Part shown: positions 1 through 64,000 of the stretch, in pieces | Numbering within the stretch: the stretch's first letter is position 1 | Layout of the letters: every line of letters starts with the position of its first letter | From: Streptomyces albireticuli | GTDB taxonomy: Bacteria; Actinomycetota; Actinomycetes; Streptomycetales; Streptomycetaceae | Assembly (NCBI RefSeq): GCF_002192455.1 | Contig: NZ_CP021744.1 | Coordinates: forward strand, 2,510,001-2,574,000 | Direction of reading: 5' to 3' | DNA length: 64,000 bases | Program-made: the position numbers and the translations under genes | The notes under the pieces: model-generated | What the model was told of the DNA's origin: nothing | Database searches by the model: none | Seen by the model: only the letters and a program-made list of their open reading frames with translations

Positions 1-693
1 TTCACCTGGCGCAACGGCAAGCACGAACTCACCGACTACCTCACCGAGCTGTCGGGCGAGGCGGCCGCCTTCATGCGCCCCAACCTCTTCGTCAACACCC
101 CTGACATCCTGCACGCCTACCTCCAGGACGGCGGCCGGGCGGCCTTCGAGATCCGGGCCGTGCTCGCCGCCACGCTCTCCCCCTCCTGGGGCGTCTACGC
201 CGGCTACGAGCTGTGCGAGAACACCCCGGTGCGGCCGGGCAGCGAGGAGTACCTGGACTCCGAGAAGTACCAGCTGCGCCCGAGGGACTGGGCGGCGGCC
301 GAGCGGGCGGGCACCGGCCTCGCTCCGCTGCTGACCCTCCTGAACCGGCTTCGGCGGCGCCAGCCCGCGCTGCGCCGGCTGCGCAACCTGCGCTTCCACG
401 ACGCCGACAACGACGCCGTCATCGCCTACTCCAAGCGGGCCGGCGGCTCGTGCGTCCTCACGGTCGTCAACCTCGACCCCCACCACACCCAGGAGGCCAC
501 GGTCTCGTTGAACATGCCGGAACTCGGCCTCGATTGGCACGAGTCCGTCCCGGTGCGCGACGAGCTCACCGGAGAGACCTATCACTGGGGCAGGGACAAC
601 TATGTGCGCCTGGAGCCGGGCCGTTCCATCGCGCCCGCGCACGTGTTCTCGCTGCGACCGTCCTCACCGATCGGAGGGTCACCCACACCATGA
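1..693 (+). CDS. glgE: GlgE, maltose-1-phosphate maltosyltransferase (C-terminal part)
   Basis: Only the last 230 codons are present; the frame is open from base 1 and ends at TGA 691-693. GlgE (GH13_3, cytoplasmic) extends alpha-1,4-glucan using maltose-1-phosphate. The visible part begins inside the late catalytic barrel ([19 protein letters not shown], then [17 protein letters not shown]) and continues through [13 protein letters not shown], a typical GlgE segment, into the C-terminal beta domain. The stop overlaps the treS start as ATGA (690-693), so the two are translationally coupled. This fits the TreS-Mak-GlgE-GlgB route from trehalose to branched glucan. Identification rests on family motifs plus the neighbours; the catalytic Asp/Glu lie mostly outside the window. 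Confidence 0.93.
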
Positions 694-2423
694 TCGTCAA
701 TGAGCCCGTCCACGACACGTTCGAGGACACCCCCGCCAAGGACCTGGATCCCGACTGGTTCAAGCGCGCCGTCTTCTACGAGGTGCTCGTGCGGTCCTTC
801 CAGGACAGCGACGGCGACGGCATCGGCGACCTCAAGGGTCTGACGGCCAAGCTGGACTACCTTCAGTGGCTGGGCGTCGACTGCCTCTGGCTGCCGCCGT
901 TCTTCCAGTCCCCGCTGCGCGACGGCGGCTACGACGTCTCCGACTACACCGCGGTGCTCCCGGAGTTCGGCGACCTCGCCGACTTCGTGGAGTTCGTGGA
1001 CGCGGCGCACCAGCGGGGCATGCGCGTCATCATCGACTTTGTCATGAACCATACGAGCGATCAGCACGAGTGGTTCCAGCAGTCCCGCACGGACCCCGAA
1101 GGCCCGTACGGCGACTACTACGTCTGGGCCGACGACGACAAGCAGTACCAGGACGCGCGGATCATCTTCGTGGACACCGAGTCCTCGAACTGGACCTTCG
1201 ACCCGGTGCGCAAGCAGTACTACTGGCACCGCTTCTTCTCCCACCAGCCGGACCTGAACTACGAGAACCCGGCCGTACAGGAGGAGATCCTGGCCGCCCT
1301 CCGGTTCTGGCTGGACCTCGGCATCGACGGCTTCCGGCTCGACGCGGTGCCGTACCTCTTCGCCGAGGAGGGCACCAACTGCGAGAACCTCCCGCGCAGC
1401 CACGAGTTCCTCAAGCGGGTCCGGGCCGAGATCGACGCCCACTACCCGGACACGGTGCTGCTGGCGGAGGCCAACCAGTGGCCCGAGGACGTCGTCGACT
1501 ACTTCGGCGACTACGCCGCGGGCGGCGACGAATGCCATATGGCGTTCCACTTCCCCGTGATGCCGCGCATCTTCATGGCCGTCCGGCGGGAATCCCGCTA
1601 TCCGGTCTCGGAGATCCTGGCCAAGACCCCGGCCATCCCCTCCGGCTGCCAGTGGGGCGTCTTCCTGCGCAACCACGACGAGCTCACGCTCGAAATGGTC
1701 ACGGACGAAGAGCGCGACTACATGTACGCGGAGTACGCCAAGGACCCGCGGATGCGCGCCAACATCGGCATCCGGCGCCGGCTGGCCCCGCTGCTCGACA
1801 ACGACCGCAATCAGATCGAGCTGTTCACCGCGCTCCTGCTGTCGCTGCCCGGCTCGCCGATCCTCTACTACGGCGACGAGATCGGGATGGGCGACAACAT
1901 CTGGCTCGGCGACCGCGACGGGGTGCGCACCCCGATGCAGTGGACGCCCGACCGGAACGCCGGCTTCTCCTCCTGCGACCCCGGGCGGCTGTACCTGCCG
2001 ACCATCATGGACCCGGTCTACGGCTATCAGGTCACCAACGTCGAAGCCGCCATGAGCAGCCCCTCCTCGCTGCTGCACTGGACGCGCCGCATGATCGAGA
2101 TCCGGAAGCAGAACCCCGCCTTCGGACTCGGCTCGTACACCGAGCTGGCCTCCAGCAACCCCGCCGTGCTCGCCTTCCTCCGGGAGGTCCGGGTGCCGGG
2201 GCAGCGGGACGACGACCTGGTCCTGTGCGTGAACAATTTCTCCCGTTTCGCACAGCCGACCGAACTCGACCTCCAGATGTTCAGCGGCCGCCACCCGGTC
2301 GAGCTCATCGGTGGAGTGCGCTTCCCGGCCATCGGCGAGCTGCCGTACCTGCTCACCCTGGCCGGCCACGGCTTCTACTGGTTCCGGCTGCGCCACGGCG
2401 CGCCGCCGCCGGCCGGACACTGA
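690..2423 (+). CDS. treS: TreS, trehalose synthase (maltose alpha-D-glucosyltransferase)
   Basis: A 577-residue GH13 enzyme that interconverts trehalose and maltose in the cytoplasm and feeds maltose to the Mak-GlgE pathway. The N terminus has the TreS signature ([14 protein letters not shown], then [12 protein letters not shown]). The catalytic triad is visible: nucleophile D218 (FRLDAV), acid/base E260 (LAEANQW) and D330 (RNHDE). The 42 and 70 residue spacings match those known for mycobacterial TreS. There is no C-terminal maltokinase fusion; the kinase is the separate next gene. The ATG overlaps the glgE stop (ATGA). An intrinsic terminator follows at 2433-2463. Confidence 0.96.
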
Positions 2424-2738
2424 GAGCGGATCCCCGTGCGCGTCCCGATCGGCCGCGCACGGGCGGTTTTCCCTTCCGAACCCTGGGAACCCTCACTACT
2501 ACGCACGGGCCGGGCCGACCGGATCGCCACCGCTCGAATCCGCCGCGGCGGCCGCACAGACCGCCACCCGCACGCACCGCTAGCACCGCACGCATCGCAC
2601 GCACCGCATGCAGAGGCCGCTGGGGCTGACCGTACGGACGATCCTCGCCCGACACGTCCCGCACCGCGCACCGGTCAAAGCCGCAATCCGGGACACTTTG
2701 CCCTACCTGTCGTGTGCCCGGGGAAAGGACGCGACGCC
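2424..2738. other. 315-base intergenic stretch between treS and mak
   Basis: Holds the treS terminator and, around 2569-2607, short imperfect direct repeats of the unit GCACGCACCGC. No convincing coding sequence on either strand. A promoter for mak probably lies in the last 100 bases, but I cannot place its boxes with confidence. Confidence 0.5.
2433..2463 (+). terminator. Intrinsic terminator after treS
   Basis: A perfect 10-bp stem (CCCGTGCGCG at 2433-2442 with CGCGCACGGG at 2454-2463), an 11-nt loop, then CGGTTTTCCC. It lies 9 bases after the treS stop and would separate glgE-treS from mak-glgB. Confidence 0.6.
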
Positions 2739-4433
2739 ATGTCGGACGCTGCACCGTCCCGCCGGGGGACCACCCGCCGGGGGACGCCCCCCGGACCGCT
2801 GCTGTCCTCGGTCCGCGCCGGGTCGGCCACGGCCGTCCCGCGGCCGGACGCCGACGGGCCGGGGCTGCTCGGCTCGCTGGTGCCGCTGCTCTCCGAGTGG
2901 CTGCCCTGTCAGCGGTGGTTCGCGGGGAAGGGCCGCCCGATCACCGGCTTCACGCTCGTCGCGGCCACCGAGCTGCTCCCCCACACCGCCGGGGGCACCG
3001 CACCGGGCCTGCTCCACGTCCTCGTCCGGGCCCAGCAGCCCGGCTCCCCCACCGGCCACCCGGGAGCCACGGCGGCCGGCGGCCCCGCCGTGCACGCCGG
3101 CACCGACGACTGCTACCAGCTGCTCCTCGGCGTCCATGACGTCCTGCCGCCGCACCTGGCCCCCGCCCTCATCGGCCGGCCCGCCGGCGGCCCGCTGCAC
3201 GGCCGCGCCGTCTACGAGGGCCTCGCCGACCCCCGGCTGGCCGCCCTGCTCCTGGAGCGGCTGCGGGTGCCCGGCCGGCTCGGGCCGCTGCGCTTCACCC
3301 GCGAGGAGGGCGCCGTCATCGCCGCCGGACTGACGCCGAGGATGCTCGGCGCCGAGCAGTCCAACTCCTCCGTCGTCTACGGCGAAACGTATATCCTCAA
3401 GCTCTTCCGCCGCGTCTGCCCCGGCACCAACCCCGATCTGGAACTGCCCCTCGCCCTCGCCGGCACCCCCTGCGACCGGGTGCCACCGCCCGCCGCCTGG
3501 TTCGAGGCCGAGCTGCCCGGCACCGACGCGGGCCCCATGACCCTCGGCGTGCTCCAGCCCTATCTGCCGGGCTCCGCCGACGGCTGGCAGCTGGCCCTCA
3601 GCGCCCTGGCCGTACGGGCCGACTTCACCGCCTCCGCCCGCGCCCTCGGCCACGCCACCGCCGAGGTGCACGGCGCGCTCGCCGAGGCGCTGCCCACGGT
3701 CGTCCTGCGCCGCCCCCAGCTCGAACACCTGGCCGCCTCGATGACCCGGCGGCTGGACGCCGCCGCCGACGCCGTCCCCGCCCTGCGCCCCTACCGGGCC
3801 GCGCTGCGCGGCGCCTACGACGAGCTGGCGGCGCTCGGCCGGGCCGGCCGCACCTGGCACGCCCAGCGCATCCACGGCGACCTGCACCTGGGACAGGCGC
3901 TGCGCACGGCCCAGGACGGCCGGTGGGCGCTCATCGACTTCGAGGGCGAGCCCGCCCGCCCGCTGGCCGAGCGCTGCCGCCCGCAGCCCGCGGCCCGGGA
4001 CGTCGCCGGCATGCTGCGCTCCTTCGACTACGCCGCCGCGGTCGGCCGCGCGACCGCCACCACCTGGTCGGCCCGCGCCCGCGCCGCGTTCTGCGAGGGC
4101 TACGCCGGAGTGCGCGAGGACCCCCGCGAGGACCCCCAGCTGCTGCGCGCCCACGAGACCGACAAGGCCGTCTACGAGGTCCTCTACGAGGCCCGGCACC
4201 GCCCCGACTGGCTCCCGGTCCCCATGTCCGCGATCCGCCGGCTGGCGGACCCGCGGGAGCGGGACGAGGCGGACGCGCCGGGGCCACCGCCCGCCGTCCG
4301 GAAGCCCGCCGCGGCTTCCGCCGCGCGGGCGGCCACCGTGACGTACCGGCACGGACCGGGGGCGGACGGCGCGGCCCACCCCGGCGGTGCCCCCGGACCC
4401 CCGGGCCGGCCGGACCCCGAGGAACCCACGTGA
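2739..4433 (+). CDS. mak: Maltokinase (Pep2-type), makes maltose-1-phosphate
   Basis: A 564-residue protein. The ATG at 2739 is chosen because GGGAAAGGA lies 9 bases upstream; the frame is open further upstream but GC-rich noise. Maltokinase phosphorylates maltose with ATP to the GlgE substrate. Family marks are [12 protein letters not shown] near residues 50-65 and the aminoglycoside-phosphotransferase-like catalytic loop IHGDLHLGQ followed by LIDFEGEP in the C-terminal half. The last ~60 residues are Ala/Pro/Gly-rich and probably disordered, a tail longer than in most maltokinases. The stop overlaps a short downstream frame (GTGA, 4430-4433) that bridges to glgB. Confidence 0.92.
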
Positions 4434-4501
4434 ACCGCCGACCCGCATCAGCGACGACCCCCCGGTCACCGGCCGGGGCCGCGAGGAGGACCGCCCCGTG
4501 A
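4430..4501 (+). CDS. Possible 23-codon bridging ORF between mak and glgB
   Basis: A short frame starting [12 protein letters not shown]. Its GTG overlaps the mak TGA (GTGA, 4430-4433) and its own TGA overlaps the glgB GTG (GTGA, 4498-4501). A GAGGA box at 4419-4423 lies 6 bases before its GTG. The product is Arg/Ala/Pro-rich and resembles no family I know. Its likely role, if translated, is to carry ribosomes from mak to glgB. It may equally be chance in GC-rich DNA. Confidence 0.35.
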
Positions 4502-6912
4502 CCGCTCGACCCCCGTCCAGCCGACCGCCGTACGAGCCCGGCGCCGCACCTCCCGACGGCCTGGCCGGGGTCCCCGCGACCTTCCTCCCGGACGGCTCGC
4601 GGGCCCGGCCCACCACGCCGGAGACGGAACCCGGGGGCGACGGCGCGGCACGGGAGCCCGCCGCCGCGGCCACCGGGCCCCGGACGGCGGACGACCCCGC
4701 GCCCGCCGCCCGGCGCGGCGTGCGGCCCGCCGAGCCGCTCGGCGACGAGGAGCGCGGGCGGCTGCTGCGCGGCGCCCACCACGACCCGCACGCGCTGCTC
4801 GGAGCGCACCCCGTCCCCGGCGGGGTGGCGTTCCGGGCCCTGCGCCCGTTCGCCCGCGCGGTGGCGGTCACCGGCGCCGGCCTGCGGGCGGAGCTGTACG
4901 ACGAGGGGGACGGCCTCTTCGCCGGGGTGCTCCCACTGCGGGAGATCCCCGACTACCGGCTCCTGGTGACGTACGACGACGCGGAGCTGGAGCTCCAGGA
5001 CCCGTACCGCTTCCTGCCCGCCCTCGGCGACCTGGACCTGCACCTCGTCCGCGAGGGCCGGCACGAGGAGCTGTGGCGGGCGCTCGGCGCGGTGCCCATG
5101 ACGCACGGCGGCGTGCCCGGCACCCGCTTCACGGTCTGGGCGCCCAACGCCCAGGGCGTGCGCGTGGCGGGCGACTTCAACTACTGGGACGCCACGGGCC
5201 ACCCGATGCGGTCCCTGGGCGCGTCCGGGGTGTGGGAGGTGTTCCTGCCCGGCATCGGCGAGGGCACCCTGTACAAGTTCCAGATCACCCGCCCCGACGG
5301 CTCGTACACCCTGCGCGCCGACCCGATGGCCCGCCGCACCGAGGCGCCCCCGGCGACCGCGTCGGTCGTGGACGTCTCGCACCACGTCTGGCGGGACCAG
5401 GAGTGGATGGCGCGCCGGGCGGCCACGCCCGTGCACGAGGCGCCCTTCTCCGTCTACGAGGTGCACCTGCCGTCCTGGCGCCCCGGCCTCACCTACCGGC
5501 AGCTCGCCGACCAGCTCCCCGCGTACGTCAAGGACCTGGGCTTCACCCACGTCGAGCTGATGCCGGTCGCCGAGCACCCCTTCGGCGGCTCGTGGGGCTA
5601 CCAGGTCACCGGCTTCTACGCGCCGACCGCGCGCCTCGGCACGCCCGACGACTTCCGGTACCTGGTCGACGCGCTGCACGCGGCCGGCATCGGGGTGCTG
5701 ATGGACTGGGTGCCGGCGCACTTCCCCCGGGACGACTGGGCGCTGGCGGAGTTCGACGGCCGGCCGCTGTACGAGCCGGGGGACCCGCAGCGGGCCGCCC
5801 ACCCGGACTGGGGGACGCTGGAGTTCGACTACGGCCGCACGGAGGTCCGTAACTTCCTGGTGGCGAACGCCGTCCACTGGTGCCAGGAGTTCCACATCGA
5901 CGGGCTGCGGGTGGACGCCGTGGCGTCGATGCTCTATCTCGACTACTCCCGCGAGGCGGGCCAGTGGACGCCGAACGTCCACGGCGGCCGGGAGAACCTC
6001 GACGCGGTGGCGTTCCTCCAGGAGATGAACGCCACGGTCTACCGCCGCTGCCCCGGCGTCGTCACCATCGCCGAGGAGTCCACCGCCTGGGACGGCGTCA
6101 CCCGCGCCACCCACCACGTGGGACCCGGCGGCTTCGGCGGCCTGGGCTTCGGCCTGAAGTGGAACATGGGCTGGATGCACGACTCGCTGGTCTACGTCTC
6201 CAAGGAGCCGGTCCACCGGAAGTACCACCACGGTGAGATGACCTTCTCCATGATCTACGCGTACAGCGAGAACTACGTGCTGCCGATCTCGCACGACGAG
6301 GTGGTGCACGGCAAGCGCTCCCTGGTCTCCAAGATGCCGGGCGACTGGTGGCAGCAGCGCGCCACCCACCGCGCGTACCTGGGCTTCATGTGGGCACACC
6401 CGGGTAAGCAACTGCTCTTCATGGGGCAGGAGTTCGCGCAGGGGGCGGAGTGGTCCGAGAGCCACGGCCCCGACTGGTGGCTGCTGGACCCCTCGTACTC
6501 CGCCGAGGCCGACCACCGGGGCGTGCGCGACCTGGTCCGCGACCTCAACGCGGCCTACCGCGCCGAGCCCGCCCTGTGGCAGCGGGACACCGTGCCCGAG
6601 GGCTTCGAGTGGGTGGACGGCGACGCGAGCGAGGACAACGTCTTCGCCTTCCTGCGCTACGACGCGGACGGCTCGCCGCTGCTCGCGGTCAGCAACTTCT
6701 CGCCCGTCGTCCGGCACGGGTACACGCTGGGGGTGCCGGCGCGGTACACCGCGTGGGGCGAGTACCTGAACACGGACGCCGAGCGGTACGGCGGCGGCGG
6801 TGTCACCCACCCGGACCCGGTGAAGACGGAGGCGGTGCGCAGCCACGGCCGCCCGGCGAGCGTCACGGTGACGCTGCCGCCGCTGGCGACGGTGTGGTTC
6901 CGGCCGGTGTGA
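4498..6912 (+). CDS. glgB: 1,4-alpha-glucan branching enzyme
   Basis: An 804-residue GH13_9 enzyme that introduces alpha-1,6 branches into glucan made by GlgE. GTG 4498 is chosen because GAGGAGGA (4483-4490) is 7 bases upstream; open frame extends further up but without a ribosome site. The order is a disordered Pro/Ala-rich N terminus (~75 residues), an N-terminal beta domain, CBM48 ([20 protein letters not shown]), then the barrel. Catalytic D473 (LRVDAVASM), E526 (TIAEES) and D600 (SHDEVVHGK) are present, as is the conserved [10 protein letters not shown]. It is the last gene of the glycogen block, and a hairpin follows at 6918-6953. Confidence 0.96.
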
Positions 6913-7234
6913 GAGCGGTCAGGGCGTGACGGCATACCGACGCGCGCCCTGACACACCACCGTGCGCCGGGGCGGGGGCGATCGGGTGCGCGGTGACGCA
7001 CCGGGGGCCTGTCCACCGGGCAGGCGGCGGGTGACACGGCGGCTGTGCGGCAGGGGCGGGCGGGCGGCCGCGCGGTCACGCCCGGGGCCCCGTCCGCTTC
7101 CCGCGTGCCCCGCGGCGCCCGTTCCGCTCCTGGTGACGCCGGCGTGACGGGCCGGTGACGCCGGTTTCACTAACGTCGGCCGGGCCCAGTGATCCGGCGG
7201 CAGCCGTGGGGTCAGGGGTGTCGGAGGTAACCCG
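6913..7234. other. 322-base intergenic region upstream of the S8 peptidase cluster
   Basis: Contains the glgB hairpin and, nearer the next gene, a TAACGT hexamer at 7171-7176 that could be a -10 box for the peptidase cluster (no clear -35). No supported coding sequence. Confidence 0.4.
6918..6953 (+). terminator. Hairpin after glgB
   Basis: GTCAGGGCG (6918-6926) pairs perfectly with CGCCCTGAC (6945-6953), 5 bases beyond the glgB stop. There is no T-run, so it is a GC-type Streptomyces terminator at best. Confidence 0.45.
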
Positions 7235-7522
7235 GTGGCCGAGGTCGTGGTCCAGCTTCGTACGCCGTCGCGCCCTCCCCCGGCCGACGGCGCGGCGCCC
7301 GGCGGCCCCGAGGGGGCCGGGGGCGGCGTCGACGGCTGTCTGCGACGGCGGTTCGGGCTGCTCTCGCGCCCCCTGCACCCCGGCGCGGACGACCCGGAGG
7401 CCCTCGCGTGGCGCACGGTCGACGTGCCCGCCGGGGTGGACGCCGAGTCGGTCGCCGAGGCACTGCGCGCCCGTCCGGACGTCGCGGCCGCCTATGTGAA
7501 ACCCCAGGCGGGCCCGCCGTGA
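7235..7522 (+). CDS. Small protein resembling the N-terminal region of the adjacent S8 peptidase
   Basis: 95 residues; GTG start with TCGGAGG 7 bases upstream. No signal peptide or membrane segment. The C-terminal third (DVPAGVDAESVAEALRARPD then VAAAYVKP) aligns by eye with residues ~120-145 of the following peptidase (VDAPADRLEELAERLRSSDA then VEAAYVKP). The preceding stretch (LRRRFGLLSRPL) also resembles LITPLFGVDRR there. This is a free-standing version of the peptidase's propeptide-like region, so a role as inhibitor, intramolecular-chaperone equivalent or partner is plausible but inferred. It is the first gene of a four-gene same-strand cluster; 33 bases separate it from the peptidase. 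Confidence 0.75.
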   Translation: MAEVVVQLRTPSRPPPADGAAPGGPEGAGGGVDGCLRRRFGLLSRPLHPGADDPEALAWRTVDVPAGVDAESVAEALRARPDVAAAYVKPQAGPP

Positions 7523-7555
7523 CGCGCCTTCCCTTCACGCGGTGAGGAGAGTGCC

Positions 7556-9472
7556 GTGCCCCAGCCCTCAGGTGCGGAGAATTCCGGCGGCTCGCCGCCA
7601 CCGCCCGAATCGCTCTTCGGGCGGCCCGAGTTGGTGTGTGTGACCCGCCCCGGCGCCGGGGTGCGGATCACCGCCACCGGCGCGACCGCGGACGCGGGCG
7701 TCGCGGTGGGCGCCCTCGACGCGGTCGCGGCCGAGTCCGACGTGCTGATCACGCCGCTCTTCGGCGTGGACCGGCGGGCGGCGCGCGCCTCCGCGGACGG
7801 CGGCGCGGACGGTCCGGCGGGGCCGGACGGAACGGTCGCGGCGGGCGGGCCCGCCGGCGACGACGCGGCCCGGTGGACCCTCGACACGATGGCGCGCTTC
7901 CACCACGTGGACGCCCCGGCGGACCGGCTGGAGGAGCTGGCCGAGCGGCTCCGCTCCTCGGACGCGGTCGAGGCCGCGTACGTCAAGCCCGGGGTGGACC
8001 TGGCGGTCCAGCGGACGGAGCGGAGGACGGTCCCCGCGCAGGCCGCGAAGACGGCGAAGAAGGCGGTGAAGAAGGCCGTACGGAAGCCCGGCGGCACGGC
8101 CGCCCGCCGGACCGGGGCCGACGGCGCCGAGGGGCCCGGCGCCCTCAACGCCATGGTCCCGGACACCGCCGACGCCCCGCCCGTCACCCCGGACTTCACC
8201 GCCCGCCAGGGCTATCTCGACGCCGCGCCGGGCGGGATCGACGCCCGCTACGCCTGGACGCTGCCGGGCGGCCGGGGCGCCGGCGTCCGGGTGATCGACT
8301 GCGAGTGGGGCTGGCGCTTCACCCACGAGGACCTGCTGCGGAACCAGGGCGGGATCGTCTCGGGCACCGGCAGCACGGACACCGGTTTCGTGAACCACGG
8401 CACCGCGGTGCTCGGGGAGATCGGCGGTGACGTCAACGCCTTCGGCGTCACCGGGATCTCCCCGGACGCGGTGACGAGCGCCTCGGCGTTCTCGATCCCT
8501 ACGGCGACCGCGATCCGCAACGCGGCCGACCGGCTCGGCCCGGGCGACATCATCCTGCTGGAGATCCACCGGCCGGGCCCCCGGGCCACGGGCGCCGGCC
8601 AGCAGGGCTTCATCGCCGTCGAGTGGTGGCCGGACGACTACCTGGCGATCCGGTACGCCGTCGACCGGGGCATCACGGTCGTCGAGGCCGCGGGCAACGG
8701 CGCGGAGAACCTGGACGACCCGGTCTACGACACCCCGCAGCCCGGCTTCCCCGCCTGGTGGCGCAACCCCTTCCGGCGTACCGCGCTGGACGCCGGCGCC
8801 GTGGTCGTCGGCGCGGGGGCGCCGCCGCCGGGGACCCACGGCGCGGACCACGGGCCGGACCGGTCCCGGCTCGACTTCTCCAACTTCGGGGCCTGCGTGG
8901 ACGCCCAGGGCTGGGGCCGCGAGGTGACCACCACCGGCTACGGCGACCTCCAGGGCGGCACCGGCCAGGATCTCTGGTACACCGACCGGTTCAGCGGCAC
9001 GTCCAGCGCCTCCCCCATCGTCGTGGGAGCCCTGGCGGCCACCCAGGGCGTGCTGCGGGCTAACGGCAGGATCCCGCTGTCGCCCGCGCGCTCACGGCAG
9101 TTGCTCCGGGCCACGGGCTCACCCCAGCAGGACGCCCCGGGCCGCCCGGCCACCCAGCGCATCGGTAACCGGCCCAACCTCCGGCAGCTGATCCCCGCGG
9201 CGCTCCAGACGGCCACCTGGGTGGGCGTGCAGTTCCGCGGCACCCTGGCCGGCGGCCGCACCGGGCGCTGGTTCACGCACAGCTGGCCGGCCCACTGGCA
9301 CGTGGTGTGGACGGTCGTGCCGACCAGCCCGCGCCCCGGCGCCCCGCAGGTCCGCTGGAAGGTACGGGTCGAGCGGGCGAGCGACGGCTTCGCGACGTAC
9401 TGGATCGACGTGACCAACCTCGTGACCGACCCGGTCGACTTCGAGGCCCGGTTCGCGGTCCTCGGCTGGTGA
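7556..9472 (+). CDS. S8 (subtilisin-like) serine peptidase with atypical Asp motif and C-terminal accessory domain
   Basis: 638 residues, GTG start preceded by GGTGAGGAGA. Residues ~20-150 form a propeptide-like region similar to the upstream small protein. A Lys/Ala-rich linker follows (TAKKAVKKAVRKPGG, ~160-185), then the peptidase domain. Catalytic residues by motif are D248 (VIDCEWGW, where the usual Asp-Ser/Thr-Gly is replaced), H281 (NHGTAVLGEIGG), oxyanion N381 (AAGNG) and S483 (SGTSSASP). Residues ~551-638 are a separate domain almost duplicated by the next gene (RWFTHSWP, PTSP.PGAPQ, FAVL motifs). I see no Sec or Tat signal, so it may act inside the cell or leave by another route. 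Substrate unknown. Confidence 0.9.
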   Translation: MPQPSGAENSGGSPPPPESLFGRPELVCVTRPGAGVRITATGATADAGVAVGALDAVAAESDVLITPLFGVDRRAARASADGGADGPAGPDGTVAAGGPAGDDAARWTLDTMARFHHVDAPADRLEELAERLRSSDAVEAAYVKPGVDLAVQRTERRTVPAQAAKTAKKAVKKAVRKPGGTAARRTGADGAEGPGALNAMVPDTADAPPVTPDFTARQGYLDAAPGGIDARYAWTLPGGRGAGVRVIDCEWGWRFTHEDLLRNQGGIVSGTGSTDTGFVNHGTAVLGEIGGDVNAFGVTGISPDAVTSASAFSIPTATAIRNAADRLGPGDIILLEIHRPGPRATGAGQQGFIAVEWWPDDYLAIRYAVDRGITVVEAAGNGAENLDDPVYDTPQPGFPAWWRNPFRRTALDAGAVVVGAGAPPPGTHGADHGPDRSRLDFSNFGACVDAQGWGREVTTTGYGDLQGGTGQDLWYTDRFSGTSSASPIVVGALAATQGVLRANGRIPLSPARSRQLLRATGSPQQDAPGRPATQRIGNRPNLRQLIPAALQTATWVGVQFRGTLAGGRTGRWFTHSWPAHWHVVWTVVPTSPRPGAPQVRWKVRVERASDGFATYWIDVTNLVTDPVDFEARFAVLGW

Positions 9473-9484
9473 GAGGAGACAGGC

Positions 9485-9739
9485 ATGCGCGTAGGCACGC
9501 AGTTCACCGGAACCCTGGCCCCGGGCCAGACCGGCCGCTGGTTCACCCACAGCTGGCCGCAGGAATGGCACGTCATCTGGTACTTCATGCCCACGAGCCC
9601 GCAGCCGGGGGCACCGCAGCTCGAATGGGAGACCCAGGTCGAGCGGGCCTCGGGGACGCATGTGACGTACTGGCTGACGGTACGCAACCTGAGCAGCGCC
9701 CAGTTGCAGTTCGAAGGCCGCTTCGCGGTCCTCAATTAG
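9485..9739 (+). CDS. Free-standing copy of the S8 peptidase C-terminal domain
   Basis: 84 residues, ATG 9485 with GAGAGGAGAC just upstream and only 12 bases after the peptidase stop. By hand alignment about 50 of 83 positions are identical to the last domain of the peptidase, including GRWFTHSWP, PTSP-PGAPQ, VERAS, TYW and RFAVL. No signal peptide. Aromatic-rich alternating pattern suggests a small beta-sandwich. It could be a subunit that binds the same ligand as the peptidase tail or a regulator competing with it; both are inference. Confidence 0.8.
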   Translation: MRVGTQFTGTLAPGQTGRWFTHSWPQEWHVIWYFMPTSPQPGAPQLEWETQVERASGTHVTYWLTVRNLSSAQLQFEGRFAVLN

Positions 9740-9749
9740 GGAGTCGGGC

Positions 9750-10013
9750 ATGAAGGTCACGATCACGGTCGCGGACGGCGAGGCGGCGGTCGCGGTCACG
9801 GCCCCCACCGGGGCCGGACCGGACCCGGTGCCGGACGGGGACGCGGGGACACCGGCCGGCGGCACACCGGCGGACCCGGGCGCGGCGGTCGACGGCGGGG
9901 GGCCGCCGGAATGGCTGACGGAGGCGGTGGGGCTCGCACGGGCGCGCGGCACGGCGGAAGGGGACGACGGGACGGCGGCGCGGGACGCGGGCGGGGCGGC
10001 GGTGGGGGGCTGA
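9750..10013 (+). CDS. Small acidic, Gly/Pro/Ala-rich protein of unknown function
   Basis: 87 residues. ATG 9750 follows the preceding stop by 10 bases with GGGAGTCGGGC as ribosome site. It begins with a short beta-like segment (MKVTITVADGEAAVAVTAP), then a disordered Pro/Gly/Asp linker, a short helix (EWLTEAVGLARARG) and a Gly/Ala tail. No family recognised. Position as last gene of the peptidase cluster suggests a shared role. A hairpin at 10083-10113 follows. Confidence 0.6.
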   Translation: MKVTITVADGEAAVAVTAPTGAGPDPVPDGDAGTPAGGTPADPGAAVDGGGPPEWLTEAVGLARARGTAEGDDGTAARDAGGAAVGG

Positions 10014-10082
10014 GGGCTGGGGCCTTCCCCCTGCCTGCCCCCTTCCCGGTCGGGGCCCCGCCCCGGACCCCGGTACTCGGAC

Positions 10083-10113
10083 GCCGGACAGGCTGAAGGA
10101 CAGCCCGTCCGGC
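10083..10113. terminator. Bidirectional hairpin between the peptidase cluster and the dctA-type gene
   Basis: GCCGGACAGGCT (10083-10094) pairs with AGCCCGTCCGGC (10102-10113), 12 bp with one mismatch and a 7-nt loop. It lies between convergent genes. Its core matches that of the larger perfect hairpin at 29431-29480. Confidence 0.6.
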
Positions 10114-10152
10114 GGATCTCCAGGGACAGGGCCGGTCCCCGGCCCCCGCCCG

Positions 10153-11529
10153 TTACGCCGCCGTCACCGGCTCCCGCCGCTCCGGCGCCGCCTCGTGCCC
10201 GTCGCCCGACAGCGTCGTCTCGTCGAACGGCAGCCGGCCGCTGAGGACCTCGGCCACGCGGGGCTTGTCGATCTCCTTCGTCCAGGTGCCGACCAGGACC
10301 GTCGCCACCGCGTTGCCCGCGAAGTTGGTCAGGGCGCGGGCCTCGCTCATGAAGCGGTCGATGCCGACGATCAGGCCGACGCCGTCGACCAGTTCGGGGC
10401 GGTGCGACTGGAGGCCGCCGGCGAGGGTCGCGAGGCCCGCGCCGGTGACGCCCGCCGCGCCCTTGGAGGCGATGATCATGAAGAGCAGGAGGGAGATCTG
10501 CTGGCTCAGCGAGAGCGGGTCGCCCATCGCCTCCGCGACGAAGAGCGAGGACATCGTCAGGTAGATGGCCGTGCCGTCGAGGTTGAAGGAGTAGCCGGTC
10601 GGGACGGTGATGCCGACGACCGGGCGGCTCACGCCCAGGTGCTCCATCTTCGCGATCAGGCGCGGCAGCGCCGACTCCGACGACGAGGTGGACAGGATCA
10701 GCAGGAACTCCCGCCCCAGGTACTTCAGCAGCGCGAAGACGCTCACGCCCGCCACCAGCCGCAGCAGGGTCCCCAGCACCACGATCACGAAGAGCAGGCA
10801 GGTGACATAGAAGCCGATCATGATGACGGCGAGCGACTTGAGGGCGTCCACGCCCGTCGCGCCGACCACCGCGGCCATCGCGCCGAACGCGCCCACCGGC
10901 GCCGCCCACATGATCATGGACAGGATGCGGAAGACGAGCCGCTGGATGTGCCCGACGCCGCGCAGCACCGGCTCACCGGCGGATCCCATGGCCTGGAGCG
11001 CGAAGCCCGCGAGCAGCGCCACCAGCAGGGTCTGGAGGACCTCGCCGCCGGTGAACGCGGAGACCATCGTGGTGGGGATGATGCCGAGGACGAAGTCGGC
11101 CGTCGACTCGTGCGCGCCCTTGGCCTGGGCCTCGCCGGCGTGCCGCAGCGACTCGGTCAGGTGCAGCCCGCTGCCGGGCTCCAGCAGATTGCCGACCACC
11201 AGGCCGATGGCCAGGGCCACCGTCGACATCACCATGAAGTAGCCGAGGGCCAGCCCGCCGACCGCGCCGACCTTGGCGGCCTTGCGGACGGAACCCACGC
11301 CCAGCACGATCGTGCAGAAGATGATCGGCGAGATCATCATCTTGATCAGGTTCACGAACCCGGTGCCGAGCGGCTTGAGCTCGACGGCCACCCCGGGCGC
11401 GGCGAAGCCGACCACGACGCCGGCCACCACCGCGGCGATCACCGCGAGGTAGAGGTAGTGCGTACGGTCCCGGCGGGCGCGGGGCTGCCCGTCCTCGCCC
11501 GGCGGTGACGGCGCTGTCACGGATGTCAC
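10153..11529 (-). CDS. Dicarboxylate/amino acid:cation symporter (DctA family)
   Basis: 458 residues from GTG 11529, chosen for GAGGAG 6 bases upstream and because it lands just before the first membrane segment (YLYLAVIAAVVAGVVVGF). Family hallmarks are the Ser-rich hairpin (STSSSESALPRLI), GYSFNLDGTAIYLTM, SKGAAGVTGAG and the NFAGNAVATVLVGTW region. It imports C4-dicarboxylates or related acids with Na+/H+ across the cytoplasmic membrane. It diverges from a CitA/DcuS-like two-component pair over a 142-base region holding a 38-bp nested palindrome, which strongly suggests control by that pair. Exact substrate not determinable. Confidence 0.9.
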   Translation of the reverse strand: MTSVTAPSPPGEDGQPRARRDRTHYLYLAVIAAVVAGVVVGFAAPGVAVELKPLGTGFVNLIKMMISPIIFCTIVLGVGSVRKAAKVGAVGGLALGYFMVMSTVALAIGLVVGNLLEPGSGLHLTESLRHAGEAQAKGAHESTADFVLGIIPTTMVSAFTGGEVLQTLLVALLAGFALQAMGSAGEPVLRGVGHIQRLVFRILSMIMWAAPVGAFGAMAAVVGATGVDALKSLAVIMIGFYVTCLLFVIVVLGTLLRLVAGVSVFALLKYLGREFLLILSTSSSESALPRLIAKMEHLGVSRPVVGITVPTGYSFNLDGTAIYLTMSSLFVAEAMGDPLSLSQQISLLLFMIIASKGAAGVTGAGLATLAGGLQSHRPELVDGVGLIVGIDRFMSEARALTNFAGNAVATVLVGTWTKEIDKPRVAEVLSGRLPFDETTLSGDGHEAAPERREPVTAA

Positions 11530-11596
11530 GGAGGTCTCCTCGTCGACGCGGCTCCTGCACGGCCCCGCTCTCCCGACGAGAGGGGCTCCGGTGACT

Positions 11597-11634
11597 ATGC
11601 ACGGGTCTGTGACCGTGGTCACCCTTGCGTGCAT
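11597..11634. promoter_or_regulatory. 38-bp nested perfect palindrome in the symporter/kinase divergent promoter
   Basis: Outer arms ATGCACG (11597-11603) and CGTGCAT (11628-11634); inner arms GTGACC (11609-11614) and GGTCAC (11617-11622). The symmetry is exact: 7-5-6-2-6-5-7. The core GTGACCGTGGTCAC fits a CRP/FNR-type GTGA-N6-TCAC site. It lies 67 bases from the symporter start and 37 from the kinase start. Candidate binder: the adjacent response regulator, Crp, or both. Confidence 0.6.
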
Positions 11635-11671
11635 TACGTTCACCACGGCACCCCGGTGCAGACTGTCCGCC

Positions 11672-13351
11672 ATGCGCAGACCCCGCGTACCCCGCCCCCG
11701 CAGCCTGGCCGGCCAGCTCTTCGCGATGCAGACCGTGCTGGTCGCCGCCGTGGTGACCGGCTGCGCGGCCTTCGCGTACGTCTCGGACCGGGGTCAGGCC
11801 GAGGACGCCGCGCGCCGCCAGGTCACCACCGCCGCGGCCGCCGTCGCCGCCGCACCGGTCGTACGGGGAGCGGTCCACGGGGTCGACCCGGCCGCCACCC
11901 TCCAGCCGTACGCGGAGCGGGTCCGCCACGACACCGGCGTCGACTTCGTGACGATCATGAACCCGTCCGGCATCCGCTGGACCCACCCCGACCCCGCCCG
12001 CATCGGCGAGCCCTTCCTCGGCCACACCGGCCCCGCCCTGCGCGGCCGCACCTTCTCCGAGACCTACACCGGCACCCTCGGGCCCTCCGTCCGGGCCGTC
12101 GCGCCCGTCATGGACGGGGACCGCACCGTCGCGCTCGTCAGCGCGGGCATCACCGTCGAGGTGATCAGCGCCGAGGTGCGGCGGCAGCTCATCGGCCTGC
12201 TCGGCGTGGCCCTGGGCGCCCTCGCCCTCGGCGGCGTCGGCACGTACCTCCTCAACGCCCGGCTGCGCCGCCACACGCACGGCATGAACGCCACCGAGCT
12301 CAGCCGGATGCACGACTACCACCAGGCCACCCTGCACGCGGTACGCGAGGGCCTGCTGATGCTCGACGGGCAGCGGCGGATCGCGCTGCTCAACGACGGC
12401 GGGCGGGAACTCCTGGGCCTGGACGGCGCGTCGATCGGCCGGCCCGTCGCGGACCTCGGCCTGCCGCGCGCCCTCACCCGGGCGCTGCTGGCCACCGAGC
12501 CCCGGGTGGACGAGGTGCACCTGACCGCCGACCGGATCGTCGTCGTCAACACCTCCCCGGTCTCGGGCGGCGAGCGCTGCGGCACCGTCGTCACCCTTCG
12601 CGACCACACCGAACTCCAGGCGCTCTCCGGCGAGCTGGACTCCGTGCGCGGCCTCGCGGAGGCCCTGCGCTCGCAGGCGCACGAGGCGGCGAACCGGCTG
12701 CACGCCGTCGTCTCCCTGATCGAGCTGGGCCGCGCCGACGAGGCCGTCGACTTCGTGACCTCCGAGCTCGAACTCGCCCAGGCCCTCACCGACCAGGTCG
12801 TCGCCGCCGTCGCCGAACCCGTCCTCGCCGCCCTCCTGCTCGGCAAGGCCGCCCAGGCCAACGAGCACGGCGTGGAGCTCCTCCTGGCCCCCGACACCCG
12901 TGTCGACGACGGGCTGCTGCCGCCCGGCCTCCCGGCCCGTGACCTGGTGACCATCCTGGGCAACCTCATCGACAACGGCGTCGACGCCGCCGCCGAGGAG
13001 GCGAACCGGGCGCCGCGCACCGGCACCCGGCGCGCCCACGTCACCGTCACCGTCCGGGCCGACGGACAGGAGGACGGGGACGGCGAGCTGCTCCTGCGCG
13101 TCGCCGACAACGGCGCCGGCGTCGCCCCCGAGGTCATGGACGAGGTCTTCCGGCGCGGCTGGTCCACCAAGTCGCCCGGCACCGCCCCGCACGGCCGGGG
13201 GCTCGGGCTCGCGCTCGTACGGCAGGCCGCGCGGCGCAACGGCGGTACGGTCACCGTCGCCGAGGCGCCGGGCGGCGGCGCCGAGTTCACCGTCCGGCTG
13301 CCCCTGCGGGCACCGGCCGGGGAGCGCTCCCCGGCGGGAGCGCCGTCATGA
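11672..13351 (+). CDS. Sensor histidine kinase of the CitA/DcuS family
   Basis: 559 residues. ATG 11672 is chosen because it directly precedes a basic stretch and the first membrane helix (LFAMQTVLVAAVVTG); upstream in-frame codons overlap the palindrome. Layout: TM1 (~14-40), extracytoplasmic PAS-like sensor (~45-170, with RTFSETYTGTLGPSVRAVAPV), TM2 (~175-200), cytoplasmic PAS (LHAVREGLLMLDGQRRIALL), HPK5-type phosphoacceptor (SQAHEAANRLHAVVSLIELG), N-box (LGNLIDNGVDAA) and G-boxes (GRGLGLAL). It senses external di- or tricarboxylates in family members. The stop overlaps the regulator start (ATGA). Confidence 0.93.
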   Translation: MRRPRVPRPRSLAGQLFAMQTVLVAAVVTGCAAFAYVSDRGQAEDAARRQVTTAAAAVAAAPVVRGAVHGVDPAATLQPYAERVRHDTGVDFVTIMNPSGIRWTHPDPARIGEPFLGHTGPALRGRTFSETYTGTLGPSVRAVAPVMDGDRTVALVSAGITVEVISAEVRRQLIGLLGVALGALALGGVGTYLLNARLRRHTHGMNATELSRMHDYHQATLHAVREGLLMLDGQRRIALLNDGGRELLGLDGASIGRPVADLGLPRALTRALLATEPRVDEVHLTADRIVVVNTSPVSGGERCGTVVTLRDHTELQALSGELDSVRGLAEALRSQAHEAANRLHAVVSLIELGRADEAVDFVTSELELAQALTDQVVAAVAEPVLAALLLGKAAQANEHGVELLLAPDTRVDDGLLPPGLPARDLVTILGNLIDNGVDAAAEEANRAPRTGTRRAHVTVTVRADGQEDGDGELLLRVADNGAGVAPEVMDEVFRRGWSTKSPGTAPHGRGLGLALVRQAARRNGGTVTVAEAPGGGAEFTVRLPLRAPAGERSPAGAPS

Positions 13352-14046
13352 CCGTGCCCCAGGCGCTGCCGCGCCCGATCCGCGTGCTCGTGGTCGAGGA
13401 CGACCCGCTCGCCGCCGCCGCGCACGCCCTGTACGTACGGCGGGTGGCCGGGTTCACCGTGGCCGGGGTGGTGCACAGCCGGGGCGACGCCGCGCAGTTC
13501 CTCAAGCGCACGCCCGTCGACCTGCTGCTGCTCGACCTGTTCCTGCCGGACGGGCACGGCCTCCAGCTCCTGCGCTCCCTGCGCTCGGCCGGGCACACGG
13601 CCGACGTCATCGCCGTGACGTCCGCGCGCGACCTGGCGGTCGTCCGCGAGGGCGTCTCGCTCGGCGTCGTCCAGTACGTGCTCAAGCCCTTCACCTTCAC
13701 CACCCTCCGCGACCGCCTCACCCGTTACGCGGAGTTCCGCGCGGTCGTCGGGGAGGCCAGCGGCCAGGAGGAGGTGGACGCGGCCCTCGCGGCCCTGCGC
13801 GCCCCCCAGCCCGCCGCGCTCCCCAAGGGCCTGAGCCTGGACACCCTCCAGACGATCACGGCGGCGCTGCGCGAGGCGGGCCCCGACGGCATCTCCTCGG
13901 CCGCGGCGGCCGGTTGCCTCGGCATCTCCCGGATCACGGCCCGCCGCTACCTGGAACACCTGGTCACCACGGGCCGGGCCACCCGCGCCCCGCGCTACGG
14001 CCAGGTCGGCCGGCCGGAGCTGCGCTACCGCTGGCTGAGCCTCTGA
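13348..14046 (+). CDS. Response regulator of the CitB/DcuR family
   Basis: 232 residues, ATG overlapping the kinase TGA. The N-terminal receiver carries the acidic pair (VLVVEDDPLAA), the phosphoacceptor Asp in LLLLDLFLPDGHG and the Lys in VLKPFTF. The C-terminal winged helix (GISSAAAAGCLGISRITARR) and the RYGQVGRPELRYRW ending are typical of DcuR/CitB regulators. It likely activates the divergent symporter gene through the palindrome at 11597-11634. Confidence 0.93.
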   Translation: MTVPQALPRPIRVLVVEDDPLAAAAHALYVRRVAGFTVAGVVHSRGDAAQFLKRTPVDLLLLDLFLPDGHGLQLLRSLRSAGHTADVIAVTSARDLAVVREGVSLGVVQYVLKPFTFTTLRDRLTRYAEFRAVVGEASGQEEVDAALAALRAPQPAALPKGLSLDTLQTITAALREAGPDGISSAAAAGCLGISRITARRYLEHLVTTGRATRAPRYGQVGRPELRYRWLSL

Positions 14047-14150
14047 CACAGCAGTCACCCCCAGCCCTGGCAGCCGGCCGGCCCTGTTTATGCTCACGCC
14101 CATGGCACTCGAATGGGAAGCCTCTGGTCATGGGGCGGCCATCGCGCAAC

Positions 14151-14270
14151 TGCCTGGTCGAAGCCGTCCGCAAGGTCGGGTTCGGCGCCGGCTGTCAGCG
14201 ATGCCGCGTTCATTTCCTGCGCAACACGTTCGCGGTGATCCCCAAGGACTCCGGCGAGTTGGTCGCACGG
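14151..14270 (+). pseudogene. Relic of an IS256-family transposase
   Basis: About 40 codons (CLVEAVRKVG, then CQRCRVHFLRNTFAVIPK and SGELVA) match the family core usually written WQRCRVHFLRN. Nothing of the rest of a ~400-residue transposase remains and no terminal repeats are visible. It occupies most of the 327-base gap (14047-14373) between the regulator and the sugar-binding gene; the remainder holds no supported gene. It marks past insertion-sequence activity. Confidence 0.65.
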
Positions 14271-14373
14271 GACGTGCCCCTGACCCGCCGCACCCCTGAC
14301 CGACGCGTGCGGCGGCGCCAAGGAGGGAACGTCACTCCTCACATAGGGCCGACGCTCGTAGGAGGTCGTAGCC

Positions 14374-15744
14374 GTGCGTTCCACCACCACCTCTCTGCTC
14401 CTCGCCGCCGCCACGCTCGCCGCGGCGGTCCCGCTCAGCGCCTGCGGAGGCGGCTCGGGCGGTGACCCGGGCACCGTGAAGATCGCCTACCAGCGCAGCA
14501 CGGACAACAAGGTCCGGATCATGGACGACTATCTGGCCGGCATCAAGAAGGAGTTCGAGCGCGCGCACAAGGGCAAGAAGCTCAAGCTGGTCCCGGTGCA
14601 GGCGTCGCAGGCGGACTACTACAGCAAGGTGCAGCAGATGATGCGGTCGCCGAAGACCGCGCCGGACGTCGTCCGTGAGGACACCTTCCTCATCAACTCC
14701 GACATCAAGGCCGGGTATCTGAGACCCCTGGACGACAAGCTGGCCGGCTGGCGGGACTGGGAGCGCTTCACCCCCACGGCGAAGGCCGCGGCGCGCGGGG
14801 AGGACGGGAAGACGTACGGGGTGCCGGACGGCACCGACACCCGGGGCCTGTGGTTCAACAAGGAGCTGTTCGCCAAGGCCGGGCTGCCCGCCGACTGGCA
14901 CCCGCGGACCTGGCGGGACGTCCTCGCGGCCGCCCGCGCGGTGAAGGAGAAGGTCCCCGGCGTCACTCCGCTCAACGTCTACACCGGCAAGGGGCCGGGC
15001 GAGGCCGCCACCATGCAGGGCTTCGAGATGCTGTTGTACGGCACGGGGAAGGACCCGCTGTACGACCCGGCGGCGAAGAAGTGGGTCGCGGGCGGCAAGG
15101 GCTTCCGGGACGCGCTGGAGTTCGTCCGCACCGTCTACGCCCAGAAGCTCGGCCCGGACCCCTCCGACGCCCTCGACCCGCACGTCGACGCCCGCGTCGC
15201 CACCGACTGGCTCCCGTCGGGCAGGCTCGCCATCGCCCTGGACGGCAACTGGCTAGGCAAGAACTGGGTGCCGTCCGGCGACAAGCCGTGGCCGGCGTGG
15301 ACGAAGGTGATGGGACGGACCCCGTTCCCGACGCAGGACGGCGCGGCACCCGGGGCGGTCAGCATGTCGGGCGGCTGGACGTGGTCGGTCAGCGCCAAGT
15401 CCCGCAAGGCCGACCTCGCCTGGCAGGTGATCGAGACGCTCCAGACGGAGAGGAACGCGACGGAGTGGACCGTGCGGGACGGGCAGATCGCCGTACGGGA
15501 CGACGTGGCGAAGGCGCCGAAGTACCTGTCCTCGACGCCGGGCATCGACTTCTTCACGGGCCTGGTGAAGTACACCCACTACCGGCCCGCGCTGCCGGTC
15601 TATCCGCAGGTGTCGAGCGCGATCCAGGAGGCGATGGAGTCGGTGACGACGGGCGACGCGTCCGTGGCGCGGGCCGCCGGGCGCTACGACGACGAGCTCA
15701 AGTCGATCGCGGGCGCCGACGGTGTGACCGCAAGGGAGCGGTGA
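14374..15744 (+). CDS. Sugar ABC importer, solute-binding lipoprotein
   Basis: 456 residues, GTG 14374 with AGGAGG 8 bases upstream. Lipoprotein signal peptide with lipobox LSAC at ~residue 25. The mature part is a family-1 binding protein (MalE-like): KIAYQRSTDNKVRIMDDYL, YGVPDGTDTRGLWFNKELF, GGWTWSVSAKS. It would capture an oligosaccharide outside the membrane for the downstream permease. No ATPase is encoded nearby; Streptomyces importers of this type usually share MsiK. It is followed almost immediately by permease 1. Confidence 0.93.
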   Translation: MRSTTTSLLLAAATLAAAVPLSACGGGSGGDPGTVKIAYQRSTDNKVRIMDDYLAGIKKEFERAHKGKKLKLVPVQASQADYYSKVQQMMRSPKTAPDVVREDTFLINSDIKAGYLRPLDDKLAGWRDWERFTPTAKAAARGEDGKTYGVPDGTDTRGLWFNKELFAKAGLPADWHPRTWRDVLAAARAVKEKVPGVTPLNVYTGKGPGEAATMQGFEMLLYGTGKDPLYDPAAKKWVAGGKGFRDALEFVRTVYAQKLGPDPSDALDPHVDARVATDWLPSGRLAIALDGNWLGKNWVPSGDKPWPAWTKVMGRTPFPTQDGAAPGAVSMSGGWTWSVSAKSRKADLAWQVIETLQTERNATEWTVRDGQIAVRDDVAKAPKYLSSTPGIDFFTGLVKYTHYRPALPVYPQVSSAIQEAMESVTTGDASVARAAGRYDDELKSIAGADGVTARER

Positions 15745-15745
15745 G

Positions 15746-16675
15746 GTGCCCGGCGCCCGGGCGCTCGCCCCGCCCGGCACGGGCCGGAGGGGCGGCACCG
15801 GACCGGGTGGCCGTGGTGCGGCGCGGCGGGCGGCCCGCTGGCTGCCGCTCGCCCCGGCGACGGTCCTGCTGCTCGTCTTCCTCGCCGGCCCCATCGCGTA
15901 CTGCGTCTACCTGGCCTTCACCGACACCCAGCTGACCGGGCAGGAGTCCGCGTCCTTCGTCGGCCTGGCCAACTTCCGGCGGGCCTTCGCGGACGAGGAC
16001 TTCCGCCACGCGGTGGTGCTGACGCTGCTCTTCACGGTCCTGTCGTCGATCGTCGGCCAGAACACGCTGGGCTTCGCCCTGGCGGCCCTGATGCGCCGGG
16101 CCTCACGGCCCGTACGGGCGCTGACGGGGGCGGTCGTGATCGCGGCGTGGGTGGTGCCCGAGATCGTGGCGGGCTTCCTGCTCTACACCTTCTTCAACCG
16201 GCGCGGGACCCTGAACGCCGTCCTGGAGCAGCTGCATCTGCCCGCCCAGAACTGGCTGTTCACGCTGCCGATCCTGGCTGTCTCCTTCGCCAACGTCTGG
16301 CGGGGCACGGCGTTCTCCATGCTCGTCTACTCCGCCGCGCTCTCCGGGATCCCGCGCGAGGTGACGGAGGCGGCGGAGGTCGACGGCGCGAGCGGGCCGC
16401 GCCGCTTCTGGCACATCACGCTGCCCATGATCCGCCGTTCGATCGCCACCAACCTGATGCTCAACACCCTTCAGACGCTGTCGGTCTTCGGCCTCATCTG
16501 GGCCATGACCCGCGGCGGCCCCGGCAACCGCAGCCAGACGCTGCCGGTGTTCATGTACGACCGGGCGTTCCTGAAGTCGCTGATCGGGTACGGCACGGCG
16601 GTGGCGTTGCTTCTGCTGCTGGTGGGGGCGGTGTTCTCGGTGGTCTATCTGCGGCTGATGCGGGAGGAGGTCTGA
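15746..16675 (+). CDS. Sugar ABC importer, permease 1 (MalF/UgpA type)
   Basis: 309 residues; GTG 15746 lies one base after the lipoprotein gene's stop. Six membrane segments are expected: first near LPLAPATVLLLVFLAGPIAYCVYLAF, last near GTAVALLLLLVGAVFSVVYL in shortened form. The EAA loop for ATPase docking is clear (EVTEAAEVDGASGPRRFW). MalF-type permeases work as heterodimers with a MalG partner normally encoded next; here the next gene is on the other strand, and a solitary MalG-type permease sits at 27152-27994. Confidence 0.93.
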   Translation: MPGARALAPPGTGRRGGTGPGGRGAARRAARWLPLAPATVLLLVFLAGPIAYCVYLAFTDTQLTGQESASFVGLANFRRAFADEDFRHAVVLTLLFTVLSSIVGQNTLGFALAALMRRASRPVRALTGAVVIAAWVVPEIVAGFLLYTFFNRRGTLNAVLEQLHLPAQNWLFTLPILAVSFANVWRGTAFSMLVYSAALSGIPREVTEAAEVDGASGPRRFWHITLPMIRRSIATNLMLNTLQTLSVFGLIWAMTRGGPGNRSQTLPVFMYDRAFLKSLIGYGTAVALLLLLVGAVFSVVYLRLMREEV

Positions 16676-16715
16676 GCGTCCGAGACCCAGCGCCTCCTCC
16701 CGCCGGGAGCCCGGC

Positions 16716-17498
16716 TCAGCCGAGCTTCTTCACCTGGGCGTCGACGACGGCCTTCGGCTGCTGGGCCTGGCCGGTGAGGCTCAGGGCGTAGAACGTGGCG
16801 ACCGTGCTGCCCTTGCGGACCGCGACCAGGTGCGTGGGGGCGGTCTGGCCGCCCTCCACGTCCAGGCCGAGGGTGAACGCGACGGCCTCGTCGCCCGCGG
16901 TGTAGTCGGCGGGCGCCACCTTCGTCATCTTGGTCTTCTCGCCGTCGGCGATCACGGTGAAGCCGCCGGCGCAGGCCGCGCCGGCCTTCTTCAGCCCGGC
17001 GAGGGCCTCGCCGGCCGCCTTCTCGTCGCTGTGCGCGCCCAGCGTGTCGGCGGTGATCGTGGCGCCGAGGGCACCGAGGGCGGCCTTCGCCTTGTCCTCG
17101 GGCGAGGCGTCCGGGGCCGTGGACGGCTTCTGGGGCAGCGCGACGACCTTGCGGGTCACGGTCGCGGACGGCGCGCCGGCGCCGTGCAGGTTCATGGCCT
17201 CCACCAGCGGCTTGCACTCGGCCTTGTCGGTGGACACGGCCTTGGCCGTGGCGAGGTCCGCCGCGGTCGCGGGGGTGACCTTGTGACCCGGGACGTCGGC
17301 CTCGGTCACCATGAGCTTCTCCAGCTCGGCCTGCGAGAGGGCCTTGCCGCCGCCGGCGGCCGGGGCGCTCTGCGAGGCCTTGCCCTTGGGCTCGTCCTTG
17401 GCGTCGGACTTCTTGTCCGAGCCGCAGGCGCTCACGAGCAGGGCCAGCGAGACCGCGGAGGCGGCGACAGCGGTACGGCGGACGGTGGTGCGGCGCAT
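16716..17498 (-). CDS. Secreted lipoprotein of unknown function
   Basis: 260 residues from ATG 17498 (GAGGAA 8 bases upstream). A twin-Arg-containing signal (MRRTTVRRTAVAASAVSLAL) ends in lipobox VSAC at ~residue 26, then a charged Lys/Asp/Ala linker. The mature domain (~65-260) has KLMVTEADVPGHKV and CKPLVEAMNLHGAGAP early and VAFTLGLDVEGGQTAPTHLV late, the pattern of small sensor-like actinobacterial lipoproteins. A well-formed promoter lies at 17535-17564. No specific function can be given. Confidence 0.85.
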   Translation of the reverse strand: MRRTTVRRTAVAASAVSLALLVSACGSDKKSDAKDEPKGKASQSAPAAGGGKALSQAELEKLMVTEADVPGHKVTPATAADLATAKAVSTDKAECKPLVEAMNLHGAGAPSATVTRKVVALPQKPSTAPDASPEDKAKAALGALGATITADTLGAHSDEKAAGEALAGLKKAGAACAGGFTVIADGEKTKMTKVAPADYTAGDEAVAFTLGLDVEGGQTAPTHLVAVRKGSTVATFYALSLTGQAQQPKAVVDAQVKKLG

Positions 17499-17534
17499 GA
17501 AACGTGTTCCTCTGCTGGATCGGTGAGAGGCCAA

Positions 17535-17564
17535 CTTATAGTCATGCATAGGTAAAGAGATCAA
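17535..17564 (-). promoter_or_regulatory. Promoter of the lipoprotein gene
   Basis: On the minus strand: -35 TTGATC (17559-17564), 18-bp spacer, -10 TATAAG (17535-17540). It lies 37 bases upstream of the ATG, in a locally AT-rich stretch. Confidence 0.6.
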
Positions 17565-17609
17565 TATGTTTTCGTCGTGCCTGAATCGTGATGAGAGGTG
17601 CTGGGCTCC

Positions 17610-18083
17610 ATGGAAGGCACGTACCGCGTGCGCAACGTCGGCAGTGGCCTGCTCCTGGAGGTCGAGGGCGGCCGCAAGGGCAGCGGTGCCAATGTGCGCC
17701 AAGGCGTGGAGGACGGCGGCGCCGCGCAGTTGTGGCACGTGAGCCCCGTCCACGAGGGTGCCGGGCTGTACCACCTGGTGAACGCCGCCAGCGGCAAGCG
17801 GCTGGACGTCGCCGGAGCCTCCACCGAGAACGGCGCCAACGTCCAGCAGTGGAAGGCCAACAACTACGGTGCCCAGGAGTGGCTCGTCGAGCGGCACCTG
17901 GACGCGCCGGGCACCGTCACGCTGATCGCGCACATCAGCGGGCTGCTGCTGGAGGTCGAGGACGGGTCGGCGGAGCCGGGCGCGAACGTCCGGCAGTGGG
18001 AGGACACGGACAGTCCGGGCCAGTGGTGGCGCATGGAAGAGGCGCCGGCGCCCGAGGGGACGCCGGCCGGTCCGGCCGCCTGA
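17610..18083 (+). CDS. Ricin-B-type beta-trefoil protein, apparently intracellular
   Basis: 157 residues from ATG 17610 (an in-frame GTG at 17598 is an alternative). Three trefoil repeats, each with a G-L-L-L-E-V-E or K-R-L-D-V strand and a Q-x-W signature (AQLWHV, GAQEWLV, GQWWRM) plus GANVRQ/GANVQQW turns. Such domains bind sugars. No signal peptide is present, unlike the second ricin-type protein at 26555. It diverges from the lipoprotein gene and converges on the TetR gene. Confidence 0.85.
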   Translation: MEGTYRVRNVGSGLLLEVEGGRKGSGANVRQGVEDGGAAQLWHVSPVHEGAGLYHLVNAASGKRLDVAGASTENGANVQQWKANNYGAQEWLVERHLDAPGTVTLIAHISGLLLEVEDGSAEPGANVRQWEDTDSPGQWWRMEEAPAPEGTPAGPAA

Positions 18084-18102
18084 CGCCTCTTACCGGAGGC
18101 CG

Positions 18103-18711
18103 TCAGTCCGTTCCCGCGTCCGGCAGCCCGGCCACCAGTTCCACCGCCTCCGCCGCCGGGATGCCCGCGGCGGTGAGCGTCGTCACCGCGGCCGAGCGGC
18201 CCGCCGTCGCGGGGTCCAGGACGCCGTCGTTGACCGCCTGGATCAGGCCGAAGAGGACCTGCTCGCGGACGTAGGCCAGGGCGATCGCCGGCAGCGGGGA
18301 GGCGAAGCGGCCCTCGTCCAGGCCCCGCTGGAGCATCGCCGCGCACTCCAGGCGCACCGGCTCCAGGCGGCGGTGGATGCCCTCGACCGTGACGCTGCGC
18401 TGGGCGAGGGAGATCAGCAGGCGGTAGCCGTCGGCGATGTCCCACGCGGCGAGCATGGAGCGGGCCAGGGCCTCGGCGGGGTCGCCGACGTCGTGCAGGG
18501 CCTTCGCCTGGGCGATCTCCACCGCGCTCGCGGCGTCGTCGACGAGCGCGCTCATCAGCGCGTCCCGGCTGGGGAAGTGGCCGTAGACCGTGCGCCGGAC
18601 GACGCCGGCGGCGCGGGCGATCTGGTCCATGCTCGCGTCCGGGTCGCGCAGCAGCTCGGCGAGCGCGACATCCATGATGCGGCGCCGGTTGGCGTCCGCT
18701 CTGCCGGCCAT
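18103..18711 (-). CDS. TetR-family repressor of the adjacent MFS pump
   Basis: 202 residues, ATG 18711 with AGAAGAG 5 bases upstream. N-terminal HTH (DQIARAAGVVRRTVYGHFPS) is typical of TetR. The C-terminal ligand domain contains the segment LISLAQRSVTVEGIHRRLEP. It is divergent from an EmrB-type MFS gene with a 44-bp perfect inverted repeat between them, the classic arrangement for a ligand-released repressor of efflux. Ligand unknown. Confidence 0.92.
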   Translation of the reverse strand: MAGRADANRRRIMDVALAELLRDPDASMDQIARAAGVVRRTVYGHFPSRDALMSALVDDAASAVEIAQAKALHDVGDPAEALARSMLAAWDIADGYRLLISLAQRSVTVEGIHRRLEPVRLECAAMLQRGLDEGRFASPLPAIALAYVREQVLFGLIQAVNDGVLDPATAGRSAAVTTLTAAGIPAAEAVELVAGLPDAGTD

Positions 18712-18789
18712 GGGGACTCTTCTCGGTCGGTCGATCGGGGAGACGGTGCTGCGGACGCGGCCGTTGGCCGACATCGTGCCCCTCATTTT

Positions 18790-18856
18790 GCACGTGGCCG
18801 TGCAGTCCCGTAACTTGCACACTGCTGTGTAATTGCACAGCAGTGTGCAAGTTATG
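18790..18856 (+). promoter_or_regulatory. MFS promoter overlapped by a long TetR operator
   Basis: A -35 TTGCAC (18790-18795), 17-bp spacer and -10 TAACTT (18813-18818) read toward the MFS gene. A perfect inverted repeat with 19-bp arms (TAACTTGCACACTGCTGTG at 18813-18831 and its complement at 18838-18856, 6-bp spacer) begins at the -10 and would cover the start site. A weaker palindrome TGCACG-N4-CGTGCA sits at 18791-18806. Confidence 0.7.
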
Positions 18857-18870
18857 GAAGGGGTGGCCCG

Positions 18871-20565
18871 ATGGGCCTCGCGATGTCGACCCCGGTCGAC
18901 GAGATGGACGGTCCGTACAAGAGGCGCTGGCTGGCGCTGGTGGTCCTCTGCCTCAGCCTGCTGATCATCGTCATGGCGAACACGTCCCTGACGGTGGCGG
19001 CCCCCGACATGGTCAAGGACCTCGGCCTCGGCAGCTCGGACCTCCAGTGGGTCATCGACGGCTACACCGTCCCGTACGCCGCGCTGATGCTGATCCTCGG
19101 CGCCGTCGGCGACAAGTACAGCCGCCGGGGCGCGCTCGTCCTCGGCCTCTTCGTCTTCGGCGCGGCCTCCGTCGCCGGCTCGCTCGTCGACAGCTCGACC
19201 GGGGTCATCGCCTCCCGCGCCGTCATGGGCGTCGGCGCGGCCATGATCATGCCCGCCACCCTGTCGCTGCTCGCCGCGACCTTCCCGCGCGAGGAGCGCG
19301 CGAAGGCCATCACCATCTGGACCGCCACGGCCGGCCTCGCCATCGCCGTCGGCCCGCTGGTGGCCGGCGCGCTGCTGGAGGACCACGGCTGGGCCTCCAC
19401 CTTCCTGATCAACGTGCCGATCGCGGCGCTCGGCATCGTCGGCGCCCTGCTGCTCGTCCCGCCGTCCAAGGCGTCCGGCGTCGACAGCATCGACTACGTC
19501 GGCGGCGCGCTCTCCGTCGTCTGGGTCGGCTCCCTGATCTTCATGATCATCGAGGGTCCGCACTTCGGCTGGGGCGCCAAGGCGATCACCGCGGCCGTGC
19601 TGGCCGGCGTCGGCCTCGTCCTCTTCGTCCTCTGGGAGCTGCGTCACCCGCGGCCCGTCCTGGACGTCCGCCGCTTCGCCCAGCGCGCCTTCGCGGGCTC
19701 CACGCTGGCCGTCGCGCTGTTCTTCCTCGCCGTCTTCGGCGCCTTCTACTACCTCACCCAGCACCTCCAGTTCGTGCTCGGCTACTCGCCGCTCGACACC
19801 GGTGTCCGGATGCTGCCGCTGGCCGGCGCCGTCTTCGTCGGCGGCGCGCTGACCGCCTTCCTCACCCCGAAGTTCGGCATGAAGGTCACCGTCGCGCTGG
19901 GCATGACGGTCGGCACGGTCGCCATCGCGCTGCTCACCCGCGTCGACGCGGGCTCCACGTACGACGACTTCCTCGTGCCGCTGATGATCCTGGGCCTGGC
20001 CATCGGCCTGTCCCTGTCGCCCTGCACCAACGCCATCATGGGCTCCTTCCCCGAGACCCAGCTCGGTGTCGGCGGCGCGGTCAACAGCACCTCGATCGAG
20101 CTCGGCGGCTCACTCGGCATCGCCATCCTGGGCACGGTGCTCGCCAAGACCTACTCCTCCAACCTCGCCGACGCGGCCGCGAAGGTCGCCGCGGGCGGCG
20201 GCCCGAAGCTGCCGGAGAAGGCGCTCGGCGCCGCGCAGGACTCCGTCGGCGCCGGGCTGTACGTCGCCGAGGAGGTCGGCAAGCAGGTCGCGGCCGGTGC
20301 CGCGCCCAAGATCGGGGCCGAGAAGGCCGCGCAGCTTGGCGCCCAGCAGGCCCAGACCGTCGTCGAGGCCGTGCACAAGGCGTTCGCCGACTCCGTCGCC
20401 CACACCAGCGTGGTCGGCGCCGTCGTCCTCGGCGTGGGCACGGTCGTGGTGGCGCTCCTGCTGCCGCGCCGCGGCGCGCAGGCGGCGGCCGGCGGCTCGG
20501 CCGTCGCCGCCAAGGGCGAGGCGAAGCAGGCCGACGCGGAGGAGAAGGCCGGCTCCCGCGCCTGA
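18871..20565 (+). CDS. MFS exporter, 14-TM DHA2/EmrB-QacA type
   Basis: 564 residues, ATG 18871 with GGAAGGGG upstream. Early motifs fit the DHA2 family: LSLLIIVMANTSLTVAAPD (TM1), DLQWVIDGYTVPYAALML (TM2), GDKYSRRGAL (motif A), AMIMPATLSLLAATFP and GPLVAGALLEDHGWASTFLI (motif C). It is likely a proton-driven drug or metabolite exporter. It carries an unusually long Ala/Lys/Gln-rich segment between the last membrane helices (AAKVAAGGGPKLPEKALGAA onward) and a soluble tail. Controlled by the divergent TetR gene; a strong hairpin follows. Confidence 0.94.
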   Translation: MGLAMSTPVDEMDGPYKRRWLALVVLCLSLLIIVMANTSLTVAAPDMVKDLGLGSSDLQWVIDGYTVPYAALMLILGAVGDKYSRRGALVLGLFVFGAASVAGSLVDSSTGVIASRAVMGVGAAMIMPATLSLLAATFPREERAKAITIWTATAGLAIAVGPLVAGALLEDHGWASTFLINVPIAALGIVGALLLVPPSKASGVDSIDYVGGALSVVWVGSLIFMIIEGPHFGWGAKAITAAVLAGVGLVLFVLWELRHPRPVLDVRRFAQRAFAGSTLAVALFFLAVFGAFYYLTQHLQFVLGYSPLDTGVRMLPLAGAVFVGGALTAFLTPKFGMKVTVALGMTVGTVAIALLTRVDAGSTYDDFLVPLMILGLAIGLSLSPCTNAIMGSFPETQLGVGGAVNSTSIELGGSLGIAILGTVLAKTYSSNLADAAAKVAAGGGPKLPEKALGAAQDSVGAGLYVAEEVGKQVAAGAAPKIGAEKAAQLGAQQAQTVVEAVHKAFADSVAHTSVVGAVVLGVGTVVVALLLPRRGAQAAAGGSAVAAKGEAKQADAEEKAGSRA

Positions 20566-20582
20566 ACCGTCCGTCCGTGACT

Positions 20583-20615
20583 GTGCCCCGCACCCCTTCG
20601 AGGGGTGCGGGGCAC
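20583..20615. terminator. Hairpin between the MFS gene and the SARP-like gene
   Basis: Perfect 15-bp stem (20583-20597 with 20601-20615), loop TCG, between convergent genes. Confidence 0.7.
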
Positions 20616-20680
20616 GGTCGTACGCTCAGGGGGCCGGCGTCCCCGTCCTCAGGGGCGCCACCGATCGCGGGGTCGTAGGT

Positions 20681-21574
20681 TCACCGGGCCGGGGGCGCGG
20701 TCGTACGGGTGCGGGGGCCGCCGCGGAAGGCCGTGGCGGTCCACACGAGGTGCCCACGGCCCGCGTCGTCCGCGAACAGTCCGCTCGTCGCCCGGGAAGG
20801 CCCCACCCCCAGCTCGCGCCGGAGGATCTCCACACACGCCTCGTACGCGCGCACGGCCTCGCCGACGTTGCCCTCCGCGAGATGGGCGCGCACCAGCGCG
20901 CGGTGGGCGCTCTCCCGCAGGACGTCGGCGCGCACCACCCGCAGCGCGATCTCGATGGCGAGCCCGAACCGGCCCTCCTCGCAGAGGCTCTCGACCATCC
21001 GCTCCATGACGTGCAGCCGCATCTGGTGCAGCCGCTCGCGGTCGTCCGTCAGCCACTCGTCCGTCCAGTCCGGCAACAGGTCCGCGCCCACGCCCTCCGA
21101 GGACCAGGCCGCGGCCGGGTCGGCCTCCCCGCCCCGGAACACCCGCAGCGCGTGGTCGACGAGCACGGACACGTCCACGTCCGCGCGGGCGTCCAGGGCG
21201 ACCTGGGCGCCGGTGCCGGACACCAGCCCCGGCGCCGCCCGGTTGACCCGCCAGATCGTTGTGCGCAGCCGCGCCAGGGCCCGGTGCTGCTCCGTCTCCG
21301 GCCACAGGGTGCCCGCGAGGCGGCTGCGGCCGAGCCGGCCGCGTAGCGCGAGCACGGCGACGAGGCGCTGCGCGCCGGCGGGGAGTGTCACGTCGTGGCC
21401 GTCCCGGGTGAGCCGGAAGCCGCCCAGGAGGCGGAGGGTGAGGTGGGGACGGTCGGGTGGGGTGGGTGGGTTGGTTCGTGCGGGTCGTTCGGGCTGTTCG
21501 GGTCGTTCGGATCGTTCCGGCGGGGACTCGCGTGGTGCCGGGATGTGCGCCGTATCGCCTCTGATGCCGGACAT
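20681..21574 (-). CDS. SARP/AfsR-type BTAD transcriptional regulator
   Basis: 297 residues, ATG 21574 preceded by GGGGGGAACC. A low-complexity N terminus (Pro/Glu/Arg repeats, ~15-50) precedes an OmpR-like winged helix (LTLRLLGGFRLTRDGHDV, GAQRLVAVLALRG, LARLRTTIWRVNR) and a bacterial transcriptional activation domain with TPR-like helices (ADLLPDWTDEWLTDDRERL, ALRVVRADVLRESAHRALV, RAYEACVEILRRELGV). SARPs usually activate secondary-metabolite clusters, but no such cluster is in the window. It has no NB-ARC or sensor domain. Target unknown. Confidence 0.88.
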   Translation of the reverse strand: MSGIRGDTAHIPAPRESPPERSERPEQPERPARTNPPTPPDRPHLTLRLLGGFRLTRDGHDVTLPAGAQRLVAVLALRGRLGRSRLAGTLWPETEQHRALARLRTTIWRVNRAAPGLVSGTGAQVALDARADVDVSVLVDHALRVFRGGEADPAAAWSSEGVGADLLPDWTDEWLTDDRERLHQMRLHVMERMVESLCEEGRFGLAIEIALRVVRADVLRESAHRALVRAHLAEGNVGEAVRAYEACVEILRRELGVGPSRATSGLFADDAGRGHLVWTATAFRGGPRTRTTAPPAR

Positions 21575-21748
21575 GGTTCCCCCCAACCGGGCGCGTTCGC
21601 GCGTGTGCGGCGCCCTTCTTGAGGATGCCCGGTTTGTCGAGGGATGCCAAGGGATAGGTGGGGACGCCCGGTTCGGGGGCGCACGGCTGGAATCCCGTCG
21701 CGCGCCGAGGCTCGATCCGGCGAACCAAGCACGGGCAACCCTCACCTG

Positions 21749-21850
21749 CCCCGCAGCGCGAACCAGACCTCCTTCCCCATGAGGTCGGGCACACAGACGC
21801 GGGCGTCATCGACTAGGCGGGCGACCGCCGTTGCCGCCTCGTCGCTCGCC
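21749..21850 (-). pseudogene. Possible decayed C-terminus of a regulatory ATPase-like protein
   Basis: On the minus strand one frame reads ASDEAATAVARLVDD then ARVCVPDLMGKEVWFALRGR and a stop. The upstream part of a plausible protein (VVEAAREGRLYAAAELGE) lies in another frame, suggesting a frameshifted relic. There is no start or ribosome site. The ending GKEVWFALRGR looks coding rather than random. Function not assignable. Confidence 0.3.
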
Positions 21851-22096
21851 CAGTTCCGCGGCCGCGTACAGGCGCCCTTCCCGGGCAGCCTCCACCACCC
21901 CCGTCCGCTCAGACGCGGACGGCTTCAGCGGCATGCCGCCGAAGGGGCCGAGTGCTCCGGGGCCCCGTACGCACCGCAAGGCGTCTTTGCGGCATGTTGC
22001 AGGCTTCTGCGCTCCCCGTGTCGGCGCGTATCAGGACTTTGTCCTTCCTGTGAAGCACCAAGCCCTAAATCGAAATAAGGGGTCGAAATCGCCAAT

Positions 22097-22110
22097 ATGT
22101 CATATGACAT
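22097..22110. promoter_or_regulatory. 14-bp perfect palindrome upstream of the metalloprotease
   Basis: ATGTCATATGACAT, 102 bases before the start codon, in an AT-rich stretch. Candidate operator; no cognate regulator is obvious. Confidence 0.4.
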
Positions 22111-22212
22111 GCGTGCGATGGGCTGAGAGTGTCCCCTCAACCGTCCCTCCCCTCCCTGGACGGACAGGCGGCGAAAACCGCCCCACTCCCTATAACTCTC
22201 CGGAGAAACCGC

Positions 22213-23877
22213 ATGTCTTCACTCTTCCCCGCCGGCGACAGGGCCCGTCGTCTCGCTCTCACATCCGGCGTCTTCGTCCTCACCGGCGCCCTGCTCGCCG
22301 CCGGTGCCGCCACCGCATCGGCGGGTGCCGCTGCGGAACACCCTGACGGCACGTCCGTCGCGGCCACCGCCCAGGCGCTCGGCCTCGGCGCGCAGGAGGA
22401 GTTGGTCGTCAAGGACGTCATCAAGGATGCCAACGGGACGGTCCACACGCGCTACGAGCGCACCTACGCCGGACTTCCGGTCGTCGGCGGCGACCTCGTC
22501 GTCCACCGCGCCGCCGACGGCACCATCAAGGACGTCACCAAGGCCGTCAGGACCCCCATCAGAATCGGCTCACTCGACCCGAAGCTGACCCCGGCTGCCG
22601 CCACGTCCGCCGCGGTCAAGACGGCCAAGGCCGCGAAGACCACGGGTGCGGCCACCGGCGACGCCCCCCGCAAGGTCGTCTGGGCCGTCGGCGGCAAGCC
22701 CGTCCTCGCCTATGAAAGCATCGTCACCGGCACCCAGCACGACGGTGTCACGCCGAGCAAACTGCGTGTCATCACCGACGCCGAAACCGGCAGGAAGCTG
22801 TACGAGATCCAGCTGATCAACGACATAGCCGAGGGCGTCACGCCCGACGACGGCTCCGGGGCGGCCGCACCGGACCGCTCACAGGTCCCCGCCACCGGCT
22901 CCGGCGCCAGCCAGTACAGCGGCACCGTCGCACTGAACACCACCAAGTCGTCCACGGGTTACTCCCTCATCGACGGCGTGCGCGGTGGTTCCAGCACCGT
23001 CGACCTCAAGCACCGCACGAAGGGGAAGGGCACCGTCTTCACCGACGCGGACAACAAGTGGGGCACCGGCAGCCCCGCCGACAACCAGACCGCCGCCGTG
23101 GACGCCGCCTACGGCGCCGCCCAGACCTGGGACTTCTACAAGAACGTCCTGCACCGCAACGGCATCAGGAACGACGGCCGGGCTCCCGTCTCCCGCGTCC
23201 ACTACGGCGACGCCTACCAGAACGCCTTCTGGGACGACGACTCCTTCACCATGACCTACGGCGACGGCAGGAACAACCAGCACCCGCTCACCCAGCTCGA
23301 CGTGGTCGGCCACGAGTTCAGCCACGGCGTCACCTCCGCCACCGCGGACCTGCAGTACTCCGGCGAATCCGGCGGCCTGAACGAGGCCACCTCGGACATC
23401 TTCGGCACCGCGGTGGAGTGGTACGCGAACAACGCGGAGGACAAGGGCGACTACCTGCTCCTCGAGAAGAACGACTACTTCGGCAACGGCAAGCCCGGGC
23501 GCTACCAGGACAAGCCGAGCAGGGACGGCCATTCGGCCGACTACTGGAGCCCCGGCATCGGTGATCTCAACGTGCACCACTCATCCGGTGTCGCCAACCA
23601 CTTCTTCTACCTGCTGTCCGAGGGAAGCGGCGCGAAGGACATCAATGGTGTGCACTACGACAGCCCGACCGTGGACGGCTCCACGGTCACGGGCATCGGC
23701 CGCGACAAAGCAGTGCAGATCTGGTACAGGGCACTGACCACTTACTTCACCTCCACCACCGACTACCACGGCGCCCGCGAGGGCACCTTGAAGGCGGCCG
23801 CTGACCTCTACGGCGCGAACAGTGCCGAAGCCAAGGCCGTGGACGCCGCCTGGGCCGGTGTGAACGTCAAGGCATAA
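22213..23877 (+). CDS. Secreted M4 (thermolysin-like) neutral metalloprotease
   Basis: 554 residues, ATG 22213 with CGGAGAAA just upstream. A Sec signal peptide (RRLALTSGVFVLTGALLAAG, cleavage near ATASAGA) is followed by an FTP/PepSY propeptide (~45-220; TRYERTYAGLPVVGGDLVVH), then the catalytic domain. Zinc ligands are H367 and H371 (HEFSH) and E391 (GLNEATSD); the 24-residue spacing matches thermolysin. The substrate-binding region VHHSSGVANHFFYLLS is present. The protein ends soon after the peptidase domain, without an extra C-terminal module. It is an extracellular protein-degrading enzyme; a terminator hairpin follows. Confidence 0.96.
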   Translation: MSSLFPAGDRARRLALTSGVFVLTGALLAAGAATASAGAAAEHPDGTSVAATAQALGLGAQEELVVKDVIKDANGTVHTRYERTYAGLPVVGGDLVVHRAADGTIKDVTKAVRTPIRIGSLDPKLTPAAATSAAVKTAKAAKTTGAATGDAPRKVVWAVGGKPVLAYESIVTGTQHDGVTPSKLRVITDAETGRKLYEIQLINDIAEGVTPDDGSGAAAPDRSQVPATGSGASQYSGTVALNTTKSSTGYSLIDGVRGGSSTVDLKHRTKGKGTVFTDADNKWGTGSPADNQTAAVDAAYGAAQTWDFYKNVLHRNGIRNDGRAPVSRVHYGDAYQNAFWDDDSFTMTYGDGRNNQHPLTQLDVVGHEFSHGVTSATADLQYSGESGGLNEATSDIFGTAVEWYANNAEDKGDYLLLEKNDYFGNGKPGRYQDKPSRDGHSADYWSPGIGDLNVHHSSGVANHFFYLLSEGSGAKDINGVHYDSPTVDGSTVTGIGRDKAVQIWYRALTTYFTSTTDYHGAREGTLKAAADLYGANSAEAKAVDAAWAGVNVKA

Positions 23878-23885
23878 CCCGTGAA

Positions 23886-23931
23886 CGCCGCAGTGCCTCA
23901 CCGGTCGCGGAACCGACGCGGCACTGCGGCG
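23886..23931 (+). terminator. Hairpin after the metalloprotease
   Basis: CGCCGCAGTGCC (23886-23897) pairs perfectly with GGCACTGCGGCG (23920-23931); the long loop can fold further (CGGT/ACCG). Confidence 0.55.
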
Positions 23932-23973
23932 ACCCCCGGGCCGTGACCGGCGGACCAAAGAGTGGACCCGGAA

Positions 23974-24504
23974 TCACCGCCCCTCGGGGCGAACCCCATC
24001 ACCCCTCTCATAAAGCGCCTTCCCCACAGGCGAGTTCTCCCCCGCCACATGCGCGCGGATCGACGCCAGATAGTCGTCCCGGCCCACCCGCCCGTCCCCG
24101 TCCGCGTCCAACGCCTCGAAGGCCGCCGCGATGTTGCGCGGCGGGTTCCCCAGAGCCGTCCGCAGCATCAGGAACTCCGGGAGGGTCAGCGCGCCGTCCC
24201 CGTCGCCGTCGGCCAGGTCGAAGAGGCCGGCCAGGACCGGCTCGCAGACCGTGTCGAACGCCTCGGCGCCCGCCCACGCCTCGCACTCCTCGAAGGTCAC
24301 CCCTCCGTCGCCGTTCGCGTCCATCGCGTTCCAGGCCCGCTCACCGGCCGCGCGGGCGGCGGCGACCATGGGGTCGTCCAGGGTGCGGCCCGAGGCCAGG
24401 GCCACCCGCTCGGCCCTCGCGGCGTATTCGGCCTTCGAGACGATGCCGTCGCCGTCCGTGTCCAGCATCGCGAAGACGAGCCGCTTCGCTTCGGTTCCGC
24501 TCAT
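23974..24504 (-). CDS. Calerythrin-like EF-hand calcium-binding protein
   Basis: 176 residues, ATG 24504 with AAAGGTG 6 bases upstream. Four EF-hand loops are visible: DTDGDGIVSKAE (~15-26), DANGDGGVTFEE (~60-71), DGDGDGALTLPE (~97-108) and DADGDGRVGRDD (~131-142). All have Asp/Asn at positions 1, 3 and 5 and Gly at 6; the first three end in Glu and the fourth in Asp at 12, which lowers affinity. No signal peptide, so a cytoplasmic calcium sensor or buffer. Such proteins are a Streptomyces speciality. Confidence 0.92.
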   Translation of the reverse strand: MSGTEAKRLVFAMLDTDGDGIVSKAEYAARAERVALASGRTLDDPMVAAARAAGERAWNAMDANGDGGVTFEECEAWAGAEAFDTVCEPVLAGLFDLADGDGDGALTLPEFLMLRTALGNPPRNIAAAFEALDADGDGRVGRDDYLASIRAHVAGENSPVGKALYERGDGVRPEGR

Positions 24505-24726
24505 CGAGACACCTTTCATCGGATTCATTGCGCAATGCCCTTATCTGTTCCCCGTCCACGGTTCCTCCCCCCCCGGCGGCTCGCACAGCCACGCCGCGAG
24601 GCACGCGAGGTGCGACCCGCGCACGGGCGGGGTCGCGCGCGGGGCGACTGCTGCGAAGGCCGGGGTGGCCGGAGGCATCACCGGGGTAGCCAGGGGCGGT
24701 AGCGGATCCGGAGACCTGGAGGGCGC

Positions 24727-25272
24727 ATGATCGGCAGACGTGGTACGGCGGTGGCGTTGAGCTCGCTGGTCCTGGTGGGGGCGTCCTAAGGCTGGGGGCC
24801 GGCCGGTCAGGCCCATGAGGACGGGCGGCACACAGAGGCCGTCGTGTGCGTCGGCGACAGCGACAGCACATACGACCCACCCCTCACCCTCCAGCCCCGC
24901 GAGACCCGCGTCCACGCGGAGGCCCGGTACACCTGCGGCATCGGCCCCGGCCGCACCGTGGCGGCCACCGGCACCCTGGACGGGGTCTCCCCCGCCGCGT
25001 CCTGCGTCACCCTGGCCGGCGGCTCCCATGTCGCCGAGACCGTGCGGTACGCCGACGGCGAGCGCTCGGAGATCGCCTACACCCACGGCGCCACCGGCCG
25101 CGCCGCCGGGCTTCTCACCCTCAGGCTGTCGGGGCACGTCACGGCGGGGCGGGGCAAGGGACAAGAGGCCCACCGGACCGTTGCCGCGCTGCCCGGCCAG
25201 TTGCCCACCCAGTGCCTCACCTCCGGTCTCACCGGCAGCCACGGCCGGGCCCAGTTGGAGATCCGCCCATGA
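24727..25272 (+). pseudogene. Secreted small protein gene with an in-frame stop in its signal peptide
   Basis: ATG 24727 has GGAGGG 3 bases upstream and encodes MIGRRGTAVALSSLVLVGAS, a clear signal peptide, then TAA at 24787-24789. The same frame continues as GWGPAGQAHEDGRHTEAVVC and runs 142 more codons from GTG 24844 to the stop at 25270. The downstream part has four Cys (VVCVG, YTCGI, ASCVT, TQCLT), as expected for a disulfide-bonded secreted domain. Either it is a nonsense-mutated pseudogene or a cytosolic form starts at GTG 24844. The final TGA overlaps the next gene's ATG, so the two were coupled. No family recognised. Confidence 0.65.
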
Positions 25273-26342
25273 CCGCGAACCCCGCGGGAATCCCCACCGA
25301 GCCCATCGGCAGCGTCCCCCGGCCGCCCGAACTGCTCGCGGCCATGACGGCCCACGCCGAAGGCCGGATCGGCGACGGCGAACTCGCCGCCGCCCAGGAC
25401 GACGCCGTCCGCGACACCGTCCGCCGCCTGGAGGAGATCGGTTCGCCGGTCGTCACCGACGGCGAGCAGTCCAAGCCCAGCTTCGCCACCTACCCGCTCA
25501 CCGGGCTGGACGGCCTCGGGCCCTACGGCGTCGTGATCCCCTTCGACGACGGCCACCAGCGGCAGCTGCCCCGTCTCGTCTCGGGCCCGCTGCGCTACGC
25601 CGTGCACGCCGACCGCTATCTGCGGGCCGCCCAGCGGCACGCGACGGTCCCCGTCAAGCAGGCGGTCATCGCCCCCTCGGCGCTCAGCCTGCTCTACCCG
25701 CCGGAGGGCATCGACGGCTATTCCCGCGACGCCTTCCTCGACGATCTCAGCGCCGAGGCCGACATCCGCGGCTGCCTGGACGCGGGCGCGCACGTCGTCC
25801 AGCTCGACTTCACCGAGGCCCGCCTCGCGCTCAAGCTGGACCCCGGCGGCGGTCTGCTGGATCAGTTCGTCGCGCTCAACAACCGTGTGCTCGAACGTTT
25901 CTCCGCCGCCGAACAGGCCCGGATCGGCGTGCACACCTGCCCTGGTGGCGACCAGGACTCCACCCACAGCCTCGACGTGGAGTACCCCGCCCTCCTGCCC
26001 GCGCTGCTGCGGCTCAAGGCCGGCGTCTTCTACGTCCAGCTGGCGAGCGAGCCGGACCCGGACAAGGCGCTCGGCGTACTCGCCGACCATCTGCCCGCGC
26101 ACGCCCGCGTGTTCGTCGGCGTCACCGATCCGATCGACCCGCGCGTCGAGACCCCCGAGGAGGTCCGCGACCGGGTCCTCGCCGCCGCCCGCCACCTGCC
26201 CGTCGACCGGCTGGGCACCTGCGACGACTGCGGCTTCGCGCCCTTCGCCGACGACACCTCCACCTCTCGCGAGACCGCCTTCGCCAAGATCCGCTCCCGG
26301 GTGGAGGGCGCCGCCCTGGCCGCCCGCGAACTGACCGGCTGA
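25269..26342 (+). CDS. MetE C-terminal-like (cobalamin-independent methionine synthase superfamily) protein
   Basis: 357 residues, ATG 25269 overlapping the preceding stop (ATGA). It corresponds to the catalytic half of MetE only, as in the short MetE-like proteins. Features: PIGSVPRPPELL at the start, VVTDGEQSKPSF, VKQAVIAPSALSLLYPPEGI, and zinc ligands H222 and C224 (HTCPGGD) with C318/C321 (GTCDDCGF). Long MetE has an N-terminal domain that binds methyl-tetrahydrofolate; its absence means another methyl or thiol substrate is possible. Exact reaction unknown. Confidence 0.85.
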   Translation: MTANPAGIPTEPIGSVPRPPELLAAMTAHAEGRIGDGELAAAQDDAVRDTVRRLEEIGSPVVTDGEQSKPSFATYPLTGLDGLGPYGVVIPFDDGHQRQLPRLVSGPLRYAVHADRYLRAAQRHATVPVKQAVIAPSALSLLYPPEGIDGYSRDAFLDDLSAEADIRGCLDAGAHVVQLDFTEARLALKLDPGGGLLDQFVALNNRVLERFSAAEQARIGVHTCPGGDQDSTHSLDVEYPALLPALLRLKAGVFYVQLASEPDPDKALGVLADHLPAHARVFVGVTDPIDPRVETPEEVRDRVLAAARHLPVDRLGTCDDCGFAPFADDTSTSRETAFAKIRSRVEGAALAARELTG

Positions 26343-26554
26343 CCCGTACCCGCGCCCTCACACGGACCCGGCCCCGTACCGGCGCGGCGGCCCACGGGCG
26401 CCGCGCCGGCGGTACGGCCCCTCGGCGCCCACGCCCCAGGAGTCGGTTATCGGTCACAACAGGCCCGCCAGACCCGGTGGCTTCCCACTCCGCGAGACCC
26501 ACGGCATCCTCAGGCGTGCGTGACATCCGTGCACACGTCCCCGAGGGGAAAGAC

Positions 26555-27064
26555 ATGGAACTGACGTACCGCTCGGTGCGGTTGCTGGCGGCCGCCGGGC
26601 TCGTGATCGGCGGCGTTCTCGGCACCTCGTCGGCGTCCGCCGACGCCACCCGGGAAGAGCGGGCCGAGCCGAAGGCGGCCGGCGTCCAGATCATCTCCAA
26701 CGACAACAACAGATGCCTCAACGTCGCCCACCTGAACCCCGGCGACGGCGTCTCCGTGCAGATGTACGACTGCGACGGCTCCCCCAGCCGGCGCTGGACC
26801 CCCAACGGCAACCAGTACCGCAGCGATCTGGGCGGCAAGTGCCTGGAACCCGCGCTCGACAACGGCGACAACGGCGCCGCCGTACAGGTCTACAGCTGCT
26901 CCGGGCCGGCCCGCCAGGGCTGGCACTGGAACGGCACCGAGCTGCACACGGACCTCAACCACCGGTGCCTGACCATCACCGACGCGAACTGGTGGGCCGG
27001 TGCCTCGGTCACGATCCGGGACTGCGTCGCCGGTGCCGGGCACCAGCAGTGGCACGCCGGATAG
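26555..27064 (+). CDS. Secreted ricin-type beta-trefoil lectin
   Basis: 169 residues, ATG 26555 with GAGGGGAA upstream. Sec signal peptide (VRLLAAAGLVIGGVLGTSSA, cleavage near SASADA). The mature protein is a single beta-trefoil of about 125 residues with three repeats (NRCLNVAHLNPGDGV, GKCLEPALDNGDNGAAV, HRCLTITDANWWAGASV) and paired Cys in each (MYDCDG, YSCSG, IRDC). The Q-x-W motif is clear only at the end (HQQWHAG). No catalytic domain is attached. It probably binds an extracellular glycan. Confidence 0.9.
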   Translation: MELTYRSVRLLAAAGLVIGGVLGTSSASADATREERAEPKAAGVQIISNDNNRCLNVAHLNPGDGVSVQMYDCDGSPSRRWTPNGNQYRSDLGGKCLEPALDNGDNGAAVQVYSCSGPARQGWHWNGTELHTDLNHRCLTITDANWWAGASVTIRDCVAGAGHQQWHAG

Positions 27065-27151
27065 GGCCGCCGCCGGGCCGCCGCTGAGCGCCCCGGCCCC
27101 GCCGCGTGGGTACGTATCCCGGCAGCGACCCCCGCTCCGTACGGAGGTGCC

Positions 27152-27994
27152 ATGCCCACGCTCCCCAGACCCTCCCGCCGCACCCGTCGCCGGCTCGCCG
27201 CCGACGCCGCCCTCCTCGTCGTCGCCGCCTCCTTCGCGCTGCCGCTGCTCTGGCTGCTGCTGGCATCGGTGGACGCCGGGGCGGGGCTGCGGGTGAAGGC
27301 GCCCGACGGGCCGACGGCCGAGAACTTCTCGGCGGTGCTGACGGACGAGATCACCTTCACCCCGATGCTCAACAGCCTCCTGCTGTGCGGCGGCGCCACC
27401 GCCCTCACCGTCGGTTGCGCCGCCCTCGCCGCCTATCCCCTGTCCCGCTACCGTTCCCGGTTCAACCGCCCGTATCTCCTGACGATCCTCTTCTCGACCT
27501 GTCTGCCGATCACCGCCGTCATGGTCCCGGTCTACGGCCTGTTCGTCCGGATCGACCTGATCGACACGGTGTACGGGACGGCCCTGTTCATGGCCACCGC
27601 CCAACTCCCCTTCGCCATCTGGCTGATGAAGAACTTCATGGACGGGGTGCCGAAGACGCTCGAAGAGGCCGCGTGGACCGACGGCGCGGGGTGGCTCCAG
27701 ACGCTCACCCGCGTGGTGCTGCCCCTGATGGGGCCCGGTGTCGGCGTCGTCGCGATCTACTGCTTCGTGCTGATGTGGGGCAACTTCTTCGTGCCTTTCC
27801 TGCTCCTGCTCTCCCCCGAGCAACTGCCCGCCGCTGTCACGGTCTTCACCTTCTTCGGCGACTACGGGCAGGTCACGTACGGGCAGTTGGCCGCCTTCTC
27901 GATCCTGTACTCCACGCCCGTGGTCCTGCTCTACGCGCTGATCTCGCGGAGGCTCGGCGGCGGCTTCACCCTGGGCGGCGCGGTCAAGGGCTGA
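27152..27994 (+). CDS. Sugar ABC importer, permease 2 (MalG type), orphan position
   Basis: 280 residues, ATG 27152 with ACGGAGGT upstream. Six membrane segments, the first at AALLVVAASFALPLLWLLLA; EAA loop KTLEEAAWTDGAGWLQT; typical MalG motifs (FSTCLPITAVMVPVYGLF, WLMKNFMDG). It needs a MalF partner and a binding protein, neither of which is adjacent; the matching pair lies at 14374-16675. An intrinsic terminator follows at 28034-28061. Best read as the displaced third gene of that operon. Confidence 0.93.
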   Translation: MPTLPRPSRRTRRRLAADAALLVVAASFALPLLWLLLASVDAGAGLRVKAPDGPTAENFSAVLTDEITFTPMLNSLLLCGGATALTVGCAALAAYPLSRYRSRFNRPYLLTILFSTCLPITAVMVPVYGLFVRIDLIDTVYGTALFMATAQLPFAIWLMKNFMDGVPKTLEEAAWTDGAGWLQTLTRVVLPLMGPGVGVVAIYCFVLMWGNFFVPFLLLLSPEQLPAAVTVFTFFGDYGQVTYGQLAAFSILYSTPVVLLYALISRRLGGGFTLGGAVKG

Positions 27995-28033
27995 CGCACG
28001 TACGTGCCCTGTTCGCGTCCGGGCGCGAAGAAA

Positions 28034-28061
28034 CCCCGCCGTCTGTCCGCGGACGGCGGGG
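28034..28061 (+). terminator. Hairpin after permease 2
   Basis: CCCCGCCGTC (28034-28043) pairs perfectly with GACGGCGGGG (28052-28061), 8-nt loop. Confidence 0.65.
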
Positions 28062-28160
28062 CACCCCTCCGTTGAACGGCCCTGGATGTCCCCCGTGTAT
28101 CCAGGGCCGTGACCGCACGGCCGGGGCTGTCCCGAAAGCGTTGTGGGGAGAACCCCTGCC

Positions 28161-28189
28161 TTGACTGCGGCCAAGCAGAACGGTACTAA
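28161..28189 (+). promoter_or_regulatory. Sigma70/HrdB-like promoter of the AraC-family gene
   Basis: -35 TTGACT (28161-28166), 17-bp spacer, -10 TACTAA (28184-28189). Predicted leader of about 65 bases before ATG 28261. Confidence 0.7.
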
Positions 28190-28260
28190 CGGGGCCATCT
28201 GTCGGCTACTCGCCAAACGCGGCTCCTGGCCGGAGAACGCGGGCACCCGAGGAAAGCCTC

Positions 28261-29259
28261 ATGACTGAACCCGGCGTGGGGCCCAACGCCCCAGGCAACA
28301 TGCACACGCTCGTCCTCAGCAATGATCTCGACGAGACGCGGGAGATCATCAGTACCGCCTACAGCCCGTACCGGCTCAGCGTGCTCGGCGACCCCAAGGA
28401 GTTCTCCGCCTGGTACGCGGAGGGCAGCTTCCCCGGGGTGACGGTCTCCGGGCTCCAGTACGGGGCCGAGACGCTGGTGGTGCCGCAGCCGCTGGACTCG
28501 TACCTCCTGGTGTGCCAGCTGGTGCGCGGGCGGGTGAAGGTCATCTCCCCCGGGCGGGAGGAGCGCGTCGTGGGGCCCGGCGAGACGTACGTCCTCGATC
28601 CGTACCGCAAGTTCCAGGTGCACTGGGCCCCCGGCGCCCGGATGACCACGGTCCGGCTGGCGCGCGAGACCATCGAGCAGGCGGCGGCCGACCTGCTCGG
28701 CGTCGAAGGCCCGTTACGGGCCCGGTTCACCCTCAGCGGGGCGATCTCCCCGAGCGCCGCGCGCAGCTGGGCCGGCATCTCGGCCGCCGTGCACCGCGAG
28801 GTGCTCGGCGAGGGCGTCGCCCGGAGCAGCCCGCTCGTGGCCTCGCAGCTGACGCAGACGACGGCCGCGATGCTGATGGAGACGCATCAGCTGGTCACCG
28901 ACGGGGTGGACGCGCAGCGGCCCGGCGTGGTCGCGCACCCCGCCGTGCGCCGGGCGATGGCGGCCGCCGAGGAACGGGCCGACCAGCCGCTGACCCTCGC
29001 CGACCTGGCCGCGGCGGGCCGTGTCAGCCCCCGCGCCCTCCAGGAGGCCTTCCGCCGCCACCTGGGCACGACACCGCTCGGCTACCTGCGCGAGGTACGT
29101 CTGGGCCGGGCCCACCAGGAGCTGCTCGCCGCGCGGGGGCGGGCGGACGTGACGGTGGCGGAGGTCGCGTACCGGTGGGGGTTCGGGAATCTGGGGCGGT
29201 TCGCGGGCGAGTACCGGCGGGTGTACGGGCACGCGCCGTCGCGGACCCTGCGGGGCTGA
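28261..29259 (+). CDS. AraC-family transcriptional regulator containing a TTA codon
   Basis: 332 residues, ATG 28261 with GAGGAAAG upstream. N-terminal cupin-like sensor of the AraC_binding_2 type (~10-200); C-terminal double HTH (LTLADLAAAGRVSPRALQEA, LGTTPLGYLREVRL, VAYRWGFGNLGRFAGEYRRV). Leu152 (EGPLRARF) is encoded by TTA at 28714-28716, the only TTA I found in a recognised gene of the window, so translation should depend on the bldA tRNA and be developmentally delayed. It has a near-consensus promoter. Neighbouring permease and exporter genes are possible targets; none is shown. Confidence 0.93.
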   Translation: MTEPGVGPNAPGNMHTLVLSNDLDETREIISTAYSPYRLSVLGDPKEFSAWYAEGSFPGVTVSGLQYGAETLVVPQPLDSYLLVCQLVRGRVKVISPGREERVVGPGETYVLDPYRKFQVHWAPGARMTTVRLARETIEQAAADLLGVEGPLRARFTLSGAISPSAARSWAGISAAVHREVLGEGVARSSPLVASQLTQTTAAMLMETHQLVTDGVDAQRPGVVAHPAVRRAMAAAEERADQPLTLADLAAAGRVSPRALQEAFRRHLGTTPLGYLREVRLGRAHQELLAARGRADVTVAEVAYRWGFGNLGRFAGEYRRVYGHAPSRTLRG

Positions 29260-29749
29260 CGGCGGGAACGGTGACGGCGGCGGGGCGGCGGGGCCGGTAG
29301 CGACGGCGGGCCGACGGAGACGGCGGTCGGCCCGTGCCCGTGCCCGTGCCCGGGAGATCTTCCCCAGCCCCGCCCCTTCCCGTAACCGGGGGCAAGCCCC
29401 CGGGCCCCCCTTTTCCGCGCTCCGCGCGGTGTCCTCAAACGCCGGACGGGCTGATTTCAGCCCGTCCGGCGTTTGAGGACATTCGGGAAGGGGCGGGGTG
29501 GGGAAAAAGCCCCGCGCAGCGGCACCCCCATGCCCCCTGAGAACGACCCCGTCCCCCTCAAGTACTACGGACGCACCCCCTCTCGGACTTACGGCCGACC
29601 CCCCGATTCAGACCGTACGGCTGAGGCCCCCCACCCCCCGCCCCGACAGAATTGGAGGAGTCGATTCCGGCCATTGCGCCCGTCCCCGGGCCCCCGCCGG
29701 ACACGTCTGTCACACCCCACGTCCCATCCCACCCCTCCGGAGGAGACCC
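29260..29749. other. 490-base intergenic region before the ABC exporter
   Basis: Contains three tandem CCCGTG units (29331-29348), the large perfect inverted repeat at 29431-29480, and a following stretch to 29740 with no supported gene. The exporter promoter should lie in the last ~150 bases; I see no clear boxes. Confidence 0.45.
29431..29480. terminator. Perfect 24-bp inverted repeat (terminator-type dispersed repeat)
   Basis: The two arms (29431-29454 and 29457-29480) are exact complements around a central TT. The core GCCGGACGGGCT recurs in the hairpin at 10083-10113. It lies between the AraC gene and the ABC exporter. It is probably a strong terminator that belongs to a repeated chromosomal hairpin family. 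Confidence 0.7.
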
Positions 29750-30532
29750 GTGTCCCACGCGGCCGCTTTCCCGCTCGCCCAGGCCCCCACCGGCGCCGTC
29801 GCCGCCCGCGCCACCGATCTGAGCAAGGTCTACGGGCAGGGCGAGACCCGGGTCACCGCCCTGGACTCGGTCTCCGTCGAGTTCCGCCGGGGGGAGTTCA
29901 CGGCGATCATGGGACCGTCCGGTTCCGGCAAGTCGACGCTGATGCACTGCCTGGCCGGGCTGGACTCCGTCTCCTCCGGGTCCGCCCGGATCGGGGACGT
30001 CGAGCTGGCCTCGCTCGGCGACCGGCAGCTGACCCGGCTCCGCCGGGACCGGATCGGCTTCGTCTTCCAGGCGTTCAACCTGCTCCCGACGCTGACCGCG
30101 CTGGAGAACATCACACTGCCCATGGACATCGCGGGCCGCAAGCCCGACCAGCAGTGGCTGGACATGGTCGTCGGCACCGTCGGCCTCTCCGGGCGCCTCG
30201 CGCACCGCCCGAGCCAGCTCTCCGGCGGCCAGCAGCAGCGCGTCGCCGTGGCCCGCGCGCTCGCCGCCCGGCCCGAGATCATCTTCGCGGACGAGCCGAC
30301 CGGCAACCTCGACTCCCGCTCCGGCGCCGAGCTCCTGGGCTTCCTGCACGAGTCCGTACGGGCCCTCCAGCAGACGATCGTCATGGTCACCCACGACCCG
30401 GTCGCCGCCTCCTACGCCGACCGCGTGATCTTCCTGGCCGACGGACGCGTCGTCGACGAGATGCGCGAGCCCACCGCGGACGCGGTGCTGGACCGGATGA
30501 AGCGCTTCGACGCCAAGGGCCGTACGAGCTGA
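29750..30532 (+). CDS. ABC exporter ATPase, MacB/LolD type
   Basis: 260 residues; GTG 29750 follows GGAGGAGA by 4 bases. Canonical nucleotide-binding domain: Walker A GPSGSGKST, Q-loop FVFQAFNLLPTLTALEN, signature LSGGQQQRV, Walker B IIFADEPTGNLDS, H-loop VTHDP. The GNLDSRSG and ENI-LPMDIAG features are those of the MacB/LolD/FtsE class that works with FtsX-fold permeases, such as the next gene (113 bases downstream). Function would be mechanotransmission or export of a peptide, lipid or drug; substrate unknown. Confidence 0.95.
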   Translation: MSHAAAFPLAQAPTGAVAARATDLSKVYGQGETRVTALDSVSVEFRRGEFTAIMGPSGSGKSTLMHCLAGLDSVSSGSARIGDVELASLGDRQLTRLRRDRIGFVFQAFNLLPTLTALENITLPMDIAGRKPDQQWLDMVVGTVGLSGRLAHRPSQLSGGQQQRVAVARALAARPEIIFADEPTGNLDSRSGAELLGFLHESVRALQQTIVMVTHDPVAASYADRVIFLADGRVVDEMREPTADAVLDRMKRFDAKGRTS

Positions 30533-30645
30533 GGCACCCGCGCGCGGCCTCGCGCGCGTCCTTCGCGCACCGCCCCGCGCACGGCCCCGCGGCCGTCCCG
30601 CCACCGCCCGGCTCGCCCCCACGAACCCTGGACAAGACCACACCC

Positions 30646-33174
30646 ATGTTCCGTACCGCCTTGCGCAACCTCCTCGCGCACAAGACCCGGCTGATGATGA
30701 CCGCGCTCGCGGTCCTCCTCGGCACGGCCTTCGTCTCCGGCACCCTCGTCTTCAGCGACTCCGTCGGCAGCGCCTACCGCAACAAGATGGCCAAGAGCCT
30801 CGACGACGTCGCCGTCTCCGTCACCACCGGCCGGTCCGCCCTCAAGGAGAAGGACGTCCTCGACACCCGCGTGGTCGAGTCCGTGCGCTCCCTGCCCGGC
30901 GTGGCCTCCGTACGCCCGTCCGTGAGCGGCACCGTCATGGTCGCCGACAAGGAGAACAACCCGGCGGGCAGCGAGTGGGGCAGCTCCGGCGCCAACTTCG
31001 TGCCCGGCGCGAACGGCAAGGACAGCCGCTACCCGATCGTCAAGGGCCGGGGCCCCGCCGCCGAGGGCGAGATCGTCCTCGACGCGAAGACCGCCGCGAA
31101 GACGGGCGCCAAGGTGGGCGACACCGTCCGGCTGGCCATCGACGGGCCCGTCATGACCAAGAAGCTCGTCGGCATCGCCGAGACCGACGACCCGAAGGTG
31201 AGCGCGGGCGGCAGCCTCGCGCTCTTCGACACCGCGACCGCGCAGAAACTCCTCGGCACCCCGGGGCAGTTCAGCGAGCTCATCGTCGTCGCGAAGCCCG
31301 GCACCGACCAGCAGAAGCTGACCGCCGAGGTCCGCCGGGCGCTGCCGAAGGACGCCTTCCGGACGCAGAGCGGAAAGGAGCTGGCGGCCGAGGAGTCCAA
31401 GGCGATCGACAAGGAGACCAGCTCGATCCGCAACACCTTCCTGGCGTTCGCGGGCATCGCCCTGTTCGTCGGCGTCTTCATCATCGCCAACACCTTCACC
31501 ATGCTCATCGCCCAGCGCAGCCGGGAGATCGCCCTGCTCCGCGCGGTGGGCGCGTCCCGCCGCCAGGTGGTCCGCTCGGTGCTGATCGAGGCCGGGCTGC
31601 TCGGCCTCGTCGCCTCCGCCGCCGGCTTCGTCCTGGGCCTCGGCGTCGCCACCGGCCTGCGCGCGGTGCTGAACTCGGCCGGGGCGAGCCTGCCCGACGG
31701 TCCGCTGGTGATCGAGCCGGTGTCCGCGCTCAGCGCCCTCGCCGTCGGCGTCGTGGTGACCGTCCTGGCCGCCTGGCTGCCCTCCCGTAAGGCCGCGAAG
31801 ATCGCCCCCGTGGAGGCGCTGGCCGCCGCGGAGCAGCCGCCGGCCCCCCGCGGCCTGCTGGTGCGCAACTCCCTCGGGGCCCTGCTGACCGCCGCCGGTG
31901 TCGCGATCATGCTGTACATCACCACGCTCAAGGACAGCGGCGGCCTGGAGATCGCCATGGCCGGCGCGGCCCTGACGATGGCGGGCGTCATCGTCCTGGC
32001 CCCGCTGCTCTCGCGACCGTTCGTCCACCTCTTCGCCAAGGCGACGGGCCGGCTGACCGGCATCAGCGGCAAGCTCGCCAAGGAGAACGCGCTGCGCAAC
32101 CCGCGCCGCACCGCCGCGACCGCCTCCGCCCTGATGATCGGCCTCTCCCTGATCACCGGGCTGACCGTGGTCGCCGTCTCCGCCGACCACGGCGTCGCGA
32201 AGATGGGCCAGCAGGACCTGACGGCCGACTACAAGGTCACGTCGGCGAACTTCGGCGGCCTGTCCACGGACATCGCCAAGACCCTCGCCAAGGAGCCCGG
32301 CGTCACCGCCGCGGTCCCGCTGCGCTCGGTCGGCTTCCAGTCCTCGAACGACCCCGCGCTCGCCTACGCCGCGGACCTCACGGCGCTCCGTAAGGTGGCG
32401 GACATCCGGTTCGTCAGCGGCTCCCCCGCCGACGTGCGGAAGGGCACCGTCGCGGTGTCCGACCAATACGCCAAGGACCGCGGCCTGAAGGTCGGTTCCC
32501 CTCTGCCGATGGACTTCTACGACGGCGAGAAGGCCACCCCGAAGGTCGCCGCGGTCTACGCCAAGAACGACGTCGTCTCCGCCGTCCTCGCCACCCCCTC
32601 GCTGGTGGACCCGCACCTGGAGAAGGTGCGTGACGACGAGGTGCTGGTGAAGGCCGCCCCCGGCAAGGCCGGCGAGCTCCGCGCCAAGATCAAGGAGACC
32701 CTCGGCGGCAACCCGCTCATCAAGGTGCAGAGCCAGGAGGACCTGCGCCGCTCGGAGGCCGGGAACATCGACGACATCCTCTACCTGATGTACGGGCTGC
32801 TGGGCATGGCCGTCGTGATCGCGGTCGTCGGCGTCGTCAACACCCTCGCCATGTCGGTCTTCGAGCGGACCCGGGAGATCGGGATGCTGCGCGCGATCGG
32901 CCTGGCCCGCACGGGCGTCAAGCAGATGGTGCGGCTGGAGTCGGTGATGATCGCGATGTTCGGCGCGGTGCTGGGCGTCGGGGTCGGCATCTTCCTGGCC
33001 TGGTCCGGCGGGCACCTGGTGCGGTCGTCGTTCCCGCAGTACTCGATGATCGTGCCGTGGGGCCGGATCGCCGTGTTCCTGCTGATCGCGCTCGCGGTGG
33101 GCGTGCTGGCCGCGGTCTGGCCGGCCCGCCGGGCGGCGAAGCTCAACATGCTGGAGTCGATCGGGGCGCAGTAG
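30646..33174 (+). CDS. ABC exporter permease with two FtsX domains
   Basis: 842 residues from ATG 30646 (MFRTALRNLLAHKTRLMMTA); ribosome site is weak. TM1 at ~15-38, a large extracytoplasmic domain (~40-260), three membrane helices (~265-400, FLAFAGIALFVGVFIIANTF) forming FtsX domain 1, a middle cytoplasmic and membrane hairpin (~410-510), a second extracytoplasmic domain (~515-700) and FtsX domain 2 (~710-842, LLGMAVVIAVVGVVNTLAMS). Each FtsX domain has the conserved R.REIALLRAVG / R.REIGMLRAIG coupling helix. Partner of the preceding ATPase. A very strong hairpin follows. Confidence 0.94.
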   Translation: MFRTALRNLLAHKTRLMMTALAVLLGTAFVSGTLVFSDSVGSAYRNKMAKSLDDVAVSVTTGRSALKEKDVLDTRVVESVRSLPGVASVRPSVSGTVMVADKENNPAGSEWGSSGANFVPGANGKDSRYPIVKGRGPAAEGEIVLDAKTAAKTGAKVGDTVRLAIDGPVMTKKLVGIAETDDPKVSAGGSLALFDTATAQKLLGTPGQFSELIVVAKPGTDQQKLTAEVRRALPKDAFRTQSGKELAAEESKAIDKETSSIRNTFLAFAGIALFVGVFIIANTFTMLIAQRSREIALLRAVGASRRQVVRSVLIEAGLLGLVASAAGFVLGLGVATGLRAVLNSAGASLPDGPLVIEPVSALSALAVGVVVTVLAAWLPSRKAAKIAPVEALAAAEQPPAPRGLLVRNSLGALLTAAGVAIMLYITTLKDSGGLEIAMAGAALTMAGVIVLAPLLSRPFVHLFAKATGRLTGISGKLAKENALRNPRRTAATASALMIGLSLITGLTVVAVSADHGVAKMGQQDLTADYKVTSANFGGLSTDIAKTLAKEPGVTAAVPLRSVGFQSSNDPALAYAADLTALRKVADIRFVSGSPADVRKGTVAVSDQYAKDRGLKVGSPLPMDFYDGEKATPKVAAVYAKNDVVSAVLATPSLVDPHLEKVRDDEVLVKAAPGKAGELRAKIKETLGGNPLIKVQSQEDLRRSEAGNIDDILYLMYGLLGMAVVIAVVGVVNTLAMSVFERTREIGMLRAIGLARTGVKQMVRLESVMIAMFGAVLGVGVGIFLAWSGGHLVRSSFPQYSMIVPWGRIAVFLLIALAVGVLAAVWPARRAAKLNMLESIGAQ

Positions 33175-33194
33175 CCACGGAGGACGCACGACAG

Positions 33195-33244
33195 ACGGCG
33201 GTGGGCCGGGACCCCTTGCGGAAGGGGTCCCGGCCCACCGCCGT
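33195..33244 (+). terminator. Perfect 23-bp hairpin after the ABC exporter
   Basis: Arms 33195-33217 and 33222-33244 are exact complements, loop GCGG. Confidence 0.75.
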
Positions 33245-33390
33245 TCCGTGTGCCCGGCCCCGGCACCCACCCCGGGGTAAGCACCCACTTTTTTGTGCGT
33301 ACTTGGCGCGGCGCGCGGCGTCGCGCAGTCTGATGAGGGCGCGCCGAACCCCTCCGACGATCACGATCACCGCACTTCAGGAGCACGTAC

Positions 33391-34266
33391 ATGAGCAGCA
33401 ACTCCCCCGTCTCCGTCCTGGGCCTCGGCGCCATGGGAAAGGCCCTGGCCACCGCCTTCCTGACCGGCGGGCACCCGACGACCGTGTGGAACCGCACGCC
33501 CGGCAAGGCCGACCCGCTCGTCGCCCTCGGCGCGGCCCGCGCCGCCGACGTCACGGCGGCCGTCACCGCGAGCGAGCTGGTGGTCGTCTGCCTCCTGGAC
33601 GACGCCTCCGTCCACGAGACGCTGGACCCGGTCGCGGCGGAGCTCGCCGGGCGCACCCTCGTCAACCTCACCAACGGCACCCCGGCACAGGCGCGCGCGA
33701 CGGCCGGGTGGGCGGCCGCGCACGGCATCGCCTACGTCGACGGCGGGATCATGGCCGTACCGCCGGGCATCGGCACCGACCAGGCGTTCGTCCTCTACAG
33801 CGGCGCGGAGGACGCCTTCGCGGCCCACCGGCCGGCGCTGGAGCGGCTCGGCGCGGCGCGCTTCGTCGGCGCGGACGCGGGGCTGGCCGCGCTCTACGAC
33901 ATCGCGCTGCTGAGCGGGATGTACGGGATGTTCGCGGGCGTCTTCCACGCCCTGGCCCTGGTCGGCACGGAGCAGGTGCCGGCGGCGGAGTTCGCGCCGC
34001 TGCTGACGGGCTGGATCGGCGCGATGGCGACCGCGATCCCGCACATGGCCGAGCAGGCCGAGTCGGGCGACTACACGGACGGCGTCGTCTCCAACGCGGC
34101 GATGCAGGCGGCGGCTTTCGGCAACCTCCTGCGGACGGCGGAGGACCAGGGGGTCAGCGGGGAGCTGATCGCGCCGCTGCGGCCGCTGCTGGACCGGCTG
34201 GTCGCGGAGGGCGGCGGGGCGGGTGACGTGACGGGGATCGTGGGGCTCCTGACGAAGCCGGCGTGA
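33391..34266 (+). CDS. Imine-reductase-like NADP-dependent oxidoreductase
   Basis: 291 residues, ATG 33391 with AGGAG 7 bases upstream. Rossmann motif GLGAMGKALATAF (~11-23), NADP-type VWNRTPGKAD, then NLTNGTPAQAR and DGGIMAVPPGIG, which mark the imine-reductase branch of the beta-hydroxyacid dehydrogenase family. The helical domain has YDIALLSGMYGMFAG; the Asp at 170 sits where R-type imine reductases carry Asp and S-type carry Tyr (family knowledge, recalled). The usual beta-hydroxyacid dehydrogenase catalytic Lys motif is absent. Natural substrate unknown. Confidence 0.85.
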   Translation: MSSNSPVSVLGLGAMGKALATAFLTGGHPTTVWNRTPGKADPLVALGAARAADVTAAVTASELVVVCLLDDASVHETLDPVAAELAGRTLVNLTNGTPAQARATAGWAAAHGIAYVDGGIMAVPPGIGTDQAFVLYSGAEDAFAAHRPALERLGAARFVGADAGLAALYDIALLSGMYGMFAGVFHALALVGTEQVPAAEFAPLLTGWIGAMATAIPHMAEQAESGDYTDGVVSNAAMQAAAFGNLLRTAEDQGVSGELIAPLRPLLDRLVAEGGGAGDVTGIVGLLTKPA

Positions 34267-34431
34267 CCCCGTCGTACGCATTCGTTGTACGAACCCGCCG
34301 CGCCGGTCCGCCGCGAGAACCCGTCCCGCGGTTCCACCACGCGAGCGGCCCGTACCCCCCGGCCGTACGGAGCGGCCCGTACGCCCCCGCCGCACGGACC
34401 ACCCCGCACCGCCACTTCCCCCGGGCATGCG

Positions 34432-34475
34432 TCCGGGGGGCGAGGCCGCCCCCTCCTGCGGCCTCGCCCCCCGGA
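34432..34475. terminator. Hairpin between convergent oxidoreductase genes
   Basis: Perfect 18-bp stem (34432-34449 with 34458-34475), 8-nt loop. It sits between two convergent genes and can serve both. Confidence 0.7.
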
Positions 34476-34496
34476 ACCCTTCGACCGGTCCCCCGG

Positions 34497-35123
34497 TCAG
34501 TACCCCACGGTGAAGCGCGCGCGCCGGTGCGCGGGCGTCTCCACCTCGTCCAGCAGCGCGACGGCGTAGTCCTCGCCCGAGATGCGGGACGCGCCCTCGG
34601 TGTCGGTCAGCAGGTCGTCGCCGCCGAGCCGGAACGTCCCCGTGCGCTCGCCGGGCAGGAACAGCGCCGACGGGCTCAGGAAGGTCCAGTCCACGCCCTC
34701 GGGCAGGGCGCGCAGCGCGTCCAGCAGCTCGACGTGCGCGGACGCCTCGGGCTTCCACTCGTCGCGGAAGCCGGGCTGGTCGATGACGCGCTCGCCGTTC
34801 GGAAGGCGCAGGCTGCCGGCGCCGCCGACGAAGACCAGGCGGGTGCCGCCCGCCGCGGTGACGAGCTCGGGCAGCAGCGGCAGCACGGTCCGGGCCGGGA
34901 GCGCGCTGACGACGACGTCCGCGCCGTCCAGCAGCTCCGGGGCCGGCACGGCGCCGGCGACGTCGGCGGACACCCGGCGCAGGCCGTCCCGGGCCGGGGC
35001 CTGCTCGTCGTGGCTGCGGGCGACGGCGGTCACGGCGTGGCCGCGGGTGAGCGCCTCGGCCACGATGCGGCTGCCCGCCATGCCGGTGGCGCCGAGGACC
35101 GTGAGCTTGACGGAGGTGGTCAT
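34497..35123 (-). CDS. NAD(P)-binding atypical short-chain protein (NmrA/SDR type)
   Basis: 208 residues, ATG 35123 with GGAGAAA 6 bases upstream. N-terminal GATGMAGSRIVAEALTRGH is the GxxGxxG dinucleotide site of atypical SDRs. Middle motifs VVVSALPARTV and LVFVGGAGSL follow the YesF/flavin-reductase-like (NmrA) pattern, and there is no YxxxK catalytic pair. It probably acts as an NAD(P)H-dependent reductase or redox sensor. It sits directly downstream of the secreted barrel protein (62 bases), likely in one transcript under the MarR operator. Confidence 0.85.
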   Translation of the reverse strand: MTTSVKLTVLGATGMAGSRIVAEALTRGHAVTAVARSHDEQAPARDGLRRVSADVAGAVPAPELLDGADVVVSALPARTVLPLLPELVTAAGGTRLVFVGGAGSLRLPNGERVIDQPGFRDEWKPEASAHVELLDALRALPEGVDWTFLSPSALFLPGERTGTFRLGGDDLLTDTEGASRISGEDYAVALLDEVETPAHRRARFTVGY

Positions 35124-35185
35124 GCGGGGTTTCTCCAAGTCGTACGGGTCGGGAGTGGTCACGGCCGGCGGCCGGCCGGACGGGG

Positions 35186-35695
35186 TCAGAGCTGGATGTC
35201 GAAGGTGACCTTCGCCTGTTCCACCGTCTCCTGGAGCACGCGCACCTGGCCGCGGGCGTTCTTGTACTTGCCGGTGCCGCCGGTGATGGCGAACTGCTCG
35301 TCGAAGACCGGGCCCTTGGCGTTCAGCTTCGCGGTGCCCGACGTGGTGATCTTGTTGCCGTCGCCCAGGTCGTAGACGAAGGTCAGCATCTCGGACGTAC
35401 GCGGCTCGGCGTCGGTGGAGATGCCCTGGAAGCTGCTGGTCCCGAGGGTGCGGCCGTCGGTGCCGACGAGGTCGCCGGTGCCGATCAGCTGGTCGCCGAG
35501 TGCCGAGTCGGCCGGGGCGACGTCGACCATGTTGATCGAGGTGCCGCGCTCGACGGCCTCGATCGTGACCGTGCGCGGGCCGGTGTACGCGGGGCTCGCG
35601 GCGCCCGCGGTGGCCGGGCTCAGGGCGAGGGCGGCACCGGCGATACCGGCGGCGGCGACGGTGAGACCCAGGGCGGGAAGCGCGCGCTTGCGCAT
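35186..35695 (-). CDS. Secreted allene-oxide-cyclase/dirigent-like beta-barrel protein
   Basis: 169 residues, ATG 35695 with GGAG upstream. Sec signal peptide (ALPALGLTVAAAGIAGAALA, cleavage near TAGAAS). The mature part has the AOC-barrel pattern: GDQLIGTGDLVGTDGRTLGT, LTFVYDLGDGNKITTSGTA, FAITGGTGKYKNARGQVRV. These 8-stranded barrels bind small hydrophobic ligands; plant relatives cyclise allene oxides or guide radical coupling. Bacterial function is not established. It diverges from a MarR gene over a 39-bp palindrome, so ligand-induced expression is likely. Confidence 0.82.
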   Translation of the reverse strand: MRKRALPALGLTVAAAGIAGAALALSPATAGAASPAYTGPRTVTIEAVERGTSINMVDVAPADSALGDQLIGTGDLVGTDGRTLGTSSFQGISTDAEPRTSEMLTFVYDLGDGNKITTSGTAKLNAKGPVFDEQFAITGGTGKYKNARGQVRVLQETVEQAKVTFDIQL

Positions 35696-35724
35696 GATCG
35701 GACTCCAAACCTTGCGAAAAGAAA

Positions 35725-35763
35725 TATCTGCTTCGGCAGACAATATGTCTGCCGAAGCAGATA
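35725..35763. promoter_or_regulatory. MarR-type operator, perfect 18-bp arms
   Basis: TATCTGCTTCGGCAGACA (35725-35742), spacer ATA, exact complement at 35746-35763. It lies 30 bases upstream of the barrel-protein start and 50 upstream of the MarR start. Confidence 0.75.
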
Positions 35764-35812
35764 CTGCAAGGGAAGGTTCTGCCGTCGGGTGGCTTTCTGC
35801 GACCCTGGTGGG

Positions 35813-36250
35813 GTGAAGGAGCGCATGCTGAATGACGACGACGTGACGCTGTACGGCCTGTTCGTGGAGGCCTTCAGCCGACTGAAACCGCTGGTCCACG
35901 AGGATCTCGGGGTACCGGACACCTGGTTCGAGGTACTGCTGCGCCTGGGCCGGACCCCCGGCCACGCCCTGCGGATGAGCGACCTGGCGACCGCGGTGGC
36001 CTTCAGCTCGGGCGGCTTCACCCGGCTCGCGGACCGCATGGAGGAGGCGGAGCTGATCCGCCGCGAACCGGACCCGGACGACCGGCGGGCCGCGCTGGCG
36101 GTGCTGACACCGGCGGGCGAGAAGGCCCTGGACCGGGCGCTGTCACGGCATCTCGCGCACCTGCGCACGCACGTGAGCGGCCGGCTGTCGGAGGAGGACC
36201 GGCGCGCGTTCGAACGGGTGCTGCGGCTGCTGCGGGACGGCGACGCGTAG
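35813..36250 (+). CDS. MarR-family regulator
   Basis: 145 residues from GTG 35813; ATG 35825 (AAGGAG only 3-4 bases upstream) and GTG 35789 are alternatives. Core winged helix: LRMSDLATAVAFSSGGFTRL (recognition helix region) and LIRREPDPDDRRAALAVLTP (wing), then a dimerisation helix. It is divergent from the barrel-protein/NAD(P) operon with a long palindrome between, so it probably represses that operon and itself. Confidence 0.92.
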   Translation: MKERMLNDDDVTLYGLFVEAFSRLKPLVHEDLGVPDTWFEVLLRLGRTPGHALRMSDLATAVAFSSGGFTRLADRMEEAELIRREPDPDDRRAALAVLTPAGEKALDRALSRHLAHLRTHVSGRLSEEDRRAFERVLRLLRDGDA

Positions 36251-36338
36251 GCGCGTGGGCGTGTGCGCACACAGACACGCGGGCACGCGGGCGACATCGG
36301 GCCCCCGCCCCGGACCCGGGCACCCGGGAAAAACAGCG

Positions 36339-36370
36339 GTGCGCCGCACCGCTTCCGCGGTACGGCGCAC
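36339..36370. terminator. Hairpin between MarR gene and tyrosinase operon
   Basis: 14-bp stem with one mismatch (36339-36352 with 36357-36370), loop TTCC, between convergent units. Confidence 0.65.
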
Positions 36371-36401
36371 CCGAAGCCCCCCCTCGGGCCCCGGCCACCG
36401 A

Positions 36402-37259
36402 CTACACGTCGGTGTCGTACTTGTAGAACTTCTTGTGGTCGATGAGGTCGGCCGGGACGACCCGCTTGCCCTGCTCGATCCACGGCTTCATCGGCTGGTT
36501 CAGGGCGACGATGTCCTTGACCGGCTCGACCGGCAGGTACGCGGGCACCTTCGGGTGGCGCTTCTGCCAGTCCGCCCACAGCTTGTCGATGAAGCAGTGG
36601 AGCAGCCAGAAGACGGGGTCGTTGGGCGACATCCCCGTGTTCATGTGGCCGCCGATCCAGCGGTGGACGGCGTTGTGCGGGCCGGTGTTGCCGTTGGCCC
36701 AGCCCTCGACGAGGTTACGGAAACCGGCCTTGGAGGTGGAGTTCCAGGGCGCCTCGTCGTAGTACGGGGCGGCCAGCGCGGCCTCGACCGTGGCGGCCGT
36801 GGGCAGCTGCGGCGTCCCCTTGTTCTTGCCGATCTCGCGCATCAGGAAGGGGCGCTCGTCGGCCTTGAAGTAGATCGGCCAGCGGCCGCCGCTGTAGGCG
36901 AACGGACCGTCCATGACCTGGGCGTCCCGCTCCCGGCCGGTGCCGCCCAGGAAGTCGGGGGCGAAGATCGGGTCGGACAGCGAGCGGTTGACCGTGAAGT
37001 CCCAGTACGGCAGCGTGACCGCCGGGTTGACGGACTGGAGGTCCCGCTCGAAGTCGAGCAGGAACTGGCGGTGCCAGGGGAGGAACGACGGGGAGACGTG
37101 GCCCGTGCGCTCCTGGTCGTCCAGGTCGCTCATCACGAAGCGGTCGTGGATCTCGACGTACTTGTCGTAACCGCCGCGGCGCTTGAGCTCCAGCAGGGCC
37201 TCGACGAAGTCGCGCCGCTCGGCCTTGCTCAGCTTTGCCTGGTTCTTGCGAACTGCCAT
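36402..37259 (-). CDS. melC2: Tyrosinase (type-3 copper), MelC2 type
   Basis: 285 residues. Oxidises tyrosine and DOPA to quinones in melanin formation. Copper ligands are visible: CuA H38 (VEIHDR), H54 (TGHVSP), H63 (PWHRQF), and CuB H195, H199 (GPHNAVHRW) and H221 (LLHCFIDKLW). It has no signal peptide and is exported with the twin-arginine caddie protein encoded just upstream, as established for MelC. It is slightly longer than the ~273-residue MelC2 proteins, with a Lys-rich C-terminal end, and could be the second tyrosinase type seen in some species. Confidence 0.93.
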   Translation of the reverse strand: MAVRKNQAKLSKAERRDFVEALLELKRRGGYDKYVEIHDRFVMSDLDDQERTGHVSPSFLPWHRQFLLDFERDLQSVNPAVTLPYWDFTVNRSLSDPIFAPDFLGGTGRERDAQVMDGPFAYSGGRWPIYFKADERPFLMREIGKNKGTPQLPTAATVEAALAAPYYDEAPWNSTSKAGFRNLVEGWANGNTGPHNAVHRWIGGHMNTGMSPNDPVFWLLHCFIDKLWADWQKRHPKVPAYLPVEPVKDIVALNQPMKPWIEQGKRVVPADLIDHKKFYKYDTDV

Positions 37260-37301
37260 AAAAATTCAGACCTTTACCGTGTCACGAACGAAGGGACGAG
37301 C

Positions 37302-37682
37302 TCAGACGAGGTTGACGCCACGCAGCGCGCGCACGGCGGCGCGCGTCACCTCGTACGGCGAGTCGAAGACCTCGTAGTGGTTCATGACGCTGATCCAGCC
37401 GTTGCCGCGCGGCATGATGTGCAGCGGGCGCCCGTCGACGAACACGGCGATGCCGAAGTCGTGGTGGCCGCCGCCGGCGGTGAGCCGGCCCTCGATGCGA
37501 CGGCCCTCGTAGACCTCGTCGAACGGCTGGTGGCCGCCACCGGTGTGGTGGTCGTGCTCGTGCCCGGCGGCGGACGTGGCGCCGTCCGCGGCCATGGCCT
37601 GCGCGGCCGGTGCCACCAGTGCGAATCCTGCGGCCACCGCGGCCGTACGGCCCAGCATGCGGCGGCGGGTGAGGTCGGACAC
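37302..37682 (-). CDS. melC1: Tyrosinase caddie/copper chaperone, MelC1 type
   Basis: 126 residues from GTG 37682, favoured because AGGGGG lies 7 bases upstream; an in-frame GTG at 37703 would add seven residues. Tat signal (LTRRRMLGRTAAVAAGFALV). The mature part is His-rich (GHEHDHHTGGGH), then the conserved FDEVYEGRRIEG, HDFGIAVFVDGRPLH and ISVMNHYEVFDSPYEVTRAA. It inserts copper into and co-exports the tyrosinase. First gene of the operon, 42 bases before melC2. Confidence 0.92.
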   Translation of the reverse strand: MSDLTRRRMLGRTAAVAAGFALVAPAAQAMAADGATSAAGHEHDHHTGGGHQPFDEVYEGRRIEGRLTAGGGHHDFGIAVFVDGRPLHIMPRGNGWISVMNHYEVFDSPYEVTRAAVRALRGVNLV

Positions 37683-38065
37683 CCGGTTCCCCCTTGTGTT
37701 CACGCTCTGAGGACCCCCCTCAGAAGAAACGTTTCTTCCGGCCGGGCGGAGAGGGTGCGCAAGGCGTGCGCGGCATGCTTCGGCACCTGGGCCGTGACCG
37801 CCGATCCCCCCGATCCCCCCGATCGGCGCGTGCGGCGGACCCGGTGGGCGCGCCGCAGATGATCAAGAACGTAACAGACCTGAGGGAAGAGCCGGACATG
37901 TGGCGAGATAAAGCCAATATGAGGGTGTATTAAACAAAAACACTCTGCATAAATAACCTGCGGTAAGGCATGCAGCGGAGCGGAAGATCTCTTTCTCTCC
38001 GCCTTGAATTCGGTATATTTTCCTGCCGTATCGACGAAACGTGGCATGCCTCACGAAATGACGAA
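37683..38065. other. 383-base melC upstream region with an AT-rich island
   Basis: Between about 37860 and 38060 the sequence is strikingly AT-richer than its surroundings (runs such as TTAAACAAAAACA and GGTATATTTTCC). It presumably contains the melC promoter reading leftwards. A 24-codon open frame (37860-37934, starts MIKNVTDLREEP) has no ribosome site and is not supported as a gene. Confidence 0.5.
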
Positions 38066-38092
38066 GCCCCCGCCGACCTGGTCGGCGGGGGC
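38066..38092 (-). terminator. Terminator of pfkA
   Basis: Perfect 12-bp stem GCCCCCGCCGAC / GTCGGCGGGGGC, 3-nt loop, 23 bases beyond the pfkA stop. Confidence 0.7.
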
Positions 38093-38114
38093 CTGTCGAA
38101 GACCTGCGGGCGGG

Positions 38115-39140
38115 CTAGAAGACCGACTCGGCCTCGTCCATCCGGTTCTCCGGGACCCGCTTGAGCTCGGTGACGGCGTCCGCGAGCGGCACCATCTTGA
38201 TGTCGGTGCCCTTCAGCGCCGTCATCTTGCCGAAGTCGCCCCGGTGGGCGGCCTCGACGGCGTGCCAGCCGAAGCGGGTGGCGAGCACGCGGTCGTACGC
38301 GGTGGGGGTGCCGCCGCGCTGGACGTGGCCGAGGATGACCGGGCGGGCCTCCTTACCCAGGCGGCGCTCCAGCTCGGTCGCGAGCTTGGTGCCGATGCCG
38401 GCGAAGCGCTCGTGACCGAACTGGTCTATGGCGCCCTTGGCGTAGTCCATGGAGCCCTCGGCCGGGTGGGCGCCCTCGGCGACGCAGATGACGGCGAACT
38501 TCTTGCCGCGGGCGAAGCGCTCCTCCACCATCTTGACCAGGTCCGCCGGGTCGAAGGCGCGCTCGGGCAGGCAGATGCCGTGGGCGCCGCCGGCCATGCC
38601 GGACTCCAGCGCGATCCAGCCGGCGTGCCGGCCCATGACCTCGACGACCATGACGCGCTGGTGCGACTCGGCGGTGGTCTTGAGGCGGTCGATGGCCTCG
38701 GTGGCGACACCGACGGCCGTGTCGAAACCGAAGGTGCGGTCCGTGGAGGAGATGTCGTTGTCGATGGTCTTCGGGACGCCGACCACCGGCAGGCCCGCGT
38801 CGGAGAGCATCTTGGACGCGGTGAGCGTGCCCTCGCCGCCGATCGGGATCAGCACGTCGATGCCCAGGTCGCGGGCGAGCTCCTTGGAGCTCTCGCAGGC
38901 CTCGCGGAGCCGGGCGCGCTCCAGGCGCGAGGAGCCGAGGATGGTGCCGCCGCGGGCCAGGATGCCGCTGACGGCCTCCAGGTCCAGCTTGCGGTGCCGG
39001 CCGTCGAGCAGGCCCTTGAAGCCGTCCTCGAAGCCGATGACCTCATCACCGTGGCCGACGACCGCACGGTGCACGACCGAGCGGATGACAGCGTTCAGGC
39101 CGGGGCAGTCGCCGCCTGCGGTGAGAACTCCGATGCGCAT
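38115..39140 (-). CDS. pfkA: 6-phosphofructokinase (ATP-dependent type)
   Basis: 341 residues, ATG 39140 with AGGAGA about 10 bases upstream. Phosphorylates fructose-6-phosphate in glycolysis. Motifs: GVLTAGGDCPGLNAVIR (nucleotide site), GGEGTL (Gly at the position that distinguishes ATP- from PPi-dependent enzymes, where the latter carry Asp), catalytic PKTIDNDI, and MGRHAGWIAL plus HVQRGGTP for substrate binding. The Lys in PKTID is the variant seen in actinobacterial ATP enzymes. It diverges from pta, in a cluster linking glycolysis to acetate metabolism. Confidence 0.96.
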   Translation of the reverse strand: MRIGVLTAGGDCPGLNAVIRSVVHRAVVGHGDEVIGFEDGFKGLLDGRHRKLDLEAVSGILARGGTILGSSRLERARLREACESSKELARDLGIDVLIPIGGEGTLTASKMLSDAGLPVVGVPKTIDNDISSTDRTFGFDTAVGVATEAIDRLKTTAESHQRVMVVEVMGRHAGWIALESGMAGGAHGICLPERAFDPADLVKMVEERFARGKKFAVICVAEGAHPAEGSMDYAKGAIDQFGHERFAGIGTKLATELERRLGKEARPVILGHVQRGGTPTAYDRVLATRFGWHAVEAAHRGDFGKMTALKGTDIKMVPLADAVTELKRVPENRMDEAESVF

Positions 39141-39506
39141 CTGGCTGTGTCTCCTGCTCGCTACTGGTACATGTGAGCCGAACCGATTGTTTCACGGGCC
39201 GGGGGGTAGTGGCGCAACCCCCGGTAATCCTGCCTCAGGCCGGACCCCGGCCGGCCCCGCGCCGGGGGGCTGGAGGCGTCCGGCCCGGGCCCGGCCCACA
39301 GCCGGCACGGAACCGAACCGGCCGTGGCTTCCGTCAGAGAAAGTCCCTGACCAGGCACGGAGCCGCTGCGGAGGATCCGGGGCGCCCCGTCGAGGGCACT
39401 GACGCGCGCCTTAACCAGCGGCGCAGGTATTGTCAAGAGGGCAAGCCCACCATAACGGGTAATTTTTGAACCGCATGAACACGGCGATGGAGCAAGGAGA
39501 GCACGC
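39141..39506. other. 366-base divergent region between pfkA and pta
   Basis: The first ~250 bases are GC-rich without a supported gene; the last ~80 are AT-richer and contain a candidate pta promoter (39430-39458). Confidence 0.45.
39430..39458 (+). promoter_or_regulatory. Candidate pta-ackA promoter
   Basis: -35 TTGTCA (39430-39435), 17-bp spacer, imperfect -10 TAACGG (39453-39458), in an AT-rich stretch about 49 bases before the start codon. Confidence 0.35.
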
Positions 39507-41585
39507 GTGACGCGCAGCGTGTACGTGACCGGGACCGACCGGGGTGACGGCCGCCAGGTCATCGAGCTGGGAGTCATGGAGCTCCTCACCCGCCATGTGG
39601 ACCGGGTGGGCGTCTTCCGCCCGCTCGTCCACGGCGACGGCCCGGACCGGCTTTTCGACCTGCTGCGGTCCCGCTACCGGCTCGGCCAGTCACCGGAGAC
39701 CGTGTACGGCCTGAGCTACGGCGAGGCGTCCGCCCTCCAGGCCGAGCGCGGCACGGACGAGCTGGTCTCGGCCCTGGTGGAGCGCTTCCTGGCGGTGGCC
39801 CGGGAGTACGAGTACGTGCTGGTGCTGGGCACCGACTACGCCGACACCAGCGTCCCGGACGAGCTGGCGCTCAACGCGCGGCTGGCGAACGAGTTCGGCG
39901 CCTCGGTGATCACCGTGGTCAGCGGTCAGGACCAGGAGGCCGAGGCCGTCCGCGCCGAGGCCCGCAACGCCTACCGCGCCTACGAGGCGCTGGGCTGCGA
40001 CGTCGTCGCGCTCGTCGTCAACCGAGTGGCCCCGGCCGACCGCGAGGCCGTCGCCGAGCTCGCCACCAGCCTGCCGGTGCCCTGCTACGCGCTGCCCGAG
40101 GACGCCTCGCTCTCCGCGCCGACCGTGGGCCAGATCGTCCGCAAGCTGGGCGCCGAGGTGCTGCTCGGCGACGACGCCGGGCTCGCCCGCGACGTGAAGG
40201 ACTTCGTCTTCGGCGGCGCGATGCTCCCGGTCTTCCTGCCAGCCCTGACCGACGGCTGCCTGGTCGTGACCCCCGGCGACCGCACCGATCTGATCATCGG
40301 CGCGCTGGCCGCGCACAGCGCGGGCGCACCGCCGATAGCCGGTGTGCTGCTCACCCTGGACGAGCGGCCGACGGCGGACATCCTGGCGCTGGCGGGCCGG
40401 CTCGCCCCCGGCACCCCGGTGATCTCCGTGCCGGGCAAGTCCTTCCCGACCGCCACCGAGCTCTTCGCGGTCGAGGGCAAGCTCAACGCCGCCTCGCCGC
40501 GCAAGGCGGAGACGGCCCTCGGCCTCTTCGAGCGGCACGTGGACACGGCGGAGCTGACGAACCGCATCTCCGTGGCCCGCTCCGGCCGCGTCACCCCGAT
40601 GATGTTCGAGCACGAGCTGATCGAGCGCTCCCGCTCCGCCCGCCGCCGGGTGGTGCTGCCCGAGGGCACCGAGGAGCGCGTGCTGCGCGCCGCCGACGTG
40701 CTGCTGCGCCGTGACGTCTGCGACCTCACCCTGCTGGGCGAGGAGGAGGCGATCCGCAAGCGCGCCGGGGAGCTGGGCATCGACCTGGCCGAGGCGCAGC
40801 TGATCGACCCGCACACCTCGCCGCTGCGCGAGCGCTTCGCGGAGCTCTACGCGAAGGCGCGCGCCCACAAGGGCATGACCGTCGAGCTGGCGCACGACGT
40901 CGTCGCCGACGTGTCGTACTTCGGCACGCTGATGGTCCAGGAGGGCCTGGCCGACGGCATGGTCTCCGGCGCGGTGCACTCCACCGCGGCGACCATCCGC
41001 CCGGCCTTCGAGGTCATCAAGACCGCGCCGGGCGCGCAGATCGTCTCCTCGGTCTTCTTCATGTGCCTGGCCGACCGGGTCCTCGTCTACGGCGACTGCG
41101 CCGTCAACCCGGACCCGAACGCCGAGCAGCTCGCGGACATCGCCATCCAGTCCGCCGCGACCGCCGCCCAGTTCGGGGTGGAGCCGCGGATCGCGATGCT
41201 GTCGTACTCCACCGGCACCTCCGGGTCCGGCGCGGACGTCGACAAGGTCCGCCGGGCCACCGAGCTCGTCCGGGAGCGCCGTCCCGACCTCAAGGTCGAG
41301 GGCCCGATCCAGTACGACGCCGCCGTCGACGCCGCCGTCGCGGCGACCAAGCTGCCGGGCTCCGAGGTCGCCGGAAAGGCCACCGTGCTGGTCTTCCCGG
41401 ACCTCAACACCGGGAACAACACCTACAAGGCCGTGCAGCGCTCGGCGGGCGCCGTCGCGGTCGGCCCGGTCCTCCAGGGTCTGCGCAAGCCGGTGAACGA
41501 CCTGTCGCGCGGCGCCCTGGTCCAGGACATCGTGAACACCGTGGCCATCACGGCCATCCAGGCGCAGGGTGAGCAGCGCGCCTGA
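39507..41585 (+). CDS. pta: Phosphate acetyltransferase, long form with N-terminal regulatory domains
   Basis: 692 residues, GTG 39507 with AAGGAGA 6 bases upstream. Interconverts acetyl-CoA and acetyl phosphate. The N-terminal ~200 residues form a dethiobiotin-synthetase-like P-loop domain whose Walker A is degenerate (GTDRGDGRQ, Arg for the usual Lys-Ser/Thr). A DRTGG domain follows (~215-330; DLIIGALAAHSAGAPPIAGV), then the C-terminal PTA_PTB catalytic domain (~370-690; VVLPEGTEERVLRAADVLLR, SYSTGTSGSGADVDKVR, VFPDLNTGNNTYKAVQR). It is followed by ackA, the partner enzyme. Confidence 0.96.
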   Translation: MTRSVYVTGTDRGDGRQVIELGVMELLTRHVDRVGVFRPLVHGDGPDRLFDLLRSRYRLGQSPETVYGLSYGEASALQAERGTDELVSALVERFLAVAREYEYVLVLGTDYADTSVPDELALNARLANEFGASVITVVSGQDQEAEAVRAEARNAYRAYEALGCDVVALVVNRVAPADREAVAELATSLPVPCYALPEDASLSAPTVGQIVRKLGAEVLLGDDAGLARDVKDFVFGGAMLPVFLPALTDGCLVVTPGDRTDLIIGALAAHSAGAPPIAGVLLTLDERPTADILALAGRLAPGTPVISVPGKSFPTATELFAVEGKLNAASPRKAETALGLFERHVDTAELTNRISVARSGRVTPMMFEHELIERSRSARRRVVLPEGTEERVLRAADVLLRRDVCDLTLLGEEEAIRKRAGELGIDLAEAQLIDPHTSPLRERFAELYAKARAHKGMTVELAHDVVADVSYFGTLMVQEGLADGMVSGAVHSTAATIRPAFEVIKTAPGAQIVSSVFFMCLADRVLVYGDCAVNPDPNAEQLADIAIQSAATAAQFGVEPRIAMLSYSTGTSGSGADVDKVRRATELVRERRPDLKVEGPIQYDAAVDAAVAATKLPGSEVAGKATVLVFPDLNTGNNTYKAVQRSAGAVAVGPVLQGLRKPVNDLSRGALVQDIVNTVAITAIQAQGEQRA

Positions 41586-41727
41586 CACCCGTACGGTCGT
41601 ACGGGGGCTGCCCGGCCCCCGTACGACCGGCCCCGGGGCCGCGGTGACCGCCGTGGCCCCGGGGCCGGCAGTGACCGCCACCGCCCCCACGCCCCACATC
41701 CCCCACAACCGACCCGGAAAGCCCTTC

Positions 41728-42939
41728 ATGACTGCCAACCCCACCCGCGTCCTCGTCCTCAACTCCGGCTCCTCGTCCGTCAAGTACCAGCTGCTCGACA
41801 TGGCCGACGGCGCCCGGCTGGCCGTCGGTCTGGTGGAGCGCATCGGTGAGGAGACCTCCCGCCTCGCGCACACCCCGCTCGCCACGGGCGGCGACAAGCG
41901 CGAGAAGGAGGCGCCGATCGCCGACCACGAGGCCGCGCTGAAGGCCGTCGCCCAGGAGCTGGCCGCGGACGGGCTGGGCCTGGACTCGCCGGAGCTCGCC
42001 GCGATCGGGCACCGGGTCGTGCACGGCGGCCAGAAGTTCACCGCCCCGACCGTGATCACGGACGAGGTCGTCGCGGAGATCGAGCGGCTGATCCCGGTGG
42101 CGCCGCTGCACAACCCCGCCAACATCACGGGCATCCGCACCGCCCAGGCGCTCCGCCCCGACCTCCCGCAGGTCGCGGTCTTCGACACCGCCTTCCACAC
42201 GACGATGCCGGAGTCGGCCGCCCGCTACGCGATCGACGTGGAGACCGCGGACGCCCACCGCATCCGCCGCTACGGCTTCCACGGCACCTCGCACGCCTAC
42301 GTCTCCCGCGAGACCGCCAAGCTGCTGGGCAAGGACCCCTCCGAGGTCAACGTGATCGTTCTGCACCTGGGCAACGGCGCCTCGGCCTCGGCCGTGCGCG
42401 GCGGCCGCTGCGTGGACACCTCCATGGGCCTCACCCCGCTGGAGGGCCTGGTCATGGGCACCCGCTCGGGTGACATCGACCCGGCGGTCATCTTCCACCT
42501 GGCCCGCAACGGCGGGATGTCCGTCGACGAGATCGACTCGCTCCTGAACAAGAAGAGCGGTCTGATCGGTCTGTGCGGCGACAACGACATGCGCGAGATC
42601 CGCCGGCGCATCGACGAGGGCGACGAGCGCGCGGCGCTGGCCTTCGACGTCTACGTGCACCGGCTGAAGAAGTACATCGGCGCCTACTACGCGGTGCTCG
42701 GCAAGGTCGACGCCGTGGCCTTCACCGCCGGTGTGGGCGAGAACGCCGCCCCGGTGCGCGAGGCCGCCGTCGCGGGCCTGGAGGAGCTGGGCCTGGCCGT
42801 GGACGCCGGTCTCAACGCCGTGCGGGCCGACGAGCCGCGGCTGATCTCGCCCGAGTACGCCCGGGTCGCCGTCGCCGTGGTGCCCACCGACGAGGAGCTG
42901 GAGATCGCCACCCAGGCTTACGCCCTGGTCAGCGCTTGA
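41728..42939 (+). CDS. ackA: Acetate kinase
   Basis: 403 residues from ATG 41728 (GGAAAG upstream). ASKHA-fold enzyme making ATP and acetate from acetyl phosphate and ADP. Signatures: RVLVLNSGSSSVKYQL (N-terminal phosphate site), GHRVVHGG, FDTAFHTTMP, RYGFHGTSHAYVS (catalytic Arg/His), LGNGASASAVRGG and TAGVGENAAPVR. Lies 142 bases downstream of pta, almost certainly in one transcript. Confidence 0.97.
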   Translation: MTANPTRVLVLNSGSSSVKYQLLDMADGARLAVGLVERIGEETSRLAHTPLATGGDKREKEAPIADHEAALKAVAQELAADGLGLDSPELAAIGHRVVHGGQKFTAPTVITDEVVAEIERLIPVAPLHNPANITGIRTAQALRPDLPQVAVFDTAFHTTMPESAARYAIDVETADAHRIRRYGFHGTSHAYVSRETAKLLGKDPSEVNVIVLHLGNGASASAVRGGRCVDTSMGLTPLEGLVMGTRSGDIDPAVIFHLARNGGMSVDEIDSLLNKKSGLIGLCGDNDMREIRRRIDEGDERAALAFDVYVHRLKKYIGAYYAVLGKVDAVAFTAGVGENAAPVREAAVAGLEELGLAVDAGLNAVRADEPRLISPEYARVAVAVVPTDEELEIATQAYALVSA

Positions 42940-42998
42940 TCACCGGCCGACTCTCGGTCTTTCCCACAGCTCGAATATTCCGCTCCGAAACAAACCGA

Positions 42999-43004
42999 TA
43001 GGAT
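42999..43004 (+). promoter_or_regulatory. Possible -10 box for a leaderless or short-leader pyk transcript
   Basis: TAGGAT ends 7 bases before ATG 43012. It could be the -10 of a leaderless mRNA, or its AGGA could act as the ribosome site 8 bases before the start. A matching -35 is not convincing. Confidence 0.35.
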
Positions 43005-43011
43005 CTGCCCC

Positions 43012-44436
43012 ATGCGCCGTTCCAAAATCGTCTGCACCCTGGGCCCCGCCGTCGACTCCTTCGAGCAGCTGAAGACGCTGATCGAGGCCGGTATGAACGT
43101 GGCCCGCTTCAACATGAGCCACGGGACCCACTCGGAGCACGAGGAGCGGTACCACCGTCTCCGTAAGGCCGTCGAGGAGACCGGCCGCGCGGTCGGCGTC
43201 CTCGCCGACCTCCAGGGCCCGAAGATCCGTCTGGAGACCTTCGCGGACGGCCCCGTGGAGCTGGTGCGCGGTGACGAGTTCACCATCACCACCGAGGACG
43301 TCGCGGGCGACAGGACGATCTGCGGCACCACCTACAAGGGCCTGCCCGGCGACGTCTCCAAGGGCGACCAGATCCTGATCAACGACGGCAACGTCGAGCT
43401 CCGGGTCACCGAGGTCGAGGGTCCGCGGGTGCGCACCATCGTCATCGAGGGCGGTGTCATCTCCGACCACAAGGGCATCAACCTGCCCGGCGCGGCGGTG
43501 AACGTCCCGGCGCTGTCCGAGAAGGACATCGAGGACCTGAAGTTCGCCCTGGCGATGGGCTGCGACATGGTCGCGCTGTCCTTCGTCCGCGACGCCAAGG
43601 ACGTCCTGGACGTCCACCGCGTCATGGACGAGGTCGGCCGCCGGGTGCCGGTCATCGCCAAGGTCGAGAAGCCCCAGGCCGTCGCCAACATGCAGGACGT
43701 CGTCATGGCGTTCGACGGTGTGATGGTGGCCCGTGGTGACCTCGCGGTGGAGTATCCGCTGGAGAAGGTCCCGATGGTGCAGAAGCGCCTCATCGAGCTC
43801 TGCCGCCGCAACGCCAAGCCGGTGATCGTCGCGACCCAGATGATGGAGTCGATGATCACCAACTCGCGGCCGACCCGCGCCGAGGCGTCCGACGTCGCCA
43901 ACGCCATCCTCGACGGCGCCGACGCGGTCATGCTCTCCGCCGAGTCCAGCGTGGGCGCGTACCCGATCGAGACGGTCAAGACGATGTCCAAGATCGTCCA
44001 GGCCGCCGAGGAGGAGCTGCTCTCCAAGGGTCTCCAGCCGCTGGTCCCGGGCAAGAAGCCGCGCACGCAGGGCGGCTCCGTCGCCCGCGCGGCCTGCGAG
44101 ATCGCGGACTTCCTGGGCGGTAAGGCGCTGGTCGCCTTCACCAAGTCCGGTGACACCGCCCGCCGTCTGTCCCGCTACCGCACGGCCCAGCCGATCCTGG
44201 CCTTCACCACGGACGCCTCGACCCGCAACCAGCTCGCGCTGAGCTGGGGCGTCGAGACCTTCGTCGTGCCGCACGTGGACAACACGGACGCCATGGTCGA
44301 CCTGGTCGACGCCGAGCTGCTGAAGCTCAAGCGCTACAGCGAGGGCGACACCATGATCATCACGGCGGGCTCCCCGCCCGGTGTCCCCGGCACCACCAAC
44401 ATGGTGCGGGTGCACCACCTGGGCGAGAGCCGCTAG
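43012..44436 (+). CDS. pyk: Pyruvate kinase
   Basis: 474 residues. Converts phosphoenolpyruvate and ADP to pyruvate and ATP. Motifs in order: RRSKIVCTLGPAVDSFEQL, NVARFNMSHGTH, LADLQGPKIR, active-site VPVIAKVEKPQAVANM (catalytic Lys in IAKVEKP), MVARGDLAVEYP, TQMMESMITNSRPTRAEASD and MLSAESSVGAYP. The C-terminal allosteric domain is complete (TKSGDTARRLSRYR, GSPPGVPGTTNMVRVH). Near-consensus hairpin follows. Confidence 0.97.
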   Translation: MRRSKIVCTLGPAVDSFEQLKTLIEAGMNVARFNMSHGTHSEHEERYHRLRKAVEETGRAVGVLADLQGPKIRLETFADGPVELVRGDEFTITTEDVAGDRTICGTTYKGLPGDVSKGDQILINDGNVELRVTEVEGPRVRTIVIEGGVISDHKGINLPGAAVNVPALSEKDIEDLKFALAMGCDMVALSFVRDAKDVLDVHRVMDEVGRRVPVIAKVEKPQAVANMQDVVMAFDGVMVARGDLAVEYPLEKVPMVQKRLIELCRRNAKPVIVATQMMESMITNSRPTRAEASDVANAILDGADAVMLSAESSVGAYPIETVKTMSKIVQAAEEELLSKGLQPLVPGKKPRTQGGSVARAACEIADFLGGKALVAFTKSGDTARRLSRYRTAQPILAFTTDASTRNQLALSWGVETFVVPHVDNTDAMVDLVDAELLKLKRYSEGDTMIITAGSPPGVPGTTNMVRVHHLGESR

Positions 44437-44458
44437 TCCGCGCGCCCCGGTACGTACG

Positions 44459-44504
44459 ACGGCCGTGGCCGCCATCCCCTCGCGGGGGTGGCGGCCACGG
44501 CCGT
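44459..44504. terminator. Strong hairpin after pyk
   Basis: 21-bp stem with a single T-G wobble (44459-44479 with 44484-44504), loop TCGC, between convergent genes. Confidence 0.75.
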
Positions 44505-44533
44505 TCCCGTCCGGCCCGGCCGGAATCCGCTGC

Positions 44534-45952
44534 TCACTGTTGCGGATACGTTCCCTCGGTGACGTACAGGTGCAGGTTGGGGATGTGCAGCGTCCCGCCG
44601 TACTGACCGCCCTGACGGATCTTCACTCCGGTGAAGAAGATCGGGACGGGCAGCTTCATGCCGGGGATCATGGGCGGCGGGCTGGTGGCGCTGTAGTCCG
44701 CCGGAAGCAGCCCGAGGAGCTTGCCCTTCAGCGACTCGGTGTACATGGTCACCTTGCCGCCCGTGATCGTGGACGTGGTGCCGCGCCCGGCCACGTGGTA
44801 CTGCTTGGCCCGGTCGTTGACGATCTGGTGCAGGTCGCCGATGGACACCGAGTCCGCGGTGAACTTCAGGACGGACTTCTCCTTCCCGTCCACCATCGTG
44901 ATCTTCTTGATCCCCTCGTAGGTCAGACCGCCGAGGGTGAGCTTGTCGGACTCCAGGAACCAGGGGTTGACCGGGAAGGCGTGCCCCTCGTTCCCGTCCA
45001 CGACCTTGGGCGCCGGACAGGGCGGCAGGCCGTCCTTCGCCGAGGCGGAGGGGGACGGGGAGCCGGAGGGTGACGCGGAGGCCGACCCTGACGGGGACCC
45101 GGAAGGAGTCGCCGCCGGGGAGGACGGGGAACGCGAGGCGGACGCGCCGCCGGAGCCCGAGGGCCGGGCGGCGGGGCGGCCGGTCTTGCCGCCCTCACCC
45201 TGGCCGTCGCCGGTGGCCGGCGCGGAGGAACGCGGGGCGGAAGGGGACGGTGAGGGGCCAGGGGACGGCGGTTTCGCACCGGACTTGGAGCCCCCGGTGA
45301 AGATGTCCTTGAGCGCGTCGCCGAGCCCCAGGGGGTCGAGGGGGTTGACCGACTTGGAGGACGAGGGCGACGGGGAGGGCGAGGACGGCGCGGCGGGCGG
45401 CGGCGCGGGCAGCCGGCCGCCCTTGCCGGTGCCGTCACCGGCCTCGTCACCCGTACCGGCCTTGCCGCCGGTGCCGTTCCCACCGCCGGTGCCGGCCTTG
45501 TCGCCCGTACCGGATGTGCCGCCCCTACCCGCCTTGTCCGTACCGGCTTTGTCCGTACCGGCCTTGCCGGATTCTCCGGCCTTCCCGGTGCCGTCGGCCT
45601 TCCCGGCCGCGCGGGCCGCGTCCTCGGCGGAGGCCTTGTCGCGGGCCTCGCCGTCCCGGCCCTCGTCCTTCGCGCCCTCCTCGTTCCCGGCCTCGCCCTT
45701 CCCGGCGTCCGGCTCCGGCGTCCGGTCCGGCACCGTCGCGCACGCACCCTCGAAGGGGTTCGCCGGCGTCGGCTCGGCCCGCGCCAGCTGGGGCGTGAGG
45801 CCCATGCCCATCAGCACCGCGGACGGCATCGCCGCCAGGGCCACCGCCTTGCCCGCCGGCATGTGCAGCCTGGCCAGCAGGTGCTTCCGGGGCGCGGCGT
45901 GCCGGGGACCCGTTCTCACCCGTCCGTTCTCGCGCTCCTCGTCAGTCGGCAC
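44534..45952 (-). CDS. Secreted or surface protein with long low-complexity linker
   Basis: 472 residues, GTG 45952 with GGGAGG upstream, overlapping the end of the preceding gene by 11 bases. A hydrophobic segment near residues 33-57 (GKAVALAAMPSAVLMGMGLT) ends in Ala-rich sequence and looks like a late signal peptide or anchor. Residues ~75-330 are low complexity: Lys/Asp/Glu/Ala, then Gly-Thr-Gly-Lys-Ala repeats (GTDKAGTDKAG), then Ser-Pro-Ser and Gly-Ser-Ala repeats. The C-terminal ~140 residues are a folded domain (GGLTYEGIKKITMVDGKEKS, FTGVKIRQGGQYGGTLHIPN). Last gene of a three-gene surface operon. Function unknown. Confidence 0.85.
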   Translation of the reverse strand: MPTDEERENGRVRTGPRHAAPRKHLLARLHMPAGKAVALAAMPSAVLMGMGLTPQLARAEPTPANPFEGACATVPDRTPEPDAGKGEAGNEEGAKDEGRDGEARDKASAEDAARAAGKADGTGKAGESGKAGTDKAGTDKAGRGGTSGTGDKAGTGGGNGTGGKAGTGDEAGDGTGKGGRLPAPPPAAPSSPSPSPSSSKSVNPLDPLGLGDALKDIFTGGSKSGAKPPSPGPSPSPSAPRSSAPATGDGQGEGGKTGRPAARPSGSGGASASRSPSSPAATPSGSPSGSASASPSGSPSPSASAKDGLPPCPAPKVVDGNEGHAFPVNPWFLESDKLTLGGLTYEGIKKITMVDGKEKSVLKFTADSVSIGDLHQIVNDRAKQYHVAGRGTTSTITGGKVTMYTESLKGKLLGLLPADYSATSPPPMIPGMKLPVPIFFTGVKIRQGGQYGGTLHIPNLHLYVTEGTYPQQ

Positions 45953-46490
45953 GGTGCCTCCCGTTCGTCTCCTTCGTCAGGGACAGCGGGGACCGGTCGT
46001 CCTCAGGGCCCTCGTCGCCCTTCCCGTCAGGCCCGTCCGGAACATCCGGCGCGTCCGGCACGTCCGATCCGTCCCGCCCGGCCGCGGCGACCGGCTTCCC
46101 CGGCACCCAGGAGACGCCGAGCGCGCCGCCGATGAGGGCGAGCAGGAACCCGATCAGGAACGCCCCGAAGTTGGACACCACCAGGGACACGAGCGCGAGC
46201 AGGATCGCCGCGACACCGGCGAAGATCCGCGACTGCCGCTGGAACCAGAGCGTCAGGCCGAGGACGACCAGCAGCACGCCGATGATCAGCGAGCCCGCGC
46301 CGGCGGTGGTGGCCAGGCGGATGTGCAGATCGCCCAAGGTCATGGTCTGGTACGGGATGTACATGATCGGAATGCCGGCCAGCAGAGTCCACAGCCCGCC
46401 CCAGAACGGACGTCGCCCCCGCCATTCCCGGAACGAGGTGCGGGCACTGCCGGATGCGTCTGCCTGCCGGGGTCGCGTGTCGGCGCTCAT
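45942..46490 (-). CDS. DUF6114-like integral membrane protein
   Basis: 182 residues, ATG 46490 with GGAG 9-10 bases upstream. Four predicted membrane helices: GGLWTLLAGIPIMYIPYQTM, GAGSLIIGVLLVVLGLTLWF, IFAGVAAILLALVSLVVSNF and LIGFLLALIGGALGVSWV. A short acidic tail follows (Asp/Pro-rich, VPDAPDVPDGPDG). The small four-helix architecture and the DUF6230-like neighbour upstream fit the DUF6114 family; the name is from recall. Its stop region overlaps the next gene's start. Confidence 0.8.
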   Translation of the reverse strand: MSADTRPRQADASGSARTSFREWRGRRPFWGGLWTLLAGIPIMYIPYQTMTLGDLHIRLATTAGAGSLIIGVLLVVLGLTLWFQRQSRIFAGVAAILLALVSLVVSNFGAFLIGFLLALIGGALGVSWVPGKPVAAAGRDGSDVPDAPDVPDGPDGKGDEGPEDDRSPLSLTKETNGRHRAD

Positions 46491-46621
46491 GTCGTACAGC
46501 TCCTCGGGACTGGCGAATTCGGTGGTACGTGCGCCCGGCGCCGCGCTCCCGGCTGCTGCGGAGCGCGGCGCGGCACGGGCACGGAAGCGTATGGAGGCAC
46601 CCCGCACCCGCGCGGGCGGAC

Positions 46622-47260
46622 TCAGTTGTCCTTGCAGTCGGCGGCGCCCATGCTGACGCCCATGTTGAGACCGGGCAGCGTGAACGAGCCCGCGGAGGTC
46701 GCCCAGGCGCGCTGGCTGACGTTCGTGAACACCACCGACTCGGCCTGCTGTGCGAACGAACCGGGCACATAGCCGCCTCGCTCGCCGTGCTCGCCACCGG
46801 GCTTGGACGGCCCGGGACCCTGGGTGGTGGAGTCGACCGCCACACCGATGTCGACGTTGGTGAACACCGCGTTGGCGTTCATCTCGTCGGCGTCGATGTA
46901 CAGCTTCGTCGCCTTGACCTTGTCCTTCCCGCCACCGGCCTTCAGCTTCATCGAGACCTTGCCGAACGGCGTCGGGATGGTCACCGCCTGGCAGAGCTTG
47001 GTGATCGTCGCGTCGCTGATGCCGACCACGGCGACGGGCTTGTTGCCCGTCTTGGTCACGTCGTTGGCTCCGTACTGGACGAAGCCCGTGCCCTCCAGCC
47101 GCTCCGCGGCGACCTCGAACTGCTGGCCCGAAACGCTGAACGACGCCGCGAGGGCGCCCTGCGCCATCGCCACCCCGATCGCGGCCGTCGCCGCGACGCT
47201 GGGCACCATGACGACGGCGAACCGCCGCCATCTGGTCCCACCACGAGTCTGGGACTCCAT
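46622..47260 (-). CDS. DUF6230-like secreted protein
   Basis: 212 residues, ATG 47260 with AAGGAGG 6 bases upstream, a strong site. N-terminal basic stretch and one hydrophobic segment (FAVVMVPSVAATAAIGVAMA) then ALAASFSVSGQQFEVAAERL. The rest is a beta-rich extracytoplasmic domain (KLYIDADEMNANAVFTNVDI; SFTLPGLNMGVSMGAADC) with two Cys (KLCQ and ADC). Often annotated DUF6230 beside DUF6114 in Streptomyces (recall). First gene of the operon; no enzyme motif is visible. Confidence 0.8.
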   Translation of the reverse strand: MESQTRGGTRWRRFAVVMVPSVAATAAIGVAMAQGALAASFSVSGQQFEVAAERLEGTGFVQYGANDVTKTGNKPVAVVGISDATITKLCQAVTIPTPFGKVSMKLKAGGGKDKVKATKLYIDADEMNANAVFTNVDIGVAVDSTTQGPGPSKPGGEHGERGGYVPGSFAQQAESVVFTNVSQRAWATSAGSFTLPGLNMGVSMGAADCKDN

Positions 47261-47620
47261 GACTTGCCTCCTTCTCGGACGTGCATCTCCGGTGCGGGAG
47301 CCGCGGGAGCGGACCCGGACCCGGGGATGGGAGACGTGCTACGTCCTCGGAGGAAGAGCGCCGCCGCACCCGGTGGCGCGGAACGCCCCGACAGCACCGG
47401 CGATCACCCCCGAGCGACAACCACAAGGCCGCGCGTGTGCGCGACCACGGGGACAGGCACCGCCGCCGGGGCGGAGACCCCCCTGTCCCTGGGCCGCCCG
47501 AAGGGGGCGGGCCCACCCGGTGGGGACCCATGCCCCTGACACCGACCGGCTGCCGCGACGGGGGAATGGACCGAGCTCGGCCGATCGTGGTCCATTCGCG
47601 GCCGGGGCACAAGAGGTTCA

Positions 47621-47634
47621 TTACTAGCGAGTAA
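47621..47634. promoter_or_regulatory. Candidate operator, TTACT-N4-AGTAA
   Basis: A 5-bp perfect inverted repeat with 4-bp spacer, about 360 bases upstream of the DUF6230-like start. Short, so weak evidence alone. Confidence 0.25.
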
Positions 47635-47725
47635 CGAGCCGATAACCAAGGGGTGATGGGTGCGCATCGGCCGACCGTGAGGGATCGCCGCAACGTGTTC
47701 GGAGAGATCTGGAGATAAAAGAAAA

Positions 47726-47745
47726 ACCCGGGCGAATGCCCGGGT
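47726..47745 (-). terminator. Intrinsic terminator of the thioredoxin-domain gene
   Basis: ACCCGGGC / GCCCGGGT stem (8 bp), loop of 4, followed on the minus strand by a TTTTTCTTTTA tract. A textbook U-tract terminator, rare in such GC-rich DNA. Confidence 0.8.
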
Positions 47746-47861
47746 CCTTCTTACGCACGGTAACAGCCCCCGCGATTACCAAGTTTTGGTAAAGCGCGGT
47801 GCTGGTGCCGCTCAGGGTGCCGCCTGGGGCACCGGTGGGCGGGAGCGGAGCCCCCGGCCCG

Positions 47862-48839
47862 TCAGAACAGCGCGCGGGACAGCGCCGTACGCGCCGCGGC
47901 CACCCGCGGGTCGTCGCCCCCGATCACCTCGAAGAGCTCCAGGAGCCGCACCCGCGCGGCGTCGCGGTCCTCGCCCGCGGTCCGCTTGACGGCGTCGAGC
48001 AGCCGGCCGAAGGCGTCCTCGACATGCCCGCCGACCAGGTCCAGATCGGCCGCGGCGATCTGCGCCGGGACGTCCGCGGCGTTCTCCGCGGCGGCCTTGC
48101 GGACCTGCTGCGGGTCCATGTCCTGGACCCGCAGGAGCAGTTCGGCCTGGGCCAGGCCCAGCTTCGCCTCGGCGTTGCCCGGGTCGTCGGACAGGACGTT
48201 CTTGTACGCCCGGACGGCACCGCCCAGGTCACCGGCGTCCAGCGCGTCATGGGCCAGGCCCAGCGCCGCGTCGTGCGGGCTCATCGGGGCGGGCTGCGGA
48301 GCGGCGGGCGCCTCGGCGCCGGCCGCGGCCGGGTCGACCGGCGCGCCCACGATGCCGAAGCGCTGCTCGGCCACCGCGACGAGCTGGTCCAGCACCTCGC
48401 GGATCTGCGCCTCCGGCGCGGCGCCCTGGAACAGCGGCAGGGCCTGCCCGGCCACCACGGCGAAGACCGCCGGGATGGACTGCACGCCGAACTGCTGGAA
48501 GAGCATCTGATTGGCTTCGACGTCGACCTTCGCGAGGACGAAGCGGCCGGCGTACTCCGCCGCGAGCCGCTCCAGCAGCGGGCCGAGCTGCTTGCACGGC
48601 TCGCACCAGTCGGCCCAGAAGTCGATGACGACGGGCACCTCGGCGGAGCGCTGGAGGACCTCCGGCTCGAAGCCTGCCTCGTCGACGTCGAAGACGAGAC
48701 GCTGCGCGCCGGCGGGCGGCGTGCCGCCCTGGCGGGCCTGCTCGGCCCGTGCCTGCTCCGCCTTCTGCTTGGCTTCCCCGGCCGCCTTCACCGCGGCGAG
48801 GTCGACCACTCCACTCATGGACATGTTCCGTGGCTGCAT
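47862..48839 (-). CDS. Thioredoxin-domain protein with TPR-like C terminus (CnoX/YbbN type)
   Basis: 325 residues from ATG 48839 (GGAGG about 8 bases upstream). N-terminal extension ~45 residues rich in Ala/Gln/Lys, then a thioredoxin fold with active site WADWCEPCKQ and cis-Pro in QSIPAVFAVV. The C-terminal half has TPR-like helices (AHDALDAGDLGGAVRAYKNV, AKLGLAQAELLLRV, RLLELFEVIGGDDPRVAAAR). CnoX-type proteins combine holdase and redox protection of client proteins. Cytoplasmic, monocistronic, with its own U-tract terminator. Confidence 0.93.
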   Translation of the reverse strand: MQPRNMSMSGVVDLAAVKAAGEAKQKAEQARAEQARQGGTPPAGAQRLVFDVDEAGFEPEVLQRSAEVPVVIDFWADWCEPCKQLGPLLERLAAEYAGRFVLAKVDVEANQMLFQQFGVQSIPAVFAVVAGQALPLFQGAAPEAQIREVLDQLVAVAEQRFGIVGAPVDPAAAGAEAPAAPQPAPMSPHDAALGLAHDALDAGDLGGAVRAYKNVLSDDPGNAEAKLGLAQAELLLRVQDMDPQQVRKAAAENAADVPAQIAAADLDLVGGHVEDAFGRLLDAVKRTAGEDRDAARVRLLELFEVIGGDDPRVAAARTALSRALF

Positions 48840-49061
48840 GGCCCTATCCTCCCCCCTCCGCGCGGCGATCGGAAAAGCGCGCCGTCGAGGGCGCCCGTAG
48901 CAAGGAGTCCGGCACCGGGTCCCCACCCGGCACCTGTGGTTGTCGCTCTTACGCTACGCCTCGTAGCGTAACTGCAACTCCCGTGCCTCCGGGAGCTCCC
49001 CGGCGAGCTTTTCCGTGATCTGGCTCATATGCGAGGGGCTACCCGGCGGTAAGGTCGCGGC

Positions 49062-49709
49062 ATGACTCACGCCCCTCCCCCAGGGCGCCCCGGGCAGCGC
49101 GGCCAGGGGCGTACGGGCCGGCCGCGCAGCGCCGAGGCCGACCGCGCGATCCTCGGCGCCACGCGCGAGGCCCTGGTCGAGCTGGGCTGGGGGAAGCTGA
49201 CGCTGAGCGACGTCGCGGCCCGCGCGGGGGTCGCGAAGACCACCCTCTACCGGCGCTGGGCGGGCAAGAGCGAGCTGGTCGTGGACGCGGTCGCGGCCCT
49301 CTTCGACGAGCACCTCGACCTGCCCGACCTGGGCAGCCTCCAGGCCGACATCCAGGGCGTGGTCCTGCGGTTCGCGTCGCTGCTGGAGCGCCCGGAGACG
49401 AAGACGGCCCTGATGGCCGTCGTCGCCGAGTCCACCCGCGACGACGCGCTGCGGGCGCGGATCCGCTCCGCGATCGTGGACCGGCAGAAGCAGCTGGTGC
49501 TGATCGGCCGCGAGCGGGCGCAGAAGCGCGGTGAACTCCCGTACGAGGAGAGCCCCGCGGCCGCGGCCCGCCACGCGGACCTGATCTTCGACGTGATCGC
49601 CGGGGCGGTCGTCCACCGCGCCCTGGTGAGCGCCGAGCCGGTCGACGAGGAGTGGACGCGCTCCTTCACGGACCTGCTGGTCGGCGGGCTGGCGGGCCGC
49701 CCGGCCTGA
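49062..49709 (+). CDS. TetR-family regulator
   Basis: 215 residues, ATG 49062. A disordered Gly/Arg/Pro N terminus (~25 residues) precedes the HTH (LTLSDVAARAGVAKTTLYRR) and a TetR_C ligand domain (ALMAVVAESTRDDALRARIR, LIFDVIAGAVVHRALVSAEP). TAAGGT at 49050-49055 ends 6 bases before the ATG, so the mRNA may be leaderless. It is convergent with icmA; its target could be the 28-bp palindrome at 51635-51662, which is speculation. Confidence 0.9.
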   Translation: MTHAPPPGRPGQRGQGRTGRPRSAEADRAILGATREALVELGWGKLTLSDVAARAGVAKTTLYRRWAGKSELVVDAVAALFDEHLDLPDLGSLQADIQGVVLRFASLLERPETKTALMAVVAESTRDDALRARIRSAIVDRQKQLVLIGRERAQKRGELPYEESPAAAARHADLIFDVIAGAVVHRALVSAEPVDEEWTRSFTDLLVGGLAGRPA

Positions 49710-49853
49710 CCGGGACGGCCGCCGGCGGACGCGCCGGACGGCCGCGTGACGGGCGGCTGTGCGGCGGACGGGACCGCGTGCCGGGAGACAGCGCGTGGCG
49801 AGGCCCCCCGGCGGCTGCCGGAGGCCCTCACCACGCCCTGGCCCGGGGGCCGC

Positions 49854-51554
49854 TCAGAAGCCCACCGGCTCCGTGTACGTCCCCCACTCCTCGCGCAGGA
49901 CGTCGCAGATCTCGCCCAGCGTCGCCTCCGCCCGCACCGCCTCCAGCATCGGCCCGATCATGTTCGAGCCGTCGCGGGCGGCGGCCAGCATCGCGGCCAG
50001 CGCGCCGGAGACCTTCGCGTCGTCGCGGGCCGCCTTACGGGCGTCCAGGACCCGGACCTGCTCCCGCTCGACCTCGTGGCTGACCCGGAGGATCTCCAGG
50101 TCGCCCGTGACCGAGCCGTGGTGGCAGTTGACGCCGACGACCCGCTTGTCGCCCTTCTCCAGCGACTGCTGGTAGCGGAAGGCGCTCTCGGCGATCTCGC
50201 CCGTGAACCAGCCGTCCTCGATGCCGCGCAGGATGCCCGAGGTGATGGGCCCGATGGGGTGCCGGCCGTCGGGCACGGCCCGGGTGCCGCGCTCCCTGAT
50301 CTGCTCGAAGATCTTCTCCGCGTCGGCCTCGATGCGGTCGGTGAGCTGCTCGACGTACCAGGAACCGCCCAGCGGGTCCGCCACATTGGCGACGCCGGTC
50401 TCCTCCATCAGCACCTGCTGCGTGCGCAGGGCGATCTCGGCGGCCTGCTCGCTGGGCAGGGCCAGCGTCTCGTCCAGGGCGTTGGTGTGCAGGGAGTTCG
50501 TGCCGCCGAGGACGGCCGAGAGGGCCTCCACGGCCGTCCGCACCACGTTGTTGTACGGCTGCTGGGCGGTGAGCGAGACGCCGGCCGTCTGGGTGTGGAA
50601 GCGCAGCCACTGGGCCTTGTCGGTCTTCGCGCCGTAGACCTCCTTCATCCAGCGGGCCCAGATCCGGCGGGCGGCCCGGAACTTGGCGATCTCCTCGAAG
50701 AAGTCGAGGTGGGCGTCGAAGAAGAAGGAGAGCCCGGGTGCGAAGGTGTCGACGTCCAGCCCGCGGCTGAGGCCCAGCTCCACATAGCCGAAGCCGTCGG
50801 CCAGGGTGTAGGCGAGCTCCTGCGCGGCCGTCGCCCCGGCCTCGCGGATGTGGTAGCCGGAGACGGAGAGCGGCTTGTAGGCGGGGATGCCCCCGGTGCA
50901 GTGCTCCATCAGATCGCCTATCAGGCGGAGGTGGGGCTCGGGCGGGAAGAGCCACTCCTTCTGGGCGATGTACTCCTTGAAGATGTCCGTCTGGAGCGTG
51001 CCGTTGAGCACGGCCGGGTCGACGCCCTGGCGCTCGGCCGCGACCAGGTACATGCAGAAGACGGGGACGGCGGGCCCGCTGATCGTCATGGAGGTCGTGA
51101 CGTCGCCGAGCGGGATGTCCTTGAAGAGGACCTCCATATCGGCGGCGGAGTCGATGGCGACGCCGCAGTGCCCCACCTCGCCGAGCGAGCGCGGGTCGTC
51201 GGAGTCGCGCCCCATCAGCGTCGGCATGTCGAACGCGACGGAGAGGCCGCCGCCGCCGGCGGCGAGGATCATCTTGTACCGCTCGTTGGTCTGCTCGGCG
51301 TTGCCGAAGCCGGCGAACTGGCGGATGGTCCAGGTGCGGCCGCGGTAGCCGGTCGCGTGGAGGCCCCGGGTGAAGGGGTACTCACCGGGCCAGCCGATCC
51401 GCTCGAAGCCCTCGTAGGCGTCACCGGGGCGGGGGCCGTAGACGGGCGCGACCTCGTCACCGGAGAGGGTGGTGAAGTCCGCCTCGCGCTTGCGCGCCGC
51501 GTCGTACCGGGCCTGCCAGCGGCTGCGCCCCGCCTCGATCGCGCTTGCGTCCAT
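49854..51554 (-). CDS. icmA: Isobutyryl-CoA mutase large subunit
   Basis: 566 residues, the known length of IcmA from Streptomyces. Coenzyme-B12 enzyme that rearranges isobutyryl-CoA and n-butyryl-CoA, with a separate small B12-binding subunit (IcmB) not in this window. The residues that separate it from methylmalonyl-CoA mutase are diagnostic: F80 (TIRQFAGFGNAEQTN, where MCM has Tyr) and Q198 (KEYIAQKEWLF, where MCM has Arg). There is no C-terminal B12-binding domain, as expected. meaB, mce and a thiolase lie about 10 kb downstream. A 28-bp palindrome sits 81 bases upstream. Confidence 0.95.
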   Translation of the reverse strand: MDASAIEAGRSRWQARYDAARKREADFTTLSGDEVAPVYGPRPGDAYEGFERIGWPGEYPFTRGLHATGYRGRTWTIRQFAGFGNAEQTNERYKMILAAGGGGLSVAFDMPTLMGRDSDDPRSLGEVGHCGVAIDSAADMEVLFKDIPLGDVTTSMTISGPAVPVFCMYLVAAERQGVDPAVLNGTLQTDIFKEYIAQKEWLFPPEPHLRLIGDLMEHCTGGIPAYKPLSVSGYHIREAGATAAQELAYTLADGFGYVELGLSRGLDVDTFAPGLSFFFDAHLDFFEEIAKFRAARRIWARWMKEVYGAKTDKAQWLRFHTQTAGVSLTAQQPYNNVVRTAVEALSAVLGGTNSLHTNALDETLALPSEQAAEIALRTQQVLMEETGVANVADPLGGSWYVEQLTDRIEADAEKIFEQIRERGTRAVPDGRHPIGPITSGILRGIEDGWFTGEIAESAFRYQQSLEKGDKRVVGVNCHHGSVTGDLEILRVSHEVEREQVRVLDARKAARDDAKVSGALAAMLAAARDGSNMIGPMLEAVRAEATLGEICDVLREEWGTYTEPVGF

Positions 51555-51634
51555 GATCTGTCGTCCGCCTCTCCGCGCCCCGGCGCGAGTGGTAGTGATC
51601 GGCGGCTGGCGCCGCGCGGGCCGCCTCTCGGGGC

Positions 51635-51662
51635 CGATTTACTAGGACGTCCTAGTAAATCG
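51635..51662. promoter_or_regulatory. 28-bp perfect palindrome upstream of icmA
   Basis: CGATTTACTAGGAC (51635-51648) followed directly by its exact complement (51649-51662), without spacer. It lies in the icmA promoter region, so a TetR-type operator is the most likely reading. Confidence 0.65.
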
Positions 51663-51673
51663 TCGCGCAAGAA

Positions 51674-51702
51674 CGCCCCGAACACAAGGGGTGTCCGGGG
51701 CG
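51674..51702 (-). terminator. Hairpin after the DUF3817 gene
   Basis: CGCCCCGAACAC (51674-51685) pairs with GTGTCCGGGGCG (51691-51702), 12 bp with one mismatch, 21 bases past the stop. Confidence 0.55.
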
Positions 51703-51722
51703 TGTGTCGCGAGCCGCGGGGC

Positions 51723-52055
51723 TCAGGCGGTGGCGCGGGAGGCGTCGTCGACGATCAGGGGCTCCAGCTCCTTGACCGCCTTGCGCTCCACGAAGAAGGC
51801 CGCCGTGGGGATGGTGCCGGCCACCAGGACCCACGCCAGCCTGCCGAACGACCACTTGGCCTTGGAGCCCATGTCGAAGGCGAAGACCAGGTACAGGATG
51901 AAGAGCCAGCCGTGGGCGATGGCGATCAGCCGGACGGCGCCCGAGACATCCATGTCGAGCAGGTACTTGGCGATCATCCCGATCACCAGCAGGACCAGCA
52001 GCACGCCCGTGACGTACGCGAGGACGCGGTAGCGGGTCAGCACGCTTCTTTTCAT
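51723..52055 (-). CDS. DUF3817 membrane protein (copy 1)
   Basis: 110 residues, ATG 52055. Three membrane helices: YVTGVLLVLLVIGMIAKYLL, IAHGWLFILYLVFAFDMGSK and LAWVLVAGTIPTAAFFVERK. The IAHGWLF..Y..F..D core and FFVERK ending are DUF3817 hallmarks. A second member lies at 53818-54162 with the same layout ([23 protein letters not shown]). Function unknown for the family. Expressed with its own hairpin terminator, between icmA and a MarR gene. Confidence 0.88.
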   Translation of the reverse strand: MKRSVLTRYRVLAYVTGVLLVLLVIGMIAKYLLDMDVSGAVRLIAIAHGWLFILYLVFAFDMGSKAKWSFGRLAWVLVAGTIPTAAFFVERKAVKELEPLIVDDASRATA

Positions 52056-52144
52056 GCCTACGAGCGTAACCGCACGTTCCGGGGCGATCTTCGCCGCCCC
52101 TTCCCCGCCGCGGCGCGTGTCCTCGCGGCGGCGGGCGCCCCGGC

Positions 52145-52705
52145 CTACGCGCCCCGCGCGCCCTCGAAGTCCGCGCCTTCCTCGGCGCTCCCCGGCTCCG
52201 CGTCCTCGAAGTCCTCCGCCGCCACCCGCAGGGGCCGCAGCAGCGAGAAGATCTCCGCGCAGCCCTCCGCGTCGTACACCCCCAGGCCGAAATCCATGGC
52301 CATCAGGTCGCGGGTGGCCGCGTCGACGACCTCGCGGCCCTTGTCGGTGATCGAGGCGAGGGTGCCCCGGCCGTCGTTGGGGTTGGGGCGCTTGGCCACC
52401 AGGCCCGAGACGACCAGCCGGTCCACCGTGTTGGTGACCGAGGTGGGGTGCACCATCAGCCGCTCGCCGATCTTGGACATCGGCAGCTCGCCGGCCTTGC
52501 TGAACGTCAGCAGCACCAGCGCCTCGTAGCGGGCGAAGGTCAGCCCGTACGGTTTGACGACCGCGTCGACCTGGCCCAGCAGGATCTGGTGGGCCCGCAT
52601 GATCGAAGTGATCGCGGCCATCGACGGCACGGACCCCCAGCGCTGCTTCCAGAGCTCGTCTGCGCGGGCGATGGGATCGAAGGGGAGGCTGAGCGGCTTC
52701 GGCAC
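52145..52705 (-). CDS. MarR-family regulator
   Basis: 186 residues from GTG 52705. Winged helix: LTFARYEALVLLTFSKAGEL, MSKIGERLMVHPTSVTNTVD (recognition helix), KRPNPNDGRGTLASITDKG (wing). Begins with a ~45-residue extension (DPIARADELWKQRWGSVPSM) common in one actinobacterial MarR subgroup, and ends in an acidic tail. The DUF3817 gene lies 89 bases downstream, so they may be co-transcribed. Confidence 0.9.
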   Translation of the reverse strand: MPKPLSLPFDPIARADELWKQRWGSVPSMAAITSIMRAHQILLGQVDAVVKPYGLTFARYEALVLLTFSKAGELPMSKIGERLMVHPTSVTNTVDRLVVSGLVAKRPNPNDGRGTLASITDKGREVVDAATRDLMAMDFGLGVYDAEGCAEIFSLLRPLRVAAEDFEDAEPGSAEEGADFEGARGA

Positions 52706-52791
52706 GGGACGAGCCTACCGCCCGGCCACATGGTGACCGCCGGTATCTCAAATTCCGGACGGCACAGGGGAAGGACTAGGCGTTTCCCTCG

Positions 52792-53148
52792 TCACGCGGC
52801 GGTCTCCCGTGCCTCACGCACCAGCTGCACGGCGTCCGCGAGGCGCAGCCGCGGCTCCGCCTTGCGGACGGCCCGGATGGCGTGGAGCTCCTGGGCGACG
52901 GGGTCGACGCCGGCCTCGGCGCAGACGCCGCGCACCCACTCGGCCCGCACCTCGCGCTCCGGGCGGGCGGCCCGCTCGGCGATCAGCGCGGCGGCGCGCT
53001 CCAGGCCGGGCCGCTCCGCGTCGCTCGCCGAGGCCAGCGCCTCGGCGACGGCGTCGGCCACGGCGGCCGAGTCGCGGAGCACGACCACGGCGTCGAGGCC
53101 GGGCGCGGACTTCTCGTCGCCGTTACCGTTCTTGAGCAGCTTGAACAC
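52792..53148 (-). CDS. Conserved hypothetical small helical protein
   Basis: 118 residues from GTG 53148 (GGGGGAG 6 bases upstream). Begins FKLLKNGNGDEKSAPGLDAV; the rest is Ala/Glu/Arg-rich and strongly helical (AVADAVAEALASASDAERPG, ELHAIRAVRKAEPRL). No membrane segment, signal or enzyme motif. No family recognised with confidence. It is alone between a MarR gene and a gap. Confidence 0.7.
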   Translation of the reverse strand: MFKLLKNGNGDEKSAPGLDAVVVLRDSAAVADAVAEALASASDAERPGLERAAALIAERAARPEREVRAEWVRGVCAEAGVDPVAQELHAIRAVRKAEPRLRLADAVQLVREARETAA

Positions 53149-53279
53149 GGCTGACTCCCCCTGTCGGTCCTGCTGTCGATCTTGCCGCCGCCGAGCGTAC
53201 GACACCCCGCACCACGATCCCCACCACCAGTGTGCCGCTCACCCCGGTTCCGGCCACCACGTCTTCGGCGCTGCCGTCG

Positions 53280-53420
53280 TCGTGGCCTACATGAGCGCGG
53301 CCGATGAGGCCCTCGACCCTCCGTACGGCGCCCTGCTCGATCTCGCCCGCGACATGGACGCCAACCGTGCGGACGCCTACGACGCGGCCGACCGCATCCG
53401 GTCCTGGCGCGTCCGACCGG
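53280..53420 (+). pseudogene. Possible short coding remnant
   Basis: One plus frame reads VVAYMSAADEALDPPYG then ALLDLARDMDANRADAYDAA and DRIRSWR, a coherent helical protein sequence. It has no ribosome site, and the frame runs on without a stop through the hairpin at 53455-53498. It may be the remains of a small gene or chance. Confidence 0.25.
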
Positions 53421-53454
53421 TTCACGGCGGTTCGCCGCCCGGTCCCACGCGAAA

Positions 53455-53498
53455 GCGGCCGCCCGGAACGGACCGTGGGGTCCGTTCCGGGCGGCCGC
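53455..53498 (-). terminator. Perfect 20-bp hairpin
   Basis: Arms 53455-53474 and 53479-53498 are exact complements, loop GTGG, 27 bases beyond the thiamine-binding-fold gene's stop. Confidence 0.75.
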
Positions 53499-53524
53499 TC
53501 GAAGAAGGCGCGGGCCGGGTCGGG

Positions 53525-53821
53525 TCAGCCTTCCGACAGGTGGCGTTCGACCGTTTCGACCTTCGACGTCAGACCGTTCGTGACGCCGGGGCGGATGTCC
53601 GCCTTCAGGACGAGGGAGACGCGGCCGCAGCGGGCCTCCACCGCGGCGACGGCGCGCTTGACGACGTCCATGACCTCGTCCCATTCGCCCTCGACCGACG
53701 TGAACATCGCGTCCGTGCGGTTGGGCAGGCCGGACTCGCGGACCACACGGACGGCGTCGGCCACGTACTCGCCGACGTCCTCGCCGACGCCCAGGGGCGA
53801 GACGGAGAAGGCGACGATCAT
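53525..53821 (-). CDS. MTH1187/YkoF-type thiamine-binding-fold protein
   Basis: 98 residues, ATG 53821 overlapping the stop of the preceding DUF3817 gene (ATGA). The sequence ([57 protein letters not shown]) matches the small ferredoxin-like family that binds thiamine or related ligands. Cytoplasmic, no catalytic residues. Coupling to a membrane protein suggests a joint role that is unknown. Confidence 0.88.
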
Positions 53822-54162
53822 GCGTTGACCACGCCTTCCTTGCGGGCGCGGGCGGCGATGACGCTCGCCTCGGCCTCGCGGCGCAGCTTGCGCTCGGCGA
53901 AGAAGCCGCCGAAGGGGAGGACGGAGAGGATGAAGTACAGGGCGGCGGTCTTCAGCTGCCACTTGGTCTTGTTCCAGGCGTCCAGCCAGAACAGGACGTA
54001 GATGACGAAGAGGATGCCGTGGATGGCGCCCATCACCGGCACGGCGTTGAAGTCGGTCGTGCGCTTGAGCACCGAGCAGACCATCAGCAGCAGGAAGGAA
54101 ACGGCCTCCGGGGCGGAGACCAGGCGGAGCCGGCGCAGGGCGGAGGCGGTCTTGATGTCCAC
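53818..54162 (-). CDS. DUF3817 membrane protein (copy 2)
   Basis: 114 residues, ATG 54162. Three helices: [59 protein letters not shown]. Same architecture and signature residues (IHG, FF-ERK) as the gene at 51723-52055. Translationally coupled to the thiamine-binding-fold gene by an ATGA overlap. Confidence 0.88.
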
Positions 54163-54352
54163 GGGGGCACCTTCGGAGTGTGAGTGGCGGAACGACTACC
54201 GCTTGTGAGGGTATTCACAAGCCGGTCCATTGTCTCAGCCCGGCGGACGATCACGGGATGGGGGTCCGGTCCGGGACATTCCGGGACGGTTCCGGGTCGC
54301 TTCCGGGGCCACAACGACAAACAGGGCCTGTTCGAGCGGTATGTCCTGCCGC

Positions 54353-54365
54353 TAGCGTCGTCCCG
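54353..54365 (+). promoter_or_regulatory. -10 box placing a leaderless start at the first AIM24 gene
   Basis: TAGCGT (54353-54358) ends 6 bases before GTG 54365, and no ribosome site is present between. This spacing is that of Streptomyces leaderless mRNAs. The -35 is not clear (TTCGAG at 54331-54336 at best). Confidence 0.45.
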
Positions 54366-55003
54366 TGGCTCAGTTTCGGCTCCAAGGGAGCAAAGTTCTC
54401 GCCGTCGACCTCTCCGGCGACGCGGTCAAGGCCAAGAACGGCGCGATGGTCGCGTACGAGGGCGAGATGTCGTTCAAGAAGATGACCGGCGGCGGCGACG
54501 GCCTGCGCGGCATGGTCACGCGCCGGCTCACCGGCGAACAGATGGAAGTGATGGAGGTGAAGGGGCGCGGCACCTGCTACTTCGCCGACCGCGCCACCGA
54601 GATAAACCTGGTCACACTGCGCGGCGAGACGCTCTACGTCGAGTCCAGCAATCTGCTGTGCACCGACGCCGCCCTGCGCACCGGCACCTCCTTCACCGGT
54701 CTGCGCGGCGCCTCCCAGGGCACCGGGCTGTTCACGACGACCGTCGAGGGTTCCGGCCAGGCGGCGATCATGTCGGACGGCCAGGCGGTCGTGCTGCGGG
54801 TGACGCCGTCGACGCCGCTCCAGGTGGACCCGGGCGCGTACATCGCGCACACCGGCAAGCTGAAGCAGCACTTCCAGTCCGGGGTGAACTTCCGGACCTT
54901 CATCGGCGAGGGCTCCGGCGAGGCCTTCCAGATCCGTTTCGAGGGCGAGGGCCTGGTGTACGTACAGCCCAGCGAGCGCAACACGATCGGCGGTGACGTC
55001 TGA
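54365..55003 (+). CDS. AIM24-family protein 1
   Basis: 212 residues, GTG 54365, apparently leaderless. AIM24/TdAIM24-like beta-helix fold: FRLQGSKVLAVDLSGDAV, AMVAYEGEMSFKKMTGG, GRGTCYFADRATEINLVTL, LYVESSNLLC, GSGEAFQIRFEGEGLVYVQP. The eukaryotic namesake is a mitochondrial inner-membrane-associated protein; bacterial function is not established. First of three adjacent paralogues joined by overlapping stop/start codons, which points to a three-subunit assembly. Confidence 0.9.
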   Translation: MAQFRLQGSKVLAVDLSGDAVKAKNGAMVAYEGEMSFKKMTGGGDGLRGMVTRRLTGEQMEVMEVKGRGTCYFADRATEINLVTLRGETLYVESSNLLCTDAALRTGTSFTGLRGASQGTGLFTTTVEGSGQAAIMSDGQAVVLRVTPSTPLQVDPGAYIAHTGKLKQHFQSGVNFRTFIGEGSGEAFQIRFEGEGLVYVQPSERNTIGGDV

Positions 55004-55653
55004 TGCCCTTCCGGCTCCTGAACTCCCGCATGGTCGAGGCGAAGCTCGTCCCCGGCCAGCGGCTCTTCAGCCAGCGCGGCGCCATGCTCGCCTACAAGGG
55101 CGACGTGTCCTTCACGCCCAGCATCACGGGCGGCCAGGGCGGCGTGATGGGCATGATCGGCCGCCGGGTGGCCAACGAGGCGACGCCCCTGATGACCGTG
55201 GAGGGCGCCGGCACGGTGATGTTCGGCCACGGCGGGCACCACGTGCATGTGATCGAGCTGTCCGGCGAGACGCTCTACGTGGAGGCCGACCGCCTCCTCG
55301 CCTTCGACGGCTCCCTCCAGCAGGGCACGATGTTCATGGGCTCGCAGGGCGGCGTCATGGGCATGGTCCGCGGCCAGGTCACGGGCCAGGGCCTGTTCAC
55401 CACGACGCTCAAGGGGCACGGCGCCGTCGCGGTGATGGCGCACGGCGGCTTCATCGAGCTGCCGATCACCCCGCGGCGGCCCGTGCACGTCGACCCGCAG
55501 GCGTACGTCGCGCACCGCGGCGAGGTCCGCAACAAACTCTCGGCCGCGCTCGGCTGGCGCGAGATGGTCGGCCGCGGTTCCGGTGAGGCGTTCCAGCTCG
55601 AACTGTCCGGCAGCGGCACGGTGTACGTACAGGCCTCGGAGGAGAAGCTGTGA
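55003..55653 (+). CDS. AIM24-family protein 2
   Basis: 216 residues; ATG 55003 shares a base with the preceding stop (TGATG). Same fold markers: LVPGQRLFSQRGAMLAYKGD, GTVMFGHGGHHVHVIELSGE, LYVEADRLLAFDGSLQQG, GSGEAFQLELSGSGTVYVQA. Distinguished by a Gly/Met-rich insert (GGQGGVMGMIGRR; GSQGGVMGMVRGQV). Coupled to the third member by GTGA. Confidence 0.9.
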   Translation: MPFRLLNSRMVEAKLVPGQRLFSQRGAMLAYKGDVSFTPSITGGQGGVMGMIGRRVANEATPLMTVEGAGTVMFGHGGHHVHVIELSGETLYVEADRLLAFDGSLQQGTMFMGSQGGVMGMVRGQVTGQGLFTTTLKGHGAVAVMAHGGFIELPITPRRPVHVDPQAYVAHRGEVRNKLSAALGWREMVGRGSGEAFQLELSGSGTVYVQASEEKL

Positions 55654-56414
55654 ACGGCCCGGTGATCCATGACGCGCACACGCTGCCGGTCGACGACAAC
55701 GTCAATCCGTACGCCTTCAGCGTGGACCTCGACGGCCAGTGGTTCCTCCAGAAGGGGAAGATGATCGCCTATTACGGGCGTATCGACTTCCACGGCATCG
55801 GCCACGGCCGCCTCGACCGTCTCATCGCCCGCAGTTTCCACTCCCCGCTGCACGCCGCGGACTGGGTGGTGGCCGAGGGCCAGGGCAAGATGCTGCTCGC
55901 CGACCGCTCCTTCGACGTGAACTCCTTCGACCTGGAGGACGGCAACCTCACGGTGCGCTCGGGGAATCTGCTGGCCTTCCAGCCGTCCCTGTCCCTCAAG
56001 CAGTCGATCGTCCCCGGCTTCCTCACGCTGATCGGCACCGGCAAGTTCGTCGCGGCCTCCAACGGCCCGGTCGTCTTCGCCGAGCCGCCGATCCGGGTCG
56101 ACCCGCAGGCGCTCGTCGGCTGGGCGGACTGCCCCTCGCCGTGCCACCACTACGACCACCAGTACCTGACCGGGGTCCTCGGCGGGGTACGGGCGTTCAC
56201 CGGGATCGGCGGCACCTCGGGCGAGGAGCATCAGTTCGAGTTCGTCGGTGCCGGTACGGTACTGCTTCAGTCCACGGAGCAGCTGATGGCGGAGATCTCG
56301 ACGGGCAGCGTGCCGCAGCAGGCCGGTGTCCCGGGCGCAACCCCGCCGAATCAGCCATCTATGCCACGCATGCCGGGCCAGCTGGGAGACCTCCAGCGCC
56401 GCTTCGGGCTGTGA
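55650..56414 (+). CDS. AIM24-family protein 3
   Basis: 254 residues; GTG 55650 overlaps the preceding TGA (GTGA). Most divergent member: NPYAFSVDLDGQWFLQKGKM, MIAYYGRIDFHGIGHG, GKMLLADRSFDVNSFDLEDG, WADCPSPCHHYDHQYLTG (Cys/His-rich loop not present in the other two), then SGEEHQFEFVGAGTVLLQST. A Pro/Gln/Gly-rich tail of ~35 residues follows. The Cys/His loop could bind a metal, which is inference. Confidence 0.88.
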   Translation: MNGPVIHDAHTLPVDDNVNPYAFSVDLDGQWFLQKGKMIAYYGRIDFHGIGHGRLDRLIARSFHSPLHAADWVVAEGQGKMLLADRSFDVNSFDLEDGNLTVRSGNLLAFQPSLSLKQSIVPGFLTLIGTGKFVAASNGPVVFAEPPIRVDPQALVGWADCPSPCHHYDHQYLTGVLGGVRAFTGIGGTSGEEHQFEFVGAGTVLLQSTEQLMAEISTGSVPQQAGVPGATPPNQPSMPRMPGQLGDLQRRFGL

Positions 56415-56507
56415 GCGGTACCCTGCGGAGGGTGACGTCGAACGCGTGACCTCGTCACCCGCACCCACACTGGTTAATTTTTCAACTTTCTTAGGTAGAA
56501 TTCCTCT

Positions 56508-56990
56508 ATGTCTATGGACACCGAGAACGGCACCCGCTGGCTCAGCGAAGAGGAACAGCGCGCCTGGCGCGCCCATCTGGACGTCAGCCGCCTGTTGATG
56601 CACCAGCTCGAACGGGACCTCCAGCCGTTCGGCCTCACCAACAACGACTACGAGATCCTCGTCAATCTCTCGGAGTCCGAGGACCACCGGATGCGGATGA
56701 GCGACCTCGCCACCGCCACCCTCCAGTCCAAGAGCCGGCTCTCCCACCAGATCACCCGCATGGAGAACGCCGGTCTCGTCCGCCGCGAGAACTGCGAGTC
56801 CGACCGGCGTGGCCTGTATGCCGTCCTCACCGAGCAGGGCTGGGAGATGATGCGGGAGGTCGCCCCGCACCATGTCGCCTCCGTCCGCGAGCACTTCATC
56901 GACCTGCTGGGCGAGGCGGACCTCAAGGCGCTCTACGCCTCCCTCGCCCCGGTGGCCCAGCACCTGCGGACCACGCGCGGGCGGGTCTGA
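56508..56990 (+). CDS. MarR-family regulator
   Basis: 160 residues, ATG 56508 (in-frame ATG 56514 also possible). Winged helix: LTNNDYEILVNLSESEDHRM, MRMSDLATATLQSKSRLSHQ, NAGLVRRENCESDRRGLYAV, LTEQGWEMMREVAP. TAGAAT at 56496-56501 ends 6 bases before the ATG, so the message may be leaderless; the region just upstream is AT-rich (GGTTAATTTTTCAAC). Convergent with the PBP gene. Target unknown. Confidence 0.92.
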   Translation: MSMDTENGTRWLSEEEQRAWRAHLDVSRLLMHQLERDLQPFGLTNNDYEILVNLSESEDHRMRMSDLATATLQSKSRLSHQITRMENAGLVRRENCESDRRGLYAVLTEQGWEMMREVAPHHVASVREHFIDLLGEADLKALYASLAPVAQHLRTTRGRV

Positions 56991-57039
56991 GTCCCGGCCC
57001 CACCGGCCGGGGCGCCTCGCGCGGGCGCCCCGGCACTCC

Positions 57040-58983
57040 TCAGGACCGCGCGGCGCGCGTGTAGTCGGCCCAGACGCGGGCCGGGAAGACATTGCCGCGC
57101 CGCCCGTCCTCGCCGCCGACCTCCGACACCGGCAGCAGCTGCGGCTCCCCCGGCTTCGTACGGAACAGGGTCACGGCCGTGGACAGCTCCTCGGTGTAGC
57201 CCACGAACCACGCCGACCGCAGCCGGTCCTGGTCCCCGGTCCGGGCCGCCGCGAAGGGGCCGGTCCCCTTCGCCCCGTCGGTCACGGCCTCGTCCACGCC
57301 CTTGGCGCCCGTCTCCCGGAGCACCTCCGTGACGCCGTCGGCCACGCCCTTGTCCATGGCCCGCCGCGCCTTCGCCCGGTCCTCGAAGCCGCCGACGGAC
57401 ACCCGGTCCTTGAGCAGCTTCGTCACCGAGTACGGGTCGTTCTGCATCCCGTGGTTGGCGAAGGTGCCGTACGCGCCCGCCATCCGGATGGCGCTGGGCG
57501 TCGAGGTCCCGATGGGGAACGTCCGCTCCAGCTCGGCCATGCTGCCCTTGAGCAGGCCCGCGCGCACGGCCGTGTCCCGCACCTCCTCCAGGCCCACGTC
57601 CCGGCCGAGCTGGGTGAAGGTGGCGTTGCCGCCGGTCGTGAGCGCCTGGCGCAGGGTGGGGTGCGAGTCGTCCGGGCCGGGGCCGTCGGCCGACGGCGCG
57701 AGCAGGGTGCCGTCCTTGCCGTAGTAGCTGTCGGGGTCGTCGCCGCGCTTGAGGGCGGCGGCGAGGACGAACGGCTTGAACGCGGAGCCCGCGGGGACGC
57801 CGGACGTGTCCGCGTTGTTGGCGAAGTGCTTGGTGGCGTCGGGGCCGCCGTAGAGGGCGAGGACGGCGCCGTCCGAGGGCCGCACCGAGGCGGCGCCGAC
57901 CTGGACGCCCTCGTCGGCCGGGCGCTTCTTCGGGTCGACGTCCCGGCCGAGCACGCCTTCCACAGCCTTCGACAGCTGCCGCATCCGGTTCCTGTCGAAG
58001 GTGGTGTGGATCTTGTAGCCGCCGCGCGCGAGGTCCTGGTCGGTGAGCATCGTGCGCTGCTTGATGTATTTGTTGGCGACGTCGACGAGATAGCCGGTCT
58101 GGCCGCCCAGGCTCGTGGACATCGACTGCTTGAGCGGCTCCGGGAAGGTCCGGTACTTCTCGCGCTCCTCCTCGGCGAGCAGCCCCGCCTTGACCTGCCG
58201 GTCGAGGATCCACTTCCAGCGGTCGACCGCGCGGGCGTGGTTGGCCGCGCTGGTGGCGGGGTCGTAGAGCTCCGCCCCCTTCAACAGGGAGGCCAGCATG
58301 GCGCTCTGACCCGGGTTCAGCTTCTTGGCGGGGATGCCGTAGTACGCCTGGGCCGCGGCCTCGATCCCGTAGGCGCCGCGGCCGAACCAGCTGGTGTTCA
58401 GATAGCCCTGGAGGACTTCGTCCTTGCTCTTCGTCCGGTCCACCTTGAGCGAGATGACGAACTCCTTGACCTTCCGCGTGACGGTCTGCTCCTGCGAGAG
58501 GTAGGTGTTCTTCACGTACTGCTGGGTGATCGTGGAACCGCCCTGGGTCTCCCCGCCCTGGGCGGTACTGGCGAACGCCCGCAGGATGCCCTTGAACGAC
58601 ACCCCGCGGTCGCTGTAGAAGCTCTCGTTCTCCGCGGCGATCACGGCGGTCCGGGCGGACTCCGGCACCTCCGACAGGCGGACGATGTTCCGGTTGACCT
58701 GCCCGAGGCTCACCATCTGGCTGCCGTCCGACCAGTAGTACGTATTGGCCTCCTGGAAGGCCGCGGCGTTCTCGTCGGGGATGTCCACGCTCGCGTAGAC
58801 CCAGGCGAACAGCCCGGCCAGGGTGCCGACGCACACCGTGAGCACGCCCAGGAGCTGCCGCCAGGACGGGAGCCAGCGCCGGACGCCGCGTCTGCCGTGG
58901 CGCGGGTAGTCGACGAGTCTCCTGCCGGCCGGCTTCTCCTTCCCCTTGCGGCGGGGGCGCGGCTTGTCACGGTGCTTGCTCAA
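57040..58983 (-). CDS. Class A penicillin-binding protein with non-canonical transpeptidase motifs
   Basis: 647 residues from TTG 58983 (AGGAG 10 bases upstream; the frame stays open to 59136). Basic cytoplasmic tail, one membrane anchor (~43-66, LLGVLTVCVGTLAGLFAWVY), then GT51 glycosyltransferase (AAENESFYSD with the catalytic Glu118, GGSTITQQYVKNTYL, RKVKEFVISLKVDRTKSKDE) and transpeptidase. Active-site S400-A-F-K403 is intact, but the SxN motif reads G-G-N (451-453) and KTG reads R-T-G (581-583). Polymerises peptidoglycan outside the membrane; cross-linking ability may be altered. C terminus lacks PASTA domains. Confidence 0.92.
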   Translation of the reverse strand: MSKHRDKPRPRRKGKEKPAGRRLVDYPRHGRRGVRRWLPSWRQLLGVLTVCVGTLAGLFAWVYASVDIPDENAAAFQEANTYYWSDGSQMVSLGQVNRNIVRLSEVPESARTAVIAAENESFYSDRGVSFKGILRAFASTAQGGETQGGSTITQQYVKNTYLSQEQTVTRKVKEFVISLKVDRTKSKDEVLQGYLNTSWFGRGAYGIEAAAQAYYGIPAKKLNPGQSAMLASLLKGAELYDPATSAANHARAVDRWKWILDRQVKAGLLAEEEREKYRTFPEPLKQSMSTSLGGQTGYLVDVANKYIKQRTMLTDQDLARGGYKIHTTFDRNRMRQLSKAVEGVLGRDVDPKKRPADEGVQVGAASVRPSDGAVLALYGGPDATKHFANNADTSGVPAGSAFKPFVLAAALKRGDDPDSYYGKDGTLLAPSADGPGPDDSHPTLRQALTTGGNATFTQLGRDVGLEEVRDTAVRAGLLKGSMAELERTFPIGTSTPSAIRMAGAYGTFANHGMQNDPYSVTKLLKDRVSVGGFEDRAKARRAMDKGVADGVTEVLRETGAKGVDEAVTDGAKGTGPFAAARTGDQDRLRSAWFVGYTEELSTAVTLFRTKPGEPQLLPVSEVGGEDGRRGNVFPARVWADYTRAARS

Positions 58984-59240
58984 GGGCCGGTCACTCCTGG
59001 ACGAGGCATCTCCGTACGGATTCCTGCGGAACTCGGTGTTGACGGCTGAGACGGTCCCGGGCGAGCGCTGGTTCGATAATTTGTATGAGCGTTCTGTGAC
59101 ATGTGTGGTTGCTGTGACGAACGAGGCGGTGAACAAGGCGTCCGGGGCCGGTTTTTCCGGCGTGGCGCCCGACCGTCCATGACACGCCGACCGTTCCGCT
59201 ATGCCCCTTACCTCCCAGGGGCTGCTGCTACTTCTGACGC

Positions 59241-59900
59241 ATGCTCACCTCACGTGCTCGGCGGTCCACCGCCGTCACCCTCGCGCTCGCCGCCGCCGCG
59301 GTCCTCGGCTCCCCCAGCGCCACCACACCGGCCGTCGCCGTGCCCGCCCGGATGCCCGAGCCGTCCCCCGCGGACACCGCCCGCAACGAGCTCGCCGATC
59401 TGGCCGTCGAGGCACCGCACCCCATGACCGGCTACTCGCGGGCGAAGTTCCCCCACTGGATCCAGCAGGGCGACGACTGCGACACCCGCGAGACCGTCCT
59501 CAAGCGGGACGGCCAGAACGTCACCCAGGACGCCAAGTGCCGGGCCACGAGCGGCACCTGGCACAGCCTGTACGACGGCAAGGACTTCACCTCGGCGTCG
59601 CAGCTGGACATCGACCACATGGTGCCGCTGGCCAACGCCTGGCGGTCCGGGGCCGATCACTGGGAGACGCCTCGGCGCAAGCAGTTCGCGAACGACCTGA
59701 CGCACTCGCAGCTCATCGCCGTCTCCGCCGCCTCGAACCGCAGCAAGGGCGACCAGTCCCCCGACCAGTGGAGCCCGCCGGACCGCACGTACTGGTGCAC
59801 GTACTCCCGCGCCTGGGTGGACGTGAAGTACCTGTACGACCTGTCGGTGACCGAGGCGGAGGCGAACCAGCTGGTCGCGATGCTCAACACGTGCGACTGA
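59241..59900 (+). CDS. Secreted HNH (DUF1524/GmrSD-type) nuclease
   Basis: 219 residues, ATG 59241. Sec signal peptide (STAVTLALAAAAVLGSPSAT, cleavage near AVAVPA). The mature enzyme contains the DUF1524 HNH core: YSRAKFPHWIQQGDDCDTRE, TSASQLDIDHMVPLANAWRS, RKQFANDLTHSQLIAVSAAS, NRSKGDQSPDQWSPP. Catalytic His is in DIDHMVPL with supporting Asn/Lys downstream. Three Cys pairs are possible (DDCD, AKCRA, WCTY, NTCD). Probably an extracellular nuclease for DNA scavenging. Divergent from the PBP gene. Confidence 0.93.
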   Translation: MLTSRARRSTAVTLALAAAAVLGSPSATTPAVAVPARMPEPSPADTARNELADLAVEAPHPMTGYSRAKFPHWIQQGDDCDTRETVLKRDGQNVTQDAKCRATSGTWHSLYDGKDFTSASQLDIDHMVPLANAWRSGADHWETPRRKQFANDLTHSQLIAVSAASNRSKGDQSPDQWSPPDRTYWCTYSRAWVDVKYLYDLSVTEAEANQLVAMLNTCD

Positions 59901-60129
59901 CGGCCGGCGGCCGTGGTCATGAACCGCGCTGATCCGGTCGGCCCGGGACAAGACCGAACGGCCTGATCCCTCGCTGAAGAACTACGTGCGCACGGGCACG
60001 GGCAGCCCCGCCCCGGACGTCTTCCTCAAGGAATGGCGCGACAGCGCCGGTACGGACGGGAAGCGGCCGGGAGACGACGGCTTCGACGGGCGGGAAGGGG
60101 CGGGGTCGGGGGACAAGCCCGCCGCGGGC

Positions 60130-60588
60130 TCAGGCCCGCGGCCGCTTGAACCACCCCACCCCGTCCTTCTTCACGCAATTCACCAGCACCAGCGCCCCCA
60201 ACGCGATCCCCGGCCCGCCCACCACCGCCCCCGACGCCAGGCTGACCAGCGCGTTGAGCAGCACCACCCCCGACACCACCAGCGCCCCCACCCGGACCCC
60301 GTTCCCGCCCGTGCGGAACTTCGCCGCGAGGACCAGTGAGGCGACCCCGAGGACCAGGGACAGGACGGCGATCCCGGCCAGTCCGGCCCTGGAGAACTCC
60401 GAGTCGCCGCGCTCCGCGAAGGCGGCCACGGCGGTGAAGATCAGACCGCCGAGGGTGCTGAGACCGCCGAGCACCCACAGGCACACGCGTGCGGTCCTGA
60501 CGCCGCCGGGCATCTCCATCGGCACCGGCGGATACGGGGCCGGCACGGTCGGGCCGGTGTACGGGGAGCCGGGGGCAGGGGTGTTCAC
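60130..60588 (-). CDS. Small membrane protein of unknown function
   Basis: 152 residues, GTG 60588 with GGAG 7 bases upstream. Pro-rich cytoplasmic start (TPAPGSPYTGPTVPAPYPPV), then four hydrophobic segments (ARVCLWVLGGLSTLGGLIFT, AGLAGIAVLSLVLGVASLVL, RVGALVVSGVVLLNALVSLA, GPGIALGALVLVNCV), ending WFKRPRA. Resembles the proline-tail DUF4190-type membrane proteins common in actinomycetes. No motif gives a function. Confidence 0.8.
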   Translation of the reverse strand: MNTPAPGSPYTGPTVPAPYPPVPMEMPGGVRTARVCLWVLGGLSTLGGLIFTAVAAFAERGDSEFSRAGLAGIAVLSLVLGVASLVLAAKFRTGGNGVRVGALVVSGVVLLNALVSLASGAVVGGPGIALGALVLVNCVKKDGVGWFKRPRA

Positions 60589-60634
60589 GAGTTCGCTCCA
60601 ACGGTCGCGTGGGTCGTACCGCGCGGACGGCCGG

Positions 60635-60656
60635 GACGGGCGGCCGGCCGCCCGTC
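60635..60656. repeat. 22-bp perfect palindrome
   Basis: GACGGGCGGCC directly followed by its complement, 47 bases upstream of the small membrane-protein gene. It may be an operator or part of the meaB 3' end; GC-rich palindromes of this kind also occur by chance. Confidence 0.35.
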
Positions 60657-60865
60657 ACCGGGGCGGCGGCACCGGACCGCCGGCGGGCGCCGTCACCGGC
60701 CGCCAGGGGCCGCGCCGGCGCCGGACGGCCGCCGGGCCGCCCTTGCCGGGCCCCGGCAGACCTCTCCGCGCCCTCACATGATCATCTCGGTGGAGCCCGG
60801 CCCGCACTGCCGGAACCCGGCAGTCTTCGCCCGCCGGCGGTGCCGGTTCCCGCCGGCCGGGACGC

Positions 60866-61831
60866 CTACGCGCCCGCCCCCTCCGTGATCCCCGCGACCA
60901 GCTCGTCCGCCGCCCGGTAGGGGTCCAGCGCGCCGGCCACGATGCGCTCCGCCAGGGCGCCCAGACGGCGGTCGCCGTGCAGGTCGCCGATGCGCTCACG
61001 CAGCGCCGTGACCGCGATGGTCTCGACCTCGCGGGCCGCGCGGGCGGCCCGGCGGTCCGCGAGGACGCCCCGCTCCTCCATCCAGGCCCGGTGCTTCTCC
61101 AGGGCCTCGACGACCTCGTCGGTGCCCTCGCCCCGGGCGGCGACCGTCTTGACGATGGGCGGCCGCCAGTCGCCGGGGCCGCGGGCCTCGCCGAGGCCCA
61201 GCATGTGGTTGAGCTCGCGGGCCGTGGCGTCGGCACCGTCGCGGTCGGCCTTGTTGACGACGTAGACGTCGCCGATCTCCAGGATCCCGGCCTTCGCGGC
61301 CTGGATGCCGTCGCCCATGCCGGGGGCCAGCAGCACCACGGAGGTGTCGGCCTGGGAGGCGATCTCGACCTCCGACTGGCCGACGCCGACCGTCTCGACC
61401 AGGATCACGTCGCAGCCCGCGCCGTCGAGGACGCGGATGGCCTGCGGGGCGGCCCAGGCCAGGCCGCCGAGGTGGCCGCGGGTGGCCATGGAGCGGATGT
61501 ACACACCGGGGTCGGAGGCGTGGTCGGACATCCGGACCCGGTCGCCCAGCAGGGCGCCCCCGGAGAACGGCGAGGACGGGTCGACGGCGAGGACGCCGAC
61601 CCGCTTGCCCATCCGGCGGTACGCGCTGACCAGGGCCGAGGTGGACGTCGACTTGCCGACGCCCGGCGAGCCCGTGAGGCCGACGACGTAGGCGTTGCCG
61701 GTCAGTGGGGCCAGCGCGGCCATGACCTCGCGCAGCTGCGGGGACGCCCCCTCCACCAGGGAGATCAGCCGGGCCACCGCGCGCGGCCGGCCCTCCCTTG
61801 CCTGCTCGACCAGTGCGGGGACGTCCACCAT
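60866..61831 (-). CDS. meaB: MeaB-type G3E GTPase, mutase chaperone
   Basis: 321 residues, ATG 61831. Protects and reloads B12-dependent acyl-CoA mutases. P-loop TGSPGVGKSTS (~53-63), Switch regions around VLAVDPSSPFSGGALLGDR and ILVETVGVGQSEVEIA, guanine specificity VVNKADRDGAD. The C-terminal dimerisation arm is present (ALRERIGDLHGDRRLGALAE). Neighbouring mce and thiolase genes and icmA 10 kb away give the pathway context. The client could be methylmalonyl-CoA mutase, encoded outside the window, or IcmA. Confidence 0.95.
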   Translation of the reverse strand: MVDVPALVEQAREGRPRAVARLISLVEGASPQLREVMAALAPLTGNAYVVGLTGSPGVGKSTSTSALVSAYRRMGKRVGVLAVDPSSPFSGGALLGDRVRMSDHASDPGVYIRSMATRGHLGGLAWAAPQAIRVLDGAGCDVILVETVGVGQSEVEIASQADTSVVLLAPGMGDGIQAAKAGILEIGDVYVVNKADRDGADATARELNHMLGLGEARGPGDWRPPIVKTVAARGEGTDEVVEALEKHRAWMEERGVLADRRAARAAREVETIAVTALRERIGDLHGDRRLGALAERIVAGALDPYRAADELVAGITEGAGA

Positions 61832-61897
61832 GACCTGCTCCGTTCCGAACGTGCGTGACTCAGGGCCGCTCTCCGGGACCCGTGCCGGGCCCCCGGT

Positions 61898-63109
61898 TCA
61901 CTTCCCCGGCACGTGGATGATCAGGGCGTCGCCCTGACCACCGCCGCCGCACAGGGCCGCCGCGCCCGTACCGCCGCCGCGCCGCTTGAGCTCCAGGGCG
62001 AGGTGCAGCACCGTACGGGCGCCGGACATGCCGATGGGGTGGCCGAGCGCGATGGCGCCACCGTTGACGTTCACCTTTTCCGGTGAGACGCCCAGGTCCT
62101 TGATTGACTGCACGAGGACGGCGGCGAACGCCTCGTTGATCTCGATGAGGTCGAGGTCGTCGACGGTCAGGCCCGCGCGGTCCAGCGCGTGCTTGATCGC
62201 GTTGGACGGCTGGGAGTGCAGGGAGTTGTCGGGACCCGCGACATTGCCGTGGGCGCCGATCTCGGCGATCCACTCAAGGCCCAGCTCCTCGGCCTTGGCC
62301 TTGCTCATCACGACCACGGCGGCGGCGCCGTCGGAGATCTGCGAGGAGGTGCCGGCGGTGATCGTGCCGTCCTTGTGGAAGGACGGGCGCAGCTTGCCGA
62401 GCACCTCGACGGTGGTGTCGGGGCGAACGCCCTCGTCCTTGCTGAAGACGACCGGCTCGCCCTTGCGCTGCGGGATCTCCACGGGGGTGATCTCGGCCTC
62501 GAAGACGCCGTTCTTCTGGGCGGCGGCGGCGCGCTGGTGGGAGCGGGCGCCGATCTCGTCCTGGGCGGCGCGGCCGATGCCGAGGCGGGTGTTGTGGTTC
62601 TCCGTCGACGCGCCCATGGCGATGGACTCGAAGGAGTCGGTGAGGCCGTCGTGGTCCATCGAGTCGAGCATCTCGATCGCGCCGTACTTGTAGCCCTCGC
62701 GGGACTTGGGCAGCAGGTGCGGGGCGTTGGTCATCGACTCCATGCCGCCGGCGACGACGACGTCGAACTCACCCGCGCGGATGAGCTGGTCGGCGAGGGC
62801 GATGGCGTCGAGGCCGGAGAGGCAGACCTTGTTGATGGTCAGGGCCGGCACGCTCATGGGGACGCCGCCCTTGACGGCGGCCTGGCGGGCCGGGATCTGG
62901 CCGGCGCCCGCCTGGAGCACCTGACCCATGATCACGTACTGCACCTGGTCGCCGCCGATGCCGGCCCGGTCCAGGGCCGCCTTGATGGCGATGCCGCCGA
63001 GGTCGGCCGCGGAGAAGGTCCGCAGGGACCCGAGGAGCTTGCCCATGGGTGTGCGGGCGCCCGCGACGATCACGGAGGTGTTGCCGGTCGAACCGTTCGT
63101 ACCAGACAT
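61898..63109 (-). CDS. Acetyl-CoA C-acetyltransferase (thiolase)
   Basis: 403 residues, ATG 63109. Condenses two acetyl-CoA to acetoacetyl-CoA or performs the reverse. Nucleophile C96 ([14 protein letters not shown]), [14 protein letters not shown], acid/base His in [16 protein letters not shown] and second active Cys in [13 protein letters not shown]. Standard thiolase length. Divergent from mce; followed after 66 bases by meaB. Confidence 0.95.
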
Positions 63110-63246
63110 GAGGCGCGGCCCCTTCGAGCGGAGAGGTTAACGAGGGTTTCCGTCAATGTACTGAGCGGTACGCGCCCGGTCACCGGGCGGCGGGTGTGAT
63201 CGCGCGCACGTTGCGTAACCGCTCGCGCGGGGGGTGCACTGGTTCC

Positions 63247-63687
63247 ATGCTGACGCGCATCGACCACATCGGGATCGCCTGCTTCGACCTCGACCGGACT
63301 GTCGAGTTCTACCGTGCCACCTACGGCTTCGAGGTGTTCCACTCCGAGGTCAACGAGGAGCAGGGCGTGCGTGAGGCCATGCTCAAGATCAATGAGACCT
63401 CGGACGGCGGCGCCTCGTACCTCCAGCTGCTGGAGCCCATCCGGGAGGACTCGGCGGTCGGGAAGTGGCTCGCGAAGAACGGGGAGGGCGTTCACCACAT
63501 CGCGTTCGGTACGCCGGATGTGGACGCCGACGCGGACGCGATCCGTAAGAAGGACGTACGCGTCCTCTATGACGAGCCCCGTAAGGGATCCATGGGGTCC
63601 CGCATCACCTTTCTGCACCCCAAGGACTGCCACGGCGTACTGACCGAACTGGTCACCTCGGCACCCCCCGCCGACCCGGAGCACTGA
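63247..63687 (+). CDS. mce: Methylmalonyl-CoA epimerase
   Basis: 146 residues, ATG 63247 with GGGGGGTG upstream. Vicinal-oxygen-chelate fold: LTRIDHIGIACFDLDRTVEF (first metal His), VREAMLKINETSDGGASYLQ then LLEPI (Glu), EGVHHIAFGTPDVD (His), TFLHPKDCHGVLTEL (Glu). Interconverts (R)- and (S)-methylmalonyl-CoA, connecting propionyl-CoA carboxylation to the mutase. Together with meaB and the thiolase it forms the acyl-CoA block. scy follows on the same strand. Confidence 0.95.
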   Translation: MLTRIDHIGIACFDLDRTVEFYRATYGFEVFHSEVNEEQGVREAMLKINETSDGGASYLQLLEPIREDSAVGKWLAKNGEGVHHIAFGTPDVDADADAIRKKDVRVLYDEPRKGSMGSRITFLHPKDCHGVLTELVTSAPPADPEH

Positions 63688-63707
63688 CCCGCACCTCCCC
63701 CGGCCGG

Positions 63708-63713
63708 TAGAGT
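63708..63713 (+). promoter_or_regulatory. Possible -10 box in the scy upstream region
   Basis: TAGAGT lies between two CCGGCCGG units (63700-63707 region and near 63721). No convincing -35. It is the best candidate in the 177-base mce-scy gap. Confidence 0.25.
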
Positions 63714-63864
63714 GCAGGTCCGGCCGGGGTCAGGGGTGGGGGCCCGGCCCAGGCTGTACCGATGATCTGACACCATTTCTTCGGAAGGGCGGGCTCCGGG
63801 TTCCACCGGTTACGCGGGACGGGGCCGGCCGCCAACGCGACCAGGGGACGGATGGGACCGCGCA

Positions 63865-64000
63865 GTGCGGGGCAACGACCGCTACGAGGCTGACGACCAC
63901 CTCTCGCAATTCGAAGCCGAGATGGAGCGGCTGAAGAAGGAGCGGGAGAAGGCGGTCCAGCACGCCGACGACCTCGGATATCAGGTCGAGGTGTTGCGCG
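63865..64000 (+). CDS. scy: Start of a coiled-coil protein, probably the polarisome protein Scy
   Basis: Only 45 codons are inside the window; GTG 63865 is chosen because the frame immediately reads RGNDRYEADDHLSQFEAEME then RLKKEREKAVQHADDLGYQV. This charged, heptad-patterned N terminus, next to mce, fits Scy, the long coiled-coil organiser of the tip growth complex (from recall of the protein and its neighbour filP). An ATG at 63852 is in another frame. The identification needs the rest of the gene. Confidence 0.7.
   Translation, partial: MRGNDRYEADDHLSQFEAEMERLKKEREKAVQHADDLGYQVEVLR

Follow-up and report, generated by a model that had tools for sequence, protein, structure and literature searches.

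What can be the function of an S8 peptidase gene which lies among small genes that look like detached copies of its own terminal domains? We asked this for a locus in Streptomyces albireticuli, within a window of 64,000 nucleotides (GCF_002192455.1, contig NZ_CP021744.1, positions 2,510,001 to 2,574,000, forward strand; coordinates below are those of the window). An earlier note, made from the sequence alone, had described four genes here and proposed a peptidase that uses detached domains in trans, one as inhibitor and one as ligand-binding competitor or subunit, with a fourth small partner. The observation is confirmed and is part of something larger. The four ORFs lie on the + strand at 7235-7522 (g1), 7556-9472 (the peptidase), 9485-9739 (free domain) and 9750-10013 (g4), with gaps of 33, 12 and 10 nt.

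The peptidase has 638 aa and matches PF00082 with E 2.4e-8 (34.1 bits against the cut-off of 21.8). In an alignment of 51 sequences, window included, D248 is present in 50 and H281, the oxyanion N381 and S483 in all 51, that is, the catalytic residues are intact, and the model shows a subtilase fold; proteolytic activity was not assayed. By hydropathy the protein has no Sec signal. Its C-terminal domain, here called dom, occupies residues 556-638 (9221-9469, +; the fused, or F, copy). It matches the free copy of 84 aa at 9485-9739 (+; the S copy) at 62.2% identity over 82 residues, with blastp E about 1e-33 in a small database of neighbour proteins, so the 50 of 83 positions counted by hand in the earlier note are right. 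A search of the own genome with the free copy found only these two dom copies, at 63% identity.

The first gene resembles more of the peptidase N-domain (residues about 25-145; 7628-7990, +) than its end. It is a free-standing, propeptide-like copy which ends in AAYVKPQAGPP. Here hhalign of 15 g1 sequences (the window and 14 of the searched loci) against 40 N-domains gives probability 98.8 over 67 columns, and a g1 profile hits the fused ORF in 42 of 43 S8-class loci at E up to 0.01; the missing one, L090, is cut by a contig end. In contrast to this homology, no sequence match to a described propeptide family of the inhibitor I9 type was obtained: g1 of the window has no Pfam family, and two other g1s hit only weak models such as ACT and GYD, below cut-off. 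The propeptide fold of g1 was not tested, as neither g1 nor g4 was modelled alone, and the N-domain was modelled only as part of the peptidase.

Are these small genes kept and translated in relatives? In a second genome of the same genus (locus L016) the same four genes stand in the same order, the small ones being read by eye. Comparison of the window with the related Streptomyces locus L036 gives dN/dS of 0.61 for g1, 0.25 for the peptidase, 0.24 for the free dom and 0.65 for g4, which fits translated genes. Against the nearest relatives L034 and L035, where few changes exist, the value is about 1.26 for g1, and 0.76 and 0.83 for g4. One can imagine leftover tandem duplications of peptidase ends without function, since the copies are adjacent and g1 and g4 evolve fast. 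However, S is under strong purifying selection (dN/dS 0.06-0.30 in four pairs), is found in loci assigned to ten phyla, and forms mostly separate lineages from F, so we regard this explanation as very improbable.

How widespread is the arrangement? In 80 loci assigned to ten phyla (77 bacterial and 3 archaeal), dom is fused to a larger protein in 80 of 80, and in 70 of 80 a free dom, of about 82-87 aa, lies directly downstream. The earlier note had named absence or lack of linkage of the small genes in relatives as an outcome that would contradict it, and this outcome was not obtained. The sample, however, leans towards such a result, because the loci were ranked by similarity to the free copy (the best 80 of 99 were kept); in the seven genomes found by whole-genome searches S was present in 4 of 7. 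Thirty of the 80 records are metagenome-assembled, so some phylum labels may be wrong. Ten of the 80 loci, all S8 (nine of the main S8 class and L078), lack S next to F, so S is not needed there; whether S lies elsewhere in those genomes was not searched. The fused part varies: S8 subtilase, BNR/Vps10 propeller, LegP-like astacin, protein-glutaminase, M64 peptidase or unknown. These identities come from Pfam and NCBIfam scans of cluster representatives, twelve different fused proteins and not all 80 (eleven proteins of the loci outside the main S8 class or L041 of that class), while the main S8 class rests on similarity to the peptidase of the window.

The note had also proposed that predicted folds unrelated to the terminal regions of the peptidase would speak against it. 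Models were made for dom and for the peptidase. The free dom is predicted as a six-stranded beta-sandwich (AF2 mean pLDDT 96.8, pTM 0.83), and the fused dom shows six beta strands in the peptidase model. The domain matches no Pfam family; 70 free copies gave only scattered weak Pfam hits, with best E 0.01 in one member, and a profile search of solved structures by sequence gave nothing useful for dom. Foldseek returned a best E of 0.056 and VIA-align a Z of up to 7.8, all under 8, too middling to name a family, and thus whether dom shares the fold of the PPC or jelly-roll C-terminal domains of peptidases is left undecided by these scores. The fold neighbours include carbohydrate- or collagen-binding and toxin domains. 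Tk-SP of Thermococcus kodakarensis (3afg, 9ues), an S8 peptidase with a propeptide, has a C-terminal beta-sandwich which resembles dom (Z 7.5-7.7) and was also returned by Foldseek; no free second copy of the beta domain is known there, which was not checked, and Z under 8 may only mean a common fold.

The relation between F and S was evaluated on a tree of 155 domains. The S/F labels need 6 changes against a shuffled mean of about 52, and 0 of 500 shuffles were as low. They are not two clean clades: L053 and the Haloferax pairs group S with their own F, and the astacin and six Bacteroidota S8 pairs form a joint subtree, so re-duplication or gene conversion happened. The two copies differ at fixed positions (27, 33, 47, 67, 84) and in charge at positions 47, 49 and 51 (S -1.67, F +0.64, S lower in 56 of 72 pairs), although the charge contrast is reversed in the astacin class and weak in the unknown class, and its p value ignores kinship. 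Other residues are nearly invariant in both copies (Q6, W24, W32, R54, Y62, N68, R79), so a common ligand is possible. This leaves room for a rival view, which is the reading of the earlier note widened to all enzyme classes: the free dom would be an antagonist that competes with the fused dom for the same ligand or docking site and so keeps the enzyme off its target, while g1 blocks the active site. The gene follows closely, 49 of 70 distances being under 60 nt, in agreement with this view. However, the distinct signatures in most classes would not be needed by a plain mimic, and ten S8 loci have no S next to them. We consider the antagonist unlikely but not excluded.

The fourth gene proves to be a conserved third part of the cassette (MRIxIE...DAGxPPxWL...DAGxAP), seen in every class except astacin. 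It codes for a short, disordered-looking, low-complexity protein that begins with a beta-strand-like segment and carries one to four DAG-type motifs. In the window it starts with MKVTITV; the first DAG-type motif (9840-9857, +; DAGTPA) departs from the strict pattern in its last residue, the helix-type motif DGGGPPEWLTEAV lies at 9891-9929 (+), and the C-terminal DAG motif (9984-10001, +; DAGGAA) also departs from the strict pattern. The motif stands beside dom in 68 of 80 loci against 10 of 442 control gene ends, and the N-terminal strand plus motif in 56 of 80 against 0 of 442, though the patterns were drawn from the same sequences they were counted on. The C-terminal DAG motif occurs in 51 of 60 g4s from loci with a free dom against 2 of 8 without, and the helix-type motif, a type seen beside S8 enzymes only, in 27 of 42 g4s of S8 loci (L039, with its enzyme cut off, counted with them) against 0 of 26 others. 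These motif counts left out 12 of 80 loci: seven astacin loci, L050, L054 and L112 without a recognised g4, L070 with undetermined bases and L092 cut by a contig end. A further set of 71 g4s left out the ten loci without a recognised g4 and added the window. Astacin loci lack g4, g4 was recognised in only 1 of 3 M64 loci and not in L112, and one F-only genome (G594, L123) has no separate g4. When g4 was sought elsewhere in 61 relatives, only the window's own locus scored clearly (2.8e-10); 16 other genomes had hits at E 8e-4 to 0.09, which we take as low-complexity chance without having inspected each.

Being short, repetitive, of low complexity and downstream of a protease, g4 might itself be the product or substrate, a precursor peptide processed by the peptidase with the rest as processing helpers. 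But the same g4 type stands beside propellers and protein-glutaminases, which are not peptidases, and ten g4s or g4-site ORFs scanned against NCBIfam gave no precursor family. This explanation is improbable.

In contrast to dom and g4, g1 follows only the S8 module: free copies were found by the profile in 33 of 43 S8 loci and in 0 of 37 others, two of which (L039, L085) have no sequence upstream of the enzyme ORF, so g1 could not be seen there. For the non-S8 classes, a search for class-specific upstream partners found none beyond sequence conserved among close relatives. An inhibitor or chaperone role of g1 is therefore plausible, although inhibition and assisted folding were not assayed, and a precedent is known in Plasmodium, where SUB1-ProM, a stand-alone subtilisin propeptide-like inhibitor, is encoded next to subtilase genes (PMC6993865). 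That protein belongs to a eukaryotic parasite and its parasitophorous vacuole, and no free C-terminal domain or motif protein is mentioned in the abstract.

Thus the interpretation in the earlier note is partly supported. Detached copies of both end domains, kept together as a unit, and a fourth partner that proves to be conserved are supported. The idea as worded, of a system made for a peptidase, is not supported: the free C-terminal copy also accompanies propeller and protein-glutaminase proteins and other peptidase families, so it is not a copy made for one peptidase. Its own residue signature, kept apart from that of most fused copies, fits a paired subunit better than a simple ligand competitor.

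Could the cassette be a delivered effector or toxin kit, in which dom is the carrier or cell-binding part, S adds further binding subunits and the varied enzymes are payloads exported by an injection machine or released on lysis? The payload-like diversity, including a LegP-like astacin and a protein-glutaminase, the lack of Sec signals and the fold neighbours, which include carbohydrate- or collagen-binding and toxin domains, all at middling Z, speak for it. The own genome has two sheath-family genes and two genes of Pvc16, a marker of contractile injection systems, and Pvc16 is present in 24 of 56 dom genomes (23 of 55 if G339 and the genome of L084, which are the same one, are counted once) against 16 of 198 over cut-off in a phylum sample. 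However, 127 of 199 Streptomyces genomes have the marker anyway, so the link is confounded and we dropped it, and the co-occurrence does not decide whether these proteins are cargo of such a system; a control in another family failed. Searches for a phage, plasmid or virus origin gave no hit in phages or viral contigs, and one archaeal plasmid. No family of PADLOC, the library of known anti-phage defence systems, matched any of nine proteins scanned, and clustering of neighbour ORFs of 60 aa or more gave no further family spread over all classes. Marker-domain effectors such as RIX (PMC10435454) similarly carry one shared small domain on many effectors, but RIX marks type VI secretion cargo, while no secretion link is shown here. 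We consider the delivery kit unlikely.

The closest arrangement may be that of the effector-associated domains (EADs) of prokaryotic conflict systems (Kaur et al. 2020, PMC7159879). There, too, a small non-enzymatic domain is present in two copies in neighbouring genes, is fused to varied enzymes, and is proposed to couple them by like-with-like contact; a small domain copied in adjacent genes with one copy on an enzyme is what we observe in 70 of 80 loci. EADs, however, are mostly alpha-helical and one copy is always fused to a core component, whereas dom is modelled as a beta-sandwich, its second copy is free, and the neighbouring copies are mostly not each other's closest relatives, with L053 and Haloferax as exceptions. 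Literature searches aimed at this layout, which covered few subscription papers, found no description of the cassette.

A repeat of the same logic was detected in Streptomyces relatives of the peptidase without dom. They end in another domain, whose second copy lies in the next gene behind a Q-rich stretch (33-39% identity, blastp E down to 6e-12 in a very small database, hhalign 97.2). This domain shows no similarity to dom (hhalign probability 0.6). The peptidase was recognised automatically in 11 of 15 dom-less loci; by the gene table L029 and L031 also have the Q-rich neighbour, while L023 and L033 do not.

Our preferred explanation, which we hold tentatively, is that the four genes are one member of a widespread modular cassette. 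Its constant parts are F, fused to the C-end of a larger protein that is mostly an enzyme, usually the free paralogue S made by the next gene, and g4, while the catalytic part is interchangeable. We propose that S and F pair as unequal subunits, as inferred from their distinct conserved signatures and opposite charge on strand 4, and that g4 ties the assembly together as a multivalent tether. Its C-terminal DAG motif would bind S and its DAGxPPxWLxxAI helix would bind the S8 enzyme, as inferred from which motif goes with which partner. In the S8 version only, g1 would act in trans on the catalytic domain as an extra propeptide, as inhibitor or folding helper, with its YVKPP tail in the active-site cleft, as inferred from homology and precedent. 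The gene layout, the homologies, the dom and peptidase folds, the interchange of enzymes and the class-specific partners rest on sequence comparison or models, but binding, activity and the role of the complex have not been shown, since no interaction was tested and no complex was modelled. The proteins lack Sec signals, so the complex works inside the cell or leaves by another route; its target is unknown. The boldest form of this view, somewhat less likely than not, is that a so far unnamed class of adaptor-paired enzyme complexes exists across bacteria and archaea, in which the enzyme is exchangeable and assembly rests on two unequal copies of one small domain plus a motif-bearing disordered tether that reads both the adaptor and the enzyme type, and that the same logic arose a second time in Streptomyces with a dissimilar adaptor domain whose second copy is fused to its own Q-rich tether.

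If this is right, four enzyme families (S8, astacin, M64 and protein-glutaminase), a propeller type and an unknown type share one assembly and control kit that none of the libraries used here names. It would give a directly testable rule, namely which motif binds which partner, and would turn an ordinary-looking annotation, "S8 family peptidase" beside "hypothetical protein" as in Haloferax mediterranei, into a defined system. The second adaptor in Streptomyces suggests a general design: copy the adaptor of the enzyme in the next gene and attach it to a disordered tether.

The window lies in a chromosome of 8.14 Mb. Four ORFs follow each other on the + strand with gaps of 33, 12 and 10 nt: g1 (95 aa), an S8 peptidase (638 aa), a free 84-aa domain and g4 (87 aa). 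Only the peptidase matched a Pfam family (PF00082), while NCBIfam gave nothing above its cut-offs and PADLOC gave nothing. The free domain is 62% identical to the last 82 residues of the peptidase, and g1 is homologous to the peptidase N-domain (hhalign probability 98.8). Among the 51 aligned sequences the catalytic Asp is present in 50, and His, Asn and Ser are present in all 51. Elsewhere in the window, at 36402-37616 on the - strand, a gene that looks tyrosinase-like by eye (this identity was not tested) has a small helper-like gene next to it. Far from the cassette, the same genome carries two Pvc16 genes, a marker of contractile injection systems, at positions 506359-506910 and 7779577-7780104 of its contig C1.

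We call the C-terminal domain dom, its fused copy F and its free copy S. The AlphaFold model gave dom a confident six-stranded beta-sandwich (pLDDT 96.8). Its nearest solved folds are GOLD, the Tk-SP C-terminal domain and the collagenase collagen-binding/PPC domains, but all have Z under 8, so no family is claimed. The domain is rare: it was found in 4 of 295 genomes of the genus and in 4 of 396 genomes of a phylum sample, with the genome of the window counted in both.

Is this arrangement an oddity of one peptidase? A scan of one genome per species gave 99 relatives, of which the best 80 loci were kept, and these show a cassette rather than a peculiarity of the peptidase. All 80 loci have dom at or near the end of a longer ORF (in two of them, L039 and L090, the ORF is cut by a contig end). 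In 70 of them S lies downstream on the same strand, its start 9 to 402 nt after the stop, and under 60 nt in 49 of 70. This ranking favours loci with S. The seven distinct genomes found by the genus and phylum searches have S in 4 of 7; the other three are F-only, and by eye two of those have a g4-like ORF after F and the third has not. The longer ORFs fall into groups that do not match each other in clustering: 43 S8 subtilases (the group of the window's peptidase), 16 propellers of the Vps10/BNR type, 7 astacins resembling LegP, 5 protein-glutaminases, 3 M64 peptidases, 3 of unknown kind, and three singletons (another S8, a BNR protein, and the truncated L039). These names rest on representatives. 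The dom-bearing proteins of the class made up of L089, L095 and L102 share IYWG.AW near the N-terminal end, and L089, the one scanned, matched no Pfam or NCBIfam family.

The host labels of the 80 loci are Actinomycetota (36), Pseudomonadota (15), Bacteroidota (13), Chloroflexota (5), Methanobacteriota (3), Acidobacteriota (3), Thermodesulfobacteriota (2), and Cyanobacteriota, Thermomicrobiota and Armatimonadota (1 each). Thirty of the 80 records are metagenome-assembled genomes by their titles. Isolates alone give five of the phyla, among them the archaeal Haloferax.

The next level of comparison concerned the relatedness of the two copies, which are mostly separate lineages. On a tree of 155 dom copies the S/F label needs 6 changes (5 forced by starred branches) against about 52 in shuffles. 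However, some pairs show local re-duplication or conversion, namely L053, the Haloferax pairs, and a joint subtree of the astacin and six Bacteroidota S8 pairs. The copies differ at fixed positions: H27 is present in 49 of 52 F copies of the main S8 and astacin classes and in 0 of 72 S copies, T33 in 69 of 83 F against Y or N in 52 of 72 S, an acidic residue at 47 in 66 of 72 S, R or K67 in 61 of 72 S against T in 49 of 83 F, and N84 in 59 of 72 S against G or S in 72 of 83 F. The astacin class goes the other way in charge at positions 47, 49 and 51 on strand 4, and kinship was not corrected for in this comparison. At these three positions S averages -1.67 and F +0.64, with S lower in 56 of 72 pairs, higher in 10 and equal in 6.

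The small protein g4 is a real third component. After S, or after F where S is missing, stands an ORF of 48-215 aa that mostly starts like MRIxIEID and carries motifs of the type [DNS][AG]G.[AP][PS]. With one fixed procedure, at least one motif was found at 68 of 80 target ends and at 10 of 442 control gene ends, and the start pattern plus motif at 56 of 80 and 0 of 442, respectively. In 71 g4 proteins there are 118 motifs against a mean of 2.4 in shuffles. The patterns behind these counts were derived from the same data. We did not recognize g4 in the 7 astacin loci, in 2 of 3 M64 loci and in locus L112. In four of the seven astacin loci (L106, L108, L110 and L111) a different, similar-looking ORF stands in place of g4 downstream of the free dom; the one scanned, from L108, matched YscW just over the cut-off (24.2 against 22.6 bits). 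Two correlations suggest a code. The C-terminal DAG motif is present in 51 of 60 g4 proteins from loci with S and in 2 of 8 without S, a count which overstates the independence of the cases, since the S-less loci are partly one clade. The helix motif DAGxPPxWLxxAI is present in 27 of 42 S8-type g4 proteins and in 0 of 26 others.

In contrast, g1 belongs to the S8 module. A profile of 15 g1 sequences (14 of the loci and the window) found a free g1 in 33 of 43 S8-class loci and in 0 of 37 other loci, two of which lack upstream sequence. In 32 of the 33 loci g1 lies upstream on the same strand, while in L079 (8568-8882, - strand) the homologue lies downstream on the opposite strand. So g1 follows the catalytic domain, whereas S and g4 follow dom. 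A stand-alone propeptide-like protein beside subtilase genes that inhibits one of them is known from Plasmodium (PMC6993865).

The same logic was found with another domain. Sixteen of 101 genomes of the genus, that of the window included, have a match to the peptidase at E 1e-20 or better. We examined the other 15 loci (L019-L033), which lack dom in this protein. These peptidases end in a different domain (RYWDELLPYP...WRNLNNP...), and the next gene, Q-rich in its first half, ends in a second copy of it. In the 11 of 15 loci that were recognized automatically the two copies share 33-39% identity, with blastp E down to 6e-12 in a very small database and hhalign probability 97.2. By the gene table two more loci have the Q-rich neighbour and two do not. 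The arrangement is represented by L019 (5839-8348) and twelve similar loci among L020-L032 (not L023). This domain shows no similarity to dom (hhalign probability 0.6), and no Pfam or NCBIfam model names it. There is no free g1 at these loci: the g1 profile hit one long ORF of 600-1030 residues per locus, which we take to be the peptidases. This is a separate case of an enzyme whose C-terminal domain is copied in the neighbouring gene, here joined to its own low-complexity stretch.

The nearest published idea that we found is the principle of effector-associated domains (EADs; PMC7159879), but membership of our cassette fails on two of the features tested. Literature searches aimed at this layout gave no description of it, with the reservation that most subscription papers could not be covered. 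In the RefSeq-derived table of the plasmid collection the pair in Haloferax mediterranei is called 'S8 family peptidase' and 'hypothetical protein'. We consider the cassette to be new in kind, although its working principle may turn out close to that of EADs.

How does the cassette most likely work? No plausible Sec signal was seen in 77 enzyme N-termini tested by hydropathy, and three flagged windows begin at internal start codons of the glutaminase class. We therefore place the complex inside the cell or on a non-Sec route. The layout and homologies come from the comparisons themselves, whereas binding, activity and role are inferred. The separate S and F signatures argue for an S:F pair of unequal partners, and the motif correlations argue for g4 as a multivalent tether. 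In this view g1 would be the S8-specific inhibitor or chaperone. The interchange of enzymes suggests that dom, S and g4 do not act on a particular active site.
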